From Clostridia bacterium (lineage in GTDB: Bacteria; Bacillota; Clostridia; Oscillospirales; Acutalibacteraceae), in contig JAFXBF010000001.1 in assembly GCA_017516745.1 (NCBI GenBank), forward strand, positions 114,520 through 178,519: a DNA stretch of 64,000 nucleotides, read 5' to 3'. Positions within the stretch are counted from its first letter, which is position 1; every line of letters starts with the position of its first letter. Shown here in pieces: positions 1 to 64,000 of this stretch. The position numbers and the translations under genes were made by a program. The notes below the pieces were generated by a model, which ran no database searches, was not told where the DNA came from, and saw only the letters and a program-made list of their open reading frames with translations.

Positions 1-1
1 G

Positions 2-1855
2 GGGGCGCTTACCTGGTTTGTGCCCTTTGCCTTTATTACGGGCGGCTTTTTCTCGGGTCTGTCCGGCTTTATCGGCATGACCATTGCAACCCGTTCAAAC
101 GCAAGAACGGCTCAGGCGTGCAGCAACAGCCTCAACAGGGGACTCAATGTTGCCTTTTCCGCAGGCTCTGTTATGGGCTTTACTGTTGTAGGTCTTGGCC
201 TGCTTGATATTTCAATATGGTTTATTTTGCTTAAATATGTCTTTAAGCTTGAAATAGCCGATATCACCTCGGCTATGCTCACCTTCAGTATGGGTGCTTC
301 TTCAATGGCACTTTTTGCCCGTGTCGGCGGCGGTATTTTCACAAAGGCTGCCGATGTCGGCGCAGACCTTGTCGGTAAGGTAGAAGCAGGCATTCCCGAG
401 GATGACCCGAGAAACCCTGCCGTTATTGCCGATAATGTCGGCGATAATGTCGGTGACGTAGCAGGTATGGGTGCCGACCTTTATGAATCCTATGTCGGCT
501 CGATTATTTCTTCTTCCGCACTCGGTGTCGTTGCTTTCAGCGATATCAAGGCTATGGCTGTGCCGCTTCTTATTTCGGCACTCGGCGTTATTGTTTCGAT
601 TTTCTGTACTTCTCTTGTCCGCACAAAGGAAAGCACAAATCAGAGAAACCTGCTCAAGGCACTGCGCAGAGGTACAAATACGAGTGCCGTCATAATTGCT
701 GCACTCGCTTTCCCCGTAATCTGGTTTATTCTCGGTAAAGAAAATATCGGCGTTTATTTTTCAATGATTTCGGGTCTTGCCGCAGGTGTTCTTATCGGCG
801 CATCCACCGAATATTTCACCTCCGACACATATAACCCCACCAAGAAGCTGGCTCAGACCGCTTCTACGGGCTCTGCAACAATCGCAATCAGCGGTATGAG
901 CCTCGGTATGCTTTCGACATCTCTGCCGATAATCATTGTCGGTGCGTGTGTAATGATGGCCTTCGGCTTTGCAGGCGGTTTTGCAAATTCTGCTAACGGT
1001 CTTTACGGCATTTCCGTTGCTGCCGTCGGTATGCTTTCAACGCTCGGTATTACCCTTGCAACCGATGCCTACGGTCCTATTGCCGATAACGCAGGCGGTA
1101 TCGCCGAAATGACCGGAATGGATCCGAAGGTACGTGAAAGAACAGATGCTCTTGATGCTCTCGGCAACACAACAGCCGCTACAGGTAAGGGCTTTGCAAT
1201 CGGTTCAGCTGCACTTACCGCCCTTGCTCTTATTGCAAGCTATGTCGAAAAGGTCAAGGAAGTAGGCGGCGCAGATATTAAGATTGATATGAGCCTTATG
1301 AATCCCACCGTGCTTACAGGTCTGCTCATCGGTGCAGCGTTGCCGTTTATCTTTGCCGCACTTACGATGGAATCCGTCGGTAAGGCAGCAAGAAGTATTG
1401 TTGTAGAGGTCAGAAGACAGTTCAAGGAAATCAAGGGTCTGCTTGACGGTACAGGTGAGGCTGATTACGCTTCCTGTGTTGACCTTTGTGCAAAGGCAAG
1501 CCTTAAGGAAATGATACTTCCCACAATTGTTGCCGTTGCCGCACCCATAGCCGTTGGTCTTATTCTCGGCTACAACGGCGTTATAGGTATGCTTGCAGGT
1601 GCAACCGCAACAGGCTTCCTGATGGCTGTGTTTATGTCAAATGCAGGCGGTGCATGGGATAACACAAAGAAGTACATTGAAACAGGTGTTCTCGGCGGTA
1701 AGGGCAGTAACGCTCATAAGGCGGCTGTCGTAGGCGATACGGTAGGTGACCCTTTCAAAGATACCTCCGGTCCGTCTATCAATATACTTATCAAGCTTCT
1801 TTCCGTTGTCTCAATCGTCTTTGCAGGCATTGTAGTTAAATTCCATATTTTTTGA
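2..1855 (+). CDS. hppA: K+-dependent membrane-bound ion-translocating pyrophosphatase (5' end outside window)
   Basis: Hydrolyses cytoplasmic pyrophosphate and pumps H+ or Na+ across the membrane. The frame is open from base 2 with no start, so the gene enters from the left; about 617 residues are visible against roughly 670-700 for the family, leaving perhaps 50-90 residues outside. The family signature DVGADLVGK is followed by the acidic substrate-binding stretch GIPEDDPRNP and DNVGDNVGD. A second acidic cluster, GDTVGDPFKD, lies near the C terminus, and multiple hydrophobic helices span the protein. The motif GNTTAATGKG has Ala where K+-independent enzymes have Lys, which marks the K+-dependent subclass. 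H+ versus Na+ specificity cannot be settled from what I see. A terminator follows directly. Confidence 0.96.
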   Translation, partial: GALTWFVPFAFITGGFFSGLSGFIGMTIATRSNARTAQACSNSLNRGLNVAFSAGSVMGFTVVGLGLLDISIWFILLKYVFKLEIADITSAMLTFSMGASSMALFARVGGGIFTKAADVGADLVGKVEAGIPEDDPRNPAVIADNVGDNVGDVAGMGADLYESYVGSIISSSALGVVAFSDIKAMAVPLLISALGVIVSIFCTSLVRTKESTNQRNLLKALRRGTNTSAVIIAALAFPVIWFILGKENIGVYFSMISGLAAGVLIGASTEYFTSDTYNPTKKLAQTASTGSATIAISGMSLGMLSTSLPIIIVGACVMMAFGFAGGFANSANGLYGISVAAVGMLSTLGITLATDAYGPIADNAGGIAEMTGMDPKVRERTDALDALGNTTAATGKGFAIGSAALTALALIASYVEKVKEVGGADIKIDMSLMNPTVLTGLLIGAALPFIFAALTMESVGKAARSIVVEVRRQFKEIKGLLDGTGEADYASCVDLCAKASLKEMILPTIVAVAAPIAVGLILGYNGVIGMLAGATATGFLMAVFMSNAGGAWDNTKKYIETGVLGGKGSNAHKAAVVGDTVGDPFKDTSGPSINILIKLLSVVSIVFAGIVVKFHIF

Positions 1856-1871
1856 TAAATAATTAAAATAT

Positions 1872-1907
1872 AAGCGATGCAGACCAAACGGTTTGCATCG
1901 CTTTTTT
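1872..1907. terminator. Intrinsic terminator between hppA and the ABC exporter operon
   Basis: A 14-bp stem (AAGCGATGCAGACC against GGTTTGCATCGCTT, with one G-T pair) has an AAAC loop and is followed by TTTTTT on the plus strand. It ends hppA. It lies just past the stop of the convergent ABC gene and on the minus strand is followed by an A/T-rich tract, so it may work both ways. Confidence 0.85.
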
Positions 1908-1915
1908 GTGTGCGT

Positions 1916-3763
1916 TTATGCGTTCGTTTTTTCAAACTGGCTGTTGTAAAGGTTTGCGTAAAATCCGCCGAGTGCCATAAGCTCCTCGTGGTTGCCCTGC
2001 TCAACAATATCGCCGTTGTTCATACAGAGTATAAGGTCTGCGTTGCGTATTGTCGAAAGTCTGTGGGCAATAATGAAGCTTGTTCTGCCCTTCATAAGGT
2101 TATCCATAGCCTTCTGAATAAGGATTTCCGTTCTCGTGTCAACCGAGCTTGTCGCTTCGTCAAGAATGAGTATCTTCGGGTCGGCAAGTATCGCACGGGC
2201 TATTGTGAGCAGCTGCTTCTGACCCTGCGAAATGTTGGTTGTTTCCTCGTTCATCATCATCTGGTAGCCTTCGGGCAGGGTGCGTACGAAGTGGTCAACC
2301 TGAGCGGTTTTTGCGGCTTTTATAACATCTTCATCCGTCGCATCGAGTTTGCCGTAGCGGATGTTTTCCATAATCGTCCCGCTGTAAAGCCAGGTGTCCT
2401 GAAGCACCATTGCAATTTCCTGTCGCAGGTCGTGCCTGTCAAAGCAGGTAAGGTCGTGACCGTCAATAAGAATTCTGCCGTCCGTCAGCTCGTGAAAGCG
2501 CATAATCAGCTTGACCATTGTGGTTTTGCCTGCACCTGTCGGGCCGACAATTGCAATTTTCTGACCGCTTTTTACCTTTGCGGAGAAATCGTTTATAACA
2601 ATTTTGTCTGTGCCCTCGTAGCCGAATTTAACGTGGTCAAAGGTGATATTTCCTTCAATTTCAACATCGGAAAGCTTGAGCGTTGCCTTTGAGTCATCCT
2701 CTTCGGCTACTTCAAGGAATTCGAAAACTCTTTCTGCGGCTGCAGCCATTCTCTGCATTTGCGAGGAGATGTTTGCAAGCTGGTTAATCGGCTGATTGAA
2801 GGTTCTTACATACTGGATAAATGCCTGTATATCACCGATTAAAAGTGTTCCGCCTGATGCCATAACCGCACCGACTATACATACAACAACATAGCCGAGG
2901 TTGCCTATAAAGCCCATAAGCGGCATCATAAGTCCGGAAAGGAATTCTGCCTTCCTTGCGTTTTCGGCAAGCTGAACATTAAGCTCGTCAAATTCTTCGA
3001 TAGCTCTTTTTTCACCGTTGAAAGCCTTTAATACAAGGTGTCCGCCGTACATTTCCTCAATGTGTCCGTTAACCGCACCGAGGAATTTCTGCTGCTTGCG
3101 GAAATGCGGCTGGGAGAGCTTTACAACATTTCTGACTATCACCATTGATACAGGCACGGTTATAATTATAATCAGCGTCATAAGGGGACTGGTAATAAGC
3201 ATCATTGTCAGTACGCCGATAAGCGTTGTAACGCTTGTGGCAATCTGTGTTATGCATTGGGTAAGTGCGTTTTCAAGCGTATCAACGTCGTTTGTTATAC
3301 GGGAAAGCACGTCACCCTGACTCTGGCTGTGGAAAAAGCCGAGGGGAATGCGGTTGATTTTCTGCATTATCGTGTTTCTTAAATTGAAAGAAAGTCTGGT
3401 CGTAACGCCCGACATTATAAACGACTGCATATAGCTGAAGGATGCGCTGATAAGATAGAGTATAATAAGAAGTATCAGTATTTCGGCAACTCTCTCAAGG
3501 TCAATTGAACCTGTGCCTGCAAGCATACGCTCAACGCCGAACTGAACCTCGTTTGTTGCCTGCGAGAGGATTTTCGGGCCAATAACGGCGAAAAGTGAAG
3601 AGCAGGCGGCAAGGAAAACAATCAGAATAAACTTGAATTTGAACGGTGCTATAAGTTTAAGCAGCTTTTTGACTGTGCCCTTGAAATCCTTTACTTTCTC
3701 AACCGGTCTGCCGTTTCTGCCAAGCTTTTCGGGTGGGGGAGTGCGCTTTTTGTTTCTGCTCAT
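1916..3763 (-). CDS. ABC exporter half-transporter with the catalytic Walker B Glu (heterodimer partner 2)
   Basis: 615-residue fused permease-ATPase with a basic N terminus, six expected membrane helices (about residues 35-330) and a C-terminal nucleotide-binding domain. Walker A is GPTGAGKTT, Walker B ILILDEATSS has the catalytic Glu, and the switch His is present in IIAHRLST. The signature loop is ISQGQ rather than LSGGQ. The upstream neighbour has the opposite pattern, as expected for a heterodimeric exporter with one consensus and one degenerate ATP site (BmrCD/TM287-288 type). Its ATG overlaps the upstream stop by 4 bp (ATGA), with a Shine-Dalgarno GGAGGAG inside the upstream gene. The substrate, possibly drugs or lipids, is not readable. 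Confidence 0.92.
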   Translation of the reverse strand: MSRNKKRTPPPEKLGRNGRPVEKVKDFKGTVKKLLKLIAPFKFKFILIVFLAACSSLFAVIGPKILSQATNEVQFGVERMLAGTGSIDLERVAEILILLIILYLISASFSYMQSFIMSGVTTRLSFNLRNTIMQKINRIPLGFFHSQSQGDVLSRITNDVDTLENALTQCITQIATSVTTLIGVLTMMLITSPLMTLIIIITVPVSMVIVRNVVKLSQPHFRKQQKFLGAVNGHIEEMYGGHLVLKAFNGEKRAIEEFDELNVQLAENARKAEFLSGLMMPLMGFIGNLGYVVVCIVGAVMASGGTLLIGDIQAFIQYVRTFNQPINQLANISSQMQRMAAAAERVFEFLEVAEEDDSKATLKLSDVEIEGNITFDHVKFGYEGTDKIVINDFSAKVKSGQKIAIVGPTGAGKTTMVKLIMRFHELTDGRILIDGHDLTCFDRHDLRQEIAMVLQDTWLYSGTIMENIRYGKLDATDEDVIKAAKTAQVDHFVRTLPEGYQMMMNEETTNISQGQKQLLTIARAILADPKILILDEATSSVDTRTEILIQKAMDNLMKGRTSFIIAHRLSTIRNADLILCMNNGDIVEQGNHEELMALGGFYANLYNSQFEKTNA

Positions 3764-5499
3764 TCCAACTCCTCCTTTGCAAGCTGTGATTCCGCAATCT
3801 CACGGTATTGTGTACAGGTTTTCAGCAGTTCTTTGTGTGTGCCCTTGCCGACTATTCGGCCTTCGTCAAGCACAATAATCTGCTCTGCGTTCATTATCGT
3901 GCTCACACGCTGTGCAACTATCAGCACGGTTGCATCCTTCGTGTAGCCCTTGAGTGCCTTTCGCAGTGCGGCATCGGTTTTGAGGTCGAGTGCCGAAAAG
4001 CTGTCGTCAAAAATATAAACGGGTGACTTCTTGACAAGTGCTCTTGCAATTGCAAGCCTCTGCCTCTGACCGCCGCTGACGTTTGTACCGCCCTGAGAAA
4101 TTTCGGAATTTATTCCGTCGGGCATATCGGCAACAAAGCGTGCCTGTGCGGTGGTGAGTGCGGAGCTTACAGTATCCGTATCGGCGTTATTGTTGCCGAT
4201 TTTTAAGTTGCTTTCAACCGTGCCCTTGAAAAGCACACCCTTCTGCGGTACGTAGCCTATGTTTTCACGCAGGCTGTGAAGGTCGATTTTTCTTATGTCC
4301 GTGCCGTCAAAGCGGATTGTACCTTGGGTAACATCGTAAAACCTCGGAATAAGGTTTATAAGTGTTGATTTACCCGAGCCCGTTGAGCCGATAAAGGCGG
4401 TTGTCTGACCGGGCAGGGCAGTAAAGCTTATGTTTTCGAGCACGCAGTCATCGGCATCCTTGTACTTGAAGGAAACGTTCTCAAACGCAATTTCGCCTCT
4501 TGCCGAACGAATCTGCTTGGCGTTTTTGGCGTTGTTGATTGAAGGCTCCGTTGCAAGAATTGCACCCACACGGTTGACCGAAACCATTGCACGGGGAATG
4601 TTTATGAATATCATCGAAATGAACAGGAACGACATAATTACGTGCATTGCGTACTGGATGTAAGCCATCATATCGCCGATTTCAAGCGTGCTGTTGATTA
4701 TGGCCTTTGAGCCAAGCCACACAACGGCAATCTGCGTGAAATTCATAATTATAATCATAAACGGGTTGAGCAATGAAATGACACGCTGAATGAAGAGATT
4801 GGTTTTGCGAAGGTCGTTGTTTGCACCCTCAAACCTCTTTTCTTCGTGCTGCTCGTTGCCGAAAGCACGTATAACCATCATACCCGAAAGGTTTTCACGG
4901 CTGACAAGGTTGAGCCTGTCGATTAATGACTGAATTATCTTGATTTTAGGAAGTGCGGCGGAAAAGCCTATTGCAATAAGTGTCAGCAAAGCACCGACGG
5001 CAACGGCAAGAATCCAGCTCATCGATGTGCTTTTCATAAGTGCAAGCGTGATACTGCCTATACCCATAATCGGGGCAAAGCACACCATACGCACGCCGTG
5101 GCTGAGCATCTGCTGTACCTGCTGAATGTCGTTTGTTGTTCTTGTAATAAGCGAAGCCGTTGAGAATTTGTCGAATTCGGTGCTTGAAAACTGTGTTACA
5201 CGCTCAAAAACATCGTGCCTCATCCTTTGGGAAATTATGGCTGATGCCTTGGTCGAAAAGAAGTTTACACCGATTGCGGCAAACACGCACAAAAGCGCTA
5301 TGGCAAGCATTCTTAAGCCCTGCGCTATGATGAACTGCATCTGACCGTCCTGACCGTTGAGGCCTATGACGCCCTTGTCGACTATATCACTCATCATGCT
5401 TGGCAGTATCAGCTCGGACAGTGCCTGCACGATAAGGAAGATTACGCCGAGTGCCATATAACCTGCGGCATACTTGAGATAAACTATAACCTTCTTCAT
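3760..5499 (-). CDS. ABC exporter half-transporter with degenerate Walker B/H-loop (heterodimer partner 1)
   Basis: 579-residue permease-ATPase, first gene of a two-gene exporter operon. Six membrane helices occupy about the first 310 residues. Walker A is GSTGSGKST and the signature VSGGQRQ is canonical, but the residue after the Walker B Asp is Asp instead of Glu (YIFDDSFSALD) and the switch His is Gln (IVAQRVST). Its own ATP site should therefore hydrolyse poorly, while it supplies the good signature loop to the partner's site. The start ATG has a strong Shine-Dalgarno, AAAGGAGG. A TTGCAG-17-TAAAAT promoter lies upstream. Confidence 0.92.
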   Translation of the reverse strand: MKKVIVYLKYAAGYMALGVIFLIVQALSELILPSMMSDIVDKGVIGLNGQDGQMQFIIAQGLRMLAIALLCVFAAIGVNFFSTKASAIISQRMRHDVFERVTQFSSTEFDKFSTASLITRTTNDIQQVQQMLSHGVRMVCFAPIMGIGSITLALMKSTSMSWILAVAVGALLTLIAIGFSAALPKIKIIQSLIDRLNLVSRENLSGMMVIRAFGNEQHEEKRFEGANNDLRKTNLFIQRVISLLNPFMIIIMNFTQIAVVWLGSKAIINSTLEIGDMMAYIQYAMHVIMSFLFISMIFINIPRAMVSVNRVGAILATEPSINNAKNAKQIRSARGEIAFENVSFKYKDADDCVLENISFTALPGQTTAFIGSTGSGKSTLINLIPRFYDVTQGTIRFDGTDIRKIDLHSLRENIGYVPQKGVLFKGTVESNLKIGNNNADTDTVSSALTTAQARFVADMPDGINSEISQGGTNVSGGQRQRLAIARALVKKSPVYIFDDSFSALDLKTDAALRKALKGYTKDATVLIVAQRVSTIMNAEQIIVLDEGRIVGKGTHKELLKTCTQYREIAESQLAKEELE

Positions 5500-5541
5500 T
5501 TGTCCTCCTTTATTCTATTTGAGCAAAATTATACAAATAAC

Positions 5542-5570
5542 ATTTTAATATAAATATCGGTTATCTGCAA
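5542..5570 (-). promoter_or_regulatory. Promoter of the ABC exporter operon
   Basis: Minus-strand -35 TTGCAG (5565-5570) and -10 TAAAAT (5542-5547) are 17 bp apart, about 45 bp from the start codon. The rest of the divergent gap (5571-5724) is A/T-rich with only a small CACTTTAGTG palindrome; I see no SAM or cobalamin riboswitch there. Confidence 0.6.
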
Positions 5571-5724
5571 TGCATAATTGTAAATAATTTGTAAACTAAA
5601 AGTATAAATAATCGCAACACTTTAGTGTATTATCACTTTACCGCAGCAAAGTATACATATTTTGTGCTTTAAAGCGGCTTATATTTTACCGAATGACGAA
5701 AGTGACAAAAACAGAAAATTTTGT

Positions 5725-5753
5725 TTGCATATCTCAAATGATTGTGTTATATT
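5725..5753 (+). promoter_or_regulatory. Promoter of metF and probably the metF-his gene run
   Basis: -35 TTGCAT (5725-5730) and -10 TATATT (5748-5753) have a 17-bp spacer with an extended TG one base before the -10. A TATAAT also sits at 5753-5758, but no -35 is well spaced for it. Confidence 0.55.
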
Positions 5754-5790
5754 ATAATATATTTATTATTTAATGGGGCGGTGTTTTTAC

Positions 5791-6648
5791 GTGAAGGTAG
5801 CCGAAATTCTGGGTAACGGTAGGGTCAATGTTTCCTGCGAGCTTTTTCCTCCCAAAGTGTGGGATAAGCTTTCGGGTGCAAAACAGGTTGTGCGTGAAAT
5901 TGCCGCACTCAAGCCTTCGTTTATGAGCGTTACCTACGGTGCAGGCGGCGGCACAAGCGAATACACCGTCGATTTGAGCCGTGAGGTAGAGGACTGCGGT
6001 GTAACAGCCCTTGCACACCTTACCTGTCTTTCGACCGGCGAAGAAAAACTGCTTTCAATTATTGAAAGCCTCAAGGCACATAAAATTGAAAACATCCTCG
6101 CATTAAGAGGCGATAAGGGTGAGCTTTCCGTGCCCGGTGCCTTTGCCCACGCAAGCGACCTCATTTCGCTGATTAAGCAGCACGGCGATTTCTGCATAGG
6201 CGGCGCCTGCTATCCCGAGTGCCACCCCGAATCATCGAGCCTTGCCTCAGACCTTGACGGCCTTAAGATAAAGGCGGAAAGCGGCTGTGAGTTTTTTACC
6301 ACGCAGATGTTTTTTGACAACAATGTGTTTTATAAATTTATGTACCGCCTTCTGGCGGCGGGTATTACCGTGCCCGTTGTTGCAGGTATTATGCCTGTCA
6401 CAAACAGCGCCCAGCTTGACAGAATTATTTCTCTTTCGGGCTCGGGTATTCCGCTTCGCTTCAGAGCAATTGCGGATAAGTTTGCAAATGACCCTGCCGC
6501 TATGAAGCAGGCAGGCATAGCTTACGCTACCGACCAGATTATTGACCTTATAGCAAGCGGTGTCAATAACATACATATTTACACTATGAATAAGCCCGAT
6601 GTGGCTGAAAGTATTATGACAAATCTCTCTGACATTATCGGAAAGTGA
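5791..6648 (+). CDS. metF: Methylenetetrahydrofolate reductase
   Basis: Reduces 5,10-methylene-THF to 5-methyl-THF, the methyl donor for the MetH encoded next. About 285 residues, the normal length of the bacterial TIM-barrel flavoenzyme. The start of the fold carries CELFPPK with the catalytic Glu; SVTYGAGG, LALRGD and FFTTQMFFD follow in family order. I chose GTG at 5791 because GGGGCGGTG lies at Shine-Dalgarno distance; the in-frame ATG at 5773 has none. It ends 11 bp before metH, so the two are cotranscribed. It has no zinc-finger or FAD-partner neighbour of the acetogen type. Confidence 0.95.
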   Translation: MKVAEILGNGRVNVSCELFPPKVWDKLSGAKQVVREIAALKPSFMSVTYGAGGGTSEYTVDLSREVEDCGVTALAHLTCLSTGEEKLLSIIESLKAHKIENILALRGDKGELSVPGAFAHASDLISLIKQHGDFCIGGACYPECHPESSSLASDLDGLKIKAESGCEFFTTQMFFDNNVFYKFMYRLLAAGITVPVVAGIMPVTNSAQLDRIISLSGSGIPLRFRAIADKFANDPAAMKQAGIAYATDQIIDLIASGVNNIHIYTMNKPDVAESIMTNLSDIIGK

Positions 6649-6659
6649 GGAAACGGCCA

Positions 6660-9053
6660 ATGAAGTTCAGCGAAGTTTTCGGCAAAAAGCTTCTTTTCTG
6701 CGACGGTGCCATGGGCACTATGCTGCAGTCGCTTGGTCTGCCCGTGGGTAAGAGGGCGGATTACTGGAGCATCGAACAGCCCGAAAAAGTCAAAGGCGTA
6801 CACCTTGCCTATCTTGAGGCAGGCTGCAATATAATAACCGCAAACACATTTTCTGCCGCAGTCGGCGGTGATTACTCTACAGAAGAAATTGCAAAAAGCG
6901 GTGTGAGAATTGCAAAGGAAGCTGTTGCACAAAGCGGTAAGGAGGCACTTGTTGCTTTGGATATGACGGCTACGGGTGAGCTTCTTGAGCCTCTGGGCGA
7001 GCTCACTTTTGATAAGGCTTATGAAGGCTTTGCAAAGGCAGTTAAAGCAGGCGAAGCGGCAGGTGCGGATTTTGTGCTTGTCGAAACAATGACCGATACT
7101 GCCGAAATCAAAGCCGCCGTATTGGCGGTAAAAGAAAATTCCTCTCTGCCCGTTGTGGTTACATTTACGGTTGACGAAAACGGCAGGCTGATGACGGGTG
7201 CGGATATTGTTACTGCCGCCGCGCTTATCGAAAGCCTCGGCGCTGACGGCGTTGGTATCAACTGCGGCTTCGGCCCCGATAAAATGCTGGAGTTTGCACC
7301 TGAGCTTTTAAGCTTTACCAAGCTTCCCGTACTCATAAATTCAAATGCAGGTATGCCGGTTGTTATTGACGGAGTTGCAAGCTACGATGTAAAACCCGAT
7401 TCATTTGCCGCAAGCGCAAAAAAATTAGTCGAAATGGGCTGCTCTGCTGTCGGCGGCTGCTGCGGCACAACACCTGCACACCTTGAAGCGGTTGTGAATC
7501 TTTGCAAGGATATATCGCTTAACAGACCCGATGTTTCGGGCAGAAAGAGCTTTGTTTCCTCCCGTGCAAAAACCGTATTCTTTAACGATAAAACCGTGCT
7601 CATAGGTGAGCGTATAAACCCCACGGGTAAGCCCAAACTCAAAGCTGCACTAAAAGAAAACAACCTCGAGTATCTCTGTACCGAGGCTGTCAACCAGGAA
7701 AATGCAGGTGCCGATATTCTCGATGTCAATGTCGGCATATCCGAAATCGACGAGGTGAGAGTGCTTGAGGCGGCGGTTAAAAAGGTTTCACAGGTAACCG
7801 ATTTACCCTTGCAGATAGATACTTCAAATACAGCCGCTCTCGAAAAAGCACTTCGTGCCTATGTCGGCAAGCCCCTTATAAATTCCGTAAACGGCTCGGA
7901 AGAATCGCTCAACACCGTTCTTCCTCTTGCAGCTAAATACGGTGCTATGGTTGTAGGACTTACTCTTGATGAAAAGGGTATTCCCGAAACAGCCGAGGGC
8001 AGAATCCAAATTGCAAAGCGTATAATAAGCCGTGCGGCTGAATACGGAATAGATAAGTCCGATATAATTATCGACCCTCTTACAATGACAATAAGCACAA
8101 GCGATGTCGGCGCATTACCGACACTTGATTCGCTCCAATATATTAAAAACACACTCGGTGTCCATACCGTGCTCGGTGTTTCCAATATCTCCTTCGGTCT
8201 GCCGAACAGAGAAAAAATCAACTCCGCTTTCTTTACCCTCGCAATGCAGAAGGGCTTGAGCGCAGGCATAGTTAATCCGCTGAATGCGGCTATGATGGAT
8301 GCGTATTATTCATACAATGCGCTTTACGCTTACGACAAGGGCTGTCTTGAATATATCGCCAACAATCCCGTCAACAGTGTTCAGGCAGATGCAAAGCCTG
8401 TTCAGAAAGCAACAGCTCAGACTTCAGACGACCTGAAAACAGCAGTTATCAAGGGAATGAGCGAAAAAGCGGCGGAGGAAACAGAAAAACTTCTGAATGA
8501 AAAGAAGCCCGTTGAAATTATCGACGGCTATCTGATACCTGCACTTGATGAGGTTGGCCTGCAGTTTGAAAATAAACGCCTCTTTCTTCCTCAGCTTCTG
8601 CTTGCCGCATCTGCGGCTTCTGCGGCGTTTGATGTTATCAAAAAACATCTCTCGGCAGAAGGCACAACGCAACAAAAAGGCAAAATCATACTCGCCACTG
8701 TTAAGGGCGATATTCACGATATCGGCAAAAACATAGTTAAAGTTTTGCTTGAAAACTACGGCTATGAAATAATTGACCTTGGCAGAGATGTTCCTGCCGA
8801 AGAAATAGTAAAATCGGCAAAAGAAAACGGCGTTACGCTTGTCGGTTTAAGTGCGCTGATGACAACTACAGTGCCTAATATGGCTGAAACTATTGAGCTA
8901 CTGCGCAAAGAGCACGACTGCATGGTTATGGTCGGCGGTGCAGTGCTCACCCAAGAATATTCCGAGCAGATAGGTGCAGATTTTTATTGTAAAGACGCAA
9001 TGGCATCCGTAAGATGCGCAGAAAAACTTTTTGAGGAGGGTTACCTAAAATGA
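6660..9053 (+). CDS. metH: Cobalamin-dependent methionine synthase lacking the reactivation domain
   Basis: Transfers the methyl group of methyl-THF to homocysteine through cobalamin. About 797 residues against about 1,200 for E. coli MetH. Domains in order: homocysteine-binding barrel (1-300) with zinc cysteines in GINCG and GGCCG; pterin-binding barrel (about 315-560, GERINPTGK); cobalamin cap (about 590-670); Rossmann cobalamin domain with the cobalt-ligand His in GDIHDIGKN (about 680-797). The C-terminal AdoMet/activation domain is absent, as in many Clostridia where a separate activation protein serves; none is encoded here. ATG 6660 follows a TGAGGA Shine-Dalgarno 11 bp after metF. The stop overlaps the next gene by 4 bp. 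Confidence 0.96.
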   Translation: MKFSEVFGKKLLFCDGAMGTMLQSLGLPVGKRADYWSIEQPEKVKGVHLAYLEAGCNIITANTFSAAVGGDYSTEEIAKSGVRIAKEAVAQSGKEALVALDMTATGELLEPLGELTFDKAYEGFAKAVKAGEAAGADFVLVETMTDTAEIKAAVLAVKENSSLPVVVTFTVDENGRLMTGADIVTAAALIESLGADGVGINCGFGPDKMLEFAPELLSFTKLPVLINSNAGMPVVIDGVASYDVKPDSFAASAKKLVEMGCSAVGGCCGTTPAHLEAVVNLCKDISLNRPDVSGRKSFVSSRAKTVFFNDKTVLIGERINPTGKPKLKAALKENNLEYLCTEAVNQENAGADILDVNVGISEIDEVRVLEAAVKKVSQVTDLPLQIDTSNTAALEKALRAYVGKPLINSVNGSEESLNTVLPLAAKYGAMVVGLTLDEKGIPETAEGRIQIAKRIISRAAEYGIDKSDIIIDPLTMTISTSDVGALPTLDSLQYIKNTLGVHTVLGVSNISFGLPNREKINSAFFTLAMQKGLSAGIVNPLNAAMMDAYYSYNALYAYDKGCLEYIANNPVNSVQADAKPVQKATAQTSDDLKTAVIKGMSEKAAEETEKLLNEKKPVEIIDGYLIPALDEVGLQFENKRLFLPQLLLAASAASAAFDVIKKHLSAEGTTQQKGKIILATVKGDIHDIGKNIVKVLLENYGYEIIDLGRDVPAEEIVKSAKENGVTLVGLSALMTTTVPNMAETIELLRKEHDCMVMVGGAVLTQEYSEQIGADFYCKDAMASVRCAEKLFEEGYLK

Positions 9054-10285
9054 GTTTGTTTTCAAAGATTAAGAGCAAGGGCAGTAACTATTCTGTTAAG
9101 CAGATTGATTTGTCTGTCTGCCCCGAAAATACACCCGAGGAGCTTAAATATTTATATGAGCAGAGTGTTGTCGATTACGGTGAGGGCTACCTCGGCCATC
9201 CCGATTCGGTACTGCTCAAAAACGGCGATATTCTCACCTTCTTCCCCAAGGGTCACGGCAAGGGAGCGGCACTTTCACGCCGCAGTAAGGACGGTGGTGT
9301 GACCTACGTCAACGGCGTTGAAAATCCGCCGAAATCCTGGGAGGGCTCCCGTGAAACTCCCACGGTTTACCGCCTTGAATTCAAAGACCCGAGCACACCC
9401 GATAAGCTCATACTTATCTGCGGCAACCCCAAGTGGGGCACGGAGCCTACAACAGGCGGCTTCAACTGCTCTCTTTCCTGCGATGAAGGCGAAACCTGGA
9501 GCGAGTTTAAGCTCTTTTACAAGGGTATGAACACAATCGTTGCAATGGCATCTCTCACAAGGCTCAAGGAAAACGGAGAGTTTGTAGATAAGTGGATGGC
9601 TCTTTTCCACGACAGAAAGTTCCGCAACTATAAAACTATACTCACCTTCGACAAAAACGGTGAAATGCAGTGGAGCAAGCCCGAGAAGTATTTTGCAAAA
9701 TATCGCAAGACGGAAAAGGGCAGCAATATGTGCGAGGTTGAGTGTGTCCGCTCCGATATGGGTAAGGGCGATGAGATATGTATCCTCACCAGAAGCAACA
9801 CCAAAAAGGTAAATTCCTTCATCAGCTTTTCAAAGGATGAGGGCAAAACCTGGTCGGAGCCCGTTGAGCTTCCTGCCGCACTTAACGGCGAAAGGCACAA
9901 GGCGGACTATCTGCCCGACGGCAGGCTGATTATAACCTTCCGTTCAATTGAGCGCTGTCCCGAAAAGAACAAGGTGTATATCGAAAAGGGTCACAAAGGC
10001 CGTGGCTGGTACAGCGAGGGCTGGATAGCCTGGGTCGGCACTTACGATGACCTTAAAAACGGCAGGGAAGGGCAGTACAGAATTAAACTTGCCCACACCT
10101 ATCTCAACTATCAGACCGAGCCCGAGCTGGTTGCAAACGGCGATTGCGGCTATTGCGGCAACGTTGTATTGCCCGACGGCACTTTTGTCACATCAACCTA
10201 CGGCATTTTCTCTGCCGATGAAAAACGCCATACATATATCGTTTCAAAGCGTATACGTCTTGCGGATACAGACAAGTTACTTTAA
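9050..10285 (+). CDS. Sialidase-superfamily (BNR/Asp-box) six-bladed propeller protein, cytoplasmic
   Basis: 411 residues with two good Asp boxes (SCDEGETW and SKDEGKTW) and a degenerate third (SKDGGVTY), the hallmark of the sialidase six-bladed beta-propeller. RETPTVYRLE near residue 100 and FRSIER near residue 300 could supply active-site Arg residues, but I cannot confirm the full Arg triad, Tyr and Glu. There is no signal peptide or membrane segment, so it should be cytoplasmic and is unlikely to act on host glycans directly. Its ATG overlaps the metH stop (ATGA), so translation is coupled to a methionine gene, which is unexpected. It could be a sialidase, another glycosidase, or a non-catalytic propeller. 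Confidence 0.75.
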   Translation: MSLFSKIKSKGSNYSVKQIDLSVCPENTPEELKYLYEQSVVDYGEGYLGHPDSVLLKNGDILTFFPKGHGKGAALSRRSKDGGVTYVNGVENPPKSWEGSRETPTVYRLEFKDPSTPDKLILICGNPKWGTEPTTGGFNCSLSCDEGETWSEFKLFYKGMNTIVAMASLTRLKENGEFVDKWMALFHDRKFRNYKTILTFDKNGEMQWSKPEKYFAKYRKTEKGSNMCEVECVRSDMGKGDEICILTRSNTKKVNSFISFSKDEGKTWSEPVELPAALNGERHKADYLPDGRLIITFRSIERCPEKNKVYIEKGHKGRGWYSEGWIAWVGTYDDLKNGREGQYRIKLAHTYLNYQTEPELVANGDCGYCGNVVLPDGTFVTSTYGIFSADEKRHTYIVSKRIRLADTDKLL

Positions 10286-10314
10286 TTTAAAATCAGTTCT
10301 CACAGGAGTTAACT

Positions 10315-11409
10315 ATGGAAGCCTTCAACAAAAACGAAACCGTGCTTTATAACCTGCGTATGCTGTATGAGCAGTACGGCTATAAGCGCTTTAAAATGAG
10401 CAAGTTTGAGGAATATGACCTCTATCTTGAATATAAGAAGTTCTTACAGACGGAGAATATCATCACCTTCACGGACCTTCACGGCAAGCTCTATGCTCTC
10501 AAGCCCGATATTACTCTTTCGATTGCAAAGAACGCAAATTCTGCCCAGCCGCAGAAGCTTTACTACAAAGAGAATGTCTACAGAGCCTCAAAGGACACAA
10601 AGGAGTATAAGGAAATCACACAGCTCGGCCTTGAGTACATCGGCGAAATTGATTCCTACACAATGGCAGAGGCTGTACTCCTTGCCGCAAAGAGCCTTAA
10701 GCTTATAAGTGAAAGCTACATTCTCGATATTTCCCATATGGGCTTTATTTCGGGTCTGTTTGAGCAGGCAGGTTTAAGCGATGTTCAGCAGGAAAAGCTG
10801 CTCGGCTTCCTCGGCAAAAAGGACACCCACGAAATGCTTTACTGCTGTGGGCAGTTCGGCATTGAAAAAGAAATGAGCGCAAAAATAGTTTCCCTCTGTG
10901 AGATTTACGGCAGCTTTGAAGAAACCCTGCCGAAAATCAAAGCACTTGTCATCAACGACAAAATGGCGGATGCTATCAAAGAAATGGAAGCGCTTTATTC
11001 CGTGCTCAGTGCAATGGGCGAGGGTGAACACATCAACCTCGATTTCTCCATTGTAAACGATATGAGCTACTATAACGGCGTTATTTACAGGGGCTATGTC
11101 AAGGATGTGCCTTTCAGCGTTCTCAGCGGCGGCAGATACGACAACCTCCTGCAAAAGCTCGGCAAAAACTGTCAGGCTATAGGCTTTGCCGTTTATGTCG
11201 ATTTGCTTGAGCTTTACGATAAGCACAGCCGTGAATATGACGTTGATGTGCTTGTAACTTATACAAATGAAGATTCTCCTGCGGCAGTTGCGGCAGTTGC
11301 GGAAAAATATATTTCCGAGGGTAAGAGTGTCAAGGTGCTTTCAACTGTGCCCGAAACCCTCAAATACCGTGAAAAGGTAAGCGTTTCAAAGAAGGGAGCC
11401 GAGGAATAA
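10315..11409 (+). CDS. hisZ: ATP phosphoribosyltransferase regulatory subunit HisZ
   Basis: 364 residues with a histidyl-tRNA-synthetase-like fold. Present are the FTDLHGKLYALKPDITLSIA segment (motif 2 region), KLYYKENVYR and SVLSGGRYDNLL (motif 3). It lacks an anticodon-binding domain and partners the short HisG to form the hetero-octameric first enzyme of histidine synthesis. ACAGGAG gives the Shine-Dalgarno. The stop overlaps the hisG start (TAATG). It begins 29 bp after the sialidase-like gene, with no terminator or histidine leader in the gap. Confidence 0.93.
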   Translation: MEAFNKNETVLYNLRMLYEQYGYKRFKMSKFEEYDLYLEYKKFLQTENIITFTDLHGKLYALKPDITLSIAKNANSAQPQKLYYKENVYRASKDTKEYKEITQLGLEYIGEIDSYTMAEAVLLAAKSLKLISESYILDISHMGFISGLFEQAGLSDVQQEKLLGFLGKKDTHEMLYCCGQFGIEKEMSAKIVSLCEIYGSFEETLPKIKALVINDKMADAIKEMEALYSVLSAMGEGEHINLDFSIVNDMSYYNGVIYRGYVKDVPFSVLSGGRYDNLLQKLGKNCQAIGFAVYVDLLELYDKHSREYDVDVLVTYTNEDSPAAVAAVAEKYISEGKSVKVLSTVPETLKYREKVSVSKKGAEE

Positions 11410-12041
11410 TGGAATATCTCAATATAGCCCTTCCTAAAGGAAGACTCGGCGAAAAGGTCTATGAAATGTTTGAAAAAATCGGCTACGGCTGTCCGGCAAT
11501 TAAGGAAAAGAACAGACAGCTGATTTTTGAAAATGAAGAAAATAAGGTCCGCTATTTCTGGTCAAAGCCCAGCGATGTTTCAATTTACGTTGAAAAGGGT
11601 GCGGCTGATATCGGTGTTGTCGGCAAGGATATTCTTCTTGAATATGAGCCCGATATTTATGAGCTTGCCGACCTTGATATAGGCAAGTGCAGAATGTGCG
11701 TTGCCGCTAAAAAAGGCTTCCGTGACAATTCGGAAAAAACTCTCAAGGTTGCCACAAAGTTTGTCAACATTGCAAGAGGTCATTACGCTTCCAAGGGCAG
11801 GGATATTGAAATCTGCAAGCTCAACGGCTCTATTGAAATTGCACCCATCCTCGGTATGACCGACGTTATAGTCGATATTGTCGAAACGGGTACAACACTT
11901 AAAGAAAACGACCTTGAGGTAATCGAAACAATAATTCCGATAAGTGCCCGTCTTGTAGCCAACAAGGCAAGCAGTAAGTTCAAATCTCAACAGATTAACG
12001 ATATCCGCAGAAAACTCCAAGAGGTAATTGACAATGATTAA
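11409..12041 (+). CDS. hisG: ATP phosphoribosyltransferase, short form HisG
   Basis: Condenses ATP with PRPP, the committed step of histidine synthesis. 210 residues, i.e. the short form without the C-terminal regulatory domain, consistent with the hisZ gene just upstream. Motifs include ALPKGRLGEKVYE at the N terminus, GAADIGVVGKDIL, and the PRPP-binding DIVETGTTLKEN. It overlaps hisZ by 1 bp and hisD by 8 bp. Confidence 0.97.
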   Translation: MEYLNIALPKGRLGEKVYEMFEKIGYGCPAIKEKNRQLIFENEENKVRYFWSKPSDVSIYVEKGAADIGVVGKDILLEYEPDIYELADLDIGKCRMCVAAKKGFRDNSEKTLKVATKFVNIARGHYASKGRDIEICKLNGSIEIAPILGMTDVIVDIVETGTTLKENDLEVIETIIPISARLVANKASSKFKSQQINDIRRKLQEVIDND

Positions 12042-13308
12042 GATTTTTGACGGCGAAATTAAAGCCGAAGACATATTTGCAAGAGAAGAGGAAAAAAGCA
12101 CGGTAGGCGAAATCGTTGCCGATATTATTGCTGCCGTGCGCAAAAACGGCGATAAAGCACTGCGTGAATATTCCGAAAAGTTTGACAAGGCAAAGCTTGA
12201 CAGCCTTGAGGTAACCGAAGAGGAAATCAACGCCGCATTCGAGGCGCTTGAGCCCGAATTTGTTGAAGTTATCAAGGAAGCGGCAGAAAATATCCGTGAA
12301 TTCCACCGCCATCAGGTCAAAACGGGCTTTGTTATCACACCCCGTGACGGTGTTGTGCTCGGTCAGCGTGTAATTCCGCTTGAAAGAGTCGGCCTCTATG
12401 TTCCCGGCGGCACGGCAAGCTACCCGTCATCCGTTCTCATGAACTGTATTCCCGCAAAGCTTGCAGGCTGTGACGAAATTGTTATGGTAACTCCTCCCTC
12501 ACAGGATGGCAGCATAAAGCCTGCAATTCTTGTTGCCGCAAAAATCGCAGGCGTTGACCGCATCTTCAAGGTCGGCGGTGCTCAGGCTGTTGCAGCCCTT
12601 GCTTATTCAACCGAAACAATTCCGCAGGTTGACAAAATCGTTGGCCCGGGAAATGTCTTTGTTGCCGAAGCAAAGCGTCAGGTTTTCGGCACGGTTGCAA
12701 TTGATATGATTGCAGGCCCGAGTGAAATCCTCGTAATTGCAGACGAAACCTGCAACCCGAAATTCGTTGCTGCCGATATGCTTTCCCAGGCAGAGCACGA
12801 TAAGAACGCCAGTGCCGTTCTTGTTACCGACAGCATGAGCCTTGCAAAGGCAGTAAGCGCAGAACTTGAAAGACAGATTCCGCTTCTTCCCCGTGAGGAA
12901 ATTGCAAGAGCGTCAATTGACAATAACGGTAAAATCATCGTTGTTGACGATTTGATGAAGGCTGCCGAAATGTCCAACTCAATTGCTCCTGAGCACCTTG
13001 AAATCTGTGTGGACAAGCCCTTTGATTTCCTGCCCCGTATCCGTAACGCAGGCTCGGTATTCCTGGGCAAAAACTGTCCTGAAGCACTCGGCGACTATTT
13101 TGCAGGCCCTAACCACACCCTTCCTACAAGCGGTACGGCTCGCTTTTCAAGCCCTCTTTCCGTTGACGATTTTATCAAGCGTTCCTCGTTTATTTCCTAT
13201 TCCGAGGATGCACTTGAAAAGGTTTATGAGAAGATTGATTCCTTTGCACAAAAGGAAGGCCTTCACGCCCACGGCAGAAGCGTAACGGTAAGATTTGAGG
13301 ACAAATAA
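12034..13308 (+). CDS. hisD: Histidinol dehydrogenase
   Basis: Zinc- and NAD-dependent oxidation of L-histidinol to histidine, the last two steps of the pathway. About 424 residues, full length. Family motifs: LYVPGGTASYPSSVLMN, VGPGNVFVAEAKR, IDMIAGPSEILV, DMLSQAEHD, and the His-rich GPNHTLPTSGTARF region that carries zinc and catalytic residues. ATG 12034 is preferred because AAGAGGT sits 8 bp upstream; a TTG 6 bp earlier is the only rival. It overlaps the hisG stop. Confidence 0.97.
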   Translation: MIKIFDGEIKAEDIFAREEEKSTVGEIVADIIAAVRKNGDKALREYSEKFDKAKLDSLEVTEEEINAAFEALEPEFVEVIKEAAENIREFHRHQVKTGFVITPRDGVVLGQRVIPLERVGLYVPGGTASYPSSVLMNCIPAKLAGCDEIVMVTPPSQDGSIKPAILVAAKIAGVDRIFKVGGAQAVAALAYSTETIPQVDKIVGPGNVFVAEAKRQVFGTVAIDMIAGPSEILVIADETCNPKFVAADMLSQAEHDKNASAVLVTDSMSLAKAVSAELERQIPLLPREEIARASIDNNGKIIVVDDLMKAAEMSNSIAPEHLEICVDKPFDFLPRIRNAGSVFLGKNCPEALGDYFAGPNHTLPTSGTARFSSPLSVDDFIKRSSFISYSEDALEKVYEKIDSFAQKEGLHAHGRSVTVRFEDK

Positions 13309-13329
13309 AAAATACGGAGCAAATATACT

Positions 13330-14385
13330 ATGAGCAGATTTTTGTCAGACAGACTTTTAAGCCTGACTCCCTATACTCCGGGCGAACAGCCGCAGGATTT
13401 TAATTATGTCAAGCTGAACACAAACGAATCTCCGTTTGAGCCCTCACCCGAGGTTATAAAGGTACTCAACTCGGACGAAGTATCGCTTTTAAGGCTTTAT
13501 TCCGACCCCGAGTGCAAAAAAACTGTAAAAGCAATTGCCGATTACTACGGTGTTGAAAGCAAAAATGTTGTCCTCGGCAACGGCTCGGACGAAATCCTTT
13601 CCTTTATCTTTGAAGCCTTCTGCGATAAGGATACACCCGTTGCCTTTCCTGATATCAGCTACGGCTTCTACGAGGTCTTTGCCTCTCTATACGGCATAAA
13701 GGCACACGTAATTCCCCTTAAAGAGGATTATTCCCTTTGTGCGGATGATTACTGCTCTCTTAATGAAACAATAGTAATCGCAAACCCCAACGCACCTACG
13801 GGTATGGCAATATCACTTTCCGATATTGAAAAAATTGCTTCAACCAACCCGGATAACGTAGTTGTAATTGACGAAGCCTATGTCGATTTCGGCGGTGAAA
13901 GTGCAGTTGAGCTGACAAGGAAGTACGATAACCTCATCGTTGTGCAGACCTTCTCAAAATCCCGTCAGCTTGCAGGTGCACGTCTCGGCTTTGCCGTTGC
14001 GAACGAAGCACTTATTACCGACCTTAACACGGTCAGGTTTTCAACCAATCCCTACAACATCAACCGCTTAACCCTGCTTGCAGGTGAGGCGGCAATAAAA
14101 GACACGGCTTATTTTGAAAAGACAAGAGCACAGATTATTGAAAACCGAGCCTATACGGTAAGTGAACTTGAAAAGCGAAATTTCACCGTGCTCGATTCAA
14201 AAACAAACTTCGTCTTTGCCTCCCACAAAACAATGGGCGGTGAGGAGCTTTACAAAGGCTTAAAGGCTAACGGTGTGCTCGTGCGCTTTTTCAATAAGCC
14301 GAGGCTCGATAAGTACTTAAGAATCACAATCGGCACAAGAGAGCAGATGGATGCTCTTCTTGCCGCACTCGATAAAATAATTTAA
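13330..14385 (+). CDS. hisC: Histidinol-phosphate aminotransferase
   Basis: PLP-dependent fold-type I aminotransferase making histidinol phosphate from imidazole-acetol phosphate. 351 residues. KLNTNESPFEPSP at the N terminus, VLGNGSDEIL, NPNAPTG, VIDEAYVDF (the PLP-binding Asp), and the Schiff-base Lys in TFSKSRQLAGARLG are all in place. The gap to hisD is 21 bp. Confidence 0.96.
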   Translation: MSRFLSDRLLSLTPYTPGEQPQDFNYVKLNTNESPFEPSPEVIKVLNSDEVSLLRLYSDPECKKTVKAIADYYGVESKNVVLGNGSDEILSFIFEAFCDKDTPVAFPDISYGFYEVFASLYGIKAHVIPLKEDYSLCADDYCSLNETIVIANPNAPTGMAISLSDIEKIASTNPDNVVVIDEAYVDFGGESAVELTRKYDNLIVVQTFSKSRQLAGARLGFAVANEALITDLNTVRFSTNPYNINRLTLLAGEAAIKDTAYFEKTRAQIIENRAYTVSELEKRNFTVLDSKTNFVFASHKTMGGEELYKGLKANGVLVRFFNKPRLDKYLRITIGTREQMDALLAALDKII

Positions 14386-14407
14386 TTCTAAAAGGATGGA
14401 TTTTACT

Positions 14408-14995
14408 ATGCGTACAAGTGAAATCAAAAGAAATACCGCCGAAACTCAGATTGAGCTGTTTTTAAACCTTGACGGCACGGGCAAAAGTGAAATTGATACG
14501 GGCTGCGGCTTTCTTGACCATATGCTCACTCTCTTTTCACGCCACGGCAGATTTGATCTCAACGTAAATTGCAGCGGTGACGTAAACGTCGATTATCACC
14601 ACACGGTTGAGGATATCGGAATTTGTCTGGGTCAGGCCTTTGCCGAGGCTTGGGGCAATATGGCGGGTATAAAGCGCTACGGCGATATAATTCTGCCTAT
14701 GGACGAGTCGCTTATTATGTGTGCCGTTGATATTTCGGGCAGAGCACATCTTTCACTCGACCTTGGCAATATGCCGCCCAAGGTAGGCGATTTTGATACC
14801 GAGCTTGTCAGCGAATTTATGCTCGGACTCGTGCGTAACAGCAAAATCACCCTGCACATAAATAAGCTTTACGGCTCAAATACACACCACGTTATTGAGG
14901 GCTGCTTCAAGGCACTCGGCAGAGTGCTCGGCAGTGCTGTAAGCATTGACGAAAGGCTCAACGGCGAAATCCCCTCAACAAAAGGAGTTCTCTGA
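14408..14995 (+). CDS. hisB: Imidazoleglycerol-phosphate dehydratase
   Basis: Mn-dependent dehydratase of the histidine pathway, about 195 residues and monofunctional (no histidinol phosphatase domain). The two metal-binding motifs are visible as FLDHML...RHG plus YHHTVEDIG, and NTHHVIEGCFKALGR. ATG 14408 was chosen because AAAGGATGG lies 8 bp upstream; an in-frame ATG at 14396 would overlap that Shine-Dalgarno. No stand-alone histidinol-phosphatase gene is seen in the operon. The stop overlaps hisH by 1 bp (TGATG). Confidence 0.97.
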   Translation: MRTSEIKRNTAETQIELFLNLDGTGKSEIDTGCGFLDHMLTLFSRHGRFDLNVNCSGDVNVDYHHTVEDIGICLGQAFAEAWGNMAGIKRYGDIILPMDESLIMCAVDISGRAHLSLDLGNMPPKVGDFDTELVSEFMLGLVRNSKITLHINKLYGSNTHHVIEGCFKALGRVLGSAVSIDERLNGEIPSTKGVL

Positions 14996-15603
14996 TGTTA
15001 GCTATAATAGACTACGGCGTGGGCAACATTTTTTCGCTCTATTCCTCTTTTAAGTTTATCGGCGAGGATGTTGTGCTCACCAACGACAAAAAGGTAATTG
15101 ATTCCTGCTCGCATATAATTCTTCCCGGTGTCGGCGCTTTTGCGGATGCAAGAAGAAAGCTTGACGAAAGCGGTATGGCCGAGGTTGTAAAAGAGCAGGT
15201 TAAAACAGGTAAGCCTCTTATGGGAATATGCCTTGGTATGCAGATGCTTTTTGACAAAAGCTACGAATACGGCGAGCACGACGGTCTCGGCCTTATCAAG
15301 GGCTCGGTAAGACCTATTTCCGAGGTTATTCCGTCAGAGCTTAAAATTCCGCACATCGGCTGGAATGCTCTTGAATTCACAAAGGAAACGGGCATTTTCA
15401 GGCATATAAAAAACGGCGACCACGTTTATTTCGTCCATTCCTACTGGGCGGCGGACTGTGAGGAAAGCACAACCTCTGTCTGTGAATACGGTGCAAAGCT
15501 CACCGCCTCCGTACAGAGTGAAAACGTTTACGGCTGCCAGTTCCATCCCGAAAAGAGCGGTGAGGTCGGCCTTAATATCCTCAAAGCATTCTGTGAATTA
15601 TAA
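14995..15603 (+). CDS. hisH: Imidazole glycerol phosphate synthase, glutaminase subunit HisH
   Basis: Class I glutamine amidotransferase of 202 residues that delivers ammonia to HisF. The nucleophile Cys is in GICLGMQML, and the His/Glu of the triad are in CQFHPEKSG near the C terminus. VDYGVGNI-type start (IIDYGVGNI) and ILPGVGAF are typical. Translation is coupled to hisB. Confidence 0.97.
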   Translation: MLAIIDYGVGNIFSLYSSFKFIGEDVVLTNDKKVIDSCSHIILPGVGAFADARRKLDESGMAEVVKEQVKTGKPLMGICLGMQMLFDKSYEYGEHDGLGLIKGSVRPISEVIPSELKIPHIGWNALEFTKETGIFRHIKNGDHVYFVHSYWAADCEESTTSVCEYGAKLTASVQSENVYGCQFHPEKSGEVGLNILKAFCEL

Positions 15604-15618
15604 GAGGTATTTGCAATT

Positions 15619-16341
15619 ATGAAACTTTTTCCCGCAATAGATTTAAAGGATAAAAAGGTTGTCCGCCTATTCAAGGGTGACTATAATCAGATGACGGTTT
15701 ATTCCGACAATCCGCTTGAAATAGCCAAGGGCTTCAAGGATAGCGGTGCAGAATATCTCCACGTTGTTGACCTTGACGGCGCAAAGGACGGGGATAACCC
15801 CAATTTTGAAATCGTTGCCGATTTAGCAAAAAACAGCGGCCTGAAGGTTGAAATCGGCGGCGGTATCAGAAGCGAAGAAATAATAAAGAAATATATCGAT
15901 GCAGGCGTTATGCGTGTTATTCTCGGCACTGTTGCAATTTCCAACCCCGATTTCGTTGCCGAAATGGTAAATAAATACGGCGAAAAAATAGCAGTAGGTG
16001 TTGATATGCTCGGCGGTAAGGTTGCCACCCACGGCTGGCTGAATGTAAGCGAGATTGACGGCTTTGATTTCTGCGAAAAGTTAGAAAAAATGGGCGTTGC
16101 AACGGTAATCTGTACCGATATTTCCAAAGACGGTGCAATGCAGGGCACAAACCGTGAGCTTTACCGTGAAATGGCTGCACGCTTTAAGTTTGATACTGTG
16201 GCTTCGGGCGGTGTATCAACGCTTGACGATGTAAAGGCACTCAATGAAATGAATGTTTACGGTGCCATTCTCGGCAAGGCACTTTACACAGGAGCAATTG
16301 ATTTGAAGGATGCCGTTAAAATAACGGCAGGGGAGGCATAA
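15619..16341 (+). CDS. hisA: ProFAR isomerase HisA
   Basis: TIM-barrel isomerase of 240 residues with the conserved catalytic Asp near the N terminus (FPAIDLKD), GGGIRS, and the second Asp region ICTDISKDGAMQGTN. The C-terminal phosphate-binding ASGGVST and GAILGKALY are intact. It is paralogous to hisF, which starts 1 bp after its stop. Confidence 0.97.
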   Translation: MKLFPAIDLKDKKVVRLFKGDYNQMTVYSDNPLEIAKGFKDSGAEYLHVVDLDGAKDGDNPNFEIVADLAKNSGLKVEIGGGIRSEEIIKKYIDAGVMRVILGTVAISNPDFVAEMVNKYGEKIAVGVDMLGGKVATHGWLNVSEIDGFDFCEKLEKMGVATVICTDISKDGAMQGTNRELYREMAARFKFDTVASGGVSTLDDVKALNEMNVYGAILGKALYTGAIDLKDAVKITAGEA

Positions 16342-16342
16342 T

Positions 16343-17101
16343 ATGATAACAAAGAGAATTATTCCCTGTCTCGACGTCAAAAACGGCAGAGTTGTAAAAG
16401 GCGTAAATTTCGAGGGTCTGAGCGATGTTTCCTCACCCGTAGAGCTTGCGGATTATTACAGTCGTGCAGGCGCAGATGAGCTTGTTTTTTACGATATTAC
16501 CGCCTCTGTAGAGGGCAGGCAGATATTTACGGACATATTAAAGGAGGCGGCTTCCAAAATCTTTATTCCTCTTACCGTCGGCGGCGGTATCACAACGCTG
16601 GACGATTTTGAGCGTGTACTCAACTGCGGTGCTGATAAAGTAAGCGTAAACTCGGGTGCAATCAAAAACCCGAAGATTATTGAAGAAGCCGCCAAGAAAT
16701 ACGGCGACCAGTGCGTTGTACTTTCCGCCGATATAAAAAGGGTGGACGGCAAGTTCAAGCTCTTTAAAAACGGTGGCAGAGTCAACACGGAAATCGATGC
16801 ACTCGAATGGATTAAATTTGGTGTGGACAGCGGTGCAGGCGAAATCGTTGTCAACAGCATTGATACGGACGGCGTAAAGCAGGGCTTCGACCTTGAAATG
16901 CTTGAAGCCGTGTGCAATATCGTTTCCGTCCCCGTTATCGCTTCGGGCGGTGCAGGCGGAATTAAGGACTTTATTGAGCTTTTCAATAAGCTTCCCAAGG
17001 TGGATGCAGGGCTTGCGGCATCTATATTCCACTTCGGTGAGGTTACGATAGATGAACTCAAGCGTGAACTCAAAAAGAACAACATCAATACCAGAATATA
17101 A
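16343..17101 (+). CDS. hisF: Imidazole glycerol phosphate synthase, cyclase subunit HisF
   Basis: TIM-barrel cyclase of 252 residues. Catalytic Asp residues lie in [17 protein letters not shown] and [13 protein letters not shown]; phosphate-binding GGGITT and ASGGAGG are intact. It receives ammonia from HisH through the barrel and makes IGP plus AICAR. Confidence 0.98.
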
Positions 17102-17123
17102 GGATAAATTTGAGGAGAAAGAT

Positions 17124-17774
17124 ATGTTACACGTCAGCGATTTAAAATTTGATGAAAAGGGTCTTATCCCTGCAATTGTTGTGGATTACCAGACAAACAA
17201 GGTGCTCACACTCGCTTATATGAATGAGGAAAGCCTTCGTATCACTCTTGACGAGGGTAAAACCTGCTTCTGGTCACGTTCCCGTCAGAAGCTCTGGCGC
17301 AAGGGCGAAAGCTCGGGCAACTACCAGCACGTAATGGAAATCAAGGCAGATTGCGACAAGGACGCACTTGTTATCAAGGTAAAGAAGGACGGTCCTGCCT
17401 GCCACAAGGGTACGGATTCCTGCTTCACAAACACCTTCTACCGCAAGAGCGGATATAACGACTTTTCGCTTGAAAGCCTTATGGAACTGCTCAAATCCCG
17501 TAAAGCAGATCCGCCTGCAGGATCATACACAAGCTACCTTTTTGAAAAGGGTATAGACAAAATCCTTAAGAAGGTCGGCGAGGAGTCAACCGAGGTTATC
17601 ATCGCCGCCAAGGCAGACGACAAAAAGGAAACCGTCTACGAGGTTGCCGACCTTGCCTACCACATTATGGTTATGATGGTTGAAATGGGCATCTCCGTAG
17701 AGGATGTCTATAAAGAGCTCGCCTCACGCCATGTTATAGACCATAAGGTAAAGCAAGAAAAAATGACCAAGTAA
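17124..17774 (+). CDS. hisI: Bifunctional phosphoribosyl-AMP cyclohydrolase / phosphoribosyl-ATP pyrophosphatase
   Basis: About 216 residues with two domains (HisIE fusion). PRA-CH (1-110) shows [20 protein letters not shown] and the zinc cysteines in ADCDKD and GPACH. PRA-PH (about 120-216) shows [14 protein letters not shown] and the helical metal-binding core. ATG 17124 follows a strong TGAGGAGA Shine-Dalgarno, 22 bp after hisF. This completes the pathway in this operon except for histidinol phosphatase. Confidence 0.96.
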
Positions 17775-17778
17775 TTTA

Positions 17779-17802
17779 ATATTGCGGACAAATCCGTGAT
17801 AT
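17779..17802 (+). terminator. Weak hairpin after the his operon
   Basis: ATAT-TG-CGGA-CAAA-TCCG-TG-ATAT forms an imperfect stem, then GTCGTGTTTTTG. It is a possible terminator for the long metF-his run; the TG/TG mismatches make it doubtful. Confidence 0.35.
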
Positions 17803-17819
17803 GTCGTGTTTTTGAAACC

Positions 17820-17892
17820 GTAGGGGAGGGGTTACCCCTCCCGACAAAAAAGCGATATGTATTTAACAAGGGAGGCGAAACGCCTCCCCTAC
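17820..17892. repeat. REP-like double palindrome, left copy
   Basis: Hairpin 1 is GGGAGGGGT/ACCCCTCCC around a single T; hairpin 2 is GGGAGGCG-AAA-CGCCTCCC. A linker containing GATATGTATTTAACAAG, shared with the right copy, joins them. The ends are GTAGGGG and CCCCTAC. Confidence 0.85.
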
Positions 17893-17908
17893 AAATTTTT
17901 ATATTAAA

Positions 17909-18424
17909 ATGATTATGATAAACAAAAATAATTATTCAAGTAGAAAACCAACACGATTAAGAAATTTTGATTACAGTACACCAGGTTCATATTTTATAAC
18001 GATATGTACACAAAGCCGTGAAAAGTTGTTGTCAGAAGTCGTAGGGGATGGGTTACCCATCCCGCCAATGCTGACTCACCCCGGTGTTTTGGTGGATGAA
18101 TCCATACGACAAATCAAAGAACGTTATGCTTCAATAACAGTGGATAATTATATTATTATGCCCAATCACATTCATTTGCTTCTATCAGTTGAGTCTTCAG
18201 ATGATGCAGATAATTCAAAGGTTGCTGTTGATAGTGTTATAGGATGGCTTAAATACGATATTACAAAGAAGATTAATGAGTTTTTTAGAACTCCTGGTCA
18301 AAAACGTTTTCAGCGTTCTTTTCATGACCATATAATTCGTGATATAAATGATTATGAAAGAATTAACGAATATATTGAATATAATTATTTAAAATGGTCA
18401 AAAGACTGCTTTTATGTTGATTAA
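17909..18424 (+). CDS. REP-associated tyrosine transposase (RAYT, IS200/IS605-like Y1 fold)
   Basis: 171 residues of the Y1_Tnp fold. The metal-binding HUH motif is MPNHIHLLL (near residue 88) and the nucleophile Tyr is in INEYIEYN near the C terminus. The N-terminal segment RNFDYSTPGSYFITICTQSR is typical of RAYTs. VVGDGLPIPP (about residues 44-53) is encoded by an in-frame copy of the flanking palindrome and is not normally part of the family. There is no clear Shine-Dalgarno before ATG 17909, and codon use is more A/T-rich than in the neighbours, suggesting separate ancestry. Both catalytic motifs are intact, so it may be functional. Confidence 0.85.
   Translation: MIMINKNNYSSRKPTRLRNFDYSTPGSYFITICTQSREKLLSEVVGDGLPIPPMLTHPGVLVDESIRQIKERYASITVDNYIIMPNHIHLLLSVESSDDADNSKVAVDSVIGWLKYDITKKINEFFRTPGQKRFQRSFHDHIIRDINDYERINEYIEYNYLKWSKDCFYVD
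18041..18066. repeat. REP-like palindrome embedded in the RAYT coding sequence
   Basis: The GTAGGGG end is followed by a perfect 9-bp stem, GGGATGGGT/ACCCATCCC, around one T, matching hairpin 1 of the flanking copies. It lies in frame and causes no stop. Confidence 0.8.
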
Positions 18425-18426
18425 AT

Positions 18427-18498
18427 GTAGGGGATGGGTCACCCCTCACGACAAAAAGGATATGTATTTAACAAGGGGAGGCGAAACGCCTCCCCTAC
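18427..18498. repeat. REP-like double palindrome, right copy
   Basis: Same plan as the left copy. Hairpin 1 is degraded (GGGATGGGT against ACCCCTCAC); hairpin 2, GGGGAGGCG-AAA-CGCCTCCCC, is perfect. On the minus strand hairpin 2 followed by TTGTTAAATA could also end transcription of the convergent membrane-protein gene. Confidence 0.85.
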
Positions 18499-18504
18499 AT
18501 TTTA

Positions 18505-20211
18505 TTATTCTGCCTTTAAAAGTCCAAGCTCTTCCAGCGCTTTTTCTGCTTGGGCTTTGTTGAATGAATAACTGAATATACTTTGGTTATAACCGAATTC
18601 TCTGTCTTCGTTAATAATTTTGGCTTCGAGCAACAGGGAATGAGCCGTAGTGTTGTATGTTGTCCAATTAGAAAGCTTCACGTAATAATGTAAGCTATGC
18701 TCCTTGAAATCCGTGCCGTTCTTTTCGTCAAGGTGCTTTATCAGCTTTGCCATTTCCGGTATTGCCGCATCCCCTAAGCTGTCAAGCGCATCAACATCTA
18801 CTACCTTAACCGTGCCGTCAATATAGCGGTCAACGTTGAATTTTGCAATCTGTCTGTCAACATTGCAAAGCGAAAGTCCTGCAAAGGCAACTATTACGAC
18901 GCAGGCACACGCAGGAATCCAGCTGATTTTCTTTATAAAACGGCTCAATGTGATTATCAGGAATATAACCGCAATTACCGCCATAAACCACGCTGCATAA
19001 ACTCTTTTTTGTGTAAGTCCGTAGCGGTTGATGTACATTACAAGCTTTGACATAGCCGTAGCCATAAGCAGGAAGGTGACCGCAGAAAACACAACTGTAA
19101 GGATTTTTACGGTTATTGCGTTTGCCTTGCCTTTTTTTATTAGTTGCGTAATCAGCACTATTACCGTAAGGTTGATTACGGATACCTTGCATAGTTCGAA
19201 AAAGCCTTCTCTTGCGTACTGTGCGTAGCTGAAATTATCGGGTAACACACCCGTAAAGCCCGAAATGTAATACTGTTTCTGTGAAATGAAGAACACCACA
19301 TAAACGGCAAGCAGGGGAATTACCGCCGCAAGCACGGTTACAAGAGGAGCAATTTTAATTTTGTCGGAAACCTTAATAAAATTTTCTTTGGTGAAAAATC
19401 TGCTCTGTTTTTTATCCGTGCCCGAAATAAACAGGCTGAATATGTACATACCGACGGGTATTCCGAAAACAAGGCAGCTTATGTGGTAGCCGATATCAGC
19501 GGAATTGAAGCTGAAAATTTTATCAACAATTTCCTTGAAGCCCTCGTCATAAGACAAAAGCGAAAGCGCAAGGCTTGCAGGAATTATTGCCACAACTATG
19601 CCCACAAGCAGGTAAGCAAAATATTTTGTGCCCTTGCTTTTTCTTGAAGCGGCCAAGGCACGGAAAAGCTCAAAATCCTTTAACGCACCGAAGGGCATAG
19701 TCAAAAGCGATTTAAAAATATCAAATACAATAAGGTTGGAAAACGGCTTGCCCAATGAATTTCCCGTTGCCGAATAAACGAAATAGCAGTACGCCGCAAA
19801 CGCATATCCGCCCGTGAAAATGTTTAGCGGAGACTCCCAGCCGTAGCCCAGCGAAACAGATATCACAACGGCGGAAAATGCGGCAAATATGGCCGTGCCG
19901 TTAATCTTTACCTTTTTAAACGCAAACACTATTGCTGTTGCAGCAAAAATAAAAGCCGTAAACAGCGTGCCGCCGATGGCGGATTCGGTAAGCGGAAAAG
20001 CAAGGCAGAAAAGATAGCCCGAAAGACAGCTTATCCACGCAAACAGCGCCTCGTGCTGAGTGAAGCTGCGATGAATTTTAGGCGCTTTAGCTTTTAAAAC
20101 AGGTACTGTTTCCGCTTCATTTGCTTTATCTTCAACTGCTGTTTCAACTGCTTTGTTTTCGGTTGAATCGGGATTTTGAACGGTTGCTTTTACTTCGGAG
20201 TTCTGTTCCAT
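18505..20211 (-). CDS. Polytopic membrane protein, DUF4153/DUF4173-like
   Basis: 568 residues: an acidic soluble N terminus of about 45 residues (Glu/Ala/Val-rich), then about a dozen hydrophobic segments and a C-terminal soluble domain of about 110 residues. The segments YAREGFFELCKVSVINL and RYGLTQKRVYAAWFM resemble the DUF4153/DUF4173 families of Firmicutes membrane proteins; their function is unknown. It is the last gene of a three-gene operon with a small helix-turn-helix regulator and a DUF2975 protein. The start has TCC-rich (AGGAGGA) Shine-Dalgarno on the minus strand. The family assignment is by memory of short motifs only. Confidence 0.7.
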   Translation of the reverse strand: MEQNSEVKATVQNPDSTENKAVETAVEDKANEAETVPVLKAKAPKIHRSFTQHEALFAWISCLSGYLFCLAFPLTESAIGGTLFTAFIFAATAIVFAFKKVKINGTAIFAAFSAVVISVSLGYGWESPLNIFTGGYAFAAYCYFVYSATGNSLGKPFSNLIVFDIFKSLLTMPFGALKDFELFRALAASRKSKGTKYFAYLLVGIVVAIIPASLALSLLSYDEGFKEIVDKIFSFNSADIGYHISCLVFGIPVGMYIFSLFISGTDKKQSRFFTKENFIKVSDKIKIAPLVTVLAAVIPLLAVYVVFFISQKQYYISGFTGVLPDNFSYAQYAREGFFELCKVSVINLTVIVLITQLIKKGKANAITVKILTVVFSAVTFLLMATAMSKLVMYINRYGLTQKRVYAAWFMAVIAVIFLIITLSRFIKKISWIPACACVVIVAFAGLSLCNVDRQIAKFNVDRYIDGTVKVVDVDALDSLGDAAIPEMAKLIKHLDEKNGTDFKEHSLHYYVKLSNWTTYNTTAHSLLLEAKIINEDREFGYNQSIFSYSFNKAQAEKALEELGLLKAE

Positions 20212-20226
20212 TTTTTATCCTCCTTC

Positions 20227-20433
20227 CTATTTTTCGGGCGAATATTCAATAATGTCCTCAACCCTGCAGTCAAGCGCCTTGCATATTGCCTCAAGCGTTG
20301 AGAATTTAATAGCCTTTGCCTTGTTGTTCTTGAGTATGGAAAGGTTGGCTATTGTAATGCCGACCTTTTCGGATAACTCGTTTAGTGACATTTTTCTTTT
20401 TGCCATCATTACGTCAAGATTTATAATTATCAT
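20227..20433 (-). CDS. Small XRE-type helix-turn-helix regulator (YozG-like)
   Basis: 68 residues consisting almost only of an HTH domain: KMSLNELSEKVGITIANLSILKNNKAKAI is followed by FSTLEAICKALDCRVEDIIEY. This compact type is regularly paired with DUF2975 proteins in Firmicutes, as here, where it starts 11 bp after that gene. AGAGGT gives the Shine-Dalgarno. It is the obvious candidate to bind the palindrome at 20980-20996. Confidence 0.88.
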   Translation of the reverse strand: MIIINLDVMMAKRKMSLNELSEKVGITIANLSILKNNKAKAIKFSTLEAICKALDCRVEDIIEYSPEK

Positions 20434-20444
20434 AGCTTACCTCT

Positions 20445-20906
20445 TTATACCGTCAGGTCGTTTTCGCTTTTGATTTCGGTAGCCTCGGCAATAACGTTCT
20501 TTGTTACCCTCAGGCACAGTCCGAGGAAAATACCTGCAAGACCGATAGCAAAGCAGATGTAAAAGAAAATACCTACACAGCAAAACAGCAAACTGGCAGC
20601 CAAGCAGCACCAAGACACCCCACGGATGAGCGCAACACTTTTGGGCGTAAAAACTGCCCCGTATTTAACACGCTGAAGCAATTTAAACAGCAGTACATCC
20701 GCAAGCACAAACACCGCAAGAATAAGGTAGGCGACGACCAAAATATAAACAAATTCGTCGGTTGAAATATGCGACATATTACGCATTTCAACGTATAATC
20801 TGAGTACAAACGGCAGTGCGAAAGCACCTGCAATACAAAGCACGAAAAAGATTACCGAAATAGCCAGAGAAAGATTTACAGACTGTCTTTTTGATATTCT
20901 GAGCAT
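20445..20906 (-). CDS. DUF2975 membrane protein
   Basis: 153 residues with four predicted membrane helices (about 13-35, 50-72, 95-112, 117-132). The C-terminal tail NVIAEATEIKSENDLTV and the central YGAVFTPKSV match the DUF2975 family. It is first in the operon with the HTH gene and the large membrane protein. Its role is unknown; it may sense something at the membrane for the small regulator. Confidence 0.85.
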   Translation of the reverse strand: MLRISKRQSVNLSLAISVIFFVLCIAGAFALPFVLRLYVEMRNMSHISTDEFVYILVVAYLILAVFVLADVLLFKLLQRVKYGAVFTPKSVALIRGVSWCCLAASLLFCCVGIFFYICFAIGLAGIFLGLCLRVTKNVIAEATEIKSENDLTV

Positions 20907-20943
20907 ATTGTTTTACCTCCGTATATTAACTTCCTTTATCTGC

Positions 20944-20972
20944 ATAATAGCACTCGGATTTTCGTTTGTCAA
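20944..20972 (-). promoter_or_regulatory. Promoter of the DUF2975-HTH-membrane protein operon
   Basis: Minus strand TTGACA (20967-20972), 17 bp, TATTAT (20944-20949). The -35 is perfect. It points away from the lipoprotein promoter at 21004-21032. Confidence 0.85.
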
Positions 20973-20979
20973 TATAAAC

Positions 20980-20996
20980 TTATCGAATTACGATAA
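20980..20996. promoter_or_regulatory. Palindromic operator centred between two divergent promoters
   Basis: TTATCG-AATTA-CGATAA is a perfect 6-bp inverted repeat with a 5-bp centre. Exactly 7 bp separate each edge from the nearest -35 box on either side. It is a likely binding site for a dimeric regulator, plausibly the HTH protein encoded at 20227-20433. Confidence 0.65.
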
Positions 20997-21003
20997 AAAT
21001 TTA

Positions 21004-21032
21004 TTGACAAGCACTTGCTTGTGTGCTATATT
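21004..21032 (+). promoter_or_regulatory. Promoter of the lipoprotein gene
   Basis: TTGACA (21004-21009), 17 bp, TATATT (21027-21032). The spacer contains the inverted repeat AAGCA-CT-TGCTT (21009-21020), a possible second repressor site. Confidence 0.85.
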
Positions 21033-21056
21033 GCGAATTGAAAGGAGATGTAAGTA

Positions 21057-21908
21057 ATGAAATTTTCAAAATTCATATCGGTGTGTTTAATTGCGTTTGT
21101 TTTATTTGCTTTTTCAGCCTGCAAGCAGGAGGAAAGACCGTGGGATATTGCCGCAGACCCTCTCAGCAGAGGAGATTATTCACACGCTTTGTTTTCGGGC
21201 TTGGAGTTTAACCGTATATCAGCTCTTCACGGTAACATAACGTATAACGATACAATGCTGTCTGATTATGATGCTTATATATTTAAATATGCTCACGATG
21301 ACGGCAGGTATATTGCCTACCGTTCAATGCAGCTTCTGACCGACGGTGCAGGTGATTATACCAGAACTCTCAACGGCGATACCTACGGAATAACAAACGA
21401 TAAATTCTGCCTTTACGATTATGCTGAAAATAAAACTTATGAGTTTGCCGATGCGGAAGAATTGAACAAATACTGTCTTGAAAACTCAATAAGCCTCGGC
21501 AATTGGTTTTATCCTGCTGCTTTTAGCAGTATTGAGGGTAAGCAGACGAAACTTACAGGCAAATATTCGTTTGAGGATATCGGAAAATACCGTGGGCAGT
21601 CAGTTCTTAAAAACGGTGTTCCTGTGTTTTCGGGGTATATCGAAAACCTTAATAAATACGGTAAATTTATAGTTTTTAATCTTAAAATAGCCAAAACCAA
21701 TTTTGATATTGAGCTTATGGGACAAGCTAACAAGGGCTTGTCACCGATGTCCGAAGAAAAGCTCGTGTCTTACCGTGCCGATTGGGGTTTAACTTTTCCT
21801 GTTAACTATGATAAATACATAGTTATCGATTCATTGACCGACGCAGTAAATGAATTTGATACCGAAGACGAAGCACTTGACTATGCCGCAGAGAATTATG
21901 CAGTATAG
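21057..21908 (+). CDS. Predicted lipoprotein of unknown function
   Basis: 283 residues with a lipoprotein signal peptide: basic start, hydrophobic core, and lipobox FSAC with the acylated Cys near residue 21. The mature part has no motif I recognise; it is rich in Tyr and Asp, and its C terminus, NEFDTEDEALDYAAENYAV, is acidic. A strong AAGGAGATG Shine-Dalgarno precedes ATG 21057. It diverges from the DUF2975 operon and shares the palindrome between the two promoters, so coregulation is likely. A solute- or peptidoglycan-related surface role cannot be judged. Confidence 0.8.
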   Translation: MKFSKFISVCLIAFVLFAFSACKQEERPWDIAADPLSRGDYSHALFSGLEFNRISALHGNITYNDTMLSDYDAYIFKYAHDDGRYIAYRSMQLLTDGAGDYTRTLNGDTYGITNDKFCLYDYAENKTYEFADAEELNKYCLENSISLGNWFYPAAFSSIEGKQTKLTGKYSFEDIGKYRGQSVLKNGVPVFSGYIENLNKYGKFIVFNLKIAKTNFDIELMGQANKGLSPMSEEKLVSYRADWGLTFPVNYDKYIVIDSLTDAVNEFDTEDEALDYAAENYAV

Positions 21909-21925
21909 TTTATGCAGGTAAAATG

Positions 21926-22023
21926 CTGCAATGGGGTGTAGGGGTAATTCACGAATTGCACGCCGTAAAAGAGATATGAAGGTAAATTTCGGTCGAGAAA
22001 GTGAATCGACCCTACATTTGCAG
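21926..22023. repeat. Divergent GTAGGGG/CCCTAC palindromic element
   Basis: Core 21938-22015 starts with GTAGGGG and ends with CCCTAC, enclosing two hairpins (around AATTCACGAATT, and GGTCGA...TCGACC). An outer CTGCAA/TTGCAG pair extends it. It has the same two-hairpin plan and ends as the RAYT repeats, but different stem sequences. Confidence 0.65.
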
Positions 22024-22040
22024 TGAAAGAGGTATGGTTT

Positions 22041-22526
22041 ATGAAAGCTAAAAGATTTAAAATATTGAAAATTGTTATTGTTTCATTGTTGTTGGCTGTT
22101 CTGCTTTTTGCTTTGTTTATCGGTATAAGTTATAGGCAAATGGTTGTATCTGCTTCGGAGGATGAGGTTATGGTTTCATCAAACGGAGAATATACAGTTG
22201 AAATCGATAATGAATACTACGGCTTTTATTATTTTACTATATCGGATATTTTGATAAAGAATAAGAATCAAGAGGTCCTTTTGTCTGATGGAGGTATCTG
22301 TGGAGCAAATTTCTACTGGAGTTTGACCAAAAATGATTTGTGGGTTGTTTCAAACGATATTGGTGTTTTGGTATATGTATGTGAAAATGGTACTTTCACA
22401 AAATATAATATAATAAAAAACGGTGAACAATACGAAATAACGAATTCCAATGTTGATTTCGGCACAGTTTATGACCTCGAAGAAATACCGCAGAAAGTTA
22501 TTGATTATTTTGAAAGGATAGGGTGA
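22041..22526 (+). CDS. Membrane-anchored protein of unknown function
   Basis: About 161 residues. The basic start KAKRFKILK is followed by one hydrophobic helix (about 9-32), then an extracytoplasmic domain rich in aromatic and acidic residues, including NGEYTVEIDNEYYGFYYFT. I do not recognise the family. ATG 22041 is preferred because AAAGAGGT lies upstream; a GTG at 22023 lies inside the preceding repeat. It ends 4 bp before the next gene, so the two form a pair. A/T content is higher than in the neighbouring core genes. Confidence 0.7.
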   Translation: MKAKRFKILKIVIVSLLLAVLLFALFIGISYRQMVVSASEDEVMVSSNGEYTVEIDNEYYGFYYFTISDILIKNKNQEVLLSDGGICGANFYWSLTKNDLWVVSNDIGVLVYVCENGTFTKYNIIKNGEQYEITNSNVDFGTVYDLEEIPQKVIDYFERIG

Positions 22527-22530
22527 TAAT

Positions 22531-23232
22531 ATGGACACAAAACTCAAAAAGCTTCTTCCATGGGTATTACCGCCGATAGCTTTCTTTGCGTTATTCAGTT
22601 TGCGATTTGTTGCTATTGCCAAAGCCACGCTTTATCCGGATTTTTCTTCGGAAATTTTCAGTGTTTTTCTGTTCGGTGCAATTCCGAGCATCGTGTATCT
22701 GGTTTCTTTATTTCTATATGTTAAATCGGCGAAGAAATCATCAAAAAGGTTAGTTGGTATAATATCTGCCGTAATAATTGCAGTTCTTTTGTGCTTTGAA
22801 GGTTACATATCACTTGTTTGCAGTAGTGACATTTCAAAAACAAATGATATAAATAATTATCTTGTTCTTGATGACGGCAGCCTGGTACATAACAGCGATT
22901 GTGTAGAGCTTTTACCGGTTGAAGTTCCCGAAAACGCCCAAAACCCTGTTTACGACTATTATTGTGAGTTCAGCCTTTTCAGCGGCAGTTATGTTTATGC
23001 TGAATGGACTTTGCCCGAAAATGAGTATCTTGAAGAAAAGCAGAGAATAATTGACAGCGCAGACGAATATAAGCTTCAATATTTTAAATGTGAGAATCAG
23101 GATTTATATGCTTTGGATGCTCCAAGAGATATTGCACAGTTTTCTTTTAACAATGCTGATTGCCGTGTAAGTTATTACGTTTCAAACGGTGTTGTTTTTG
23201 AACCGTTATGGGAAAAGCAGATATCAGAATAA
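22531..23232 (+). CDS. Membrane protein of unknown function with extracytoplasmic domain
   Basis: 233 residues with three hydrophobic segments in the first 90 (about 10-30, 40-63, 71-92) and a soluble C-terminal domain of about 140 residues. That domain is rich in Asp, Glu and Tyr and holds three Cys. No motif is recognised. It is probably cotranscribed with the 161-residue protein before it, and a good terminator follows. Both may descend from accessory surface proteins. Confidence 0.7.
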   Translation: MDTKLKKLLPWVLPPIAFFALFSLRFVAIAKATLYPDFSSEIFSVFLFGAIPSIVYLVSLFLYVKSAKKSSKRLVGIISAVIIAVLLCFEGYISLVCSSDISKTNDINNYLVLDDGSLVHNSDCVELLPVEVPENAQNPVYDYYCEFSLFSGSYVYAEWTLPENEYLEEKQRIIDSADEYKLQYFKCENQDLYALDAPRDIAQFSFNNADCRVSYYVSNGVVFEPLWEKQISE

Positions 23233-23237
23233 TCAAA

Positions 23238-23276
23238 AACAGCTCAGCCGATTTTGGTTTCGGTTGAGCTGTTTTT
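23238..23276 (+). terminator. Intrinsic terminator after the two membrane-protein genes
   Basis: A 14-bp stem, AACAGCTCAGCCGA/TCGGTTGAGCTGTT (one G-T pair), is followed by TTTTAGTTTT. Confidence 0.85.
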
Positions 23277-23285
23277 AGTTTTAAG

Positions 23286-23450
23286 TGATATACCGATTTA
23301 ATCGGCGTGATATTGTTGCTTTAGGAAACGGTTATATTCGCCTATAAAACTGCCGAAGGCAATATCACTATGCGAAGCATAATAAAACTACGAAGTAATA
23401 TAACTCGCCGTAAGGCGAATATAACTGCATAAAGCCGTCAGGCTTTATGC
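23286..23450. repeat. Array of short GAA-loop hairpins
   Basis: Successive small palindromes: CCGAT-TTA-ATCGG (23293-23305), TGCC-GAA-GGCA (23351-23361), TATGC-GAA-GCATA (23369-23381), TAC-GAA-GTA (23389-23397), TCGCC-GTAA-GGCGA (23405-23418) and GCATAAAGCC-GTCA-GGCTTTATGC (23427-23450). Linkers are A/T-rich (ATATCAC, ATAAAAC, AATATAACT). Centres of the middle four are 18-19 bp apart. The last hairpin overlaps the end of cysS and may terminate it. Confidence 0.75.
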
Positions 23451-24826
23451 CATTTAACGCCCTGCGGTGTGTCCTCAAGCACTATGCCCATAGCCTTGAT
23501 TTTGTCACGGATTTCGTCTGCCTTTGCCCAGTTCTTGTCTTTTCTTGCCTGTGCACGCTCTGCAATAAGTGCTTCAACCTCTTCGTCAAGGCTTGCCTTG
23601 CCACGGTTGTAAACAAGGCCGAGTACGTCTGTCAGCTCGTCAAATGCCTTTGAGGCAAGGTCAAGAGTCTGCTTTGAAGCGCCTGCGGCAATAGCAGTGT
23701 TGATATCTCTTACCAGCTCAAATACTGCTGAAATGCCGTCAGCGGTGTTGAGGTCATCATCCATAGCCTTTATAAACTGCTCAATTCTGCCGTGTACCTT
23801 GTCGTTGAACTCGTTGTCAAGCTCGCCGTCAACTGCGTTTTCAAGCGCAAAATCGAGGTTGTTGCGGCAGGTGTAAAGGCGTTCAAGCGAAGCCTTGCAC
23901 TGCTCGATAACGTCAACGCTGTAGTTGATGGGGCTGCGGTAGTGTGAGGAAATCATAAGGTAACGGATGGGCTCGTAGCCGTATTTTTCCGCAACGTCAC
24001 GCACGGTGAAGAAGTTGCCGAGGGATTTTGACATTTTTACGTTGTCAACGTTGATATAGCCGTTGTGCATCCAGTAGTTTGAAAACGGTGCACCGTTGCA
24101 GCATTCGCTCTGTGCAATTTCGTTTTCGTGGTGGGGGAATATAAGGTCCTGACCTCCGCAGTGAATGTCAATTGTTGTTCCGAGATAGCGGCGTACCATA
24201 GCCGAGCACTCAATGTGCCAGCCGGGTCTGCCGTGACCCCACGGGCTCTCCCAGTAGGGCTCGCCGGGCTTTGCACCCTTCCAGAGGGCGAAATCCATCG
24301 GCTCACGCTTGATGTCCTCAACGTTGATTCGGGCCCCTGCCTCAAGCTCTTCAAGCGGCTGGTGTGAAAGCTTGCCGTATTCGTCAAACTTTGTGGGGCT
24401 GAAATATACGTCGCCGTCAACTGCGTATGCAAAGCCCTTTTCAATAAGCGTTGAAATGATGGCAATAATTTCGTCGATATTCTCTGTTGCCTTGGGGTGA
24501 ACGGTAGCCTCACGGATGTTCATACCCTTGGCATCCTTCCAGAATTCCTCGATATATTTTTCGCTGACTTCCTTGAAGCTGAGGCCTTCCTCGTTTGCTC
24601 TGCGGATAATCTTGTCGTCAATATCCGTAAAGTTCTGTACGAATTTAACGTCGTAGCCTCTGTATTCCATATAGCGGCGAAGAACGTCAAACACGCAAAG
24701 GGGACGGGCGTTACCGATGTGAATAAAGTTGTAAACCGTAGGGCCGCAGGCGTAAACCTTAAGTACGCCGGGCTCAATTGTTTTAAGCTCGTCTTTTGCT
24801 CTGGTGAGTGTGTTGTAAATTTTCAT
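23438..24826 (-). CDS. cysS: Cysteinyl-tRNA synthetase
   Basis: Class I synthetase of 462 residues that charges tRNA-Cys. HIGN (FIHIGNARP) and KMSKS (VKMSKSLGNFF) are intact. The zinc site is formed by Cys in YACGPTVYN, HIECSAM, and the HHENEIAQSE segment. It is cotranscribed with cysE (stop of cysE adjoins its start) under the T-box at 25490-25755. Its last codons (WHKA-stop) lie in the 5' arm of the final hairpin of the array at 23286-23450, so the array may have encroached on the 3' end. Confidence 0.97.
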   Translation of the reverse strand: MKIYNTLTRAKDELKTIEPGVLKVYACGPTVYNFIHIGNARPLCVFDVLRRYMEYRGYDVKFVQNFTDIDDKIIRRANEEGLSFKEVSEKYIEEFWKDAKGMNIREATVHPKATENIDEIIAIISTLIEKGFAYAVDGDVYFSPTKFDEYGKLSHQPLEELEAGARINVEDIKREPMDFALWKGAKPGEPYWESPWGHGRPGWHIECSAMVRRYLGTTIDIHCGGQDLIFPHHENEIAQSECCNGAPFSNYWMHNGYINVDNVKMSKSLGNFFTVRDVAEKYGYEPIRYLMISSHYRSPINYSVDVIEQCKASLERLYTCRNNLDFALENAVDGELDNEFNDKVHGRIEQFIKAMDDDLNTADGISAVFELVRDINTAIAAGASKQTLDLASKAFDELTDVLGLVYNRGKASLDEEVEALIAERAQARKDKNWAKADEIRDKIKAMGIVLEDTPQGVKWHKA

Positions 24827-25468
24827 TTATTTCTTCTCTCCTGTCAAAGATTTGATTTTTTTGTTAAGGCTTTCTATTTCAAGCTGCATTCTGTTCAGCT
24901 CAATTGCAATCGGGTCTGGAATGTTGACCTGGTCAAGGTCGTCAACACGCTTGCCGTTCTGCTTTACAACCCTTGCCGGTACACCGACAGCCGTTGAGTT
25001 GGGCGGTATAGCGTTGAGCACAACCGCACCTGCGGCAATGTTCGTGTTGTCGCCGACTGTGAACGGGCCGAGCACCTTTGCACCTGCGCCTATAAGCACG
25101 TTGTTGCCTATAGTCGGGTGACGCTTGCCCGTGTGGTGACCCGTACCGCCGAGGGTAACACCCTGATAAAGCGTAACATCGTCACCGATTACGGCTGTTT
25201 CGCCGATAACTACTCCCGTGCCGTGGTCGATAAACAGTCTTCTTCCTATCGTTGCGGCGGGGTGAATTTCAATACCGGTTTTCTTTACTGCTCTTTGTGA
25301 AATGAATCTTGCCCAGAAATACATTTTATGTCTGTAGCAGAAATTAGCTCTTCTGTGCATTCTTATTGCTTTAAGACCGGGGTAAAGGAAAAATATTTCA
25401 AGTGATGAGCGTGCTGCAGGGTCTCTCTGCTTTACGCAGGCTATATCCTCGCGTATTGTATCAAACAA
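24827..25468 (-). CDS. cysE: Serine O-acetyltransferase
   Basis: Makes O-acetylserine for cysteine synthesis. 213 residues: a helical N-terminal domain (about 1-65) with the family sequence DPAARSSLEIFFLYPG, then left-handed beta-helix hexapeptide repeats (about 65-170) with catalytic His in GTGHHTGKRHPTIGN and the acetyl-CoA-binding turn IGAGAKVLGP. The C-terminal coiled tail ends in Lys. GAGGTGAT gives the Shine-Dalgarno. First gene after the tRNA-Cys T-box. Confidence 0.95.
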   Translation of the reverse strand: MFDTIREDIACVKQRDPAARSSLEIFFLYPGLKAIRMHRRANFCYRHKMYFWARFISQRAVKKTGIEIHPAATIGRRLFIDHGTGVVIGETAVIGDDVTLYQGVTLGGTGHHTGKRHPTIGNNVLIGAGAKVLGPFTVGDNTNIAAGAVVLNAIPPNSTAVGVPARVVKQNGKRVDDLDQVNIPDPIAIELNRMQLEIESLNKKIKSLTGEKK

Positions 25469-25489
25469 AATATCACCTCAATTATATGA

Positions 25490-25755
25490 GCGGAAAACAA
25501 AAAACCGTCACCTATGTTGATAGGTGACGGAGGCGAAAATCAAAAAATAATCGCGGTTCCACTCCGACGTTATACTCAGTAAGGTTCGTTAAAACCTTTG
25601 ACAGCTAACGGTGTCTGCCGTGCGGCCATTTCCTGCCGCCTGCTCACAGGGTGCATTCCCGAAAAGCGGCTGACGGTGCGCTTCCAGCAAACATGCACAC
25701 CTCTCTGTGAAAGCCGAGCTAAACGGTACTTCTTCCTGCTCATTGCATTTGTTTA
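25490..25755 (-). ncRNA. T-box leader, tRNA-Cys specific, controlling cysE-cysS
   Basis: Minus-strand leader ahead of cysE. The T-box sequence reads AGTGGAACCGCG (complement of 25552-25563). The specifier loop contains GGGAA-TGC-ACCC, making the specifier TGC (Cys) at 25655-25653. The terminator arm is CCGTCACCTAT-CAAC-ATAGGTGACGG followed by TTTTTT (25499-25530). Uncharged tRNA-Cys should stabilise the antiterminator and switch on both cysteine synthesis and tRNA-Cys charging. Confidence 0.92.
25499..25530 (-). terminator. T-box regulated terminator
   Basis: A perfect 11-bp stem with a CAAC loop and a six-T tract on the minus strand, about 30 bp upstream of the cysE start; it is alternative to the T-box antiterminator. 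Confidence 0.9.
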
Positions 25756-25759
25756 TAAT

Positions 25760-25788
25760 ATTATATGCAATTTATTTTGAGAAGTCAA
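25760..25788 (-). promoter_or_regulatory. Promoter of the T-box-cysE-cysS transcript
   Basis: Minus-strand TTGACT (25783-25788), 17 bp, TATAAT (25760-25765). The -35 lies within the last codons of pgsA, so this operon starts inside the upstream gene. Confidence 0.85.
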
Positions 25789-26332
25789 TTGTTTTTTTAG
25801 CCTGAACGAGATAAATAACGCCCGAAACCGTTGCAAGCACGGCGGTAATCCAAATCATAACGTTTGTAACGGTGTGGTAGTTGAGCCTTAAGAAGCCGAA
25901 AACTTCCACAAGCTCACCCCAGAGCATAATTATAACCGTGAAAACCATCTGCGTTGCGGTTTTGATTTTGCCCCAGATGTTTGCCGGTACGACGACGTTC
26001 TGCGCCGCGGAAACAAGGCGGACGGAGGTAATTATAAATTCACGCGTCAGTATTATGAATACGGGCCATACGCTGCAGATGCCTTCTGCAATAAAGGCTA
26101 AAAGTGCGGCGGTGGTCAGCATTTTGTCTGCAACGGGGTCAAGCAGCTTTCCGAAGGTGGTAATCTGGTTGTTTTTTCTTGCCAGCTTGCCGTCAATCGC
26201 ATCGGTTATTGCGGCAATTCCGAAAATTGCGCAGGCAATAAGACAGCGGTGGGGGATACTGCTCATAAAAGCAAGCAGGAAAAACGGCGTGATAATTACA
26301 CGTGCAACTGTCAGTTTGTTTGGTGTGTTCAT
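25772..26332 (-). CDS. pgsA: CDP-diacylglycerol-glycerol-3-phosphate 3-phosphatidyltransferase
   Basis: Membrane enzyme making phosphatidylglycerol phosphate. 186 residues with several hydrophobic helices. The CDP-alcohol phosphotransferase signature reads DAIDGKLARKN...GKLLDPVADK with all Asp and the Gly present. NKLTVARVIITPFF is the usual N terminus. It follows rimO without any gap, last in the recA-recX-rimO-pgsA run. Confidence 0.95.
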   Translation of the reverse strand: MNTPNKLTVARVIITPFFLLAFMSSIPHRCLIACAIFGIAAITDAIDGKLARKNNQITTFGKLLDPVADKMLTTAALLAFIAEGICSVWPVFIILTREFIITSVRLVSAAQNVVVPANIWGKIKTATQMVFTVIIMLWGELVEVFGFLRLNYHTVTNVMIWITAVLATVSGVIYLVQAKKTIDFSK

Positions 26333-27655
26333 TTACTCAGCCTCTCCGATGAGGTCATACTCATCAATTTCATAAATTTTAACGCTGCAGAATTCGCCTT
26401 CTGCAAGCGGTTTGTCACTGGTGAATTTAACGCAACAGTCAATCTCGGGTGCATCCATATAAGTGCGTCCCGTGTATGAATCGCTGTATGCATCATAGCT
26501 TTCTGTAATTACTTCAAAGGTTTTGCCGATAAGTCTGCTGTGCTTATCCTGAACAATCATATACTGGTCGTTCATTATAATATCCTGGCGCTTGAACCTT
26601 GTTCTGTCGTCAAGCTGTCCGTCGAATTCTGCCGCAGGTGTGCCCTCCTCAGGGGAATAGGAGAAGCAGCCGAGGTGGTCAAACTCCGTTTCGTTTACAA
26701 ACAAAGCAAGGTTTTCAAACTCTTCCTCGGTTTCTCCGGGAAAACCGGTAATAAAGGTTGTGCGGATTACGATATCCGGCATTCTGTCACGAAGCTTTGC
26801 TATAAGCTGCTTTATCTGTGCCTGTGTGCCTCTGCGGTTCATTCTTTTAAGCACGTTGTCATCGGCGTGCTGAAGCGGAAGGTCAATGTAGTGAAGCACC
26901 TTGGGCTGTGAAGCAATGGTTTCAATCAGCTCGTCCGTAAATTCATCGGGGTAGCAGTAAAGCATACGTATCCAATGAATTCCGTCAATCTCACAAAGCC
27001 TTCTGAGCAGCTCGGGAAGCTTGAGAGAGCTGTAAATATCCTTGCCGTAAAGCGTTGTGTCCTGCGCAACGAGAATAATCTCTTTAACGCCTTTCTCGCT
27101 TAACTGCTTTGCTTCGTCAAGGATATCCTCAATTTCCCTGCTGCGGTAACTGCCCCTGATTTCGGGTATCGCACAGTAGGTGCAGCGGTTATTGCAACCG
27201 TCCGCAATTTTGAGGTATGCGTAATGCTCGGGGGTTGTGAGTATTCTGCCGCCGTTTAAGGGAAGGCAGTCCTTGGGCGGAAACTCGGCAACTGTTTCGT
27301 CTTCAAGCACGCGCTTGCAGATTTCGGCAATATCTGCGTTTGCGCCGATACCGACTACGGCATCAACCTCGGGAATTTCATTCAGGATTTCGTCCTTATA
27401 TCTCTCTGCAAGACAGCCCGTAACTATAATTTTGCCGACAAGCCCTTCTTCTTTGAGCTGAGCCATATCAAGAATATTTTCAATCGCTTCTTTTTTTGCT
27501 GACTCAATAAAACCGCAGGTGTTGATAATAACTATGTCGACGCCGTCATACGGGTCTGCTATCTCAAAGCCCTTTTCATCAAGCAAAGCCAGCAAGCATT
27601 CGCCGTCAATATGGTTTTTCGGGCAGCCGAGGGAAATAAAACCAACCGTGCTCAT
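26333..27655 (-). CDS. rimO: Ribosomal protein S12 methylthiotransferase RimO
   Basis: Radical SAM enzyme of 440 residues that methylthiolates an Asp of S12. The N-terminal UPF0004 domain starts VGFISLGCPKNHIDGE with cluster cysteines (SLGCPKN, NTCGF, TGCLAER). The radical SAM motif is CNNRCTYCAIP. The C-terminal TRAM domain ends at EIDEYDLIGEA. SLGCPKN and the CAIP context separate RimO from MiaB. The start overlaps recX by 4 bp. Confidence 0.95.
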   Translation of the reverse strand: MSTVGFISLGCPKNHIDGECLLALLDEKGFEIADPYDGVDIVIINTCGFIESAKKEAIENILDMAQLKEEGLVGKIIVTGCLAERYKDEILNEIPEVDAVVGIGANADIAEICKRVLEDETVAEFPPKDCLPLNGGRILTTPEHYAYLKIADGCNNRCTYCAIPEIRGSYRSREIEDILDEAKQLSEKGVKEIILVAQDTTLYGKDIYSSLKLPELLRRLCEIDGIHWIRMLYCYPDEFTDELIETIASQPKVLHYIDLPLQHADDNVLKRMNRRGTQAQIKQLIAKLRDRMPDIVIRTTFITGFPGETEEEFENLALFVNETEFDHLGCFSYSPEEGTPAAEFDGQLDDRTRFKRQDIIMNDQYMIVQDKHSRLIGKTFEVITESYDAYSDSYTGRTYMDAPEIDCCVKFTSDKPLAEGEFCSVKIYEIDEYDLIGEAE

Positions 27656-28272
27656 ATATCTTCTTCCTCTACACTCTCATCGTATTCACGCATAGCACTG
27701 CGTATTTCGCCGTAGCCGTAACCGAGCCGAAGCAGGGCGTTGAAAACCTGCTGTCTGCCTTTTTCGGTTTCAAGCTTGCGGCGGTACTTACCGTTTAATA
27801 ATATATTAATTTTATCACATTCGTCAAGTGTAAGTGAAGAAATTGCGTTTTCTGCCGTGTTGCGGTCAATTCCGCGGTGGATAAGTTCGCTCATTATCGC
27901 TCTTTCGCTCTTGCCTTTTCTTTCGGCAAGCTCTTTTGCAAGAGCTGTCGCATATCTTTCGTCGTCGATGTAGCCGAGAGCTTTTATCTTTTCAACTGCG
28001 CTTGCGGCGGCCTGCTCGCCGTCTGCACGGGCGAGCTTGTCAAACAGCTCTTTTTCACTGTGGTCACGGCGTGAAAGAATATTCAGCGCTCTGTTAAAAC
28101 AGCGTCGATTGAATATGTTTGCTTCAAGTGCCTTGTACCGCTCTTCGTCAATTTCGTCGCCCGAAATATAACCGCAGGAAAACCAGAAATCAGCATCAAC
28201 GGTGAGCCTGTACTCACCGTCGATGCTGATATGAATTTTATTTTGTTTGCCTTTTTGTGCGGATATAATCAT
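27652..28272 (-). CDS. recX: RecA regulator RecX
   Basis: 206 residues of repeated three-helix units. Segments typical of RecX are RALNILSRRDHSEKELFDKL, LGYIDDERYA and the C-terminal LLRLGYGYGEIRSAM. It binds and restrains RecA filaments. It begins 2 bp after the recA stop and overlaps rimO by 4 bp, so expression follows recA. Confidence 0.92.
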   Translation of the reverse strand: MIISAQKGKQNKIHISIDGEYRLTVDADFWFSCGYISGDEIDEERYKALEANIFNRRCFNRALNILSRRDHSEKELFDKLARADGEQAAASAVEKIKALGYIDDERYATALAKELAERKGKSERAIMSELIHRGIDRNTAENAISSLTLDECDKINILLNGKYRRKLETEKGRQQVFNALLRLGYGYGEIRSAMREYDESVEEEDI

Positions 28273-28274
28273 AA

Positions 28275-29393
28275 TTATTCGTCGTCAACAGCTATGTCGA
28301 GGTTTGCCTTGATTCTGCTCTTGGGTGCAACGGGAGGAGCGACGGGAGCAGGTGCGGCAGGGGAGACCGCTTCATCTTCGGTCTTGTCGTTTTTCTTGAT
28401 ATCTCTCGTTTCGGCAAGTCTTGCGCGTACCTTTGCCTCAATTTCTTCGGAAAGAGCCTTGTTTGAACGGATAAGCTCCTTGACGTTATCTCTACCCTGG
28501 CCCAGACGCTCGTCATTGTACGAGAACCATGCACCGCTCTTGTGAATGATGTCAAATTCAACTGCAAGGTCGAGAATTTCACCCTCAACGGCTATACCCT
28601 TGCCGAACATAATGTCAAATTCAGCGGTCTTGAAGGGGGGAGCAACCTTGTTCTTAACAATTTTTGCCTTGGTGCGGCTGCCGATGAATTCGCCGCCCGT
28701 ACCCTTGAGCTGTTCGGACTTGCGCACGTCAATTCGCATTGAAGCGTAGTATTTGAGCGCACGGCCGCCCGTTGTAACCTCGGGGTTGCCGTACATAACG
28801 CCGACCTTTTCGCGAAGCTGGTTGATGAAAATAAGAATTGTATTTGATTTGGAAATTACGCCTGCGAGCTTACGCAGTGCCTGTGACATAAGTCTTGCGT
28901 GCAGACCTACGTGGGAATCGCCCATTTCGCCCTCGATTTCGGCACGGGGGACGAGAGCGGCAACGGAGTCAACAACAACTACGTCAAGCGCACCTGAGCG
29001 TACAAGCGCCTCCGTAATTTCGAGTGCCTGTTCGCCGTTGTCGGGCTGGGAAACAAGGAGTGAATCTATATCTACGCCGAGGTTACCTGCGTAAACGGGG
29101 TCCAGTGCGTGCTCGGCATCGATGAACGCGCATTCGCCGCCGGCCTTCTGTGCCTGTGCAACAACGTGAAGCGCAAGCGTTGTTTTACCCGAGGATTCGG
29201 GGCCGTATATTTCGACGATTCTGCCCTTGGGCAGACCGCCGATACCCGTAGCGTGGTCAAGGGAAAGCGAGCCCGTTGAGATAGCCTCAACGTTAAGGCC
29301 GCAGCTCTGACCCAGGCGCATTATTGCGCCCTTGCCGTAGCTTTTTTCAATTTGTTTGAGTGCGGTTTCAAGTGCAGCGGATTTTTCTGCCAT
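28275..29393 (-). CDS. recA: Recombinase RecA
   Basis: 372 residues, full length. Walker A is GPESSGKTT; the core includes [21 protein letters not shown] and [17 protein letters not shown] (loop regions). The C-terminal tail is Ala/Pro-rich with an acidic end (DIAVDDE). GGAGGT gives the Shine-Dalgarno. A consensus promoter and near-consensus LexA box lie upstream. First gene of recA-recX-rimO-pgsA. Confidence 0.98.
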
Positions 29394-29423
29394 TGTAGTT
29401 GACCTCCGTTATGTAAAACTGTA

Positions 29424-29435
29424 GCACAAATGTTC
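29424..29435. promoter_or_regulatory. Candidate LexA (SOS) box of recA
   Basis: Read on the minus strand: CGAAC-ATTT-GTGC, one base off the Gram-positive core GAAC-N4-GTTC. It lies between the recA -10 and the Shine-Dalgarno, where a repressor would block transcription. Confidence 0.65.
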
Positions 29436-29449
29436 GGTAAATTGATTTG

Positions 29450-29478
29450 ATTATACCTTTTTGTACAATAATTGTCAA
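29450..29478 (-). promoter_or_regulatory. Promoter of recA
   Basis: Minus-strand TTGACA (29473-29478), 17 bp, TATAAT (29450-29455): full consensus in both boxes, which would need a repressor to be controlled. Confidence 0.92.
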
Positions 29479-29525
29479 GCGTTTTTTTGCATTTCGTCAA
29501 AATTTTTTGAGTAGGGTGATATTGC

Positions 29526-29554
29526 TTGCATTTTGTGCAGGTTTCGTATATTAT
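29526..29554 (+). promoter_or_regulatory. Promoter of the glycoside hydrolase-aldolase-epimerase operon
   Basis: TTGCAT (29526-29531), 17 bp, TATTAT (29549-29554). TGCA-TTTTG-TGCA across the -35 edge could be an operator. Confidence 0.55.
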
Positions 29555-29580
29555 TAATAAGAATATGCGGAGGTTTTACT

Positions 29581-30843
29581 ATGGAACAGTTTATAGTTGA
29601 CCAGATTAAATACGGACTTAAATATCTCCCCGTAAATGCCCTTAAGGCAAAGCTAATTTCTTCCTCATCATCCGAAACGGTTTGTATGAGGGAAAAGCAC
29701 GGCTTTATCCGCGGCATTTGCCACCCTAATGAGAATTACGAGCAGATTAAAAACGCCGATATCGGCTGGGTAAGGTTTGACATTCCCTATCCCTTCGATG
29801 AAAACGGCAGTATCCGCGGGTGCTTTTACGATTTTAAGGAGCGCTGCAGGGGATATGCCGAAAACGGAATAAAGGTAATGGCTGTTTCGCCTAACCCCAA
29901 GGAATTTATTGCCGCAGGTGTCGATGTTACCGACAAGGCAAACGACGAAAAGGTTGCCGAGGTTTCGCGTTTTATGATTAATGAGCTGCGTGACGTTATC
30001 GGCGGTGTGCAGGTTGCAAACGAAATGGGTCTGCCGATTTTTACTCTGCCCGTTACTCTCAGGCAGGCGGCACACTTTATGGGCGTTACCTTAAAGGCTA
30101 TGTCTGAAATCAGAGGCGATATAATAATCGGCTACAATTCAACCTCACCCCAGGCTGATTTGCATTTGCTGATGAAGCCGTACCACCGCTATTGCGACTA
30201 TGTAGGTATGGATATCTATATGGGCTGCTTCTTTAATTTTCCGGGCTTTATGTGGTGCTTTGACACCTTGCTGGATTATCTGTGGGCCTATACCGGCAAA
30301 CCGATACTTCTCCAGGAATTCGGCTATATCAGCGGCGGTGCCGCAAAGTCACCCGAGGAAAAGAAAGCAATACTACGCAGATACGGTGCTGACAGCGAGG
30401 AGGAGGCAAAGCAGAATATTGAAAGCTTTGTAAACGCTCTTCCCGAAAGATTGGCCGAACAGGTGAAACTGCGTTCACACGGCAACGTTGAACGGTATGC
30501 GGACGTGCTTTTCAACAGCGACCTTGTAAACCACCTTTACACCGAATTGCCTAAATACACCAAAATTCCGGGCTGCGAGCACACTCCCGAGGGTCAGGCG
30601 AAGTTCTACCGTGAAATTCTGCCGAGGCTTTATAACAAGAAGTATCTTGTCGGTGCAATGATTTATTGCTACAGCGATTCGCCTATGTGCTACGTCTGCG
30701 GTCAGAACGAATGTCCCACCGAGACGCGTTGGGGCATAGTGGATTGTGACGGAAAAGAAAAACCGTCCTATTATGCAGTCAAAGAGGCTTTCGGCAAAAT
30801 TGCGGCTGAAAGTCCTGTAATAAATTTTAACGGAGAAAAATAA
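29581..30843 (+). CDS. Putative clan GH-A glycoside hydrolase (TIM barrel), cytoplasmic
   Basis: About 420 residues. Two active-site glutamates fit clan GH-A: acid/base in QVANEMG (end of strand 4) and nucleophile in ILLQEFGYIS (strand 7). WVRFDIPYPF and IIIGYNSTSP also fit barrel strands. I cannot assign a GH family; GH5- or GH42-like enzymes are nearest by motif. There is no signal peptide, so the substrate must be imported. Many Cys lie in the C-terminal half (CYSDSPMCYVCGQNEC), a possible metal site or just intracellular cysteines. ATG 29581 follows GCGGAGG. The stop overlaps the aldolase start by 1 bp (TAATG). Confidence 0.75.
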   Translation: MEQFIVDQIKYGLKYLPVNALKAKLISSSSSETVCMREKHGFIRGICHPNENYEQIKNADIGWVRFDIPYPFDENGSIRGCFYDFKERCRGYAENGIKVMAVSPNPKEFIAAGVDVTDKANDEKVAEVSRFMINELRDVIGGVQVANEMGLPIFTLPVTLRQAAHFMGVTLKAMSEIRGDIIIGYNSTSPQADLHLLMKPYHRYCDYVGMDIYMGCFFNFPGFMWCFDTLLDYLWAYTGKPILLQEFGYISGGAAKSPEEKKAILRRYGADSEEEAKQNIESFVNALPERLAEQVKLRSHGNVERYADVLFNSDLVNHLYTELPKYTKIPGCEHTPEGQAKFYREILPRLYNKKYLVGAMIYCYSDSPMCYVCGQNECPTETRWGIVDCDGKEKPSYYAVKEAFGKIAAESPVINFNGEK

Positions 30844-31949
30844 TGATTATCGAGAAACTTGTTGCTTTTTCAAATCTTTACGGCAGTAACGAAGAGCTTG
30901 TTCTTGCGGGCGGCGGAAACACCTCCGCAAAAGACGGCGACATAATGTACGTCAAGGGCTCGGGCACACAGCTTGCCACAATTACCGAGGACGGCTTTGT
31001 TAAAATGAGCCGCACAGCCCTTGCTGAAATTTTCACAAAGGAATATCCGACGGACGACAAGGAACGTGAGGCACAGGCGCTTGCTGACCTTACTGCGGCA
31101 AAGCTGCCCGGTCAGGAAAATAAACGCCCCAGCGTTGAAACCCTGCTTCACAGCCTTTTTGATAAAACCTTTGTCCTTCATCTGCACCCTGCTCTTGTCA
31201 ACGGTCTTACCTGCGGTAAGGACGGCGAAGCGGTTGCGCAGCGCCTTTTCGGTGAAAGCTTTATCTGGGTTGATGCGTGCAAGCCCGGTTACATCCTTTC
31301 CAAAATCTGTTATGATAAAATGGAAAGCTATAAGGCTCTTCACGGTAAGCAGGCAGATATGATAATTCTGCAGAATCACGGTATATTTTTTGCCGCAGAC
31401 AGCGATGAAGCACTCGGCGATATGCTTTTCGATGTAATGTCGAAGCTTCGCGGCGAGCTTACAAAAGAAGCTGATTTTTCACCCTGTGAATTTGACGGCG
31501 AAAAGGCAGAAAAGTGCTTTGACGTTATTTACGATATCTACGGTGAGGATGCTGTTATAACATTCGAGCCGAGCGTTGCGGCACTTCAGATTGCCGAAAG
31601 CCCCGAAGCGGCAGAATGTGTTATGAAGCCCTTTACTCCCGACCATATAGTTTACTGTAAGGCTAACCCCGTTTACGGCTTCTGCAACGGCTGTATCAGA
31701 GGTGCGGTGAACGCTTTTGAAGAAGAAAACGGCTGTAAGCCGAAAATTATAATAATCAACGGCTGCGGCTTCTTTGCCGTGGATTATACACCCAAGGGCA
31801 GTCAGACTGCGGCGGCTTTGTTTAACGATGCGATAAAGGTTGCCGTTTATGCCGAATCCTTCGGCGGCGTGCTCCCGATGAGTGATGAGCTTTCCGACTT
31901 CATCACAAACTGGGAAGTAGAAGCTTACAGACAAAAGCAAAACGCATAA
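30843..31949 (+). CDS. Class II aldolase/adducin family protein, rhamnulose-1-phosphate-aldolase-like
   Basis: 368 residues. The phosphate-binding GGGNTSAK, zinc ligands in LHLHPALVNG and QNHG, and the catalytic-type Glu upstream (PSVETLLH) fit class II aldolases. It resembles the aldolase half of bifunctional rhamnulose-phosphate aldolase/dehydrogenases (RhaEW/YuxG type), including the linker FTPDHIVYCKANP, but the short-chain dehydrogenase half is absent. The GH78 gene nearby makes a rhamnose role reasonable. It is coupled to the upstream hydrolase and followed 12 bp later by an aldose epimerase. The exact sugar phosphate is not determined. Confidence 0.78.
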   Translation: MIIEKLVAFSNLYGSNEELVLAGGGNTSAKDGDIMYVKGSGTQLATITEDGFVKMSRTALAEIFTKEYPTDDKEREAQALADLTAAKLPGQENKRPSVETLLHSLFDKTFVLHLHPALVNGLTCGKDGEAVAQRLFGESFIWVDACKPGYILSKICYDKMESYKALHGKQADMIILQNHGIFFAADSDEALGDMLFDVMSKLRGELTKEADFSPCEFDGEKAEKCFDVIYDIYGEDAVITFEPSVAALQIAESPEAAECVMKPFTPDHIVYCKANPVYGFCNGCIRGAVNAFEEENGCKPKIIIINGCGFFAVDYTPKGSQTAAALFNDAIKVAVYAESFGGVLPMSDELSDFITNWEVEAYRQKQNA

Positions 31950-31961
31950 GGAGAATATAAG

Positions 31962-32816
31962 ATGTTTTATACTATTGAAAACGAATACCTTTCAGCACAG
32001 ATTAACGATATGGGCGCAGAGCTACATTCACTTGTTTCAAAGGATGACGGCTTTGAGTACCTCTGGCAGGGCAATCCCGAAATCTGGTACGGCCAGTCGC
32101 CCGTGCTTTTCCCCGTAATAGGTCAGCTTAAGGGTGATGTTTATCGTTACGGCGGTAAGGAATACCCGATGAATAAGCACGGCTTTGCAAGAAAAATGCT
32201 CTTTGAGGCAGCAGAGGTTGAGGGCGCAAGAGCGGTCTTTATCCTTCGTACAAGTGAAGAAACTCTTCGTCAGTTCCCGTTTGAGTTCGAGCTTTCCGTC
32301 TGCTTTGAGCTTGTCGGCAGAGCAATAAAGGTTACACAGTCCGTCAAAAACCTTTCCGATAAGACCATGTATTTCAGCATGGGTGCACATCCGGGCTTCA
32401 ACTGCAAGATAGGCGATTATTTGGAGTTTGACGAAACCGAGGAGGATATGCGCTGTGAAAAAATTGACGGCACAAATATCCTCACCGACCGTTATTACGA
32501 CGTAACACTCGAAAACGGTAAGGCTATCCGCCTGACAGAAGACCTTTTCAGCCAGGATGCTCTTATTCTCACCGAGCTCAATTCAAGCGTTGTCACCCTC
32601 AAGAGTGACGACCACAACAGAACAGTACGCTTCGATTTCGGCGAAGCACCTGTGCTCGGTATCTGGGCAAAGCCCAACGCACCCTACGTCTGCCTTGAGC
32701 CGTGGTACGGTATTAATGATGATACAAGAGGCTATGACGATATTTCCGCAAAGCGTGGCATACAGAGCCTTGAGCCCGACGGCGACTTCGACCTCGTCTG
32801 GATTGCTGAAGTATAA
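31962..32816 (+). CDS. Aldose 1-epimerase family protein (LacX-like)
   Basis: 284 residues with the galactose-mutarotase supersandwich fold. Motifs: MGAELHSLVSKDDGFEYLWQG, NKHGFAR (first His region), GAHPGFNC (second His) and CLEPWYG (Glu region). It probably interconverts anomers of the sugar released by the neighbouring glycosidases. AGGAGA gives the Shine-Dalgarno. A strong terminator follows. Confidence 0.9.
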   Translation: MFYTIENEYLSAQINDMGAELHSLVSKDDGFEYLWQGNPEIWYGQSPVLFPVIGQLKGDVYRYGGKEYPMNKHGFARKMLFEAAEVEGARAVFILRTSEETLRQFPFEFELSVCFELVGRAIKVTQSVKNLSDKTMYFSMGAHPGFNCKIGDYLEFDETEEDMRCEKIDGTNILTDRYYDVTLENGKAIRLTEDLFSQDALILTELNSSVVTLKSDDHNRTVRFDFGEAPVLGIWAKPNAPYVCLEPWYGINDDTRGYDDISAKRGIQSLEPDGDFDLVWIAEV

Positions 32817-32820
32817 ATCG

Positions 32821-32846
32821 TAAGGGCCGACGTCCTCGACGTCCCG
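32821..32846. repeat. Fragment of a dispersed palindromic repeat
   Basis: TAAGGGCC then GACGTC-CTC-GACGTC and CCCG directly after the epimerase stop. It looks like one hairpin of a GTAGGGG-type element without its second half. Confidence 0.4.
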
Positions 32847-32859
32847 AATTATAAATCAC

Positions 32860-32893
32860 AGGCAAGGTAATATTGAGTTACCTTGCCTTTTTT
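32860..32893 (+). terminator. Strong intrinsic terminator 23 bp before the GH78 start codon
   Basis: A perfect 11-bp stem, AGGCAAGGTAA/TTACCTTGCCT, has a 7-base loop and six T residues. Its position between the epimerase and GH78 leaves no room for a separate promoter downstream. Confidence 0.85.
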
Positions 32894-32916
32894 CAAAATA
32901 ACAGGAGGCTGAAATC

Positions 32917-35163
32917 ATGACACATTTTGATTTATTCGGTAACGCCAAGTGGATATGTACCGATAAGAATATATCTTCTCCGCTTTTCAGAAAAGAGTTT
33001 TCCGCAAATAATGTGAAAAATGCAGAAATCACAATCTGCGGACTTGGCTTTTTTGAGCTTCACATAAACGGCAAGAGAATAAGTGATGATTTGCTTGTGC
33101 CTGCTTTTTCGCAGTATTGTTACCGTGACCTGAGCAAGCACTACACTGAGCGTCAGGACAAAATGAGCTACCGTACTTATGCAATGAGGTATGATATTAC
33201 AGAATATCTGCTTGACGGTGAAAATGCTCTCGGTGTTCAGCTCGGCAAGGGCTGGTACGACCTTGATGATGACGATGATGACGGCGACCCGACCTGGACA
33301 AAATACGGCAGACTTAAGCTTTGCTATAAAATAGATATAGAATATAATGACGGCACAAAGGCCGAAATATTGAGCGACGAGAGCCTTAAATGCTCGGAAA
33401 GTGAAATTACCTATAATAACATTTACGGCGGCGAAAGACACGATTATTCGCTTGAAAAGAAGGGCTTTGCCGCAGTAGGCTATGACGATTCCGATTGGAA
33501 TAGTGTTGAAATAACTACAGCACCCGAATGTGATTTTATGATGCAGACCTGTCCGCCGGATAAGATTGAAAGAACAATAACCCCTGCAAAAATCAAGGAT
33601 TTTGGCGATACAAGTATCTATGACTGCGGCGAGGGAATAACCGGCTATGCCGTTATAAAATCAAAGGAAAACGGTGCAACTCTTACAGCACGCTATGGCG
33701 ATGCTTTGCATGAAGATTTTACGCTTGATTTTTATCCCAGCGGCGGCGACGAAAGAAAGCTTCAGCAGGAGGTTTTCAAGAATACGGAAAAGGGCAGGGA
33801 ATATTATCCCCATTTCTGCTGGCACGCTTTCCGTTATATCGAGGTTTCAAACAACGCCGAAATCGTTACGGTAAACGTCACACATTCCGACTGTCCCGTA
33901 ACAAGCGGCTTTGAGTGCGACAATGAGGTGCTCAACTGGCTTTATGAGACCTATCTGCGCACACAGCTTGACAATATGCATTGCGGTGTGCCTTCCGACT
34001 GTCCGCATATCGAGCGTCTTGGCTATACGGGTGACGGTCAGCTTTGCGCCGAAGCGGTTATGCTTATGACTGACAGTAAAGAGTTTTACAGAAAATGGAT
34101 GGGTGATATTGCCGACTGTCAGGACATTGAAACAGGTCACGTTCAGCACACAACGCCTTTCTGCGGCGGTGGTGGCGGTCCTGCTGCCTGGGGCGGTGCA
34201 ATAGTTGTTGTCCCGTATATGTTCCACAAAACCTATGGCGAAACCGATGTGATTGAGCAGTACCTGCCCAATATGCTCAAATATGTTGATTATATGGTGG
34301 CTCACAGTGAGAGCGGTCTTGTCTGCCGTGAGGAAAAGGAATGGTGCCTTGGCGACTGGTGTGCACCCATTGATATCTATAAGCCCGAGCACCACACAAT
34401 GAGCCGTGTGCTTATTCCTGAAACCTATGTCAATACCGTGCTTTTCATCAAGCAGATGAAAATGGTTATCGAGCTTGCAAAAATCATCGGCAGGGAAGAG
34501 CTGACAGCACACCTTCCCGAGCTTATTAAAAAGGCTTCGGATATGGTAAATATAGCCTACTACAGCCCGATGACACATTGCTACTGCGGCGATGTTCAGG
34601 GCTCAAACTGCCTTGCACTCGATGCAGGTCTGGGCGATGAAAAAACGCTTAAAATGACCGTTGAAAAGTACGCCGACAGAGAGTGCTTCGACACGGGCAT
34701 TGTTGCAACAGATGTTCTGCCGAGAATACTGTTTGAGAGCGGCAACGCACAGCTTGCCTTTGACCTTATGACTTCACGCAAGCTGCCGTCCTTCGGATAT
34801 ATGATGGAGCACGGCGCAACAACCCTGTGGGAGGACTGGCTGCCTGAGCGTTCGCTCAATCACCCGATGTTCGGTGCACTCACACGCTACCTGTTCACAT
34901 ACCTGCTCGGTATTTCTCAAGCCTCCGACAGCGCAGGCTTTGAAAAAATCACAATCAAGCCCTGTCTTGTAAACGGCATGAATAAAGCGAGCGGTTATAT
35001 CGTGACCGAAAAAGGCAAAATATCAGTTACCTATGAAAAAACAGGGGACAGCGTTGAATTTACCGTAACCGTTCCCGAAAACAAAACAGCCGAGTTCGAG
35101 TGCGGAGAATATAAAACAACCCTCACCGCAGGCGAAAACAAATTCGCAATTCGCAATGCGTAA
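32917..35163 (+). CDS. GH78-type alpha-L-rhamnosidase
   Basis: 748 residues without signal peptide. N-terminal beta domains (about 1-320) include GLGFFELHINGKRISDDLLVP and YDITEYLLDGENALGV. The (alpha/alpha)6 catalytic barrel (about 330-660) has DCPHIERLGYTGDGQL, the GH78 active-site signature with Asp and Glu, and TTLWEDW. A C-terminal beta-sandwich follows (KITIKPCLVNG). A run of nine Asp/Leu residues (DLDDDDDDGD, near 125) is unusual. It hydrolyses terminal L-rhamnose from glycosides, probably after import. AGGAGG Shine-Dalgarno. It lies behind a terminator, so its expression may depend on read-through. Confidence 0.9.
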   Translation: MTHFDLFGNAKWICTDKNISSPLFRKEFSANNVKNAEITICGLGFFELHINGKRISDDLLVPAFSQYCYRDLSKHYTERQDKMSYRTYAMRYDITEYLLDGENALGVQLGKGWYDLDDDDDDGDPTWTKYGRLKLCYKIDIEYNDGTKAEILSDESLKCSESEITYNNIYGGERHDYSLEKKGFAAVGYDDSDWNSVEITTAPECDFMMQTCPPDKIERTITPAKIKDFGDTSIYDCGEGITGYAVIKSKENGATLTARYGDALHEDFTLDFYPSGGDERKLQQEVFKNTEKGREYYPHFCWHAFRYIEVSNNAEIVTVNVTHSDCPVTSGFECDNEVLNWLYETYLRTQLDNMHCGVPSDCPHIERLGYTGDGQLCAEAVMLMTDSKEFYRKWMGDIADCQDIETGHVQHTTPFCGGGGGPAAWGGAIVVVPYMFHKTYGETDVIEQYLPNMLKYVDYMVAHSESGLVCREEKEWCLGDWCAPIDIYKPEHHTMSRVLIPETYVNTVLFIKQMKMVIELAKIIGREELTAHLPELIKKASDMVNIAYYSPMTHCYCGDVQGSNCLALDAGLGDEKTLKMTVEKYADRECFDTGIVATDVLPRILFESGNAQLAFDLMTSRKLPSFGYMMEHGATTLWEDWLPERSLNHPMFGALTRYLFTYLLGISQASDSAGFEKITIKPCLVNGMNKASGYIVTEKGKISVTYEKTGDSVEFTVTVPENKTAEFECGEYKTTLTAGENKFAIRNA

Positions 35164-35173
35164 TTATAAAAAC

Positions 35174-35203
35174 AAGGTGCGCTATCTTCGGATAACGCAC
35201 CTT
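35174..35203. terminator. Bidirectional terminator with UUCG loop after GH78
   Basis: A 13-bp stem with one mismatch (AAGGTGCGCTATC/GATAACGCACCTT) closes a TTCG tetraloop. T-rich tracts follow on both strands, serving GH78 and the convergent gene at 35208. Confidence 0.85.
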
Positions 35204-35207
35204 TGCT

Positions 35208-35678
35208 TTATTTTGTATTGATTCTGTCTTTCAGTATTTCAATTTCGCGTTCGTGAATATGCGGTTCATACAGAAATTTTTTGGTTGTTCTGTCTTGTAA
35301 CGTAAATACAAGATAATACCGTTGAAAATTATCACCTTGCTGTCTGCTTTGAGATGTTTCAATTTTAATATGACTGTTGGCAACTTGTAAATAGGAATAA
35401 TACTTTCCGTTGAACGGATTGGTTTGGTAATAGAACCCTTTTTTTCCTATGAGTATTTTAAAGAAAAATGTGCGGTTAACAATATAAGCAAGTAAACACA
35501 GGGGTACTATTGCCATAAATGTAAAAATAAGAGCAAGCGGCAGTGATTTGTTTTCAGCAGGTTTAAACTGGTCAATAGCCAGAACAGCCATAAATACGGC
35601 TATAATACCGATAAAAATAATTCTCGGTAAGCTGCCTTTTTGACCGGTTATTTTATACTCCCAGTTTTCGTTTTCCAT
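35208..35678 (-). CDS. Two-helix membrane protein with PH-like domain (tandem paralogue A)
   Basis: About 156 residues: two hydrophobic helices (about 20-37 and 45-67), then a soluble domain containing GFYYQTNPFNGKYYSYLQV. The layout resembles bacterial PH-domain membrane proteins. The upstream neighbour has the same layout and an alignable core (GFYYKNGFSKGKFFKYSEI), so they are tandem paralogues. Two consecutive ATG codons follow AAGGAG; the second (35678) has the better spacing. Function unknown. Confidence 0.65.
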   Translation of the reverse strand: MENENWEYKITGQKGSLPRIIFIGIIAVFMAVLAIDQFKPAENKSLPLALIFTFMAIVPLCLLAYIVNRTFFFKILIGKKGFYYQTNPFNGKYYSYLQVANSHIKIETSQSRQQGDNFQRYYLVFTLQDRTTKKFLYEPHIHEREIEILKDRINTK

Positions 35679-35688
35679 CATTTTCTCC

Positions 35689-36132
35689 TTACTGATTATT
35701 AATAGTATCAATCATATAGTCAATACCGTCGCTTTGGCTCATAGGGCAAATAAAATCATACTTTGTGCCGTCAGCAGTTGTAAAACGGAAACAGTAGCTT
35801 GTCGAGCCGTTGGGGTTGTGCTTTTGGTTTTCGGCGGCTTCGATAATTTCGGAATACTTGAAAAACTTTCCTTTTGAAAAGCCGTTTTTATAATAAAAAC
35901 CGTCTTCAAATACATGAAGCTTAACAAATATGCAGCAATAAACGCTGTAAATTATAATACATAACATGAGAGCGGTTAAAGCTCCGGTGAAAAGCATTAT
36001 TCCGTTGTCTCTTAGATGAAGCCATATTGTTATTCCGCCAAAAACAGCAGTAGCAATCGAAACAGGAATAAAAGAAAATGTATCTATCGCACACAGTTTA
36101 AATAACGGTTTTTTGCCTGTCAATATTATCAT
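35689..36132 (-). CDS. Two-helix membrane protein with PH-like domain (tandem paralogue B)
   Basis: 147 residues: two hydrophobic helices (about 20-38 and 47-70), then a soluble domain with GFYYKNGFSKGKFFKYSEIIEAAENQK. Its core aligns with the next gene downstream, which starts 10 bp after its stop. Only a weak Shine-Dalgarno (GAAAGAAG) precedes the ATG. A/T-rich codon use suggests an accessory gene pair. Function unknown. Confidence 0.65.
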   Translation of the reverse strand: MIILTGKKPLFKLCAIDTFSFIPVSIATAVFGGITIWLHLRDNGIMLFTGALTALMLCIIIYSVYCCIFVKLHVFEDGFYYKNGFSKGKFFKYSEIIEAAENQKHNPNGSTSYCFRFTTADGTKYDFICPMSQSDGIDYMIDTINNQ

Positions 36133-36174
36133 CTTCTTTCTGTTAATTAAAGGGTTTAATGGTGGAAAGCAAGA

Positions 36175-36198
36175 GAGCCCTCCGACAAAAGAGGGCTC
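36175..36198 (-). terminator. Terminator of the M28 peptidase gene
   Basis: A perfect 8-bp stem, GAGCCCTC/GAGGGCTC, with an 8-base loop 9 bp past the peptidase stop. The minus-strand tract TCTTGCTTT is only moderately T-rich. Confidence 0.65.
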
Positions 36199-36207
36199 AA
36201 GTTTATT

Positions 36208-37449
36208 TTACTGCTTTGCGCCGTTGTCGAACTTTTCGAGAACCTTAATGCTTGCTGCCCAGCAATCTGCAAGGCCTTTTTCGTTCATATTGTCGTAGGT
36301 ATCTCTTCTTGTGTGGTAGTAGGATTCAAGCTTGTGGTTGAGGCCTGTGATACCTGCTGCTCTGAAGCCTGCCTGTGCAAATGCTGCTGAGTCTGTAGCA
36401 CCGCCCAGAGGAGGAACCATACCCTTTGCGCACTTGATATCAAGCTCTTTACAAGCTTCCATAAACAGGTCTGCAACCTCTGCGTCTGCCTTTACCGTAC
36501 CGTTAAGGTCACGGTAGTTTGCCATAAGGTATTTCGGGTCGTGAATTGTGTCGTAAGCGTAGATAAAGGTGGGAACGTCGTCAAATTCGCCCTTGTGAGC
36601 CTCACACCATGCCTTTGCGCCACGAAGACCTGCTTCCTCGGAGCCTGTAAGAATAACGCCGATTTCGGTGTTTTCAAGCTCGATGCCCTCGTCCTTGAGT
36701 GCCTTGAGGATTGCAATACCCATATAACAGCCTGTAAGGTTGTCGTTAGCGCCGTCAACGGGTCTCTTGTAGTTGACCATCCAGTAAAGACCGATAAGGA
36801 AGGGGAGGAACGCAATACCGACAAGCATAGCCTTAACAACGGGGTCGGATGTGTCTGCAACGCCGAAGCCGATGCCGTTCTTTGCTATGTAAACAATTGC
36901 GAGCACGAGGTAGTAAATTGCGCCGACACCGCACAGGATTGCGTGGCCTTCAAAGCCGACACCGCCGAGTGCGTAGTTAACGGGCCATTCCCAGGCAACG
37001 TCGGGGTGACCGTTGAAGATAATTCTTCTCTTGGTTTCGCCCTTGCACTTTTTGATAGCTGTTACGTTGTGACCTGTTGCCTCGGGGAAGATGGGGTCAA
37101 TCAGTTTCTTGTAAACGCCGAACTGAGCCAGAACGATGTAAAGACCAACGCCGATAAGCACAATACTTGCAAGCGGGAAGAAGAACAGCGCAACAAAAGC
37201 AAGAAGAACAAAAGTAATTGTAAAATAAATCCAGCCGTAGAAGGAACGGGGGTTTTCCTTGAAGGATTCAACCTCTACCTTTTCACAGCCGCAGTCGTCC
37301 TTGAGCACCTGTGCCATATAACGGCAGGCCTGCTCTTCACCCTTTGAGCCGGGCGGTCTTTTTTCGAAGTTCTTGCAGATATAGGTTATTTCCTTAACCA
37401 TATATTTTGCAGCTTCATTTTTTTTGGCGATAAGTTTTTTCCAATCCAT
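36208..37449 (-). CDS. Membrane-embedded M28-family metallopeptidase
   Basis: 413 residues. Zinc ligands of a two-metal M28 aminopeptidase are visible: His148 (FNGHPD), Asp236 (DGANDNLTG), Glu271/272 (TGSEEAGL), Asp300 region (AYDTIHD), and a C-terminal His in SYYHTRRDTYDNM. Hydrophobic helices occur at about 70-112, and again at about 170-190 and 205-225, the latter two between the first His and the bridging Asp. Soluble M28 enzymes lack that insertion. It probably trims peptides at the membrane; which side is unclear. ATG 37449 with GGGAG upstream. A single-gene unit with its own terminator. Confidence 0.85.
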   Translation of the reverse strand: MDWKKLIAKKNEAAKYMVKEITYICKNFEKRPPGSKGEEQACRYMAQVLKDDCGCEKVEVESFKENPRSFYGWIYFTITFVLLAFVALFFFPLASIVLIGVGLYIVLAQFGVYKKLIDPIFPEATGHNVTAIKKCKGETKRRIIFNGHPDVAWEWPVNYALGGVGFEGHAILCGVGAIYYLVLAIVYIAKNGIGFGVADTSDPVVKAMLVGIAFLPFLIGLYWMVNYKRPVDGANDNLTGCYMGIAILKALKDEGIELENTEIGVILTGSEEAGLRGAKAWCEAHKGEFDDVPTFIYAYDTIHDPKYLMANYRDLNGTVKADAEVADLFMEACKELDIKCAKGMVPPLGGATDSAAFAQAGFRAAGITGLNHKLESYYHTRRDTYDNMNEKGLADCWAASIKVLEKFDNGAKQ

Positions 37450-37529
37450 AAGTCCATATCTCCCTTATATAAATCTTTTACATATTTTAACAGAAACCAA
37501 AACCGAATTAGTTACGATTTTGTTAACAT

Positions 37530-38387
37530 TTACTTGTTTTTCATATTTATTTTGCGCTTTGCCGCAACTCTGCACGCCCTTGAATAAGCTTTTGCAAGGT
37601 ATTGTTCAAGCGGCATTTCGCCGTATTTGTCGTTTTCGTGTCTGCCGGGCTTGGATTTTATGTTCAGCTCAAAGGTCATAATTCCCTTGTATCCGTGGTC
37701 ATCCAGCCTTTTGGCGATGTAATCCCAGTCTGCAATTCCGTCAAAAGGCAGCAGGTGCAAATCGTCCGTCCAGAAAATGTGGCCGCCGAAATCGCTTATA
37801 CCGAGGTTGTCGTTGAGGTGGGTTGCAATCAGCCTGTCGCCGTAAAGTGCGAGCAAGTCCTTTGAAAAGTTGTAGCACATCTCGTGTCCCGTATCAAGGC
37901 AGAAGCCTACGTTTTCTCTGTCCTTGAATTCCTCCATAAGTGCGGCGAGATATTCTTCGCCCTCGGTGTTTTCAAAGGCGATTTTTACGTTCCTTTTTTC
38001 TGCTTCATCAACAACTTTTCCGTACCTTTCAAGCCCTTTCTTAGAGGGCTTTCTCTCGTCGTCAAAGCCTATATATGTGTGGCAGACCATAACGGGAATA
38101 CCGTTTTTTTCACAAACCTCAACACATTCAATTAACTCGTCAACCGCAATTTTTGCAAGAGCCTCATCACCGTGCCACATTTCGTCGGATTTGTTGAACG
38201 GTGCGTGGATTGACTGGTATATCATACCGATTTCTTTAGCGTATTCGGCGTATTCTTCAATCGGGTCACCGCTTTTCCACGGCGTAAAAAAACCGTCAAA
38301 GCCTGCTTCCTTGAACATTTTAATCTGTGTTTTCGTGTCAACTCCGAATTGCTCATTAACACTCAAAGCCAAAAGCTGTCCGTACAT
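37530..38387 (-). CDS. Sugar phosphate isomerase/epimerase (xylose isomerase-like TIM barrel)
   Basis: 285 residues of the AP-endonuclease-2 TIM-barrel superfamily. Metal ligands fit: Glu in IAFENTEGEEY, Asp/His in FCLDTGHEM, His in ATHLNDN and Glu in MTFELNIKSK. The family covers many keto/aldo epimerases, so the substrate is not fixed. It is divergent from the GNAT/oxidoreductase fusion, whose promoter is back-to-back with its own, suggesting linked sugar chemistry. Confidence 0.88.
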   Translation of the reverse strand: MYGQLLALSVNEQFGVDTKTQIKMFKEAGFDGFFTPWKSGDPIEEYAEYAKEIGMIYQSIHAPFNKSDEMWHGDEALAKIAVDELIECVEVCEKNGIPVMVCHTYIGFDDERKPSKKGLERYGKVVDEAEKRNVKIAFENTEGEEYLAALMEEFKDRENVGFCLDTGHEMCYNFSKDLLALYGDRLIATHLNDNLGISDFGGHIFWTDDLHLLPFDGIADWDYIAKRLDDHGYKGIMTFELNIKSKPGRHENDKYGEMPLEQYLAKAYSRACRVAAKRKINMKNK

Positions 38388-38419
38388 TGCAAAAACTCCT
38401 TATCTTTTTACTGAGAATA

Positions 38420-38448
38420 AATTTATCATACATCTTATTTTTCGTCAA
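38420..38448 (-). promoter_or_regulatory. Promoter of the sugar isomerase gene
   Basis: Minus-strand TTGACG (38443-38448), 17 bp ending in an extended TGA, TAAATT (38420-38425). Confidence 0.7.
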
Positions 38449-38479
38449 CAAATGTTTAGCGAATTATTCTTCATTGTTA

Positions 38480-38508
38480 TTGACTTTTGGTGTATGTTTT
38501 TATATTAT
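38480..38508 (+). promoter_or_regulatory. Promoter of the GNAT/GH109-like fusion gene
   Basis: TTGACT (38480-38485), 17 bp, TATTAT (38503-38508). It is 31 bp from the divergent isomerase promoter. Confidence 0.75.
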
Positions 38509-38553
38509 TTAGAAGTAGCAAATTTCATGAAATTTATTTATGAGGTGATATAA

Positions 38554-40392
38554 ATGGCACAGCTCAAAATGTACTGGACGGCAGGCACACCCATCAGGGA
38601 AATGACTCTGCCCGAAGGCTATTCTTTCTCACAGTATGAGGACGAGTCTGACAAGCTCGCCTGGCTTGAATGCTGCAGAAACGGTCTTATCGGCGATGAT
38701 GACGGTATCGAAACCTACGACGACAGAATCAAATACCGTGATGACTGCAACGAGGAAACAGATCTTTTCTTCCTCGATTACGAGGGTAAGCACATTGCAA
38801 CCGTTACCGCAATTTTCCACCCCGAAAAGAACTGCGGCGAAGTTCATATGGTCGGTATGCTGCCCGAATTCAGAGGTAAGGGTCTTGGCAAATATCTCAA
38901 CAACAAGGCTATTGAAAAGCTCAACGCACAGGGCGTAAAATACATATTCCTCACAACTGACGAATGGCGCAAGGGCGCTGTCAAGAGCTACCTTTCATCG
39001 GGCTTCAAGCCCGTCGAGTACGACGAGGGTATGACCGAGCGCTGGCAGGCAGTTATGGCTGAATACGGCATAGACAGCCTTGATATGGTTGATGAAGATG
39101 CCGTTTACCTCAAGTCAATCTACCGTGAGGGCGTAACTCCTCCGGCAAAAATCAAAATAGGTGTTATCGGCGCTGGCAGAGGTCAGACTATGATGAATTA
39201 CTGCGTCAAGCAGGACAATGCCGAGCTTGTTGCTATCTGCGATAACCACAAGCCCTCTCTTGACCACGCAAAGGAAACCTACGGCACGGACAGCATCACA
39301 TTCTACGAGAGCATTGACGAATTCCTCACCCACGATATGGATGCCGTTGTTCTTGCAAACTTTGCAAATGAGCACGCACCGCTTGCAGTACGCTGTATGG
39401 AAAAGGGCTACCACGTTATCAGCGAGGTGCTTCCCGTACAGACAATGAAAGAGGCTGTTGAGCTTATTGAGGCAGTTGAAAGAACAGGCAAGACCTACGC
39501 CTATGCCGAAAACTACTGCTATATGGCCGCACCCCGTAAGATGCGTCAGCTTCACCGTGAAGGTGTCCTCGGCGAATTTGAATACGGCGAAGGCGAGTAT
39601 ATGCACAACTGTGAGCCCGGCTGGCACGGTTACACAAGAGCAGATGCAAACCATTGGCGCAACACAATGCACGCCTGCTATTACTGCACACATTCAATCG
39701 GTCCGCTTATCCATATCACAGGTATGCGCCCCGTAAAGGTAACAGGCTTTGAAGGCCCGTTCAATGCCCGTATGCACCGTATGGGAGCAAAGGCAGGCAA
39801 TATGGGTATGGAGGTCATAACCCTTGAAAACGGTGCAATACTCAAGAGTATTCACGGTGTAGGCCCCTCCAAGAACTCAATATGGTATTCAATCTACGGC
39901 TCAAAGGGCAGAATGGAATCCGCCCGTGAGGACGATTTTGAAAAAGAGCACGTTCACAACCTCTACGTCAACTGCGACAAGAACGAGGGCGACAACGACT
40001 CAAAGAGCGTTCTTGCCCCCACTTATGACGAGCTTTCCTACAAGTCCGCAGCATACGGCCACGGCGGCTCCGATTTCTATACAATGTATAATTTCGTTGA
40101 GTACCTCAAGGGTGACAAGTCTGCCGATATAATCGACGTTTACGAGGCGCTTGATATGTTCCTGCCCGGTATGTTTGCATACCGTTCGGTGCTTGCAGGC
40201 GGTATCCCGATGGATATTCCCAACCTTCGCAACAAGGAAGAGCGTGACCTCTGGCGTAATGATACCCAGTGTACAGACCCTGCCGTTGCAGGCGATATGC
40301 TCATTCCCAGCTACTCAAAGGGTAACCCCGATATTCCCGATTCGGTTTACGAGCGCCTTCAGAAGATGCTCGACGAACAGAACAAAAAGTAA
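38554..40392 (+). CDS. Fusion of a GNAT acetyltransferase and a GH109-like Gfo/Idh/MocA domain
   Basis: 612 residues. The N-terminal part (about 20-165) is a GNAT domain with the acetyl-CoA motif GMLPEFRGKGLGKYL (107-112 core) and YLSSGFKPV. After a linker (about 170-198), a Rossmann domain starts at IKIGVIGAGRGQ (NAD-binding). Instead of the usual EKP Lys motif there is SEVLPVQT (290-297). AENYCYMAAPRKM, LGEFEYGEGEYMHN and YCTHSIGPL (378-386) resemble GH109 glycosidases, which use NAD+ transiently. I infer an NAD-dependent activity on an amino- or acetyl-sugar. The fusion is one continuous frame with no internal start that has a Shine-Dalgarno. GAGGTGAT is the Shine-Dalgarno of the start. 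Confidence 0.85.
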   Translation: MAQLKMYWTAGTPIREMTLPEGYSFSQYEDESDKLAWLECCRNGLIGDDDGIETYDDRIKYRDDCNEETDLFFLDYEGKHIATVTAIFHPEKNCGEVHMVGMLPEFRGKGLGKYLNNKAIEKLNAQGVKYIFLTTDEWRKGAVKSYLSSGFKPVEYDEGMTERWQAVMAEYGIDSLDMVDEDAVYLKSIYREGVTPPAKIKIGVIGAGRGQTMMNYCVKQDNAELVAICDNHKPSLDHAKETYGTDSITFYESIDEFLTHDMDAVVLANFANEHAPLAVRCMEKGYHVISEVLPVQTMKEAVELIEAVERTGKTYAYAENYCYMAAPRKMRQLHREGVLGEFEYGEGEYMHNCEPGWHGYTRADANHWRNTMHACYYCTHSIGPLIHITGMRPVKVTGFEGPFNARMHRMGAKAGNMGMEVITLENGAILKSIHGVGPSKNSIWYSIYGSKGRMESAREDDFEKEHVHNLYVNCDKNEGDNDSKSVLAPTYDELSYKSAAYGHGGSDFYTMYNFVEYLKGDKSADIIDVYEALDMFLPGMFAYRSVLAGGIPMDIPNLRNKEERDLWRNDTQCTDPAVAGDMLIPSYSKGNPDIPDSVYERLQKMLDEQNKK

Positions 40393-40405
40393 CAGAATAT
40401 AAATC

Positions 40406-40440
40406 AAGGAGCGGCATTTTTGAATACCGCTCCTTCTTCT
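40406..40440 (+). terminator. Terminator after the fusion gene
   Basis: A perfect 9-bp stem, AAGGAGCGG/CCGCTCCTT, with a 12-base loop, then CTTCTTTTATTT. It sits next to the convergent beta-helix gene and may serve both. Confidence 0.85.
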
Positions 40441-40441
40441 T

Positions 40442-41857
40442 TTATTTAACTTTAATTGTTGATACTTTGTCGGTGTAGTTTGCGTTATCGCTGAAGGGCT
40501 TATCGCTGCTCATGCCTATGGTATAAACGGTTGAATAACTGATTGAAGTTATATCGTAGGTGCTTGAACTTGCCTTGCACTCATACAGCCACATATTTGT
40601 GTAACGTGCCCAGAAACAGGTGTTGAACGGTACATATTCGGGGTCGGACTGGGTTGAACCGTGCGAATAAACGCCGAGGTTGAGGCTGTAGGAAAGAACC
40701 TGCTCGCTTGCACCCGTGTCGGCAATGTTACCGCCGTGACAGCCGTAATATTCGCCGCCAATGCGAATTATCGAACCGCCGTCGTGTATTGTTGAAGCGT
40801 TGCAGGAATGGTTTTCGCTGTTGCCGATGTTGTAGGCTTTGCAGTCGATTTCCACGGCGCAAGGAATGGCGTTTTCATCGGTGTTCTTGTGGTAGTTGAA
40901 GCCGTCAAGATATGCGTTGTAAACCTCACATTCCACAAGGTAGGAGTTGCCGCCCGTAATTGTAAGTGCGTTACCCGTTTTACAGTCGTGGAAACGGCAG
41001 TTGTAAATGTAGATGTATTCATTTAAACCGAGTGTAGCATAAAAGCATTTGTTACCGCCGCTTATATCAAGGTTTTCAATATAAGCCGTATCGCTTGCGT
41101 GCAGGCAGGCACTGCCTTTCTCGTTTTCATTGATAAGACGTACTCTGCCAATGCCGATTATGTTTTTTCCTGCAATATCAAAGCTTGCGGAATAATGGTC
41201 GCCGTAGCGGTATGTGCCTTCAAGCAGGTAAATTGTTGTGCAGTCGCTTTCGGAAAAAGCTGCCCTGAATGTGCGCTTGGGAGACTCCTTTGTACCGGGG
41301 TTTTTGTCGTTGCCGTCGGGGGAAAGGTAAATCTCTTTGCCGCCCTTTATTCTGTGTTCTGTAATATCGAAATCTGTATAATATTCCCCGTAGCTCATTT
41401 TGTAGATATCGGGCTTGAGTCTGCTCTTGAACTCGGCAGGGTAGATGAACTTTGTGTGCTTGCTCTTGATTTCGTTGTAGCGTGAGTTAAGCTCTTCAAT
41501 TTCCTCAAAAACCTTGTCAACCTGCGAAGAGATACCGTTAAGCTGTGTCTGTATTTCGGTTTGCTTTTCTTCAATCAGGGAATGCTTTTCCTCAAAAACC
41601 GAGTGCTGCTCCTGAGCTTCGGAAAGCTTTTCTTCAAACACCGAATGCTGTTCATCTGCCTGTGAGTGTTTTTCGCCGTACTCGGAATTCTTGTCCAGAA
41701 AAACTGAATTCTGCTCTTTAATCTGCGAATTCTGCTCCTGTAATTCCTGTACCTGTTCCTCAAGTACTGCCATACGCTCTTCAATGGATTGGTCAACGAC
41801 AATATAACCCAAAGAACCCAGAATGGCAGCAAGTATCGTTACCATAAACTTTTTCAA
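40442..41857 (-). CDS. Membrane-anchored or secreted coiled-coil protein with a right-handed beta-helix domain
   Basis: 471 residues. A signal anchor (about 1-22) precedes a long coiled coil (about 25-135). Residues 41-103 are nine uninterrupted heptads of the form E-(K/Q)-(N/H/L/Q)-S/T-x-x-x, with EQHSVFE occurring twice; position 3 is mainly Asn or His and position 6 hydrophobic. From about 165 a parallel beta-helix of the pectin-lyase/DUF1565 kind begins (EIYLSPDGNDKNPGTKESPKR), followed by repeated turns. It may be a trimeric stalk carrying a glycan-binding or glycan-cleaving tip. No catalytic residues can be assigned. It starts 18 bp after GH35 and is cotranscribed with it. Confidence 0.8.
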   Translation of the reverse strand: MKKFMVTILAAILGSLGYIVVDQSIEERMAVLEEQVQELQEQNSQIKEQNSVFLDKNSEYGEKHSQADEQHSVFEEKLSEAQEQHSVFEEKHSLIEEKQTEIQTQLNGISSQVDKVFEEIEELNSRYNEIKSKHTKFIYPAEFKSRLKPDIYKMSYGEYYTDFDITEHRIKGGKEIYLSPDGNDKNPGTKESPKRTFRAAFSESDCTTIYLLEGTYRYGDHYSASFDIAGKNIIGIGRVRLINENEKGSACLHASDTAYIENLDISGGNKCFYATLGLNEYIYIYNCRFHDCKTGNALTITGGNSYLVECEVYNAYLDGFNYHKNTDENAIPCAVEIDCKAYNIGNSENHSCNASTIHDGGSIIRIGGEYYGCHGGNIADTGASEQVLSYSLNLGVYSHGSTQSDPEYVPFNTCFWARYTNMWLYECKASSSTYDITSISYSTVYTIGMSSDKPFSDNANYTDKVSTIKVK

Positions 41858-41875
41858 AATAATTCAGCTCCTGTT

Positions 41876-43612
41876 TTAACCGAGTATAGGCTTGTCAACA
41901 AGCTCGAATTCAGGCTTACCCTTTAACCCGTCAGATTCAAATACAACAATTTCGTTTTCTCCCTTGTTAAGCAGGGAGGCTGGCAGATAGAGTGTCTGCT
42001 GCGGGCCTATTTCCCAGTATCTGCCAAGGTTAAAGCCGTTGACCGTTACAAAGCCCTTTGTGAAATTATCGAGCTTCATAAATGTGTCGCAGGGCTCGTC
42101 GATATTGAACTTTCCTTTGAGGAAAACGGATTTTTCTGTCGGTATTTCACTTGAATATTCAACCTTTTCGAGGTTGTTCATCCACAGCGGATAAACCTCC
42201 CAGTTGAAGTGAATTTTACCGTCGAGAAGACATCTGCCTGCAATGCCTTTCTTGCGCATCATCTTCGGGCCGAAATTGGCTCTGCCCATATTTTCGCAAA
42301 GTACGGTGAGCGTGTCACCCTTCTTGGCGGTGATGTCAATTTCAAGGCTGTCGTTTATGTAAACAATGCCGATAAGCTCGTCATTAACATAAATCTGTGC
42401 TCTGTCGCCGAGGCTTTCAAACGAAAGGGGAACATCGTCGTAATCTCTGTTAAGCTTGGTGCGGTAGGCGATGTAGCCGTAGCCCTGACCGTATTTTTCC
42501 ATACAAAGCGGTACGTCGGAATGAATAGGTGAGGAAAGTCTGTCGAGGCTCTCGAAAATGCCTGCAAATTCCGTCAGCTCAAACCTGCCGTAAGCCTTTT
42601 TCTTTCTGTCCGCAGGAATTTCGGGCAGGTCGCTTGGTACATGCTTTTGTATGATTTCTCTGATTTTTCTGTATTTCGGCGTAATGTCACCGCATTCGGT
42701 AAGCATTGCGTCGTAATCATAGCTTGTTACGTCGGGCAAAAACTTTTCATAGTGGTTTGCGCCGCTCATAAAGCCGAAGTTTGTGCCGCCTATGAACATA
42801 TACATATTAAGGCTGCCTATGGTGAGCATATCGTCAACGGATTTTGCGTAATCCTCTGCCGAGGTCGTGTGGTGCTTGTCATCACCCCATGCGTCAAACC
42901 AGCCGTTCCACATCTCCATACACATTTTCGGCTGGTCGGGGAAAAGTCTTGAGTGTGCACGGAAGTTTTCCTCAACTCTGCTGCCGAAATTGAGTGTCGT
43001 GAGTGTGCCGGGGATGAAGCCGTCAAGCAGGTTATCCTCACTTGAGCCGTCGGAAGTACAGAGCGGTACATCCATGCCTCTTCTTATATAGCCTTCACGA
43101 AGGTATTCAAGGTATTCCTTATCATCACCGTAGTAGCCGTATTCGTTTTCGCACTGAAGCATTATGATATTGCCGCCGTTTGTGCAAAGCAAGGGCTTGA
43201 TTTCGGCAAGAAGTCTGTCGAGATATCTGTCAAAATACTTTATGTATGTCTTGTTGGAGCAACGGATTTCAATTTCTTCGTCTGCCTGAATCCACCACGG
43301 AAGACCGCCGAATTCCCATTCGGCACAGATGTACGGGCCGGGACGGACTATAGCCATAAGCCCTTCGTCTGCGGCGGTTTTGATGAATTTTGCAATGTCA
43401 AGAATACCGTCAAAATCAAATTCGCCGGGCTTCTTTTCGTGCATATTCCATGCGCAGTAGGTTTCAACGCAGTTGCAGCCCATTGCACGCATTTTTCTGA
43501 ATATATCGCTCCACGTGTCGGGCAGGTTGCGGAAATAGTGCACCGCACCCGAAATGAGCTTTATCGGCTTACCGTCTTTAAGAAACTGATTGCCCTTTAT
43601 TTCAAATGTCAT
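41876..43612 (-). CDS. GH35 beta-galactosidase
   Basis: About 578 residues. The catalytic barrel (1-320) has GAVHYFRN, VRPGPYICAEWEFGGLPWW (the GH35 signature), acid/base Glu in LQCENEYGYYG and nucleophile Glu in MCMEMWNGWFDAWG. C-terminal beta-sandwich domains follow (NGFNLGRYWEIGPQQTLYLP is typical). No signal peptide, so it should be cytoplasmic and use imported beta-galactosides. ATG 43612 is chosen over GTG 43621 because AAAGGA is spaced for the former. Its promoter is back-to-back with that of the plus-strand nuclease-like gene. Confidence 0.94.
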   Translation of the reverse strand: MTFEIKGNQFLKDGKPIKLISGAVHYFRNLPDTWSDIFRKMRAMGCNCVETYCAWNMHEKKPGEFDFDGILDIAKFIKTAADEGLMAIVRPGPYICAEWEFGGLPWWIQADEEIEIRCSNKTYIKYFDRYLDRLLAEIKPLLCTNGGNIIMLQCENEYGYYGDDKEYLEYLREGYIRRGMDVPLCTSDGSSEDNLLDGFIPGTLTTLNFGSRVEENFRAHSRLFPDQPKMCMEMWNGWFDAWGDDKHHTTSAEDYAKSVDDMLTIGSLNMYMFIGGTNFGFMSGANHYEKFLPDVTSYDYDAMLTECGDITPKYRKIREIIQKHVPSDLPEIPADRKKKAYGRFELTEFAGIFESLDRLSSPIHSDVPLCMEKYGQGYGYIAYRTKLNRDYDDVPLSFESLGDRAQIYVNDELIGIVYINDSLEIDITAKKGDTLTVLCENMGRANFGPKMMRKKGIAGRCLLDGKIHFNWEVYPLWMNNLEKVEYSSEIPTEKSVFLKGKFNIDEPCDTFMKLDNFTKGFVTVNGFNLGRYWEIGPQQTLYLPASLLNKGENEIVVFESDGLKGKPEFELVDKPILG

Positions 43613-43643
43613 TTTCAGCACATCCTTTTAACAGTTAAAATCT

Positions 43644-43672
43644 ATTATATATTAAATTTAATTTATTTTCAA
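43644..43672 (-). promoter_or_regulatory. Promoter of the GH35-beta-helix operon
   Basis: Minus-strand TTGAAA (43667-43672), 17 bp, TATAAT (43644-43649). Confidence 0.75.
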
Positions 43673-43674
43673 GA

Positions 43675-43703
43675 TTGAAAATATGAATTCGTTGTGATAT
43701 ATT
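43675..43703 (+). promoter_or_regulatory. Promoter of the endonuclease/phosphatase-family gene
   Basis: TTGAAA (43675-43680), 17-bp spacer ending TGA (extended -10), TATATT (43698-43703). The two divergent -35 boxes form one palindrome, TTTCAA-GA-TTGAAA. Confidence 0.7.
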
Positions 43704-43721
43704 GAGCAATAGGTGATAATT

Positions 43722-44432
43722 ATGGAACTTAAAATTATGAGCTACAATGTTCTGCATTGTGAAAACTACATAACGAAAAAAATTGATTTTGATGCCTTCG
43801 CAAATGTAATAAAAACGAGCGGTGCCGATATAATCGGACTCAACGAAATAAGAGGAAAGGGGATAATTCCCGGCTATACTGCGCAGGCAAAAGCTCTTGC
43901 AGAAAGGTTGGGCTATCACTTTTATTTCGCCCGTGCAATTTTTGTTCGTGGCACATCTCCCTACGGAAATGCCTTGCTTTCACGCTATCCGATTAAATCT
44001 GCCGAAACTGTTATGATACCCGACCCCGAAACCAGAAACGGTACGCATAATTACGAAACACGCTGTGTTTTAAAGGCTCAGATTGATGTTGAGAGCGGCT
44101 TAAACGTGCTCGTAACTCATTTTGGCTTGAATTCTGAAGAGCAGGTAAATGCGGTGAAAACCGTCTGCGATATTCTGCCGTCAGAGCGTTGTGTGCTGAT
44201 GGGCGATTTTAACGCTGCTCCCGAAAACCCCGTGCTTGAAAGTATAAGAGATCGTATGTACGACACTGCTGCTCTTTTTGATTGTGATAAGCTGAGCTTT
44301 CCGTCAGACAAGCCCGAAATTAAAATAGATTATATGTTCACAAGTAAGGATATTGATGTGCTTTCAGCCGATATTCCCGAAATTGTTCTGTCCGACCACA
44401 GACCGTATATTGCCGAGATAACTCTTAATTAA
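43722..44432 (+). CDS. Endonuclease/exonuclease/phosphatase family protein
   Basis: About 236 residues covering the whole fold. Active-site residues are visible: Asn in SYNVLHC, Glu in GLNEIRG, Asp and Asn in MGDFNAAPENP, and the final Asp-His in LSDHRPY. The family includes DNA-repair nucleases, sphingomyelinases and phosphatases; there is no signal peptide, and the substrate is open. ATG 43722 follows AGGTGAT. Confidence 0.88.
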   Translation: MELKIMSYNVLHCENYITKKIDFDAFANVIKTSGADIIGLNEIRGKGIIPGYTAQAKALAERLGYHFYFARAIFVRGTSPYGNALLSRYPIKSAETVMIPDPETRNGTHNYETRCVLKAQIDVESGLNVLVTHFGLNSEEQVNAVKTVCDILPSERCVLMGDFNAAPENPVLESIRDRMYDTAALFDCDKLSFPSDKPEIKIDYMFTSKDIDVLSADIPEIVLSDHRPYIAEITLN

Positions 44433-44473
44433 ATTATTGTTCATCGGTTTTACATCTAAACTGTAATTTTATA

Positions 44474-44502
44474 TTGTTATTTGTCAGATTTTGTTGTATA
44501 AT
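44474..44502 (+). promoter_or_regulatory. Promoter of the E2-like acyltransferase gene
   Basis: TTGTTA (44474-44479), 17 bp, TATAAT (44497-44502). A small hairpin CCTGTT/AACAGG (44506-44524) follows, its 3' arm touching the GGGGAG Shine-Dalgarno. Confidence 0.6.
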
Positions 44503-44538
44503 ATTCCTGTTTTTATAGAACAGGGGAGATGCAGAAAA

Positions 44539-45483
44539 ATGACATTCAAAGAGTATATGGCAGGTGCGCTTACAAAGCCTATGGATGGCGACAGCGTAGA
44601 ATATTTCAAAATAAAGGGCAGGGTATCGGGTAACGTTCTGACAAACGCCCAGCAGAATATCCCTGCAGGCGGCTATAATTACGAGGCGGATATAACAAAA
44701 TTCTGGGAAGAATTTCAGAAGCTGAAAAAGGAATGTGACTATAAGCTTTCTTTCAATACGCTTATGATGCGTGTGCTTGCCGAGGGTCTCAAGGTTGCAC
44801 CGAGACTCAATGCACATATGGATTACCGTCCGCTTTCTTCAAGCGGCAGGCTTATCATCAAGAAGCATATTGATATTGCAATGCCCGTGCTCCTTGAAAC
44901 CGGCGAAACCTTCCCGATAAAGGTGCGCAATGTCGAAGAAATGAACCTCAAGGAGCTTCAGGCAGAAATAGACAGAATGCTTGAAACCCTCAAAACAACG
45001 GACGTTGACAGAGTGCTTTTCGATGTAATTTTACAACGTATAATCGGTTTTATCTGCAAGGGTAAGCTTCGCCAGACAGCCGCACAGATTTATACGGGCT
45101 ACTGCGGCAAATTCAAGGTTGCCAAGCTTTCGGGGCTGTTTGAGCACGCAGACCGTGATACTTCCAAATCATTACAGATGTATGAGCTCAACGAAGGCTC
45201 TGTCTGCCTTACCAACCTCGGCACACTTTCCAAGGGTCTTGCAGGCAACATTACATACGCACCCATTCTCTATCCGCAGGTCTTTATTATGGCTATATGC
45301 TCTATGCAGGATAAGGATTACGTCTTCCGCAACGAAAAGGGTGAGGTTGATATCGGTACAAAGAAAGTTCTGCCGATTAACCTTATGTTTGACCACAGAA
45401 TAGGCGGCTTTGCGGATGTTGTGCCCTTTATTAAGAAGCTCGACGAAATTTTTGCCAACCCCGAGGTAATCAGAGAGTGGTAA
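44539..45483 (+). CDS. Stand-alone 2-oxoacid dehydrogenase E2-type acyltransferase domain, active site altered
   Basis: About 314 residues matching the catalytic domain of lipoyl acyltransferases (chloramphenicol-acetyltransferase fold), without lipoyl or E1-binding domains. The active-site His is present in MFDHRIGGFAD, but the Asp-Gly of the usual DHRxxDG is replaced by Gly-Phe. LTNLGTL and VLPINLMFDHR fit the family end. No E1 or E3 gene is near. It may be an acyltransferase with another donor, or a non-catalytic relative. ATG 44539 follows GGGGAG. Confidence 0.8.
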   Translation: MTFKEYMAGALTKPMDGDSVEYFKIKGRVSGNVLTNAQQNIPAGGYNYEADITKFWEEFQKLKKECDYKLSFNTLMMRVLAEGLKVAPRLNAHMDYRPLSSSGRLIIKKHIDIAMPVLLETGETFPIKVRNVEEMNLKELQAEIDRMLETLKTTDVDRVLFDVILQRIIGFICKGKLRQTAAQIYTGYCGKFKVAKLSGLFEHADRDTSKSLQMYELNEGSVCLTNLGTLSKGLAGNITYAPILYPQVFIMAICSMQDKDYVFRNEKGEVDIGTKKVLPINLMFDHRIGGFADVVPFIKKLDEIFANPEVIREW

Positions 45484-45540
45484 CGGATTTTGAAATAAGA
45501 GAAATGACTGTAAAAAAATATTTTTAACGGAGTGATTGTT

Positions 45541-46185
45541 ATGGCAAAACGAATTCTTTTTCAGGGTGATTCGATTACCGATTGCGACAGAAGACGTAGT
45601 GATTATTATCACCTCGGCTTAGGCTATCCCCACCTTATCAAGGCTTCTCTCGGCTTTGAGTGTCCCGGCGAATATGAATTTATTAACCGTGGTGTAAGCG
45701 GCGACAGAATTGTTGATTTGTATGCACGCATCAAGGCTGATTTTATTAATCTCAAGCCCGATTACGCAAGTATTTATATCGGCGTAAACGACACTTGGCA
45801 CGAAATTAACGACGACAACGGCGTTGATACGGCCAAGTTTGAAAAAATTTACACAATGCTTATCGAGGAAATTAAGGAAGCCTGCCCCGAAACCAAGTTT
45901 ATGCTTATTGCACCTTTCGTTCTTGAGGGAAGCGGCTCCTGCAATACCGAAGAGAAGCCCACTAAGTTTAATACCTTCAGAGAAGATGTTGCACAGAAGG
46001 CAGCCGTAGTAAAACGAATTGCAGAAAAGTTTGACCTTGCTCTTGTTGAGCTTCAGCCCGCTTTCGACGAGGCTTGCAAAAAGGCACCTGCTTCTTACTG
46101 GACGGGTGACGGTGTTCATCCCGGTGAATGCGGTCACGAGCTTATAAAGCGTCTCTGGCTGGAAGCATTTGAAAAAATCAAGTAA
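45541..46185 (+). CDS. SGNH/GDSL-family hydrolase (esterase, possibly carbohydrate deacetylase)
   Basis: About 214 residues. Block I Ser in LFQGDSITDC, block II Gly in RGVSGDRI, block III Asn in YIGVNDTWH, and block V Asp/His in GDGVHPGECGH: a complete SGNH set. No signal peptide, so cytoplasmic. With GH35, GH78 and the GNAT/GH109-like fusion nearby, removal of acetyl groups from imported sugars is a reasonable guess. It follows the E2-like gene by 57 bp. ATG 45541 has ACGGAG upstream. Confidence 0.9.
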   Translation: MAKRILFQGDSITDCDRRRSDYYHLGLGYPHLIKASLGFECPGEYEFINRGVSGDRIVDLYARIKADFINLKPDYASIYIGVNDTWHEINDDNGVDTAKFEKIYTMLIEEIKEACPETKFMLIAPFVLEGSGSCNTEEKPTKFNTFREDVAQKAAVVKRIAEKFDLALVELQPAFDEACKKAPASYWTGDGVHPGECGHELIKRLWLEAFEKIK

Positions 46186-46202
46186 AACATAATAAACAAA
46201 AC

Positions 46203-46241
46203 TTAAGGCTTGCCGAAATCAATCGACAAGCCTTAACTTTT
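46203..46241. terminator. Bidirectional terminator between SGNH hydrolase and rarA
   Basis: A 10-bp stem, TTAAGGCTTG/CAAGCCTTAA, with a 14-base loop, then CTTTTTATTT on the plus strand and GTTTTGTTT on the minus strand. Confidence 0.85.
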
Positions 46242-47503
46242 TATTTCTTGATTTTGTCCCAATAAGCCTTTGCCGCCTGCTCGTTTTTGTTTTCGCCGTA
46301 CTCGTAATATGTTCTGTTTTTGAGTGCGTCGGGCAGGTACTGCTGCTTGACCCAGCGGTTTTCGTAATCGTGAGGGTATTTGTAAAACTGACCCTTGTGG
46401 TCGTTGTCCTCACCGTCAAAGTGCTTGTTCTGTAATGTCCTGGGAATCGGGCCGTTTTTGCCGTTTCTGATGTCTGATAATGCCGAATCAATGGCTGCGT
46501 AGGCCGTGTTCGATTTCGGTGCGGTTGCAACAAGTATAACTGCATTGGCAAGCGGAATTCTTGCCTCGGGCATACCTACCTGTAAAGCGGTGTCAACAGC
46601 CGCCTTTACTATCGGTATAAGCTGGGGATAGGCGAGGCCTACATCCTCGTTGGCACAAACGAGCAAACGCCTGCATGCGGAGGGCAGGTCGCCTGCTTCA
46701 AGCAGCCTTGCAAGGTAGTGTATAGCCGCATCGGGGTCGGAGCCACGCATCGATTTCTGGTAAGCGGAAACAATGTCGTAGTGCTCGTCACCCTCTTTGT
46801 CGTATTTGAAAGCGCTTCGTTGTGTAAGCTGTTCGGCAATTTCAAGCGTAACTATGCGTTTGTTGTCAACGGTCTTGCTTGCCATTGCGCAAAGCTCGGC
46901 GGAATTCATAGCCTTTCTCACGTCACCGCCGCAGCCGCAGGCAATGTGGCGCACAACACCGTCCTCAAGCTCGAATTCCATACCGCCTTCTTTAGCAAGA
47001 AAGTCGAAAGCACGCATTACGGCAGGCTCAATTTCTTTGGGCTCAACGCTTTTGAATTCAAAAACGGTTGAACGGCTGAGCACGGCGTTATACACATAAA
47101 AATACGGGTTTTCCGTTGTAGAAGCAATAAGCGTAATCGAGCCGTCCTCAATATATTCGAGCAAGGTCTGCTGTTGCTTTTTGTTGAAATACTGAATTTC
47201 GTCAAGGTATAACAGCACTCCGTTTATTGCCGAAAGAGTCTGCGACTGTGCAATTATCTCTTTTATATCGGCGGTGGAGGCAGTAGTGCCGTTTAGCTTG
47301 CAGAAGTATTTGTTCGTGCGCTTTGCAAGAATTTCGGCAAGCGTTGTTTTACCCACACCCGACGGGCCGTAGAAAATAAGGTTGGGCACTTCGCCCGAAT
47401 CTATAATGCGCCTTAGCGCCTTGCCGGGGCTAAGTAAATGCCTCTGCCCGACCATATCGTCAATTGTCTGCGGTCTGAGCCTGTCCGCAAGCGGATTTCG
47501 CAT
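46241..47503 (-). CDS. rarA: Replication-associated recombination protein A (RarA/MgsA AAA+ ATPase)
   Basis: 420 residues. ADRLRPQTIDDMVGQRHLL is the family N terminus; Walker A is GPSGVGKTT, Walker B LYLDEIQYF, sensor 1 STTENP. The C-terminal MgsA tetramerisation domain includes YQKSMRGSDPDAAIHYLARLLEAGD. It acts at stalled replication forks. A single-gene unit with its own promoter. Confidence 0.96.
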   Translation of the reverse strand: MRNPLADRLRPQTIDDMVGQRHLLSPGKALRRIIDSGEVPNLIFYGPSGVGKTTLAEILAKRTNKYFCKLNGTTASTADIKEIIAQSQTLSAINGVLLYLDEIQYFNKKQQQTLLEYIEDGSITLIASTTENPYFYVYNAVLSRSTVFEFKSVEPKEIEPAVMRAFDFLAKEGGMEFELEDGVVRHIACGCGGDVRKAMNSAELCAMASKTVDNKRIVTLEIAEQLTQRSAFKYDKEGDEHYDIVSAYQKSMRGSDPDAAIHYLARLLEAGDLPSACRRLLVCANEDVGLAYPQLIPIVKAAVDTALQVGMPEARIPLANAVILVATAPKSNTAYAAIDSALSDIRNGKNGPIPRTLQNKHFDGEDNDHKGQFYKYPHDYENRWVKQQYLPDALKNRTYYEYGENKNEQAAKAYWDKIKK

Positions 47504-47547
47504 AGTATCACTTCCTTTATTTCAACAAACTGTAATTTGCTGAAATC

Positions 47548-47576
47548 ATTTTACATTATATTAATTCGTTTTTCAA
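47548..47576 (-). promoter_or_regulatory. Promoter of rarA
   Basis: Minus-strand TTGAAA (47571-47576), 17 bp, TAAAAT (47548-47553). Confidence 0.65.
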
Positions 47577-47649
47577 GTGCTTATCAACTGTAAAGTAATA
47601 ATACACAAAATAATTCCTAAACATAAATAATAATTCTAAAAAATATAAG

Positions 47650-47678
47650 TTGTAATTATTTCCTTTATGCTGTATAAT
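47650..47678 (+). promoter_or_regulatory. Promoter of the cysteine synthase gene
   Basis: TTGTAA (47650-47655), 17 bp, TATAAT (47673-47678). No T-box or S-box lies between it and the gene. Confidence 0.7.
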
Positions 47679-47687
47679 CTAATCTGT

Positions 47688-47706
47688 TGCACTATGACAA
47701 AGTGCA
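47688..47706. promoter_or_regulatory. Inverted repeat just after the cysteine synthase promoter
   Basis: TGCACT-N7-AGTGCA begins about 10 bp after the -10 box, at the expected transcription start. It is a candidate operator for a cysteine or sulfur regulator. Confidence 0.45.
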
Positions 47707-47749
47707 GAATAGTATGTAAGTATTAAACCGTTTCAGAGGTGTATATATA

Positions 47750-48676
47750 ATGGTTTGCAACAATATTCTTGAGGCGATGGGGGATACACCCATTATCCGT
47801 CTTTCCAATATGGTTGATGAGGATTGTGCCGAGATTCTTGTTAAATTCGAGGGTCTCAATGTCGGCGGCTCAATCAAAACAAGAACGGCATACAATATGA
47901 TTCTTGCCGCTGAAAAGCAGGGTCTTATTAATAAGGATACTGTCATTGTCGAGCCCACAAGCGGCAACCAGGGCATAGGTCTTGCTCTTGTCGGTGCTGT
48001 AAAGGGCTATAAGACAAAGATTATTATGCCCGACTCCGTAAGTGAGGAACGCAGAAAGCTTGTCAACCAGTACGGTGCAGAAGTTATCCTTGTTCACGAT
48101 GCAGGCAACATCGGCGCTTGTATCGAAGAGTGTCTCAATCTTGCTTTAAAGATGCAGGCAGAGGACGAAAATGTCTTTGTACCGCAGCAGTTTGAAAACC
48201 CTGCAAACGTTGAAATTCAGCGCAACTGCACGGGCGTTGAAATCCTCAAGCAGGTAAATGCTCCCATTCACGGCTTCTGTTCGGGCATCGGTACAGGCGG
48301 AACGATTACGGGTATCGGCGAAACATTAAAGCAGGCAAACCCCGATATCGAAATATGGGCTGTCGAGCCCGAACACGCCGCAATTCTTTCGGGCGGCTCA
48401 ATCGGCACACATGTTCAGATGGGTATCGGTGACGGACTTATTCCCGCTATTCTCAACACCGAAATTTATAACGATATCTGCATAGTCAAGGACGAGGAAG
48501 CTCTGCAGACCTCAAAGGATTTAGCTTCTAAAGAAGGCATTCTCTGCGGTATTTCAAGCGGTACAAATGTTGCCGCCGCAATCCGCCTTGCAAAGAAGCT
48601 CGGCAAGGGTAAAACGGTTGTAACCGTCCTTCCCGACACGGCAGAGAGATATTTCTCAACACCGCTTTTTAACTGA
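47750..48676 (+). CDS. cysK: Cysteine synthase-family PLP enzyme
   Basis: 308 residues of fold-type II PLP enzymes. The PLP Lys is in GGSIKTR; O-acetylserine sulfhydrylases usually have GGSVKDR. The substrate loop is PTSGNQG where CysK normally has TSGNTG. The PLP phosphate loop GIGTGGTITG and C-terminal GISSGTN are typical. CysE is encoded in the same window, so O-acetylserine sulfhydrylase is the best call, but the Asp-to-Thr and Thr-to-Gln changes leave room for a related beta-replacement. AGAGGTG Shine-Dalgarno; monocistronic with its own terminator. Confidence 0.85.
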   Translation: MVCNNILEAMGDTPIIRLSNMVDEDCAEILVKFEGLNVGGSIKTRTAYNMILAAEKQGLINKDTVIVEPTSGNQGIGLALVGAVKGYKTKIIMPDSVSEERRKLVNQYGAEVILVHDAGNIGACIEECLNLALKMQAEDENVFVPQQFENPANVEIQRNCTGVEILKQVNAPIHGFCSGIGTGGTITGIGETLKQANPDIEIWAVEPEHAAILSGGSIGTHVQMGIGDGLIPAILNTEIYNDICIVKDEEALQTSKDLASKEGILCGISSGTNVAAAIRLAKKLGKGKTVVTVLPDTAERYFSTPLFN

Positions 48677-48692
48677 ATATAAATTTGTATGT

Positions 48693-48736
48693 AAACCGTC
48701 TTAATGAGGAATTATCCTTGTTAAGGCGGTTTTTTG
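48693..48736 (+). terminator. Terminator after cysK
   Basis: A 12-bp stem (AAACCGTCTTAA/TTAAGGCGGTTT, one G-T pair), 16-base loop, then TTTTTTG. Confidence 0.85.
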
Positions 48737-48799
48737 TTTGTAATAATCCTTTGTCCTCACTCATAGATATATACAGATACTTTTGAAGGTGAGGTAAAA

Positions 48800-50326
48800 A
48801 TGATGGATTTTAATGTTGAAAAGCAAAACCTGTCCTCTTGCCGTGTTATTCGGGAGGCAAAAGCCGAGCAGAGTGTGGATTGTGATATCACTCTGCCCGA
48901 TTACTGTTGCGATATAAAAAGTGTGCTGTGCTGTGAGGTTGAACCGGGTGTAACAGCAGTTGATATCACGGGCAACCGCATAACCGCCGTCGGCAATGCA
49001 ACGGTAAAGCTTATCTATGTCGGCGATGATGACAGAATTTCCTGCTTTGAGCAGTCCTGTCCGATTAACAAATATGTTGAAATGAGCTCACTCCCCGAGG
49101 ACAGTACTATGCTTGTCACGGCCAAGACGAGCTATGTCAACTGCCGTGCCGTCAGCCCGAGAAGAATGGATGTCCACGGCTGTATCGCCATAGTTTTTTC
49201 TGCTCTGTGCTGTGAAACCTCTCAGGTTGTAAGCTCCGCTTCGGCTCAGGGAATTCAGCTTAAGCAGCAGCCTGTGCAGACCTGCAATTCTCTGGGCTGT
49301 GCATCAAAACTCTTTCAGATGAGTGAGGTTATTCCTTTGCCCGAGGGTGTACAGAGTGCCAAAAGCATTTTGCATGCCCACGCTCTGCCTGTTATTACGC
49401 AGACCAAAAATGTCAGCAACAAAACGCTGATCAAAGGCGATTTGCAGTTATCTGTTACCCTTTGCTCGCAGGAAGGTGAAGTCACCAAAACCGAACACAC
49501 TATGCCCATCAGCCAGATTGCGGAGCTTCAGGGGATTGATGAAAACAGCCTTTGCGATGTGCGCCTTTCGGTTTCTTCGCTTGATGTGCAGTTGAAGCCT
49601 GACGAAAGCGGCGAAATGCGCCGAATTGATGTTGCGGCCTGTATTTGTGCCGTTGTGCGTGGATATTCAAAGGTTTCTGCGGTGCTTTTGTCGGACGCTT
49701 TTTCAACGGTAAACGAGCTCGAATTGCAAAAGGACAGCGTGTGCGAAGAAGGACTCGCCGCCGTGCTTGACGAAACCTTTGTAAATTCCGCCGAGCTCGA
49801 TTTTTCGGGTGCGGCTGTCGGCAGAGTGCTTGATGCGTGGTGTACGGATTTGACCTGTGTCAATTCCTTTGCCGATTCACAGCTTGATTTAAGCGGTGCG
49901 GTTACTGTCTGTGTGCTATATACGGATGCGGAAGATAAGCCCTGCTTTGCACGCAGAAGGGTGGATTACCGTCATAAAACCGATATCAATGCCGATACGC
50001 AGGATATCAGCTACGAGCCGAATATCTGTGTAAGCGGTGTAGCTGTGAGCGGTAAGGGCACACAGCTTAACGCACGTATTCAGTTCAACACTTCGGGCTG
50101 TGTTTTCACACGCGAAAATCACCTTGCCGTTACCGATATAACAGAATCGGGAGAAAAGAGTAAGGATAATCTTTCCGCTATCACCGTGTATTTTGCCGAT
50201 AAAGGCGAAAAGCTCTGGGATATTGCAAAGCACTTCGGCACTTCTGTTGATGCCGTCAGCCGACGAAATGCGTTAAGCGGCGAAGCCCTGCACGACGATA
50301 CCATGCTCATCATACCCCGAAGCTGA
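48800..50326 (+). CDS. sipL: SipL-like spore coat assembly protein (DUF3794/SPOCS repeats plus LysM)
   Basis: 508 residues. SPOCS/DUF3794-type beta-rich repeats cover about 1-450; the N-terminal DCDITLPDYCCDIKSVLCCE is characteristic. A C-terminal LysM domain (about 458-506: VYFADKGEKLWDIAKHFGTSVDAV...) ends the protein. In Clostridioides difficile, SipL binds SpoIVA through its LysM domain to build the coat on the forespore; spoIVA is the next gene here, 18 bp on. It is unusually rich in Cys (about 20). AGGTGAGG Shine-Dalgarno before two consecutive ATG codons. Confidence 0.88.
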   Translation: MMDFNVEKQNLSSCRVIREAKAEQSVDCDITLPDYCCDIKSVLCCEVEPGVTAVDITGNRITAVGNATVKLIYVGDDDRISCFEQSCPINKYVEMSSLPEDSTMLVTAKTSYVNCRAVSPRRMDVHGCIAIVFSALCCETSQVVSSASAQGIQLKQQPVQTCNSLGCASKLFQMSEVIPLPEGVQSAKSILHAHALPVITQTKNVSNKTLIKGDLQLSVTLCSQEGEVTKTEHTMPISQIAELQGIDENSLCDVRLSVSSLDVQLKPDESGEMRRIDVAACICAVVRGYSKVSAVLLSDAFSTVNELELQKDSVCEEGLAAVLDETFVNSAELDFSGAAVGRVLDAWCTDLTCVNSFADSQLDLSGAVTVCVLYTDAEDKPCFARRRVDYRHKTDINADTQDISYEPNICVSGVAVSGKGTQLNARIQFNTSGCVFTRENHLAVTDITESGEKSKDNLSAITVYFADKGEKLWDIAKHFGTSVDAVSRRNALSGEALHDDTMLIIPRS

Positions 50327-50344
50327 TAAAAGGAGGAACAAAAA

Positions 50345-51823
50345 ATGGAACAGAAGAACATTTATAACGATATTGCCGCAAGAACAAACGGCGATATTTA
50401 TATCGGCGTTGTAGGCCCTGTAAGAACGGGTAAATCCACCTTTATCAAGCGGTTTATGGATGAGCTTGTTCTGCCGAATATAAGCGATACCGCTAAGCGT
50501 GAGCGTGCTACCGACGAGCTTCCGCAGTCAGCCGCAGGCAGAACGATAATGACAACAGAGCCGAAATTCATTCCCGAGGAAGCGGTCGGAGTAACGCTTT
50601 CGGGCGGAGTAAAAATCAAACTCCGTATGATTGACTGTGTCGGCTACATAGTGCCGGGTGCGCTCGGATATATCGAAAACGAACAGCCCAGAATGGTTAA
50701 AACGCCTTGGTTTGACAAGGAAATTCCGTTTAATATGGCGGCCGAAATCGGAACAAAAAAGGTTATTGACGAACATTCCACAATAGGTCTTGTCGTTACG
50801 ACGGACGGCAGTATCGGCGATATTTCAAGGGAAGAATATGCCGAAGCGGAAAAAAGAGTGGTTGATGAGCTCAAAGCCCTCGGCAAACCCTTTGTCGTGC
50901 TTCTTAACTGTGTTGACCCCGATTCAGCCAAATCGCAGCAGCTTTCAAAAGAACTGATAAACAGCTACGGTGTGCCCGTAATTGCAATCAACTGCAAAAC
51001 CGTGGCTGAAGACGAGATAAAAGAAATACTCCGTCAGGTGCTCTTTGAGTTTCCGATTAAGCAGGTCGGTGTCAATCTGCCGGGCTGGATGATGAGCCTT
51101 AATTCGGGTCACCCCGTGCGCACGGGCATTGATTCTGCCGTTGCCTCTGCCGCATCAAAGCTCAAGCGTGTGCGTGATGTGCCTGCGTTTGCAAAGGAGT
51201 TAAGCGATTGTCCGTACCTTTCCGCAGTAAAAGTAGGGGAAATGGATCTTGCAACGGGCAGTGCTACCGTCAGCGCACAGACTGACCCGTCACTCTTCTT
51301 TGAAACATTGAGTGAAGTCACGGGTACAAAAATCAGCGGTGAACAGGCGTTGATGGATGAAATGATTTCCCTCAACAAAACAAAAAGAGCCTACGAGAGG
51401 CTCAAGAATGCACTTGATGAGGTTGAAGCGACGGGCTACGGTATTGTTATGCCGTCAATCGAGGAATTGACCCTCGAAGAGCCCGAAATTATGAAGCAGG
51501 GCGGCAAATACGGCGTGCGTCTGCGTGCTTCCGCACCGTCTGTTCATATGATGCGTGCAAATATCACAACAGAGGTTGCACCGATAGTCGGCTCCGAATC
51601 GCAGAGCGAGGAGCTTGTCAGCTACCTGCTTAAAGAATTTGAAGAAGACCCGATAAAAATCTGGCAGTCCAATATCTTCGGCAAATCCCTCAGCGAGCTT
51701 GTAAACGAAGGGCTTCACAACAAGCTTTGCCGTATGCCGGGCGAAGCAAGAATGAAGCTGCAGGAAACGCTCGAAAAGGTGATAAACGAGGGCTGCAGCG
51801 GCCTTATCTGTATTATTCTTTAA
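50345..51823 (+). CDS. spoIVA: Stage IV sporulation protein A, coat morphogenetic ATPase
   Basis: 492 residues. Walker A is GVVGPVRTGKSTFIKRF and the following region RTIMTTEPKFIPEEAV and DCVGYIVPGALGY is the usual SpoIVA ATPase core. NCVDP stands in for a guanine/adenine recognition motif. The C-terminal third mediates coat assembly and ends in SGLICIIL, close to the membrane-targeting ends of this family. It polymerises around the forespore with ATP hydrolysis. AAAGGAGGA Shine-Dalgarno. Confidence 0.97.
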   Translation: MEQKNIYNDIAARTNGDIYIGVVGPVRTGKSTFIKRFMDELVLPNISDTAKRERATDELPQSAAGRTIMTTEPKFIPEEAVGVTLSGGVKIKLRMIDCVGYIVPGALGYIENEQPRMVKTPWFDKEIPFNMAAEIGTKKVIDEHSTIGLVVTTDGSIGDISREEYAEAEKRVVDELKALGKPFVVLLNCVDPDSAKSQQLSKELINSYGVPVIAINCKTVAEDEIKEILRQVLFEFPIKQVGVNLPGWMMSLNSGHPVRTGIDSAVASAASKLKRVRDVPAFAKELSDCPYLSAVKVGEMDLATGSATVSAQTDPSLFFETLSEVTGTKISGEQALMDEMISLNKTKRAYERLKNALDEVEATGYGIVMPSIEELTLEEPEIMKQGGKYGVRLRASAPSVHMMRANITTEVAPIVGSESQSEELVSYLLKEFEEDPIKIWQSNIFGKSLSELVNEGLHNKLCRMPGEARMKLQETLEKVINEGCSGLICIIL

Positions 51824-51833
51824 ATTATACTCG

Positions 51834-52292
51834 TCACCCTATCGTTTTGAATTTTTCGGTCTGAGCGACAGCGAGTGCATCACAGCGCTCGTTTTCGCTG
51901 TGGCCGTTGTGTCCCTTTATCCAGCAGAACTCAACCTCGTGCTTGGAAAGCTCTGACAGCAATTCGTCCCAAAGGTCGGCATTAAGTGCCGGCTTTTTGT
52001 CTTTTTTAATCCAGTTGTTTTTCTTCCAGCCTTCTGCCCAGCCCTTTGTAATTGAATTAAAAACATACTGCGAGTCGGTTGTTATTTTAACTCGGCAGGG
52101 GTATTTGAGTGCCTTCAGCCCTTCAAGCACGGCGGTTATTTCCATACGGTTGTTGGTGGTTTCCTTTGCACCGCCCGAAAGCTCTTTTTCGATTGCGCCA
52201 AAGCGCAGTATCGTTCCCCAGCCGCCCGGACCGGGGTTGCCTGAGCATGAGCCGTCTGCAAAAAGTTCAACAAATTTAAGTTCGTTACTCAT
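51834..52292 (-). CDS. rnhA: Ribonuclease HI
   Basis: About 152 residues. Catalytic acids: Asp in [16 protein letters not shown], Glu in [12 protein letters not shown], Asp in ITTDSQYV, and the final His/Asp in [16 protein letters not shown]. Removes RNA from RNA-DNA hybrids. ATG 52292 is chosen over an upstream TTG. It ends 10 bp from the convergent spoIVA stop, with no terminator between. Confidence 0.96.
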
Positions 52293-52325
52293 AATCAATC
52301 ATCCCGAATAAAATTTCTGTTTGCT

Positions 52326-52354
52326 ATTCTATCATTTTAATTTGCAGATTGCAA
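52326..52354 (-). promoter_or_regulatory. Promoter of rnhA
   Basis: Minus-strand TTGCAA (52349-52354), 17-bp spacer ending TGA, TAGAAT (52326-52331). A perfect TATAAT at 52370-52375 on the plus strand may belong to the divergent gene, but its -35 spacing from TTGCAA would be only 15 bp. Confidence 0.55.
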
Positions 52355-52356
52355 CC

Positions 52357-52404
52357 TTAAGGTGTCGAGTATAATTCGGATTCTAATTTTATTCGCCACC
52401 TTAA
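52357..52404. repeat. Long inverted repeat between rnhA and the phosphohexomutase-like gene
   Basis: TTAAGGTG (52357-52364) and CACCTTAA (52397-52404) pair across a 32-base A/T-rich interval that contains the plus-strand TATAAT. It is adjacent to the rnhA -35. It could be an operator pair or a leader hairpin. Confidence 0.45.
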
Positions 52405-52486
52405 CGATTAATTTTAACTGATTTTGTCAATGATAATTCAAGAGAAGACCTGTACATAACAAAGCTTAAACTCAAAGGAGATAAAA

Positions 52487-53578
52487 ATGAAATCTTTCTG
52501 TGTGCTCAATTCCGCCGTTACTCCGGCCGTTGCCCTGAATATAGGTGCTGCTGTTGCCGAGGTGTTGGGCGGTAAATTAGGCGTGCTTTACTGCGGTTCG
52601 GATGCTTCTTGTGTGACGGCACAGAATATAGCAAAGGGGATAAAGAAGCAGGGTGGCTGTGCCATACTTGCAGAAAATGCTTTTGAGGCACAAACAGCTT
52701 TTGCCTGCAAGCATTATTCTCTTGACGGTGCGTTTTTTGTCAACGGTGACAGCAAATGCAGTATCAGTGTTTGCGGTGGTGATGCCGTTACTCTGACTTC
52801 CTCACAGGAAGAGGAGATATCTGCCCTTGTTGCAAAGGATAAATTAAGCGGTCACAGAGGCGGAAGTATTGTTCAGACCGATCTCAATTCGGTTTATTAC
52901 AAACACCTGCTTGAAATTGCCGAAAGTCTTGAGGGTGTTGCGGTGAGCATAAAATCCGAAAACCTGCTTATCAGAACTCAATGCACGAGAACCTTGCTTG
53001 CTTTGGGCGGTGAAAACAAAGGCAGAGTGACATTTTTTATCAGCCCGTCGGGTCTTTGTTTAAGTGCCGTGGATGAATACGGCAAAATCCGTACACGGGA
53101 TGAGCTGCTGTCGGTTTTGTATGCACTTAAAATAACACGTGAGAAAACTCCTGTTGAAATTTCCTTTTCGCTTTCCGAAGCCTTGGATGCACTTGCAAAA
53201 GAAAACGGCGTTGAAATCAGGCGCAGCTTTACGGGCGGAAACGAGCTTTTTACCAAGGATTCCGTTCTTCTTGCCGTTACGATTTTGAATTATATGTCAC
53301 AAATCGGCTGCGGATTGAATGAGCTTTGCTCAATTCTGCCCGAAACCGCAGTCAGCAGAAAGAGTTTTACGTCTTCTGCGGATATACTGAAAATTGCCGA
53401 TGCTATTGAGTGCGAACAGCTTGTGACTGACGGGAACAGTGTTTTTGCAAAAGTTCACGGGTCAAATGTCCTGGTAACTCCAAACGGCACACGGGGCAGA
53501 TACTGTCTTGAGGTGCAGGCGGCGGACAGTGAAACGGCACGTGAAATTGCACTTAGCTTGACAGATATATATAATTAA
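52487..53578 (+). CDS. Degenerate phosphohexomutase-fold protein (probable pseudoenzyme)
   Basis: 363 residues, shorter than the usual 450 or so. The fold follows the phosphoglucomutase/phosphomannomutase order: SAVTPAVALNIGAAVAEVL (start of domain 1), LGVLYCGSDASCVTAQNIAKG (where GRDTR... stands), LDGAFFVNGD (where the catalytic Ser loop TASHNP stands), VTFFISPSGLCLSAVDEYGKI (where the metal loop DGDxDR stands), TGGNELFTKDSVLLAV (where GExSGH stands), and VTPNGTRG (where RPSGTEP stands). Catalytic Ser, metal Asp residues and sugar/phosphate loops are all lost. A binding or regulatory role is more likely than catalysis. It precedes rnj by 100 bp with a weak terminator between. AAAGGAG Shine-Dalgarno. 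Confidence 0.72.
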   Translation: MKSFCVLNSAVTPAVALNIGAAVAEVLGGKLGVLYCGSDASCVTAQNIAKGIKKQGGCAILAENAFEAQTAFACKHYSLDGAFFVNGDSKCSISVCGGDAVTLTSSQEEEISALVAKDKLSGHRGGSIVQTDLNSVYYKHLLEIAESLEGVAVSIKSENLLIRTQCTRTLLALGGENKGRVTFFISPSGLCLSAVDEYGKIRTRDELLSVLYALKITREKTPVEISFSLSEALDALAKENGVEIRRSFTGGNELFTKDSVLLAVTILNYMSQIGCGLNELCSILPETAVSRKSFTSSADILKIADAIECEQLVTDGNSVFAKVHGSNVLVTPNGTRGRYCLEVQAADSETAREIALSLTDIYN

Positions 53579-53607
53579 AGTATAATTATTATTGATTAAG
53601 GATTTAT

Positions 53608-53634
53608 TTCGCCTTGGGCGTTAGGCGGATTTTT
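53608..53634 (+). terminator. Weak terminator between the phosphohexomutase-like gene and rnj
   Basis: A 7-bp stem, TTCGCCT/AGGCGGA (one G-T pair), 8-base loop, then TTTTT. Confidence 0.55.
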
Positions 53635-53678
53635 ATATTAACCATAAAGAATAAAAAACAGAAAAGAAAGAATTGATT

Positions 53679-55562
53679 ATGCAAGAAAAAAACACACAGA
53701 CAAAACAGCAGGAGAAGAAAAAGCAGACTAAAAAGTTTGCACGTTACTCAAAAATCTCCAAGCGCAATGCGCAACCCGAAAAGCAGGAAAAGCCCGTAAA
53801 ACAGGAGAAGCCTGCAAAGCAGACTAAACAGAGCAGTACCCGTAAGCAGAGCAAGAACACTGCAGAGAAGAATAAGCCGCAGAAACACAATAAACCCGTT
53901 TCAAACACACCCGTGCATATAGCCTTTCTCGGAGGACTTAACGAAGTCGGCAAGAATATGACTCTTTATGAGTACAACGGCAGTATGTTCCTTGTTGATT
54001 GCGGTCTTGCCTTCCCTGAGCCTGATTTGCTCGGTGTTGACCTTGTTCTGCCCGATTTTTCCTTTGTCGAAAAGAATATCGACAAAATCAAGGGTATCGT
54101 TGTTACTCACGGTCACGAGGACCATATCGGCGGTCTTGCCTATCTGCTTAAAACCGCAAATATCCCGATTTATTCCACAAAGCTTACAATCGGCCTTATT
54201 CAGGGCAAGCTCAAGGAGCACAATCTTCTTGATTCCGCAAAACTCAATGTCGTAAAGCCGGGCGATACAATCAAGCTCGGCGAGTTCGACGTTGAACTCA
54301 TCCACGTCAACCACTCAATACCCGATGCTGTGGCACTTGCCATTCGCTGCGATGCGGGCACGATTGTCCAGACGGGTGACTTCAAGATTGACACAACACC
54401 CATCGACGGTGAGCCTATTGATCTCAACCGCCTTGCACAAATCGGCACGGAGGGCGTGCTCTGCCTTCTTTCCGATTCAACCAATGCCGAAAGACCGGGC
54501 TACACAGAAAGCGAAAAGAAGGTCGGCGAATCCTTTGACCACCTTTTCCGCAGGGCAGGCAACCGCAGAATTATCGTTGCTACCTTTGCCTCAAACATCC
54601 ACCGTGTTCAGCAGATTATCAATACCGCTGCTGCGCTCGGCAGAAAGGTTGTCCTTTCGGGCAGAAGCCTTGAAAACGTTGTTGCAATAGCGCAGGAACT
54701 CGGTTATATCAACGTTCCCGAAGGTATTATTGTAAGCATTGATACCGTCAACCGCTATCCTGCCGAAAAAATGGTTATCATCACAACGGGCAGTCAGGGC
54801 GAGCCTATGTCAGCCCTTACCCGTATGGCTTTTTCAGACCACCGCAAGGTTGAAGTCGGCCCGATGGACTATATCATAATTTCCGCTACTCCCATTCCGG
54901 GCAACGAAAAGACCGTCGGCAAGGTTGTAAACGAGCTTATGAAGCTCGGCGCAGAGGTTATTTATGAGAAAATGTACGAGGTTCACGTTTCGGGTCACGC
55001 CTGTCAGGAAGAGCTGAAAATGATAATGAACCTTGTCAAGCCGAAGTATTTCATTCCCGTTCACGGTGAGCAGAAGCACCTGCAAAAGCACAGACTTCTT
55101 GCCGAATCCATAGGCATTGACCACCGCAATATAGTAATTGCCGACAACGGTATGGTTGTTGCAGTGAGCGAAAAGGAAATTAAAAACGCAGGTATAGTGC
55201 CTGCAGGCAAAATATTTGTTGACGGCTCAGGTGTAGGCGATGTCGGCAATATCGTTCTGCGTGACAGAAAGCACCTTTCACAGGACGGTATCATTATCAT
55301 AGCCGCAAGTGTTGAACCTGATACGGGCTATATCGTTTCGGGCCCCGATATCATTACAAGAGGCTTTGTATATGTAAAGGAAGCAGAAGAGCTTATTGAG
55401 GAAGCAAAGCAGATTGCCTTTGATACGCTTGAAGACAGACTCAGCCGTTCTCCGTCCGACCTTACTGCGGCAAAGAACAAAACAAGGGATGCGGTTTCTT
55501 CTTTTGTTTACGAACGCACACGCCGCAGTCCGATGATAGTCCCCATTATTATGGAGGTATGA
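53679..55562 (+). CDS. rnj: Ribonuclease J with a basic, repetitive N-terminal tail
   Basis: About 627 residues; the beta-CASP metallo-beta-lactamase core is the usual 550. Zinc site HGHEDH in VVTHGHEDHIGG; QTGDFKID and the later FIPVHGE His are present; beta-CASP residues include SDSTNAERPG and ATFASNIHRVQQII. The first 75 or so residues are almost all Lys, Gln, Glu, Asn and Pro, with QEKPVKQEKPAKQTKQ repeats, and could bind RNA or partners. 5'-exo and endoribonuclease in mRNA decay and rRNA processing. Start ATG 53679 has only a weak Shine-Dalgarno. gdpP follows after 4 bp. Confidence 0.95.
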   Translation: MQEKNTQTKQQEKKKQTKKFARYSKISKRNAQPEKQEKPVKQEKPAKQTKQSSTRKQSKNTAEKNKPQKHNKPVSNTPVHIAFLGGLNEVGKNMTLYEYNGSMFLVDCGLAFPEPDLLGVDLVLPDFSFVEKNIDKIKGIVVTHGHEDHIGGLAYLLKTANIPIYSTKLTIGLIQGKLKEHNLLDSAKLNVVKPGDTIKLGEFDVELIHVNHSIPDAVALAIRCDAGTIVQTGDFKIDTTPIDGEPIDLNRLAQIGTEGVLCLLSDSTNAERPGYTESEKKVGESFDHLFRRAGNRRIIVATFASNIHRVQQIINTAAALGRKVVLSGRSLENVVAIAQELGYINVPEGIIVSIDTVNRYPAEKMVIITTGSQGEPMSALTRMAFSDHRKVEVGPMDYIIISATPIPGNEKTVGKVVNELMKLGAEVIYEKMYEVHVSGHACQEELKMIMNLVKPKYFIPVHGEQKHLQKHRLLAESIGIDHRNIVIADNGMVVAVSEKEIKNAGIVPAGKIFVDGSGVGDVGNIVLRDRKHLSQDGIIIIAASVEPDTGYIVSGPDIITRGFVYVKEAEELIEEAKQIAFDTLEDRLSRSPSDLTAAKNKTRDAVSSFVYERTRRSPMIVPIIMEV

Positions 55563-55566
55563 TTTT

Positions 55567-57522
55567 TTGAAGCGCTTGTTCAGAAACAACATCTGTCTTT
55601 TCGGAATACTCGCCGTGGCGGTTTTTACCTGTGCCGTAATGTTCAGGTACAACAAAACCGTTGCGCTGGTTGAGCTTGCTATTTTTGCAGCCCTTGTCGG
55701 CCTTGCACTTGTCAGCAATATCATTTCCCTCAAGCATAAGGATGAAATGATATCTTCAATCAACCGAACTCTCGATTTTTCCGAAAAGGATAATTTGATG
55801 GGATTTCCGATGCCCGTGCTTGTCTGTACGGCCGGTGGAAGAATCCTTTGGTTCAACACGCTTTTCGGCTCCCGTGTGTTGGGCGATTATACGCTGATGA
55901 GTGATGATGTTACCCAGTTTCTCAACGGACACAGCGCTGACGAAATTGCAACACACGACAGAATTTTTACGGATATTTTTGATAATTCTTACTCAATATA
56001 TCCTTTCCCGATAACGGTCAGGGGGGATGCGGCTTTTGCGCTTCTTTTCTCCGATGAAACCGAAATGCGCAAGGTTTATTACGAATACCGCCTTTCCCGT
56101 CCGAGCGTAATGCTGATGAGTATTGACAACCTCGACGAAATTGAGCAGTCATATTCCGACGGCGACTTTGATGCTATGCGCAGCCGTGCGGAAAAGCTGA
56201 TTGATACATGGCTTGGTGAATACGGCTGTCTTATCCGCAAGCTCGGCGACGGCAGATTTGTTGTTGTCTGCGAAGAACGTGACCTTGAAAAAATGGTCGA
56301 AAAGAAATTCTCCGTGCTCGATTCAATCCGTGAATATGAGTATGAGGAAAAATTAGTCGGTATAACTCTTTCAATAGGCGTCGGCAAGGGAAAAACCCTG
56401 CGTGAGGGCGAAGCCAACGCCCGTCAGGCGCTTGATATGGCTGTCGGCAGAGGCGGAGACCAGGCGGCAATCCTTAAAAATGACGGCTATGAATTTTTCG
56501 GCGGTGTGTCAAAGGGCGTTGAAAAGCGCAGTAAGGCACGCACGAGAATTGTTGCCTCCGCTATTCAGAAGCTTATGGAAAACAGCTCAAATATCCTGAT
56601 TATGGGTCACCGCTTTTCCGACCTTGACAGCGTCGGCGCTGCCGTAGGTGTTCTGTGTGCCGCAAGAGCGGTTAACAAGGAAGCAAAAATTGTTGTCAAC
56701 CGCCGTCAGTCACTTGCACAGGCGCTGATAGATACGGTAGAAAAGACTACGGGTGATGTTTTCTGCTCGCCCGAGGAAGCACTCAGATTACTTGATAAAA
56801 AGACGCTTCTCATAATTGTCGATACTCACCGCTGTGAGGTTGTCGAAAGCGCAGAGCTTTATAAGCAGGCTGATACGGTTGTAATTATCGACCATCACAG
56901 AAAGAACGTTGATTTTATCAACAATTCAATCGTTTTTCAGCACGACCCCAATGCTTCTTCGACTTGCGAAATGGTTGCCGAAATGCTCCAGTATATGCCC
57001 GTAAAGCCTAAAATTAACGCAAGTGATGCCGATGCAATGCTTGCAGGCATAATGCTTGATACACGCAATTTTGCGCTTAAAACAGGAGTTCGTACATTTG
57101 AGGCTTCTGCCTTCCTTAAAAGCAAGGGTGCCGATACCGTAAAGGTACGAAAGCTGTTTATGAATAAGATGGAAAGCCTCAAGCTTCGCAATGAAGTAAT
57201 TGCTTCGGCACAGAATTACCGCTCCTGCGCAATTGCCTTTGCCGATATCAATTCCGAGGATATAAGAACAATTACCTCGCAGGCGGCAGACGAGCTGCTC
57301 AACATAGACGGTATATGTGCTTCGTTTGCAATGTTTGAAAGCGACGGTACTGTGAATATTTCCGCCCGTTCTCTGGGCGAAGTCAATGTTCAGGTCATTA
57401 TGGAAACCTTGGGCGGAGGCGGTCATCAGACTATGGCTGCTGCACAGCTTCGGGACTGTGACCGTGAAACTGCTACAACAAAGCTCTATGCGGCAATTGA
57501 CGAATATTTCAATAACAGATGA
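55567..57522 (+). CDS. gdpP: Cyclic-di-AMP phosphodiesterase, GdpP-like
   Basis: 651 residues: two membrane helices (about 10-55), PAS-like domain (about 80-160), degenerate GGDEF (about 170-305; GDGRFVVV in place of GGDEF), DHH domain (about 335-500: MGHRFSDLDSVGAAVG, DTHR, DHHRKN) and DHHA1 (about 560-651: GGGGHQTMAAAQ). Hydrolyses c-di-AMP. The start is TTG 55567, supported by GGAGG 9 bp upstream inside the rnj end. The gene pair rnj-gdpP is coupled. ktrAB in the same window are typical c-di-AMP targets. Confidence 0.94.
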   Translation: MKRLFRNNICLFGILAVAVFTCAVMFRYNKTVALVELAIFAALVGLALVSNIISLKHKDEMISSINRTLDFSEKDNLMGFPMPVLVCTAGGRILWFNTLFGSRVLGDYTLMSDDVTQFLNGHSADEIATHDRIFTDIFDNSYSIYPFPITVRGDAAFALLFSDETEMRKVYYEYRLSRPSVMLMSIDNLDEIEQSYSDGDFDAMRSRAEKLIDTWLGEYGCLIRKLGDGRFVVVCEERDLEKMVEKKFSVLDSIREYEYEEKLVGITLSIGVGKGKTLREGEANARQALDMAVGRGGDQAAILKNDGYEFFGGVSKGVEKRSKARTRIVASAIQKLMENSSNILIMGHRFSDLDSVGAAVGVLCAARAVNKEAKIVVNRRQSLAQALIDTVEKTTGDVFCSPEEALRLLDKKTLLIIVDTHRCEVVESAELYKQADTVVIIDHHRKNVDFINNSIVFQHDPNASSTCEMVAEMLQYMPVKPKINASDADAMLAGIMLDTRNFALKTGVRTFEASAFLKSKGADTVKVRKLFMNKMESLKLRNEVIASAQNYRSCAIAFADINSEDIRTITSQAADELLNIDGICASFAMFESDGTVNISARSLGEVNVQVIMETLGGGGHQTMAAAQLRDCDRETATTKLYAAIDEYFNNR

Positions 57523-57527
57523 ATTTA

Positions 57528-57561
57528 TCAGCGTGCTTTACGGAAAATGTGAGCACGCTGA
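57528..57561 (+). terminator. Hairpin after gdpP, possible terminator
   Basis: A perfect 10-bp stem, TCAGCGTGCT/AGCACGCTGA, with a 14-base loop, but no good T tract (AAATTATTT). Confidence 0.45.
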
Positions 57562-57592
57562 AAATTATTTACTTATTGTAACAGTATAATAT

Positions 57593-57621
57593 TTGACTAT
57601 TAACAATAAAAATGCTACAAT
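57593..57621 (+). promoter_or_regulatory. Promoter of the zinc-ribbon pseudokinase gene
   Basis: TTGACT (57593-57598), 17 bp, TACAAT (57616-57621). Confidence 0.75.
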
Positions 57622-57686
57622 ATATCTGTTTTATTATGTATGTTAACATTTATATATGATTGTAAAAAGAAACGGAGTGAACAAAC

Positions 57687-59474
57687 TTGATTAACAGCGA
57701 AAACCTTTGTATGAGCTGTATGAGAGATACGGGCGGTGCACAGCAGTGCCCCCACTGCGGATATAATGCCGATACACCGCAGACACCGCCTTACCTTCCC
57801 GTAAGGACTGTTATATCGGGCCGATACATTGTCGGCAGACTTCTTGAATATAACGGCGACGGTGCAACCTATATCGCCTGGGATATGAGTGAGCAGAGGG
57901 CGGTAAGACTGCGTGAATTTCTGCCCGATACGCTTTGCAACCGCAAGGCAGGGGAGAAGGCTGTTACCGTTATGTCAGGCTGCGAAACCGCATTCAACGA
58001 CTGTCTGGCGGATTTCCTTGAGCTCTGGCGCAGGCTTACCCGTATGAGCGGTCTATCGGCGCTTGATAATGTTCTTGAGGTATTTGAAGAAAACTCAACG
58101 GCTTATGCCGTTACTGACTATATCGAAACAATCAGCCTTCGTGATTATCTGCTTCGCAACAAAGCAGGCTATATTTCCTGGGAAAGAGCAAGAAGTCTGT
58201 TTATGCCCGTGCTCTCAACCCTCGGTATGCTTCACACGGCAGGTATAATTCACAGAGGCATTTCTCCCGTAACGCTTCTTATCGGAAGAGATGCAAAAAT
58301 GCGTATCAGCGGTTTTTCTATATCCCAGGCACGTACCGCAAGGGGAGACCTTACAGCTCAGCTTTTCCCCGGATATGCTGCAGTTGAGCAGTACGGCTTT
58401 GAGGGCAAGCAGGGCCCGTGGACAGATATCTACGCCTTTGCGGCTACTCTCTACCGTGCCCTTATCGGCACAGACCCCATAGAGGCAACAGAACGCCTTA
58501 CAAACGACAGACTTATGGTTCCCGGCAAATTTGCCGAACAGCTTCCCGCTTATGTTATCAACGGTCTGATTAACGCCTTACAGATTCTTCCCGAGGACAG
58601 AACAAGATCCGTTGAGCAGTTCAGGGCTGAGCTTTCTGCTTCTCCCACTGCAACCGCATCGGATTTTGCGGGTGCTGCTGTGCCTGAGGCTGTAAATGAG
58701 CCCGGCGGAAAACCGCAGCCCGAGAAAAAGCCTGTTCCCAAAAAACAGCCTGCCGGGAACAACGGGAAGAAGCTGGATGAAAACAAGCTTCTCATCCTTA
58801 AAACAGCGCTTATCAGTGCAATTATCGGCCTTGTTATTTTCCTTCTTGTCGTGCTTGTTTTCGGTGATAAAATAGGCTTTACCTCACCTGAACAGGAAAC
58901 GGAAGTCAGCACAAGAAACGAGCTTGTTCAGGTGCCGAATTTCGTCAACCGCAACTATGCCGAGGTTACCGCAACACCGTTCTGGACAAATAATTTTGTC
59001 TTTGAGCGTGCAGAAGCATACAGCGATACGATATCCAAAGGCTATATAATCAAGCAGAGTGTTCCTGCCGAAACCGAAGTCAATGCAGGTACAAAAATTG
59101 TTCTTACTGTATCACTTGGTATCGAGCAGTTTGAGCTTCCCTATGTTATCGGTATGGACTTTGAAGACGCAGCGGAAAGACTCAGAGCATCCAACTTCAA
59201 GGTCAGCAAAGAGCTTATTGAAAACGACGGTACGCATACCGCAGGTGTAGTACAGAGTGTAGCCAACCTCACGGTAGGCAAGAGCTATCCTAAGGGCACC
59301 GAAGTAACACTTGTTGTCTGGGATGAAGCACCCACGGAAGCACCGCTTATTCCGCCTGTTGACGAGCCTTCGTCTTCAGATGATACTTCAGATACGCAAG
59401 AGCCCTCAACCGATGAGCCTGCTGTTGAAAACACAGAGGAAAACACCGAAGGTGCTCTCACTCCTGCCGAATAA
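57687..59474 (+). CDS. Membrane zinc-ribbon, kinase-fold (probable pseudokinase), PASTA protein
   Basis: 595 residues. N-terminal zinc ribbon (Cys8, Cys11, Cys21, Cys24), protein-kinase fold (about 45-320), one membrane helix (about 370-392), two PASTA domains (about 405-545) and an acidic, Pro/Thr/Glu-rich tail. The kinase domain lacks key residues: the VAIK Lys is Arg76, HRD is HRG (189-191), its partner Asn is Thr196, and the DFG Asp is Ser208. GYAAVEQYGFEGKQGPWTDIYAF, the substrate-lobe region, is intact. It should bind cell-wall fragments outside through PASTA and signal inward without phosphotransfer, or bind ATP only. The start is TTG 57687 with ACGGAG upstream. It has its own promoter and terminator. 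Confidence 0.87.
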   Translation: MINSENLCMSCMRDTGGAQQCPHCGYNADTPQTPPYLPVRTVISGRYIVGRLLEYNGDGATYIAWDMSEQRAVRLREFLPDTLCNRKAGEKAVTVMSGCETAFNDCLADFLELWRRLTRMSGLSALDNVLEVFEENSTAYAVTDYIETISLRDYLLRNKAGYISWERARSLFMPVLSTLGMLHTAGIIHRGISPVTLLIGRDAKMRISGFSISQARTARGDLTAQLFPGYAAVEQYGFEGKQGPWTDIYAFAATLYRALIGTDPIEATERLTNDRLMVPGKFAEQLPAYVINGLINALQILPEDRTRSVEQFRAELSASPTATASDFAGAAVPEAVNEPGGKPQPEKKPVPKKQPAGNNGKKLDENKLLILKTALISAIIGLVIFLLVVLVFGDKIGFTSPEQETEVSTRNELVQVPNFVNRNYAEVTATPFWTNNFVFERAEAYSDTISKGYIIKQSVPAETEVNAGTKIVLTVSLGIEQFELPYVIGMDFEDAAERLRASNFKVSKELIENDGTHTAGVVQSVANLTVGKSYPKGTEVTLVVWDEAPTEAPLIPPVDEPSSSDDTSDTQEPSTDEPAVENTEENTEGALTPAE

Positions 59475-59501
59475 TCATAACAATATTATTATTAAAAAAT
59501 C

Positions 59502-59547
59502 AAACACGCAGCTTACCGTAATAAGTAAACTGCGTGTTTTGTTTTTG
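59502..59547. terminator. Bidirectional terminator between the pseudokinase and the GNAT gene
   Basis: A 10-bp stem, AAACACGCAG/CTGCGTGTTT, with an inner CTTAC/GTAA pairing, then TTTTGTTTTTG on plus and GATTTTTTAA on minus. Confidence 0.85.
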
Positions 59548-59562
59548 AAAAGGTAATCCTTT

Positions 59563-59997
59563 TTACTTAATGTGTTTTATTCTCTTCGATAAATGAAGTT
59601 CGTTATCATTTGTATATCCGAGTTTACCGTACACCGATTGAGCGATGAGGTTTTTCTCGCTTGTAAGAAGCTCATATCTGTGAAGCGGATAATTCATGCT
59701 GCAATAATCTTCAGCAAAAGTAATCATTTTACTTGCAATGCCTTGTTTTCTGTATTCCGGCAGAACATACACTTCAGTAATCTCAGGCATATATTCATCG
59801 TAACAGAAGGACTTTTTTAGTTGAACGCAAACAAAGCCTGCTAAAACGCCGTTTTCATCATCAACAATAACAATTTCTTGCTGGTTGTTTAACAAGGATT
59901 CCCTTATGTTTTCAACGGTTGTTTCACCTTTGCCGTTAAACTCGTCGTTAAGAATGCCCAATTGTTCTGCATCGCTTACAGTTGCTTTTCTTACCAT
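59563..59997 (-). CDS. GNAT-family N-acetyltransferase
   Basis: 144 residues covering a single GNAT fold; the acetyl-CoA motif is VYVLPEYRKQGIASKMI, and VYGKLGYTNDNELHLSK is the usual end. The substrate is unknown. Last gene of the proS-ktrB-ktrA run, 18 bp after ktrA. Confidence 0.9.
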   Translation of the reverse strand: MVRKATVSDAEQLGILNDEFNGKGETTVENIRESLLNNQQEIVIVDDENGVLAGFVCVQLKKSFCYDEYMPEITEVYVLPEYRKQGIASKMITFAEDYCSMNYPLHRYELLTSEKNLIAQSVYGKLGYTNDNELHLSKRIKHIK

Positions 59998-60015
59998 AAT
60001 ATCATTTCCAAATTC

Positions 60016-60666
60016 TTATTTTATTGAGGTGATTTTGGCAATGCTTTCTGTCTGGCCGATAACAACCATGTGGTCGTCTGCCTTGAAAACGTAATCTGCA
60101 CCTGGCATCGGGCGAAGCAGACCTTCACGCTTAACCGCAATAATGTTCAAATGATAATCTCTGCGGACATTTACTGTGGATATCGAGCGGCCGACCCAAG
60201 CATCGGGCACGGGGATTTCGTAAATCGAAAAATCGGACGTTAATTCAATGTAGTCATAAACATTGTCGGCGTTAAAGCGTATGGCAAGCCTTTCAGCCAT
60301 TGCTTTTTCGGGGTAAATAACCTCATCTGCACCGACGCTTTTAAGAAAGCGTGCCTGAATATCTCTGTTGGCCTTTGAAACAACGTACTTTGCGCCGAAA
60401 TCCTTGAGCAGAGCCGTAATTTCAAGAGAGGACTGGAAGTTTTCGCCGATAGAAACAAAGCAGATATCAAAGTTGTTTACGCCAAGTGCACGTACCGTGC
60501 CTTCGTTTGTGCAGTCGCCGACAAAAGAGTCGGTGAACATCGGTGCAAGCTCTTCAATTTTCACCTCGTCGCTGTCAACAATCATAACGTCATTGCCAAG
60601 CTCAAGCATTTTCTGCGCAAGATGTTTGCCGAAGCGCCCCATACCTATAACGAGTATGCTTTTCAT
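60016..60666 (-). CDS. ktrA: Potassium uptake regulatory subunit (KtrA/TrkA, RCK domains)
   Basis: 216 residues. The RCK_N Rossmann domain (1-130) starts ILVIGMGRFGKHLAQKM; the RCK_C domain (about 135-216) ends the protein. It gates the KtrB pore encoded 9 bp upstream, with ATP/ADP at RCK_N and, in Firmicutes, often c-di-AMP at RCK_C; the GdpP-type phosphodiesterase in this window fits that link. Whether this protein binds c-di-AMP cannot be read here. Confidence 0.92.
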   Translation of the reverse strand: MKSILVIGMGRFGKHLAQKMLELGNDVMIVDSDEVKIEELAPMFTDSFVGDCTNEGTVRALGVNNFDICFVSIGENFQSSLEITALLKDFGAKYVVSKANRDIQARFLKSVGADEVIYPEKAMAERLAIRFNADNVYDYIELTSDFSIYEIPVPDAWVGRSISTVNVRRDYHLNIIAVKREGLLRPMPGADYVFKADDHMVVIGQTESIAKITSIK

Positions 60667-60675
60667 ATATCCACC

Positions 60676-62025
60676 TTATCCTATCTGTATTTTTTCCGTC
60701 GGTCTTGTAAGCATTGCCGTCTGCTTTCTTTCTGCAAAGGCTATCATAAGTGTAAGTCCGCCGAGTCTGCCTGCGTACATAAGAAGCATAAGAATAATGT
60801 GCGAAACGGCAGAAAGCGAAGACGTTATGCCTGTAGTAAGACCAACCGTTGCCGCAGCGGAAACAACCTCAAAAAGAACAGCTCCGAGCGGTAAGCCTTC
60901 AATTGCGCCGATAAATATTGTTGCAAGTATCACCGCAAGCAGATAAATTGTAATTATTGCACCGGCTTTTTTTACCGTGTCTTCTTCAAGCCTGCGCTTG
61001 AAAACGGTTGCGGATTTATCGCCACGGGTTACGGCTATAAGCTCGATTATCAGTACCGCAACAGTGGTCGTTTTCACACCGCCTGCCGTTGACCCGGGAC
61101 TGCCGCCGATAAGCATAAGCGTTAACATAGTCATAAGACCTGCGGAAGAAAGCCTGTCAAGCGGTACTGTGTTAAAGCCTGCCGTTCTTGACGTTACGGA
61201 CTGAAAAAGTGCGGCGAGTATTTTTTGGCCTGTGCCAACTTCTGCCATACTGCTGTTCCATTCTGAAACGAGCATCAGCAGCCAACCGCCAAGCAGAAGC
61301 ACGGCACTTGTTACAAGCACAATTTTTGTCTGCAAAGAGTAGCTTTTAAATTTGAATTTGAAATCAAGCACGTCCTGCCACACGAGGTAGCCGATACCGC
61401 CGATTACAATAAGCGCACATATTGTCAGGTTAACGGTTATGTCACCGACAAAGGGTGTCAGCGAGGAAAAAGCACCGTATCTGCCCATAAGGTCAAAGCC
61501 TGCATTACAGAAAGCGGAAACCGAATGGAAAACGGAATACCACAGTCCGTTTAAAAAGCCGAATTCGGGGCAGAAGCGTGTCGCAAGAAGCAGCGCACCG
61601 GTGCCTTCAAAAATAAGCGTGCCGGTCACAATCTGCTTGAGCAGTTTTATTATTCCGCTTTTTCTCACCGTGCCCGAGGATTCAATCAGAAGCTTCCTTT
61701 CGTGAAGGCTGATTTTTTTCTTCATGAACACGGAAAACATTGTGATTATCGTCATAACGCCGAGACCGCCGATTTGTATCAGCGTAATCAGTACAGCCTG
61801 ACCGAAAAGCGACCAGTGCGAAAACGTGTCGTAAACAATAAGCCCCGTAACACAGGTTGCACTTGTTGCGGTAAAGGCGCAGTCAAGCAGGGGAGTCCAT
61901 TCCCTTGACTTTGACGATATCGGTAATGTCAGCAACAGCGTGCCGAGAATTATCACACCGAGGAAAAACAGAGCAATAATTCTCGTGTAGCTGAGTTTAT
62001 TATTTTTAAAAGAGGGGATTTTCAA
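60676..62025 (-). CDS. ktrB: Potassium transporter pore subunit (KtrB/TrkH)
   Basis: 449 residues, polytopic. Four pore loops with selectivity-filter glycines are visible: TCVTGLIV, SAFCNAGFDL, SRTAGFNTV and AATVGLTTGI. Imports K+ coupled to Na+ or H+ with KtrA. 11 bp after proS, so cotranscribed with a tRNA synthetase. Confidence 0.95.
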   Translation of the reverse strand: MKIPSFKNNKLSYTRIIALFFLGVIILGTLLLTLPISSKSREWTPLLDCAFTATSATCVTGLIVYDTFSHWSLFGQAVLITLIQIGGLGVMTIITMFSVFMKKKISLHERKLLIESSGTVRKSGIIKLLKQIVTGTLIFEGTGALLLATRFCPEFGFLNGLWYSVFHSVSAFCNAGFDLMGRYGAFSSLTPFVGDITVNLTICALIVIGGIGYLVWQDVLDFKFKFKSYSLQTKIVLVTSAVLLLGGWLLMLVSEWNSSMAEVGTGQKILAALFQSVTSRTAGFNTVPLDRLSSAGLMTMLTLMLIGGSPGSTAGGVKTTTVAVLIIELIAVTRGDKSATVFKRRLEEDTVKKAGAIITIYLLAVILATIFIGAIEGLPLGAVLFEVVSAAATVGLTTGITSSLSAVSHIILMLLMYAGRLGGLTLMIAFAERKQTAMLTRPTEKIQIG

Positions 62026-62036
62026 ATCAAATCACC

Positions 62037-63746
62037 TTACATAAGTTCGTTGATAAGCTCCTTGACCTTTGCAACAACCTCGTCAACGGGAATCTTGAGG
62101 CTGATTTTCTTGTCACGGCTTACAAGCTCGCAAACGCCTTCCCTGAGGTTTCTCGGGCTTGCAATTACACGAAGCGGTACGCCGATAAGGTCAGCGTCGG
62201 AGAACATAACACCTGCGCTGACGCTTCTGTCGTCGTAAATAACCTCAACGCCTGCTGCCTGCATATCTGCATAGAGCTTGTCTGCGCAAGCCTTGGCTTC
62301 TGCGTTGTCTGCTCTCATACAGCAAAGGTGTACCTGCCACGGAGCAATAGCCATAGGCCATATCGGGCCGTATTCGTCGTGATATGCTTCGCAAACGCTT
62401 GCTGCAAGTCTGCCTACACCTATGCCGTAGCAGCCCATAATCGGGTACTGTGCCTTGCCCTGATTGTCAAGGTACTGCATACCCATAGCCTTTGTGTACT
62501 TTGTGCCGAGCTGGAAGATGTTACCGACCTCGATACCTCTGGAGATAGTAATGCTGTGCTTGCCGCAAACGGGGCAGATGCCGCCGTCCTTGATAGCAGC
62601 AACGTCGCAGTATTCAACCTCGCCGAGGTCACGCTCAATGTTAAGACCTGTGTAGTGGTAGTCTGTTTCGTTTGCACCGCAGGTAAGGTTTGTTGCGCCC
62701 TTGAGTGAGCCGTCAATAAGCACGGTAATTCTCTCGTCCATATTGTACGGGCCGATAAAGCCTGCAAAGAGTCCGCAGCCGTCAACAATTTCTGCGGCGT
62801 GAATGTCACAGCCGACCGTGTTGCGCAGCTTTGTTTCGTTAACCTCAAGGTCGCCTCTTACAAATGCAACGATGTATGTGTCGTCTGCGTTTCTCTGGTA
62901 AACAACAGCCTTGCAGGATTTTTCAACGGGAGCGTTGAGGAAGGTGCAAACCTGTTCAATTGTGTGCATATCCGGTGTGTGAACCTTTGTCAGCTCATTA
63001 AGAACAGCGTCTGCCTCGTTTTCAACAATGCAGGGTGCGGCCTCAATGTTAGCTCTGAAATCACACTCGGAGCATACGGCAATGCTGTCCTCACCGACAG
63101 GGGTGAGAAGCATATATTCGTGGCTGATGCTGCCGCCCATCATACCCGAGTCGGATTTAACGGTTACAACCTCGGGAATACCGCAACGGGCAAAAATTCG
63201 GTTGTAAGCGTCGTAGCATCTCTGGTAGTATTCTTCAAGATCCTCCTGCGATGTGTGGAAGGAGTAAGCGTCCTTCATTGTGAACTCACGTACACGGATA
63301 AGACCTGCTCTGGGTCTGCCCTCATCACGGAATTTTGTCTGAATCTGGTAAATCATAAAGGGGTATTTCTGATAGCTGTTTGCGTATTCACGAACAAGGT
63401 GAACAGCAGCCTCCTCGTGTGTCATACCGAGGACAAGGGGGGCCTTGTTTCTGTCTGTAAAGCGTACCATTTCGCTGCCGATGGAAGTGTATCTGCCCGA
63501 TTCCTCCCAAAGGGATGCAGGCATAACAACGGGGAACTGAACCTCCTGACCGTCGATAGCGTCCATCTCTTCTCTTATTATCTGCTCAATTTTCTTGGTA
63601 ATTCTGCGAAGAGTGGGGTAAGAGGAATAAATACCGTTTGCCACGTTTTTGATGTATCCGCCTCTGACTGTAAGTGCGTGGCTGTCAATAACACAGTCCG
63701 ACGGTCTTTCTTTGAATCGCTCGCCAACAAGCTTGTCAAGTTTCAT
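62037..63746 (-). CDS. proS: Prolyl-tRNA synthetase (bacterial type with editing domain)
   Basis: Class II synthetase of about 569 residues. Motif 2 is FRDEGRPRAGLIRVREFTMK; motif 3 lies near MGCYGIGVGRLAA. The editing (INS) domain occupies about 225-400 between motifs 2 and 3. The C-terminal anticodon domain follows. ATG 63746 is chosen because GGAGGTAAAA lies just upstream; a start 30 bp earlier would overlap that Shine-Dalgarno. The leader is only about 30 nt, so no T-box. Confidence 0.96.
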   Translation of the reverse strand: MKLDKLVGERFKERPSDCVIDSHALTVRGGYIKNVANGIYSSYPTLRRITKKIEQIIREEMDAIDGQEVQFPVVMPASLWEESGRYTSIGSEMVRFTDRNKAPLVLGMTHEEAAVHLVREYANSYQKYPFMIYQIQTKFRDEGRPRAGLIRVREFTMKDAYSFHTSQEDLEEYYQRCYDAYNRIFARCGIPEVVTVKSDSGMMGGSISHEYMLLTPVGEDSIAVCSECDFRANIEAAPCIVENEADAVLNELTKVHTPDMHTIEQVCTFLNAPVEKSCKAVVYQRNADDTYIVAFVRGDLEVNETKLRNTVGCDIHAAEIVDGCGLFAGFIGPYNMDERITVLIDGSLKGATNLTCGANETDYHYTGLNIERDLGEVEYCDVAAIKDGGICPVCGKHSITISRGIEVGNIFQLGTKYTKAMGMQYLDNQGKAQYPIMGCYGIGVGRLAASVCEAYHDEYGPIWPMAIAPWQVHLCCMRADNAEAKACADKLYADMQAAGVEVIYDDRSVSAGVMFSDADLIGVPLRVIASPRNLREGVCELVSRDKKISLKIPVDEVVAKVKELINELM

Positions 63747-63779
63747 ATCTGTTTTACCTCCGATAAATATACGCAATAT

Positions 63780-63808
63780 ATTTTAATACTATATATGGAA
63801 ATTGTCAA
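63780..63808 (-). promoter_or_regulatory. Promoter of the proS-ktrBA-GNAT operon
   Basis: Minus-strand TTGACA (63803-63808), 17 bp, TAAAAT (63780-63785). Confidence 0.8.
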
Positions 63809-63868
63809 CATAAAAAACAGTAAGGAACAGAAAGCTTTGTCAGATAAATTACGGTTTGTCGAAATGAA

Positions 63869-64000
63869 TGCAAAGTGCAAAACGCAAAGTGCAAAGTTAA
63901 GGGTCGCTTCGCTCCGATTTTATAAAATGTTAATTTAGAGCGATTTATACAAATGGGTGAGGGCGAAGCCCTCCCACAATTTTGCATTTTGAACTTTGCA
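63869..64000. repeat. MITE-like element with 21-bp terminal inverted repeats (may run past the window)
   Basis: The left end (63869-63889) begins TGCAAAGTGCAAAACGCAAA, and the reverse complement of the right end (63980-64000) begins TGCAAAGTTCAAAATGCAAA, differing at three of 21 positions. Inside are a TCGCTTCGCT motif and a GAGGGC-GAA-GCCCTC hairpin. No coding frame is credible. The window ends exactly at the outer base, so the true boundary is unknown. Confidence 0.6.

Follow-up and report, generated by a model that had tools for sequence, protein, structure and literature searches.

A GNAT acetyltransferase joined to a GH109-like NAD-dependent domain in gut Clostridia, a candidate bifunctional enzyme of glycoside breakdown

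The 64,000-nucleotide stretch of a Clostridia genome analysed here (the window) encodes, in a single uninterrupted open frame from ATG to stop at 38554-40392 (+), a 612-aa protein in which a GNAT acetyltransferase half is followed by a half related to the NAD-dependent glycosidases of family GH109. We tentatively propose, with a probability of about 0.45, that this protein works in the cytosol as a bifunctional enzyme, acetylating and cleaving one and the same imported glycoside. The N-terminal GNAT would move an acetyl group from acetyl-CoA to an amine of the imported glycoside or of the sugar or aglycone derived from it. The C-terminal half (C-half) would be a metal-independent, NAD-dependent glycosidase using a GH109-type mechanism, in which C3 is oxidised, the aglycone eliminated, water added and a reduction completes the cycle; it would belong to a sister lineage of GH109 in which the sugar pocket differs. 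We infer that both halves are catalytic, cytosolic and directed to the same substrate, and both active sites look intact, judged by conservation of the acetyl-CoA loop and of the GH109 catalytic set.

The 612-codon frame described in the original prediction was borne out, and a count along the translation placed both of its motifs where it had put them, i.e., the acetyl-CoA loop RGKGLG at residues 107-112 (38872..38889, +) and the Rossmann NAD loop GAGRGQ at 206-211 (39169..39186, +). Further segments are EVLP (291-294), AENYCYM (318-324), LGEFEYGEGEYMHN (339-352) and YCTHSIGPL (377-385), the last three of which had been claimed as GH109-type and are present in the C-half. All five Pfam matches to the protein at E 0.001 are GNAT or Gfo models, including Acetyltransf_1 (PF00583) at residues 55-151 (54.6 bits, cut-off 20.7), GFO_IDH_MocA at 200-316 (56 bits, cut-off 24) and GFO_IDH_MocA_C at 336-522 (25.3 bits, cut-off 22.9). 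The AF2 model, made from 50 aligned fusions, has a mean pLDDT of 91.2 and a pTM of 0.85, with 14 residues below 70. Ten-residue blocks of the GNAT half (residues ~1-183; 38554..39102, +) reach pLDDT 85-97, and the junction (184-197; 39103..39144, +) is short and ordered, with blocks at 85-89 and a strand at 185-190, leading into the Gfo/Idh/MocA-fold, GH109-like half (198-612; 39145..40389, +). No signal peptide was seen by eye, and the first GNAT strand of the model starts at residue 4.

The first half is assigned to the GNAT superfamily by the PF00583 score above cut-off and by a loop that follows the acetyl-CoA-binding consensus R/Q-x-x-G-x-G/A. In an alignment of 50 fusion proteins, out of 71, the loop residues R107, G108 and L111 are invariant (50/50), as is Y146, which we take from its position to be the usual GNAT acid; G110 is kept in 47/50, and position 112 is G, S or A in 49/50. 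The closest solved relatives by sequence, a diamine N-acetyltransferase (E 4.5e-4) and YpeA (E 6e-4), are matched weakly, thus the substrate cannot be read from similarity.

Among solved structures, the sequence of the C-half is closest to the GH109 entries 6t2b (E 5.9e-17) and 2ixa (E 2e-15). The GH109 catalytic set of a Tyr, two His, Glu-Asn and Arg is invariant in 79/79 C-halves, 75 of which are distinct. Tyr349 (39598..39600, +) corresponds to AmGH109A Tyr226, the C2 base/acid; His380, in the segment Tyr377-Cys-Thr-His380 (39682..39693, +; Tyr, Thr and His each 79/79), corresponds to His259, the acid/base on the glycosidic bond; and His503, in the GHGG loop at 502-505 (40057..40068, +), corresponds to His404, the C3 base/acid, the roles being those given in the accessible part of PMC10755693. 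The numbering of 6t2b equals the chain index plus 25, with which VIA-align agrees by pairing model residue 198 with residue 66. Glu319-Asn320 (39508..39513, +) match NagA E149-N150 and Arg369 (39658..39660, +) matches NagA R213, and the equivalents of NagA E149, N150, R213, Y225 and T227 are all found in 79/79 rows. GH109 enzymes are held to oxidise the sugar at C3, eliminate the aglycone and, once water has been added, reduce the product, NAD acting as a catalytic cofactor (PMC10755693, in the part available). In the S. linguale enzyme the exchange H225A abolished activity, according to the accessible part of PMC6521355, and this histidine, as read from the printed primer, sits in a THG motif.

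The claimed absence of the EKP lysine was likewise confirmed, since EVLP (39424..39435, +) occupies the position of this dehydrogenase motif, and the NAD-binding Rossmann loop is present, with G206, R209 and G210 invariant (50/50). EKP is found in 13 of the 19 Gfo proteins of this genome, and the full set without the EKP lysine is confined to the fusion protein, the evident GH109 and one paralogue; another Gfo match (L146) has a GGHGG loop, but EKP is present and the rest of the set absent. Membership in GH109, in contrast to these features, did not hold. With comparison to NagA as a proxy for CAZy's model, the C-half scores 51 bits at 26% identity versus 305 bits at 44% for another protein of its own genome. 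The position of NagA Tyr307 is replaced in 79/79 rows (N 53, D 14, H 6, S 3, C 1, F 1, I 1), with Asn in the window protein, whereas the genome's evident GH109 keeps Tyr. On sequence grounds, the C-half is a lineage sister to GH109 with an altered pocket position, and not GH109 proper. A separate GH109-like lineage without a GNAT, in which the catalytic set is kept, was observed in the same genome (contig 26, L127:8900-10141) and at L045:7321-8445 (-).

The fusion itself is genuine. The same frame recurs in 61 of 79 homologous loci of Clostridia metagenome assemblies, and the search for other genomes with the same architecture found the full-length fusion in 7/97 relative genomes, the window's own included, which rules out an assembly join of two genes. 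The 79 loci come from GTDB genome contigs, from the best 80 of 228 matches, and some loci of the relative-genome and genome-contig searches are the same genomes, seen as identical rows in the C-half tree. Three of the 61 GNAT-then-C-half frames are interrupted by a contig end. The reverse order, C-half then GNAT in one frame, occurs at three loci (L100, L102 and L106; 604-631 aa), the two parts lie as separate genes of one cluster at four (L101, L112, L113 and L114), and 11/79 loci show a C-half but no GNAT of the same family in the available flanking DNA, which is short for some. The record titles assign the 61 fusion loci to Clostridia, Oscillospiraceae, Ruminococcaceae or Clostridiaceae, and many of the samples came from the gut of ruminants. 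In whole-genome samples the full-length fusion was found in 3/147 genomes of the order and in 1/398 of the phylum, the latter being that of the window itself.

In the tree of 81 C-halves, GNAT-first fusions form one clade (SH-aLRT 93) if L088_0 is counted, which is labelled as a C-half only and starts at contig base 1, where a fusion was probably cut. GNAT-last fusions form a separate clade (SH-aLRT 100), and in the GNAT tree their GNATs are likewise separate from the GNAT-first clade (95). These trees, in which the branches between the clades are weakly placed, are most simply read as two independent fusion events with opposite domain order. The C-half tree and the catalytic counts omit 15 loci that are near-copies or cut, together with rows lost to ORF choice, score and length limits; 18 of the 65 window and genome-contig loci with a one-frame fusion are absent from that tree, as are the C-half homologues of L017-L039. 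The GNAT tree was built without 13 of those 15, without L011-L014, which are four copies from the same genus, and without one of the seven places that have a standalone GNAT. Joining in both orders, together with the unfused neighbouring genes, argues for a functional link between the halves and points to a single pathway for both. The original prediction that one polypeptide might both process and acetylate an amino sugar is thus supported in its fusion and its functional link, but not in GH109 membership or in the amino sugar.

Each half also occurs on its own. Six standalone GNATs fall inside the GNAT-first clade, where the starred branches of the GNAT tree require at least three changes. 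At a syntenic locus in genome G008, which keeps the TIM-barrel, M28, GH78 and GH35 genes, a GNAT 79% identical to that of the window ends in a stop codon, and a search of 1.1 kb revealed no remnant of a C-half; genome G005 has a near-identical GNAT with a contig end shortly after. The GNAT therefore seems useful without its partner, and since C-halves occur without a GNAT of this family nearby as well, neither half strictly requires the other. Several neighbours of standalone GNATs were observed. A GH28-like gene (L124:2479-4550) overlaps the start of one of the same family, another is adjoined by a 536-aa fusion of a nitrilase-like domain with a glycerophosphodiester phosphodiesterase (L123:7546-9156, -), and in genome G025 the end of one is overlapped by a homologue of a 436-aa protein (window 29533-30843, +; L122:4335-5573) for which neither Pfam nor NCBIfam gave a match at E 0.001.

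Neighbours up to four genes away were counted at 63 of the 65 one-frame fusion loci, L056 and L077 being displaced by antisense ORFs, and only for families with a chosen seed protein. An MFS_2 sugar symporter is the commonest (23/63), followed by an epimerase-like SDR (18/63, all in a single syntenic arrangement), a TIM-barrel isomerase-like protein (12/63) and a second Gfo protein (11/63). DUF4838, GH2, GH78 and aldo/keto reductase proteins were found at 4/63 each, a second SDR type at 3/63 and GH35 at 1/63, the window's own locus; none of eight catabolic families lies near 21/63. In the window the isomerase-like type is the divergent AP_endonuc_2 TIM-barrel gene (37530..38387, -; Pfam 108 bits), a neighbour in the window's close kin. 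The neighbourhood had been cited in support of a sugar pathway, and this theme persists, although of the genes then named GH35 and GH78 lie near few of the fusions. The proposed amino sugar turned out to be a guess; by gene content the setting is one in which a sugar compound is taken up and broken down, and nothing in it indicates an amino sugar in particular. Aminated sugars are hinted at most clearly by the gene run L101:218-9857, which holds a Gfo protein, a DegT/DnrJ/EryC1 aminotransferase, a heparinase II/III-like protein, two amidohydrolases, a C-half, a GNAT and another C-half; L113 repeats the succession of Gfo gene, aminotransferase (a homologue of that in L101), C-half, GNAT and C-half, and L114 has a GlmS-like gene downstream. 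Two further observations concern neighbouring DNA and related domains. The product of the window gene at 40442-41857 (-), 471 aa long, contains a stretch of short repeats (EKHS/EQNS-like); it resembles helix-rich proteins weakly and matches no Pfam family at E 0.001. On contig 1 of the same genome an AP_endonuc_2 TIM barrel is fused to a Gfo/Idh/MocA oxidoreductase (L126:8612-10651, -; 679 aa).

Alternatively, the C-half could be a sugar dehydrogenase making a keto sugar that another enzyme aminates and the GNAT subsequently acetylates, resembling the WbpB/WbpE/WbpD logic. The runs at L101 and L113 would suit such a pathway, as would the second Gfo protein near the fusions, and in the fold comparison the C-half ties with dehydrogenases, so that fold alone cannot separate the two activities. 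We nevertheless regard this as unlikely, because the C-half has no EKP lysine and carries the full GH109 set, with both the His of the GHGG loop and the His equivalent to the acid/base on the glycosidic bond, and no homologue of the L101 aminotransferase was found in the vicinity of the 63 one-frame fusions. It is similarly doubtful that unrelated cytosolic activities were tethered for co-expression, with the GNAT as an amine detoxifier not acting on the glycoside. The persistence of the GNAT after loss of the C-half, its nearest solved relatives and the C-halves with no GNAT of the same family nearby speak for it, but two fusion orders and separate-gene neighbours would hardly be expected of unrelated functions.

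A sugar-responsive acetyltransferase, in which sugar binding to the GH109-like domain would regulate a GNAT that acetylates proteins, in the style of Candida Ngs1, seems very unlikely to us. Most bacteria are not known to have eukaryote-type histones. The domain logic is the same, in that the glycosidase-like domain of Ngs1 binds GlcNAc and turns on its GNAT, but Ngs1 is without hydrolase activity, according to the part of PMC5063960 available, and here the glycosidase set is invariant. Least credible of all is a true GH109 alpha-N-acetylgalactosaminidase with an appended GNAT; the closest solved sequences and the conserved catalytic set agree with it, but the score far below that of the genome's evident GH109, the replaced Tyr307 and the shortened NagA loops do not. 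Within the bifunctional enzyme that we favour, a narrower version has the GNAT N-acetylate the terminal amine of an amino-sugar glycoside, which the adjacent NAD-dependent glycosidase would then accept and cleave. We consider this version quite improbable; if it is true, the C-half founds a family next to GH109 and the HGSNAT/NAGLU logic is condensed into one bacterial enzyme.

Compared with known systems, the C-half shares with GH109 (NagA 2ixa; AmGH109A 6t2b) the Gfo/Idh/MocA fold, the NAD loop, the missing EKP lysine, the Tyr/His/His set, the GHGG loop, Glu-Asn and Arg, and differs in its 22-26% identity, replaced Tyr307, shortened NagA loops and attached GNAT. In the GH188 NAD-dependent sulfoquinovosidase ArSqgA (8qc3), Lys107 lies at the sugar C3-OH and Glu163 replaces AmGH109A Tyr226, according to the accessible part of PMC10755693. 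Lys107 is probably the lysine of the EKP motif, and unlike ArSqgA the C-half has Tyr349 and, in EVLP (291-294), Val at the place of this lysine.

The HGSNAT and NAGLU pair of lysosomes is alike in logic only, i.e., acetylation before glycosidase cleavage. NAGLU cleaves the terminal sugar of heparan sulfate after acetylation by HGSNAT, and in contrast to the fusion protein the two are separate proteins, HGSNAT being a membrane acetyltransferase. Its acetylation of the terminal glucosamine of heparan sulfate is described in the accessible part of PMC11015392.

As in human O-GlcNAcase (OGA) and Candida albicans Ngs1, a glycosidase-type domain and a GNAT stand in one chain, but the Pfam matches are to GNAT and Gfo models only, with neither a GH84 nor a GH3 domain. 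O-GlcNAcase (GH84 with a GNAT-like domain) belongs to another GH family and has the opposite order, and according to PMC3919268, in the part available, its GNAT-like domain is probably no classical acetyltransferase. Ngs1 joins a GH3-like domain to an active GNAT; it is fungal, also of opposite order, and its GH3-like domain, without hydrolase activity, is a GlcNAc sensor (PMC5063960, likewise in part). Our searches of open-access literature brought up no report of the present fusion. A second type of glycosidase-GNAT fusion was seen in these bacteria, with a GNAT N-terminal to a GH78 alpha-L-rhamnosidase on contig 15 of the same genome (L125:5052-7391, 779 aa) and a GNAT-GH78 fusion a few genes from a GNAT-last fusion (L100:12841-15405, -; 854 aa); for their GNATs, other GNAT models of Pfam give the best match. 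The joining of glycosidase-type domains to GNATs is thus already known, and what appears new here is the different glycosidase type with both sites apparently intact. If our proposal is right, it adds an uncharacterised lineage of NAD-dependent glycosidases and an acetyltransferase built into a glycosidase, and O-GlcNAcase and Ngs1, whose glycosidase-GNAT architecture is puzzling, gain a bacterial counterpart in which neither site seems to have been lost.
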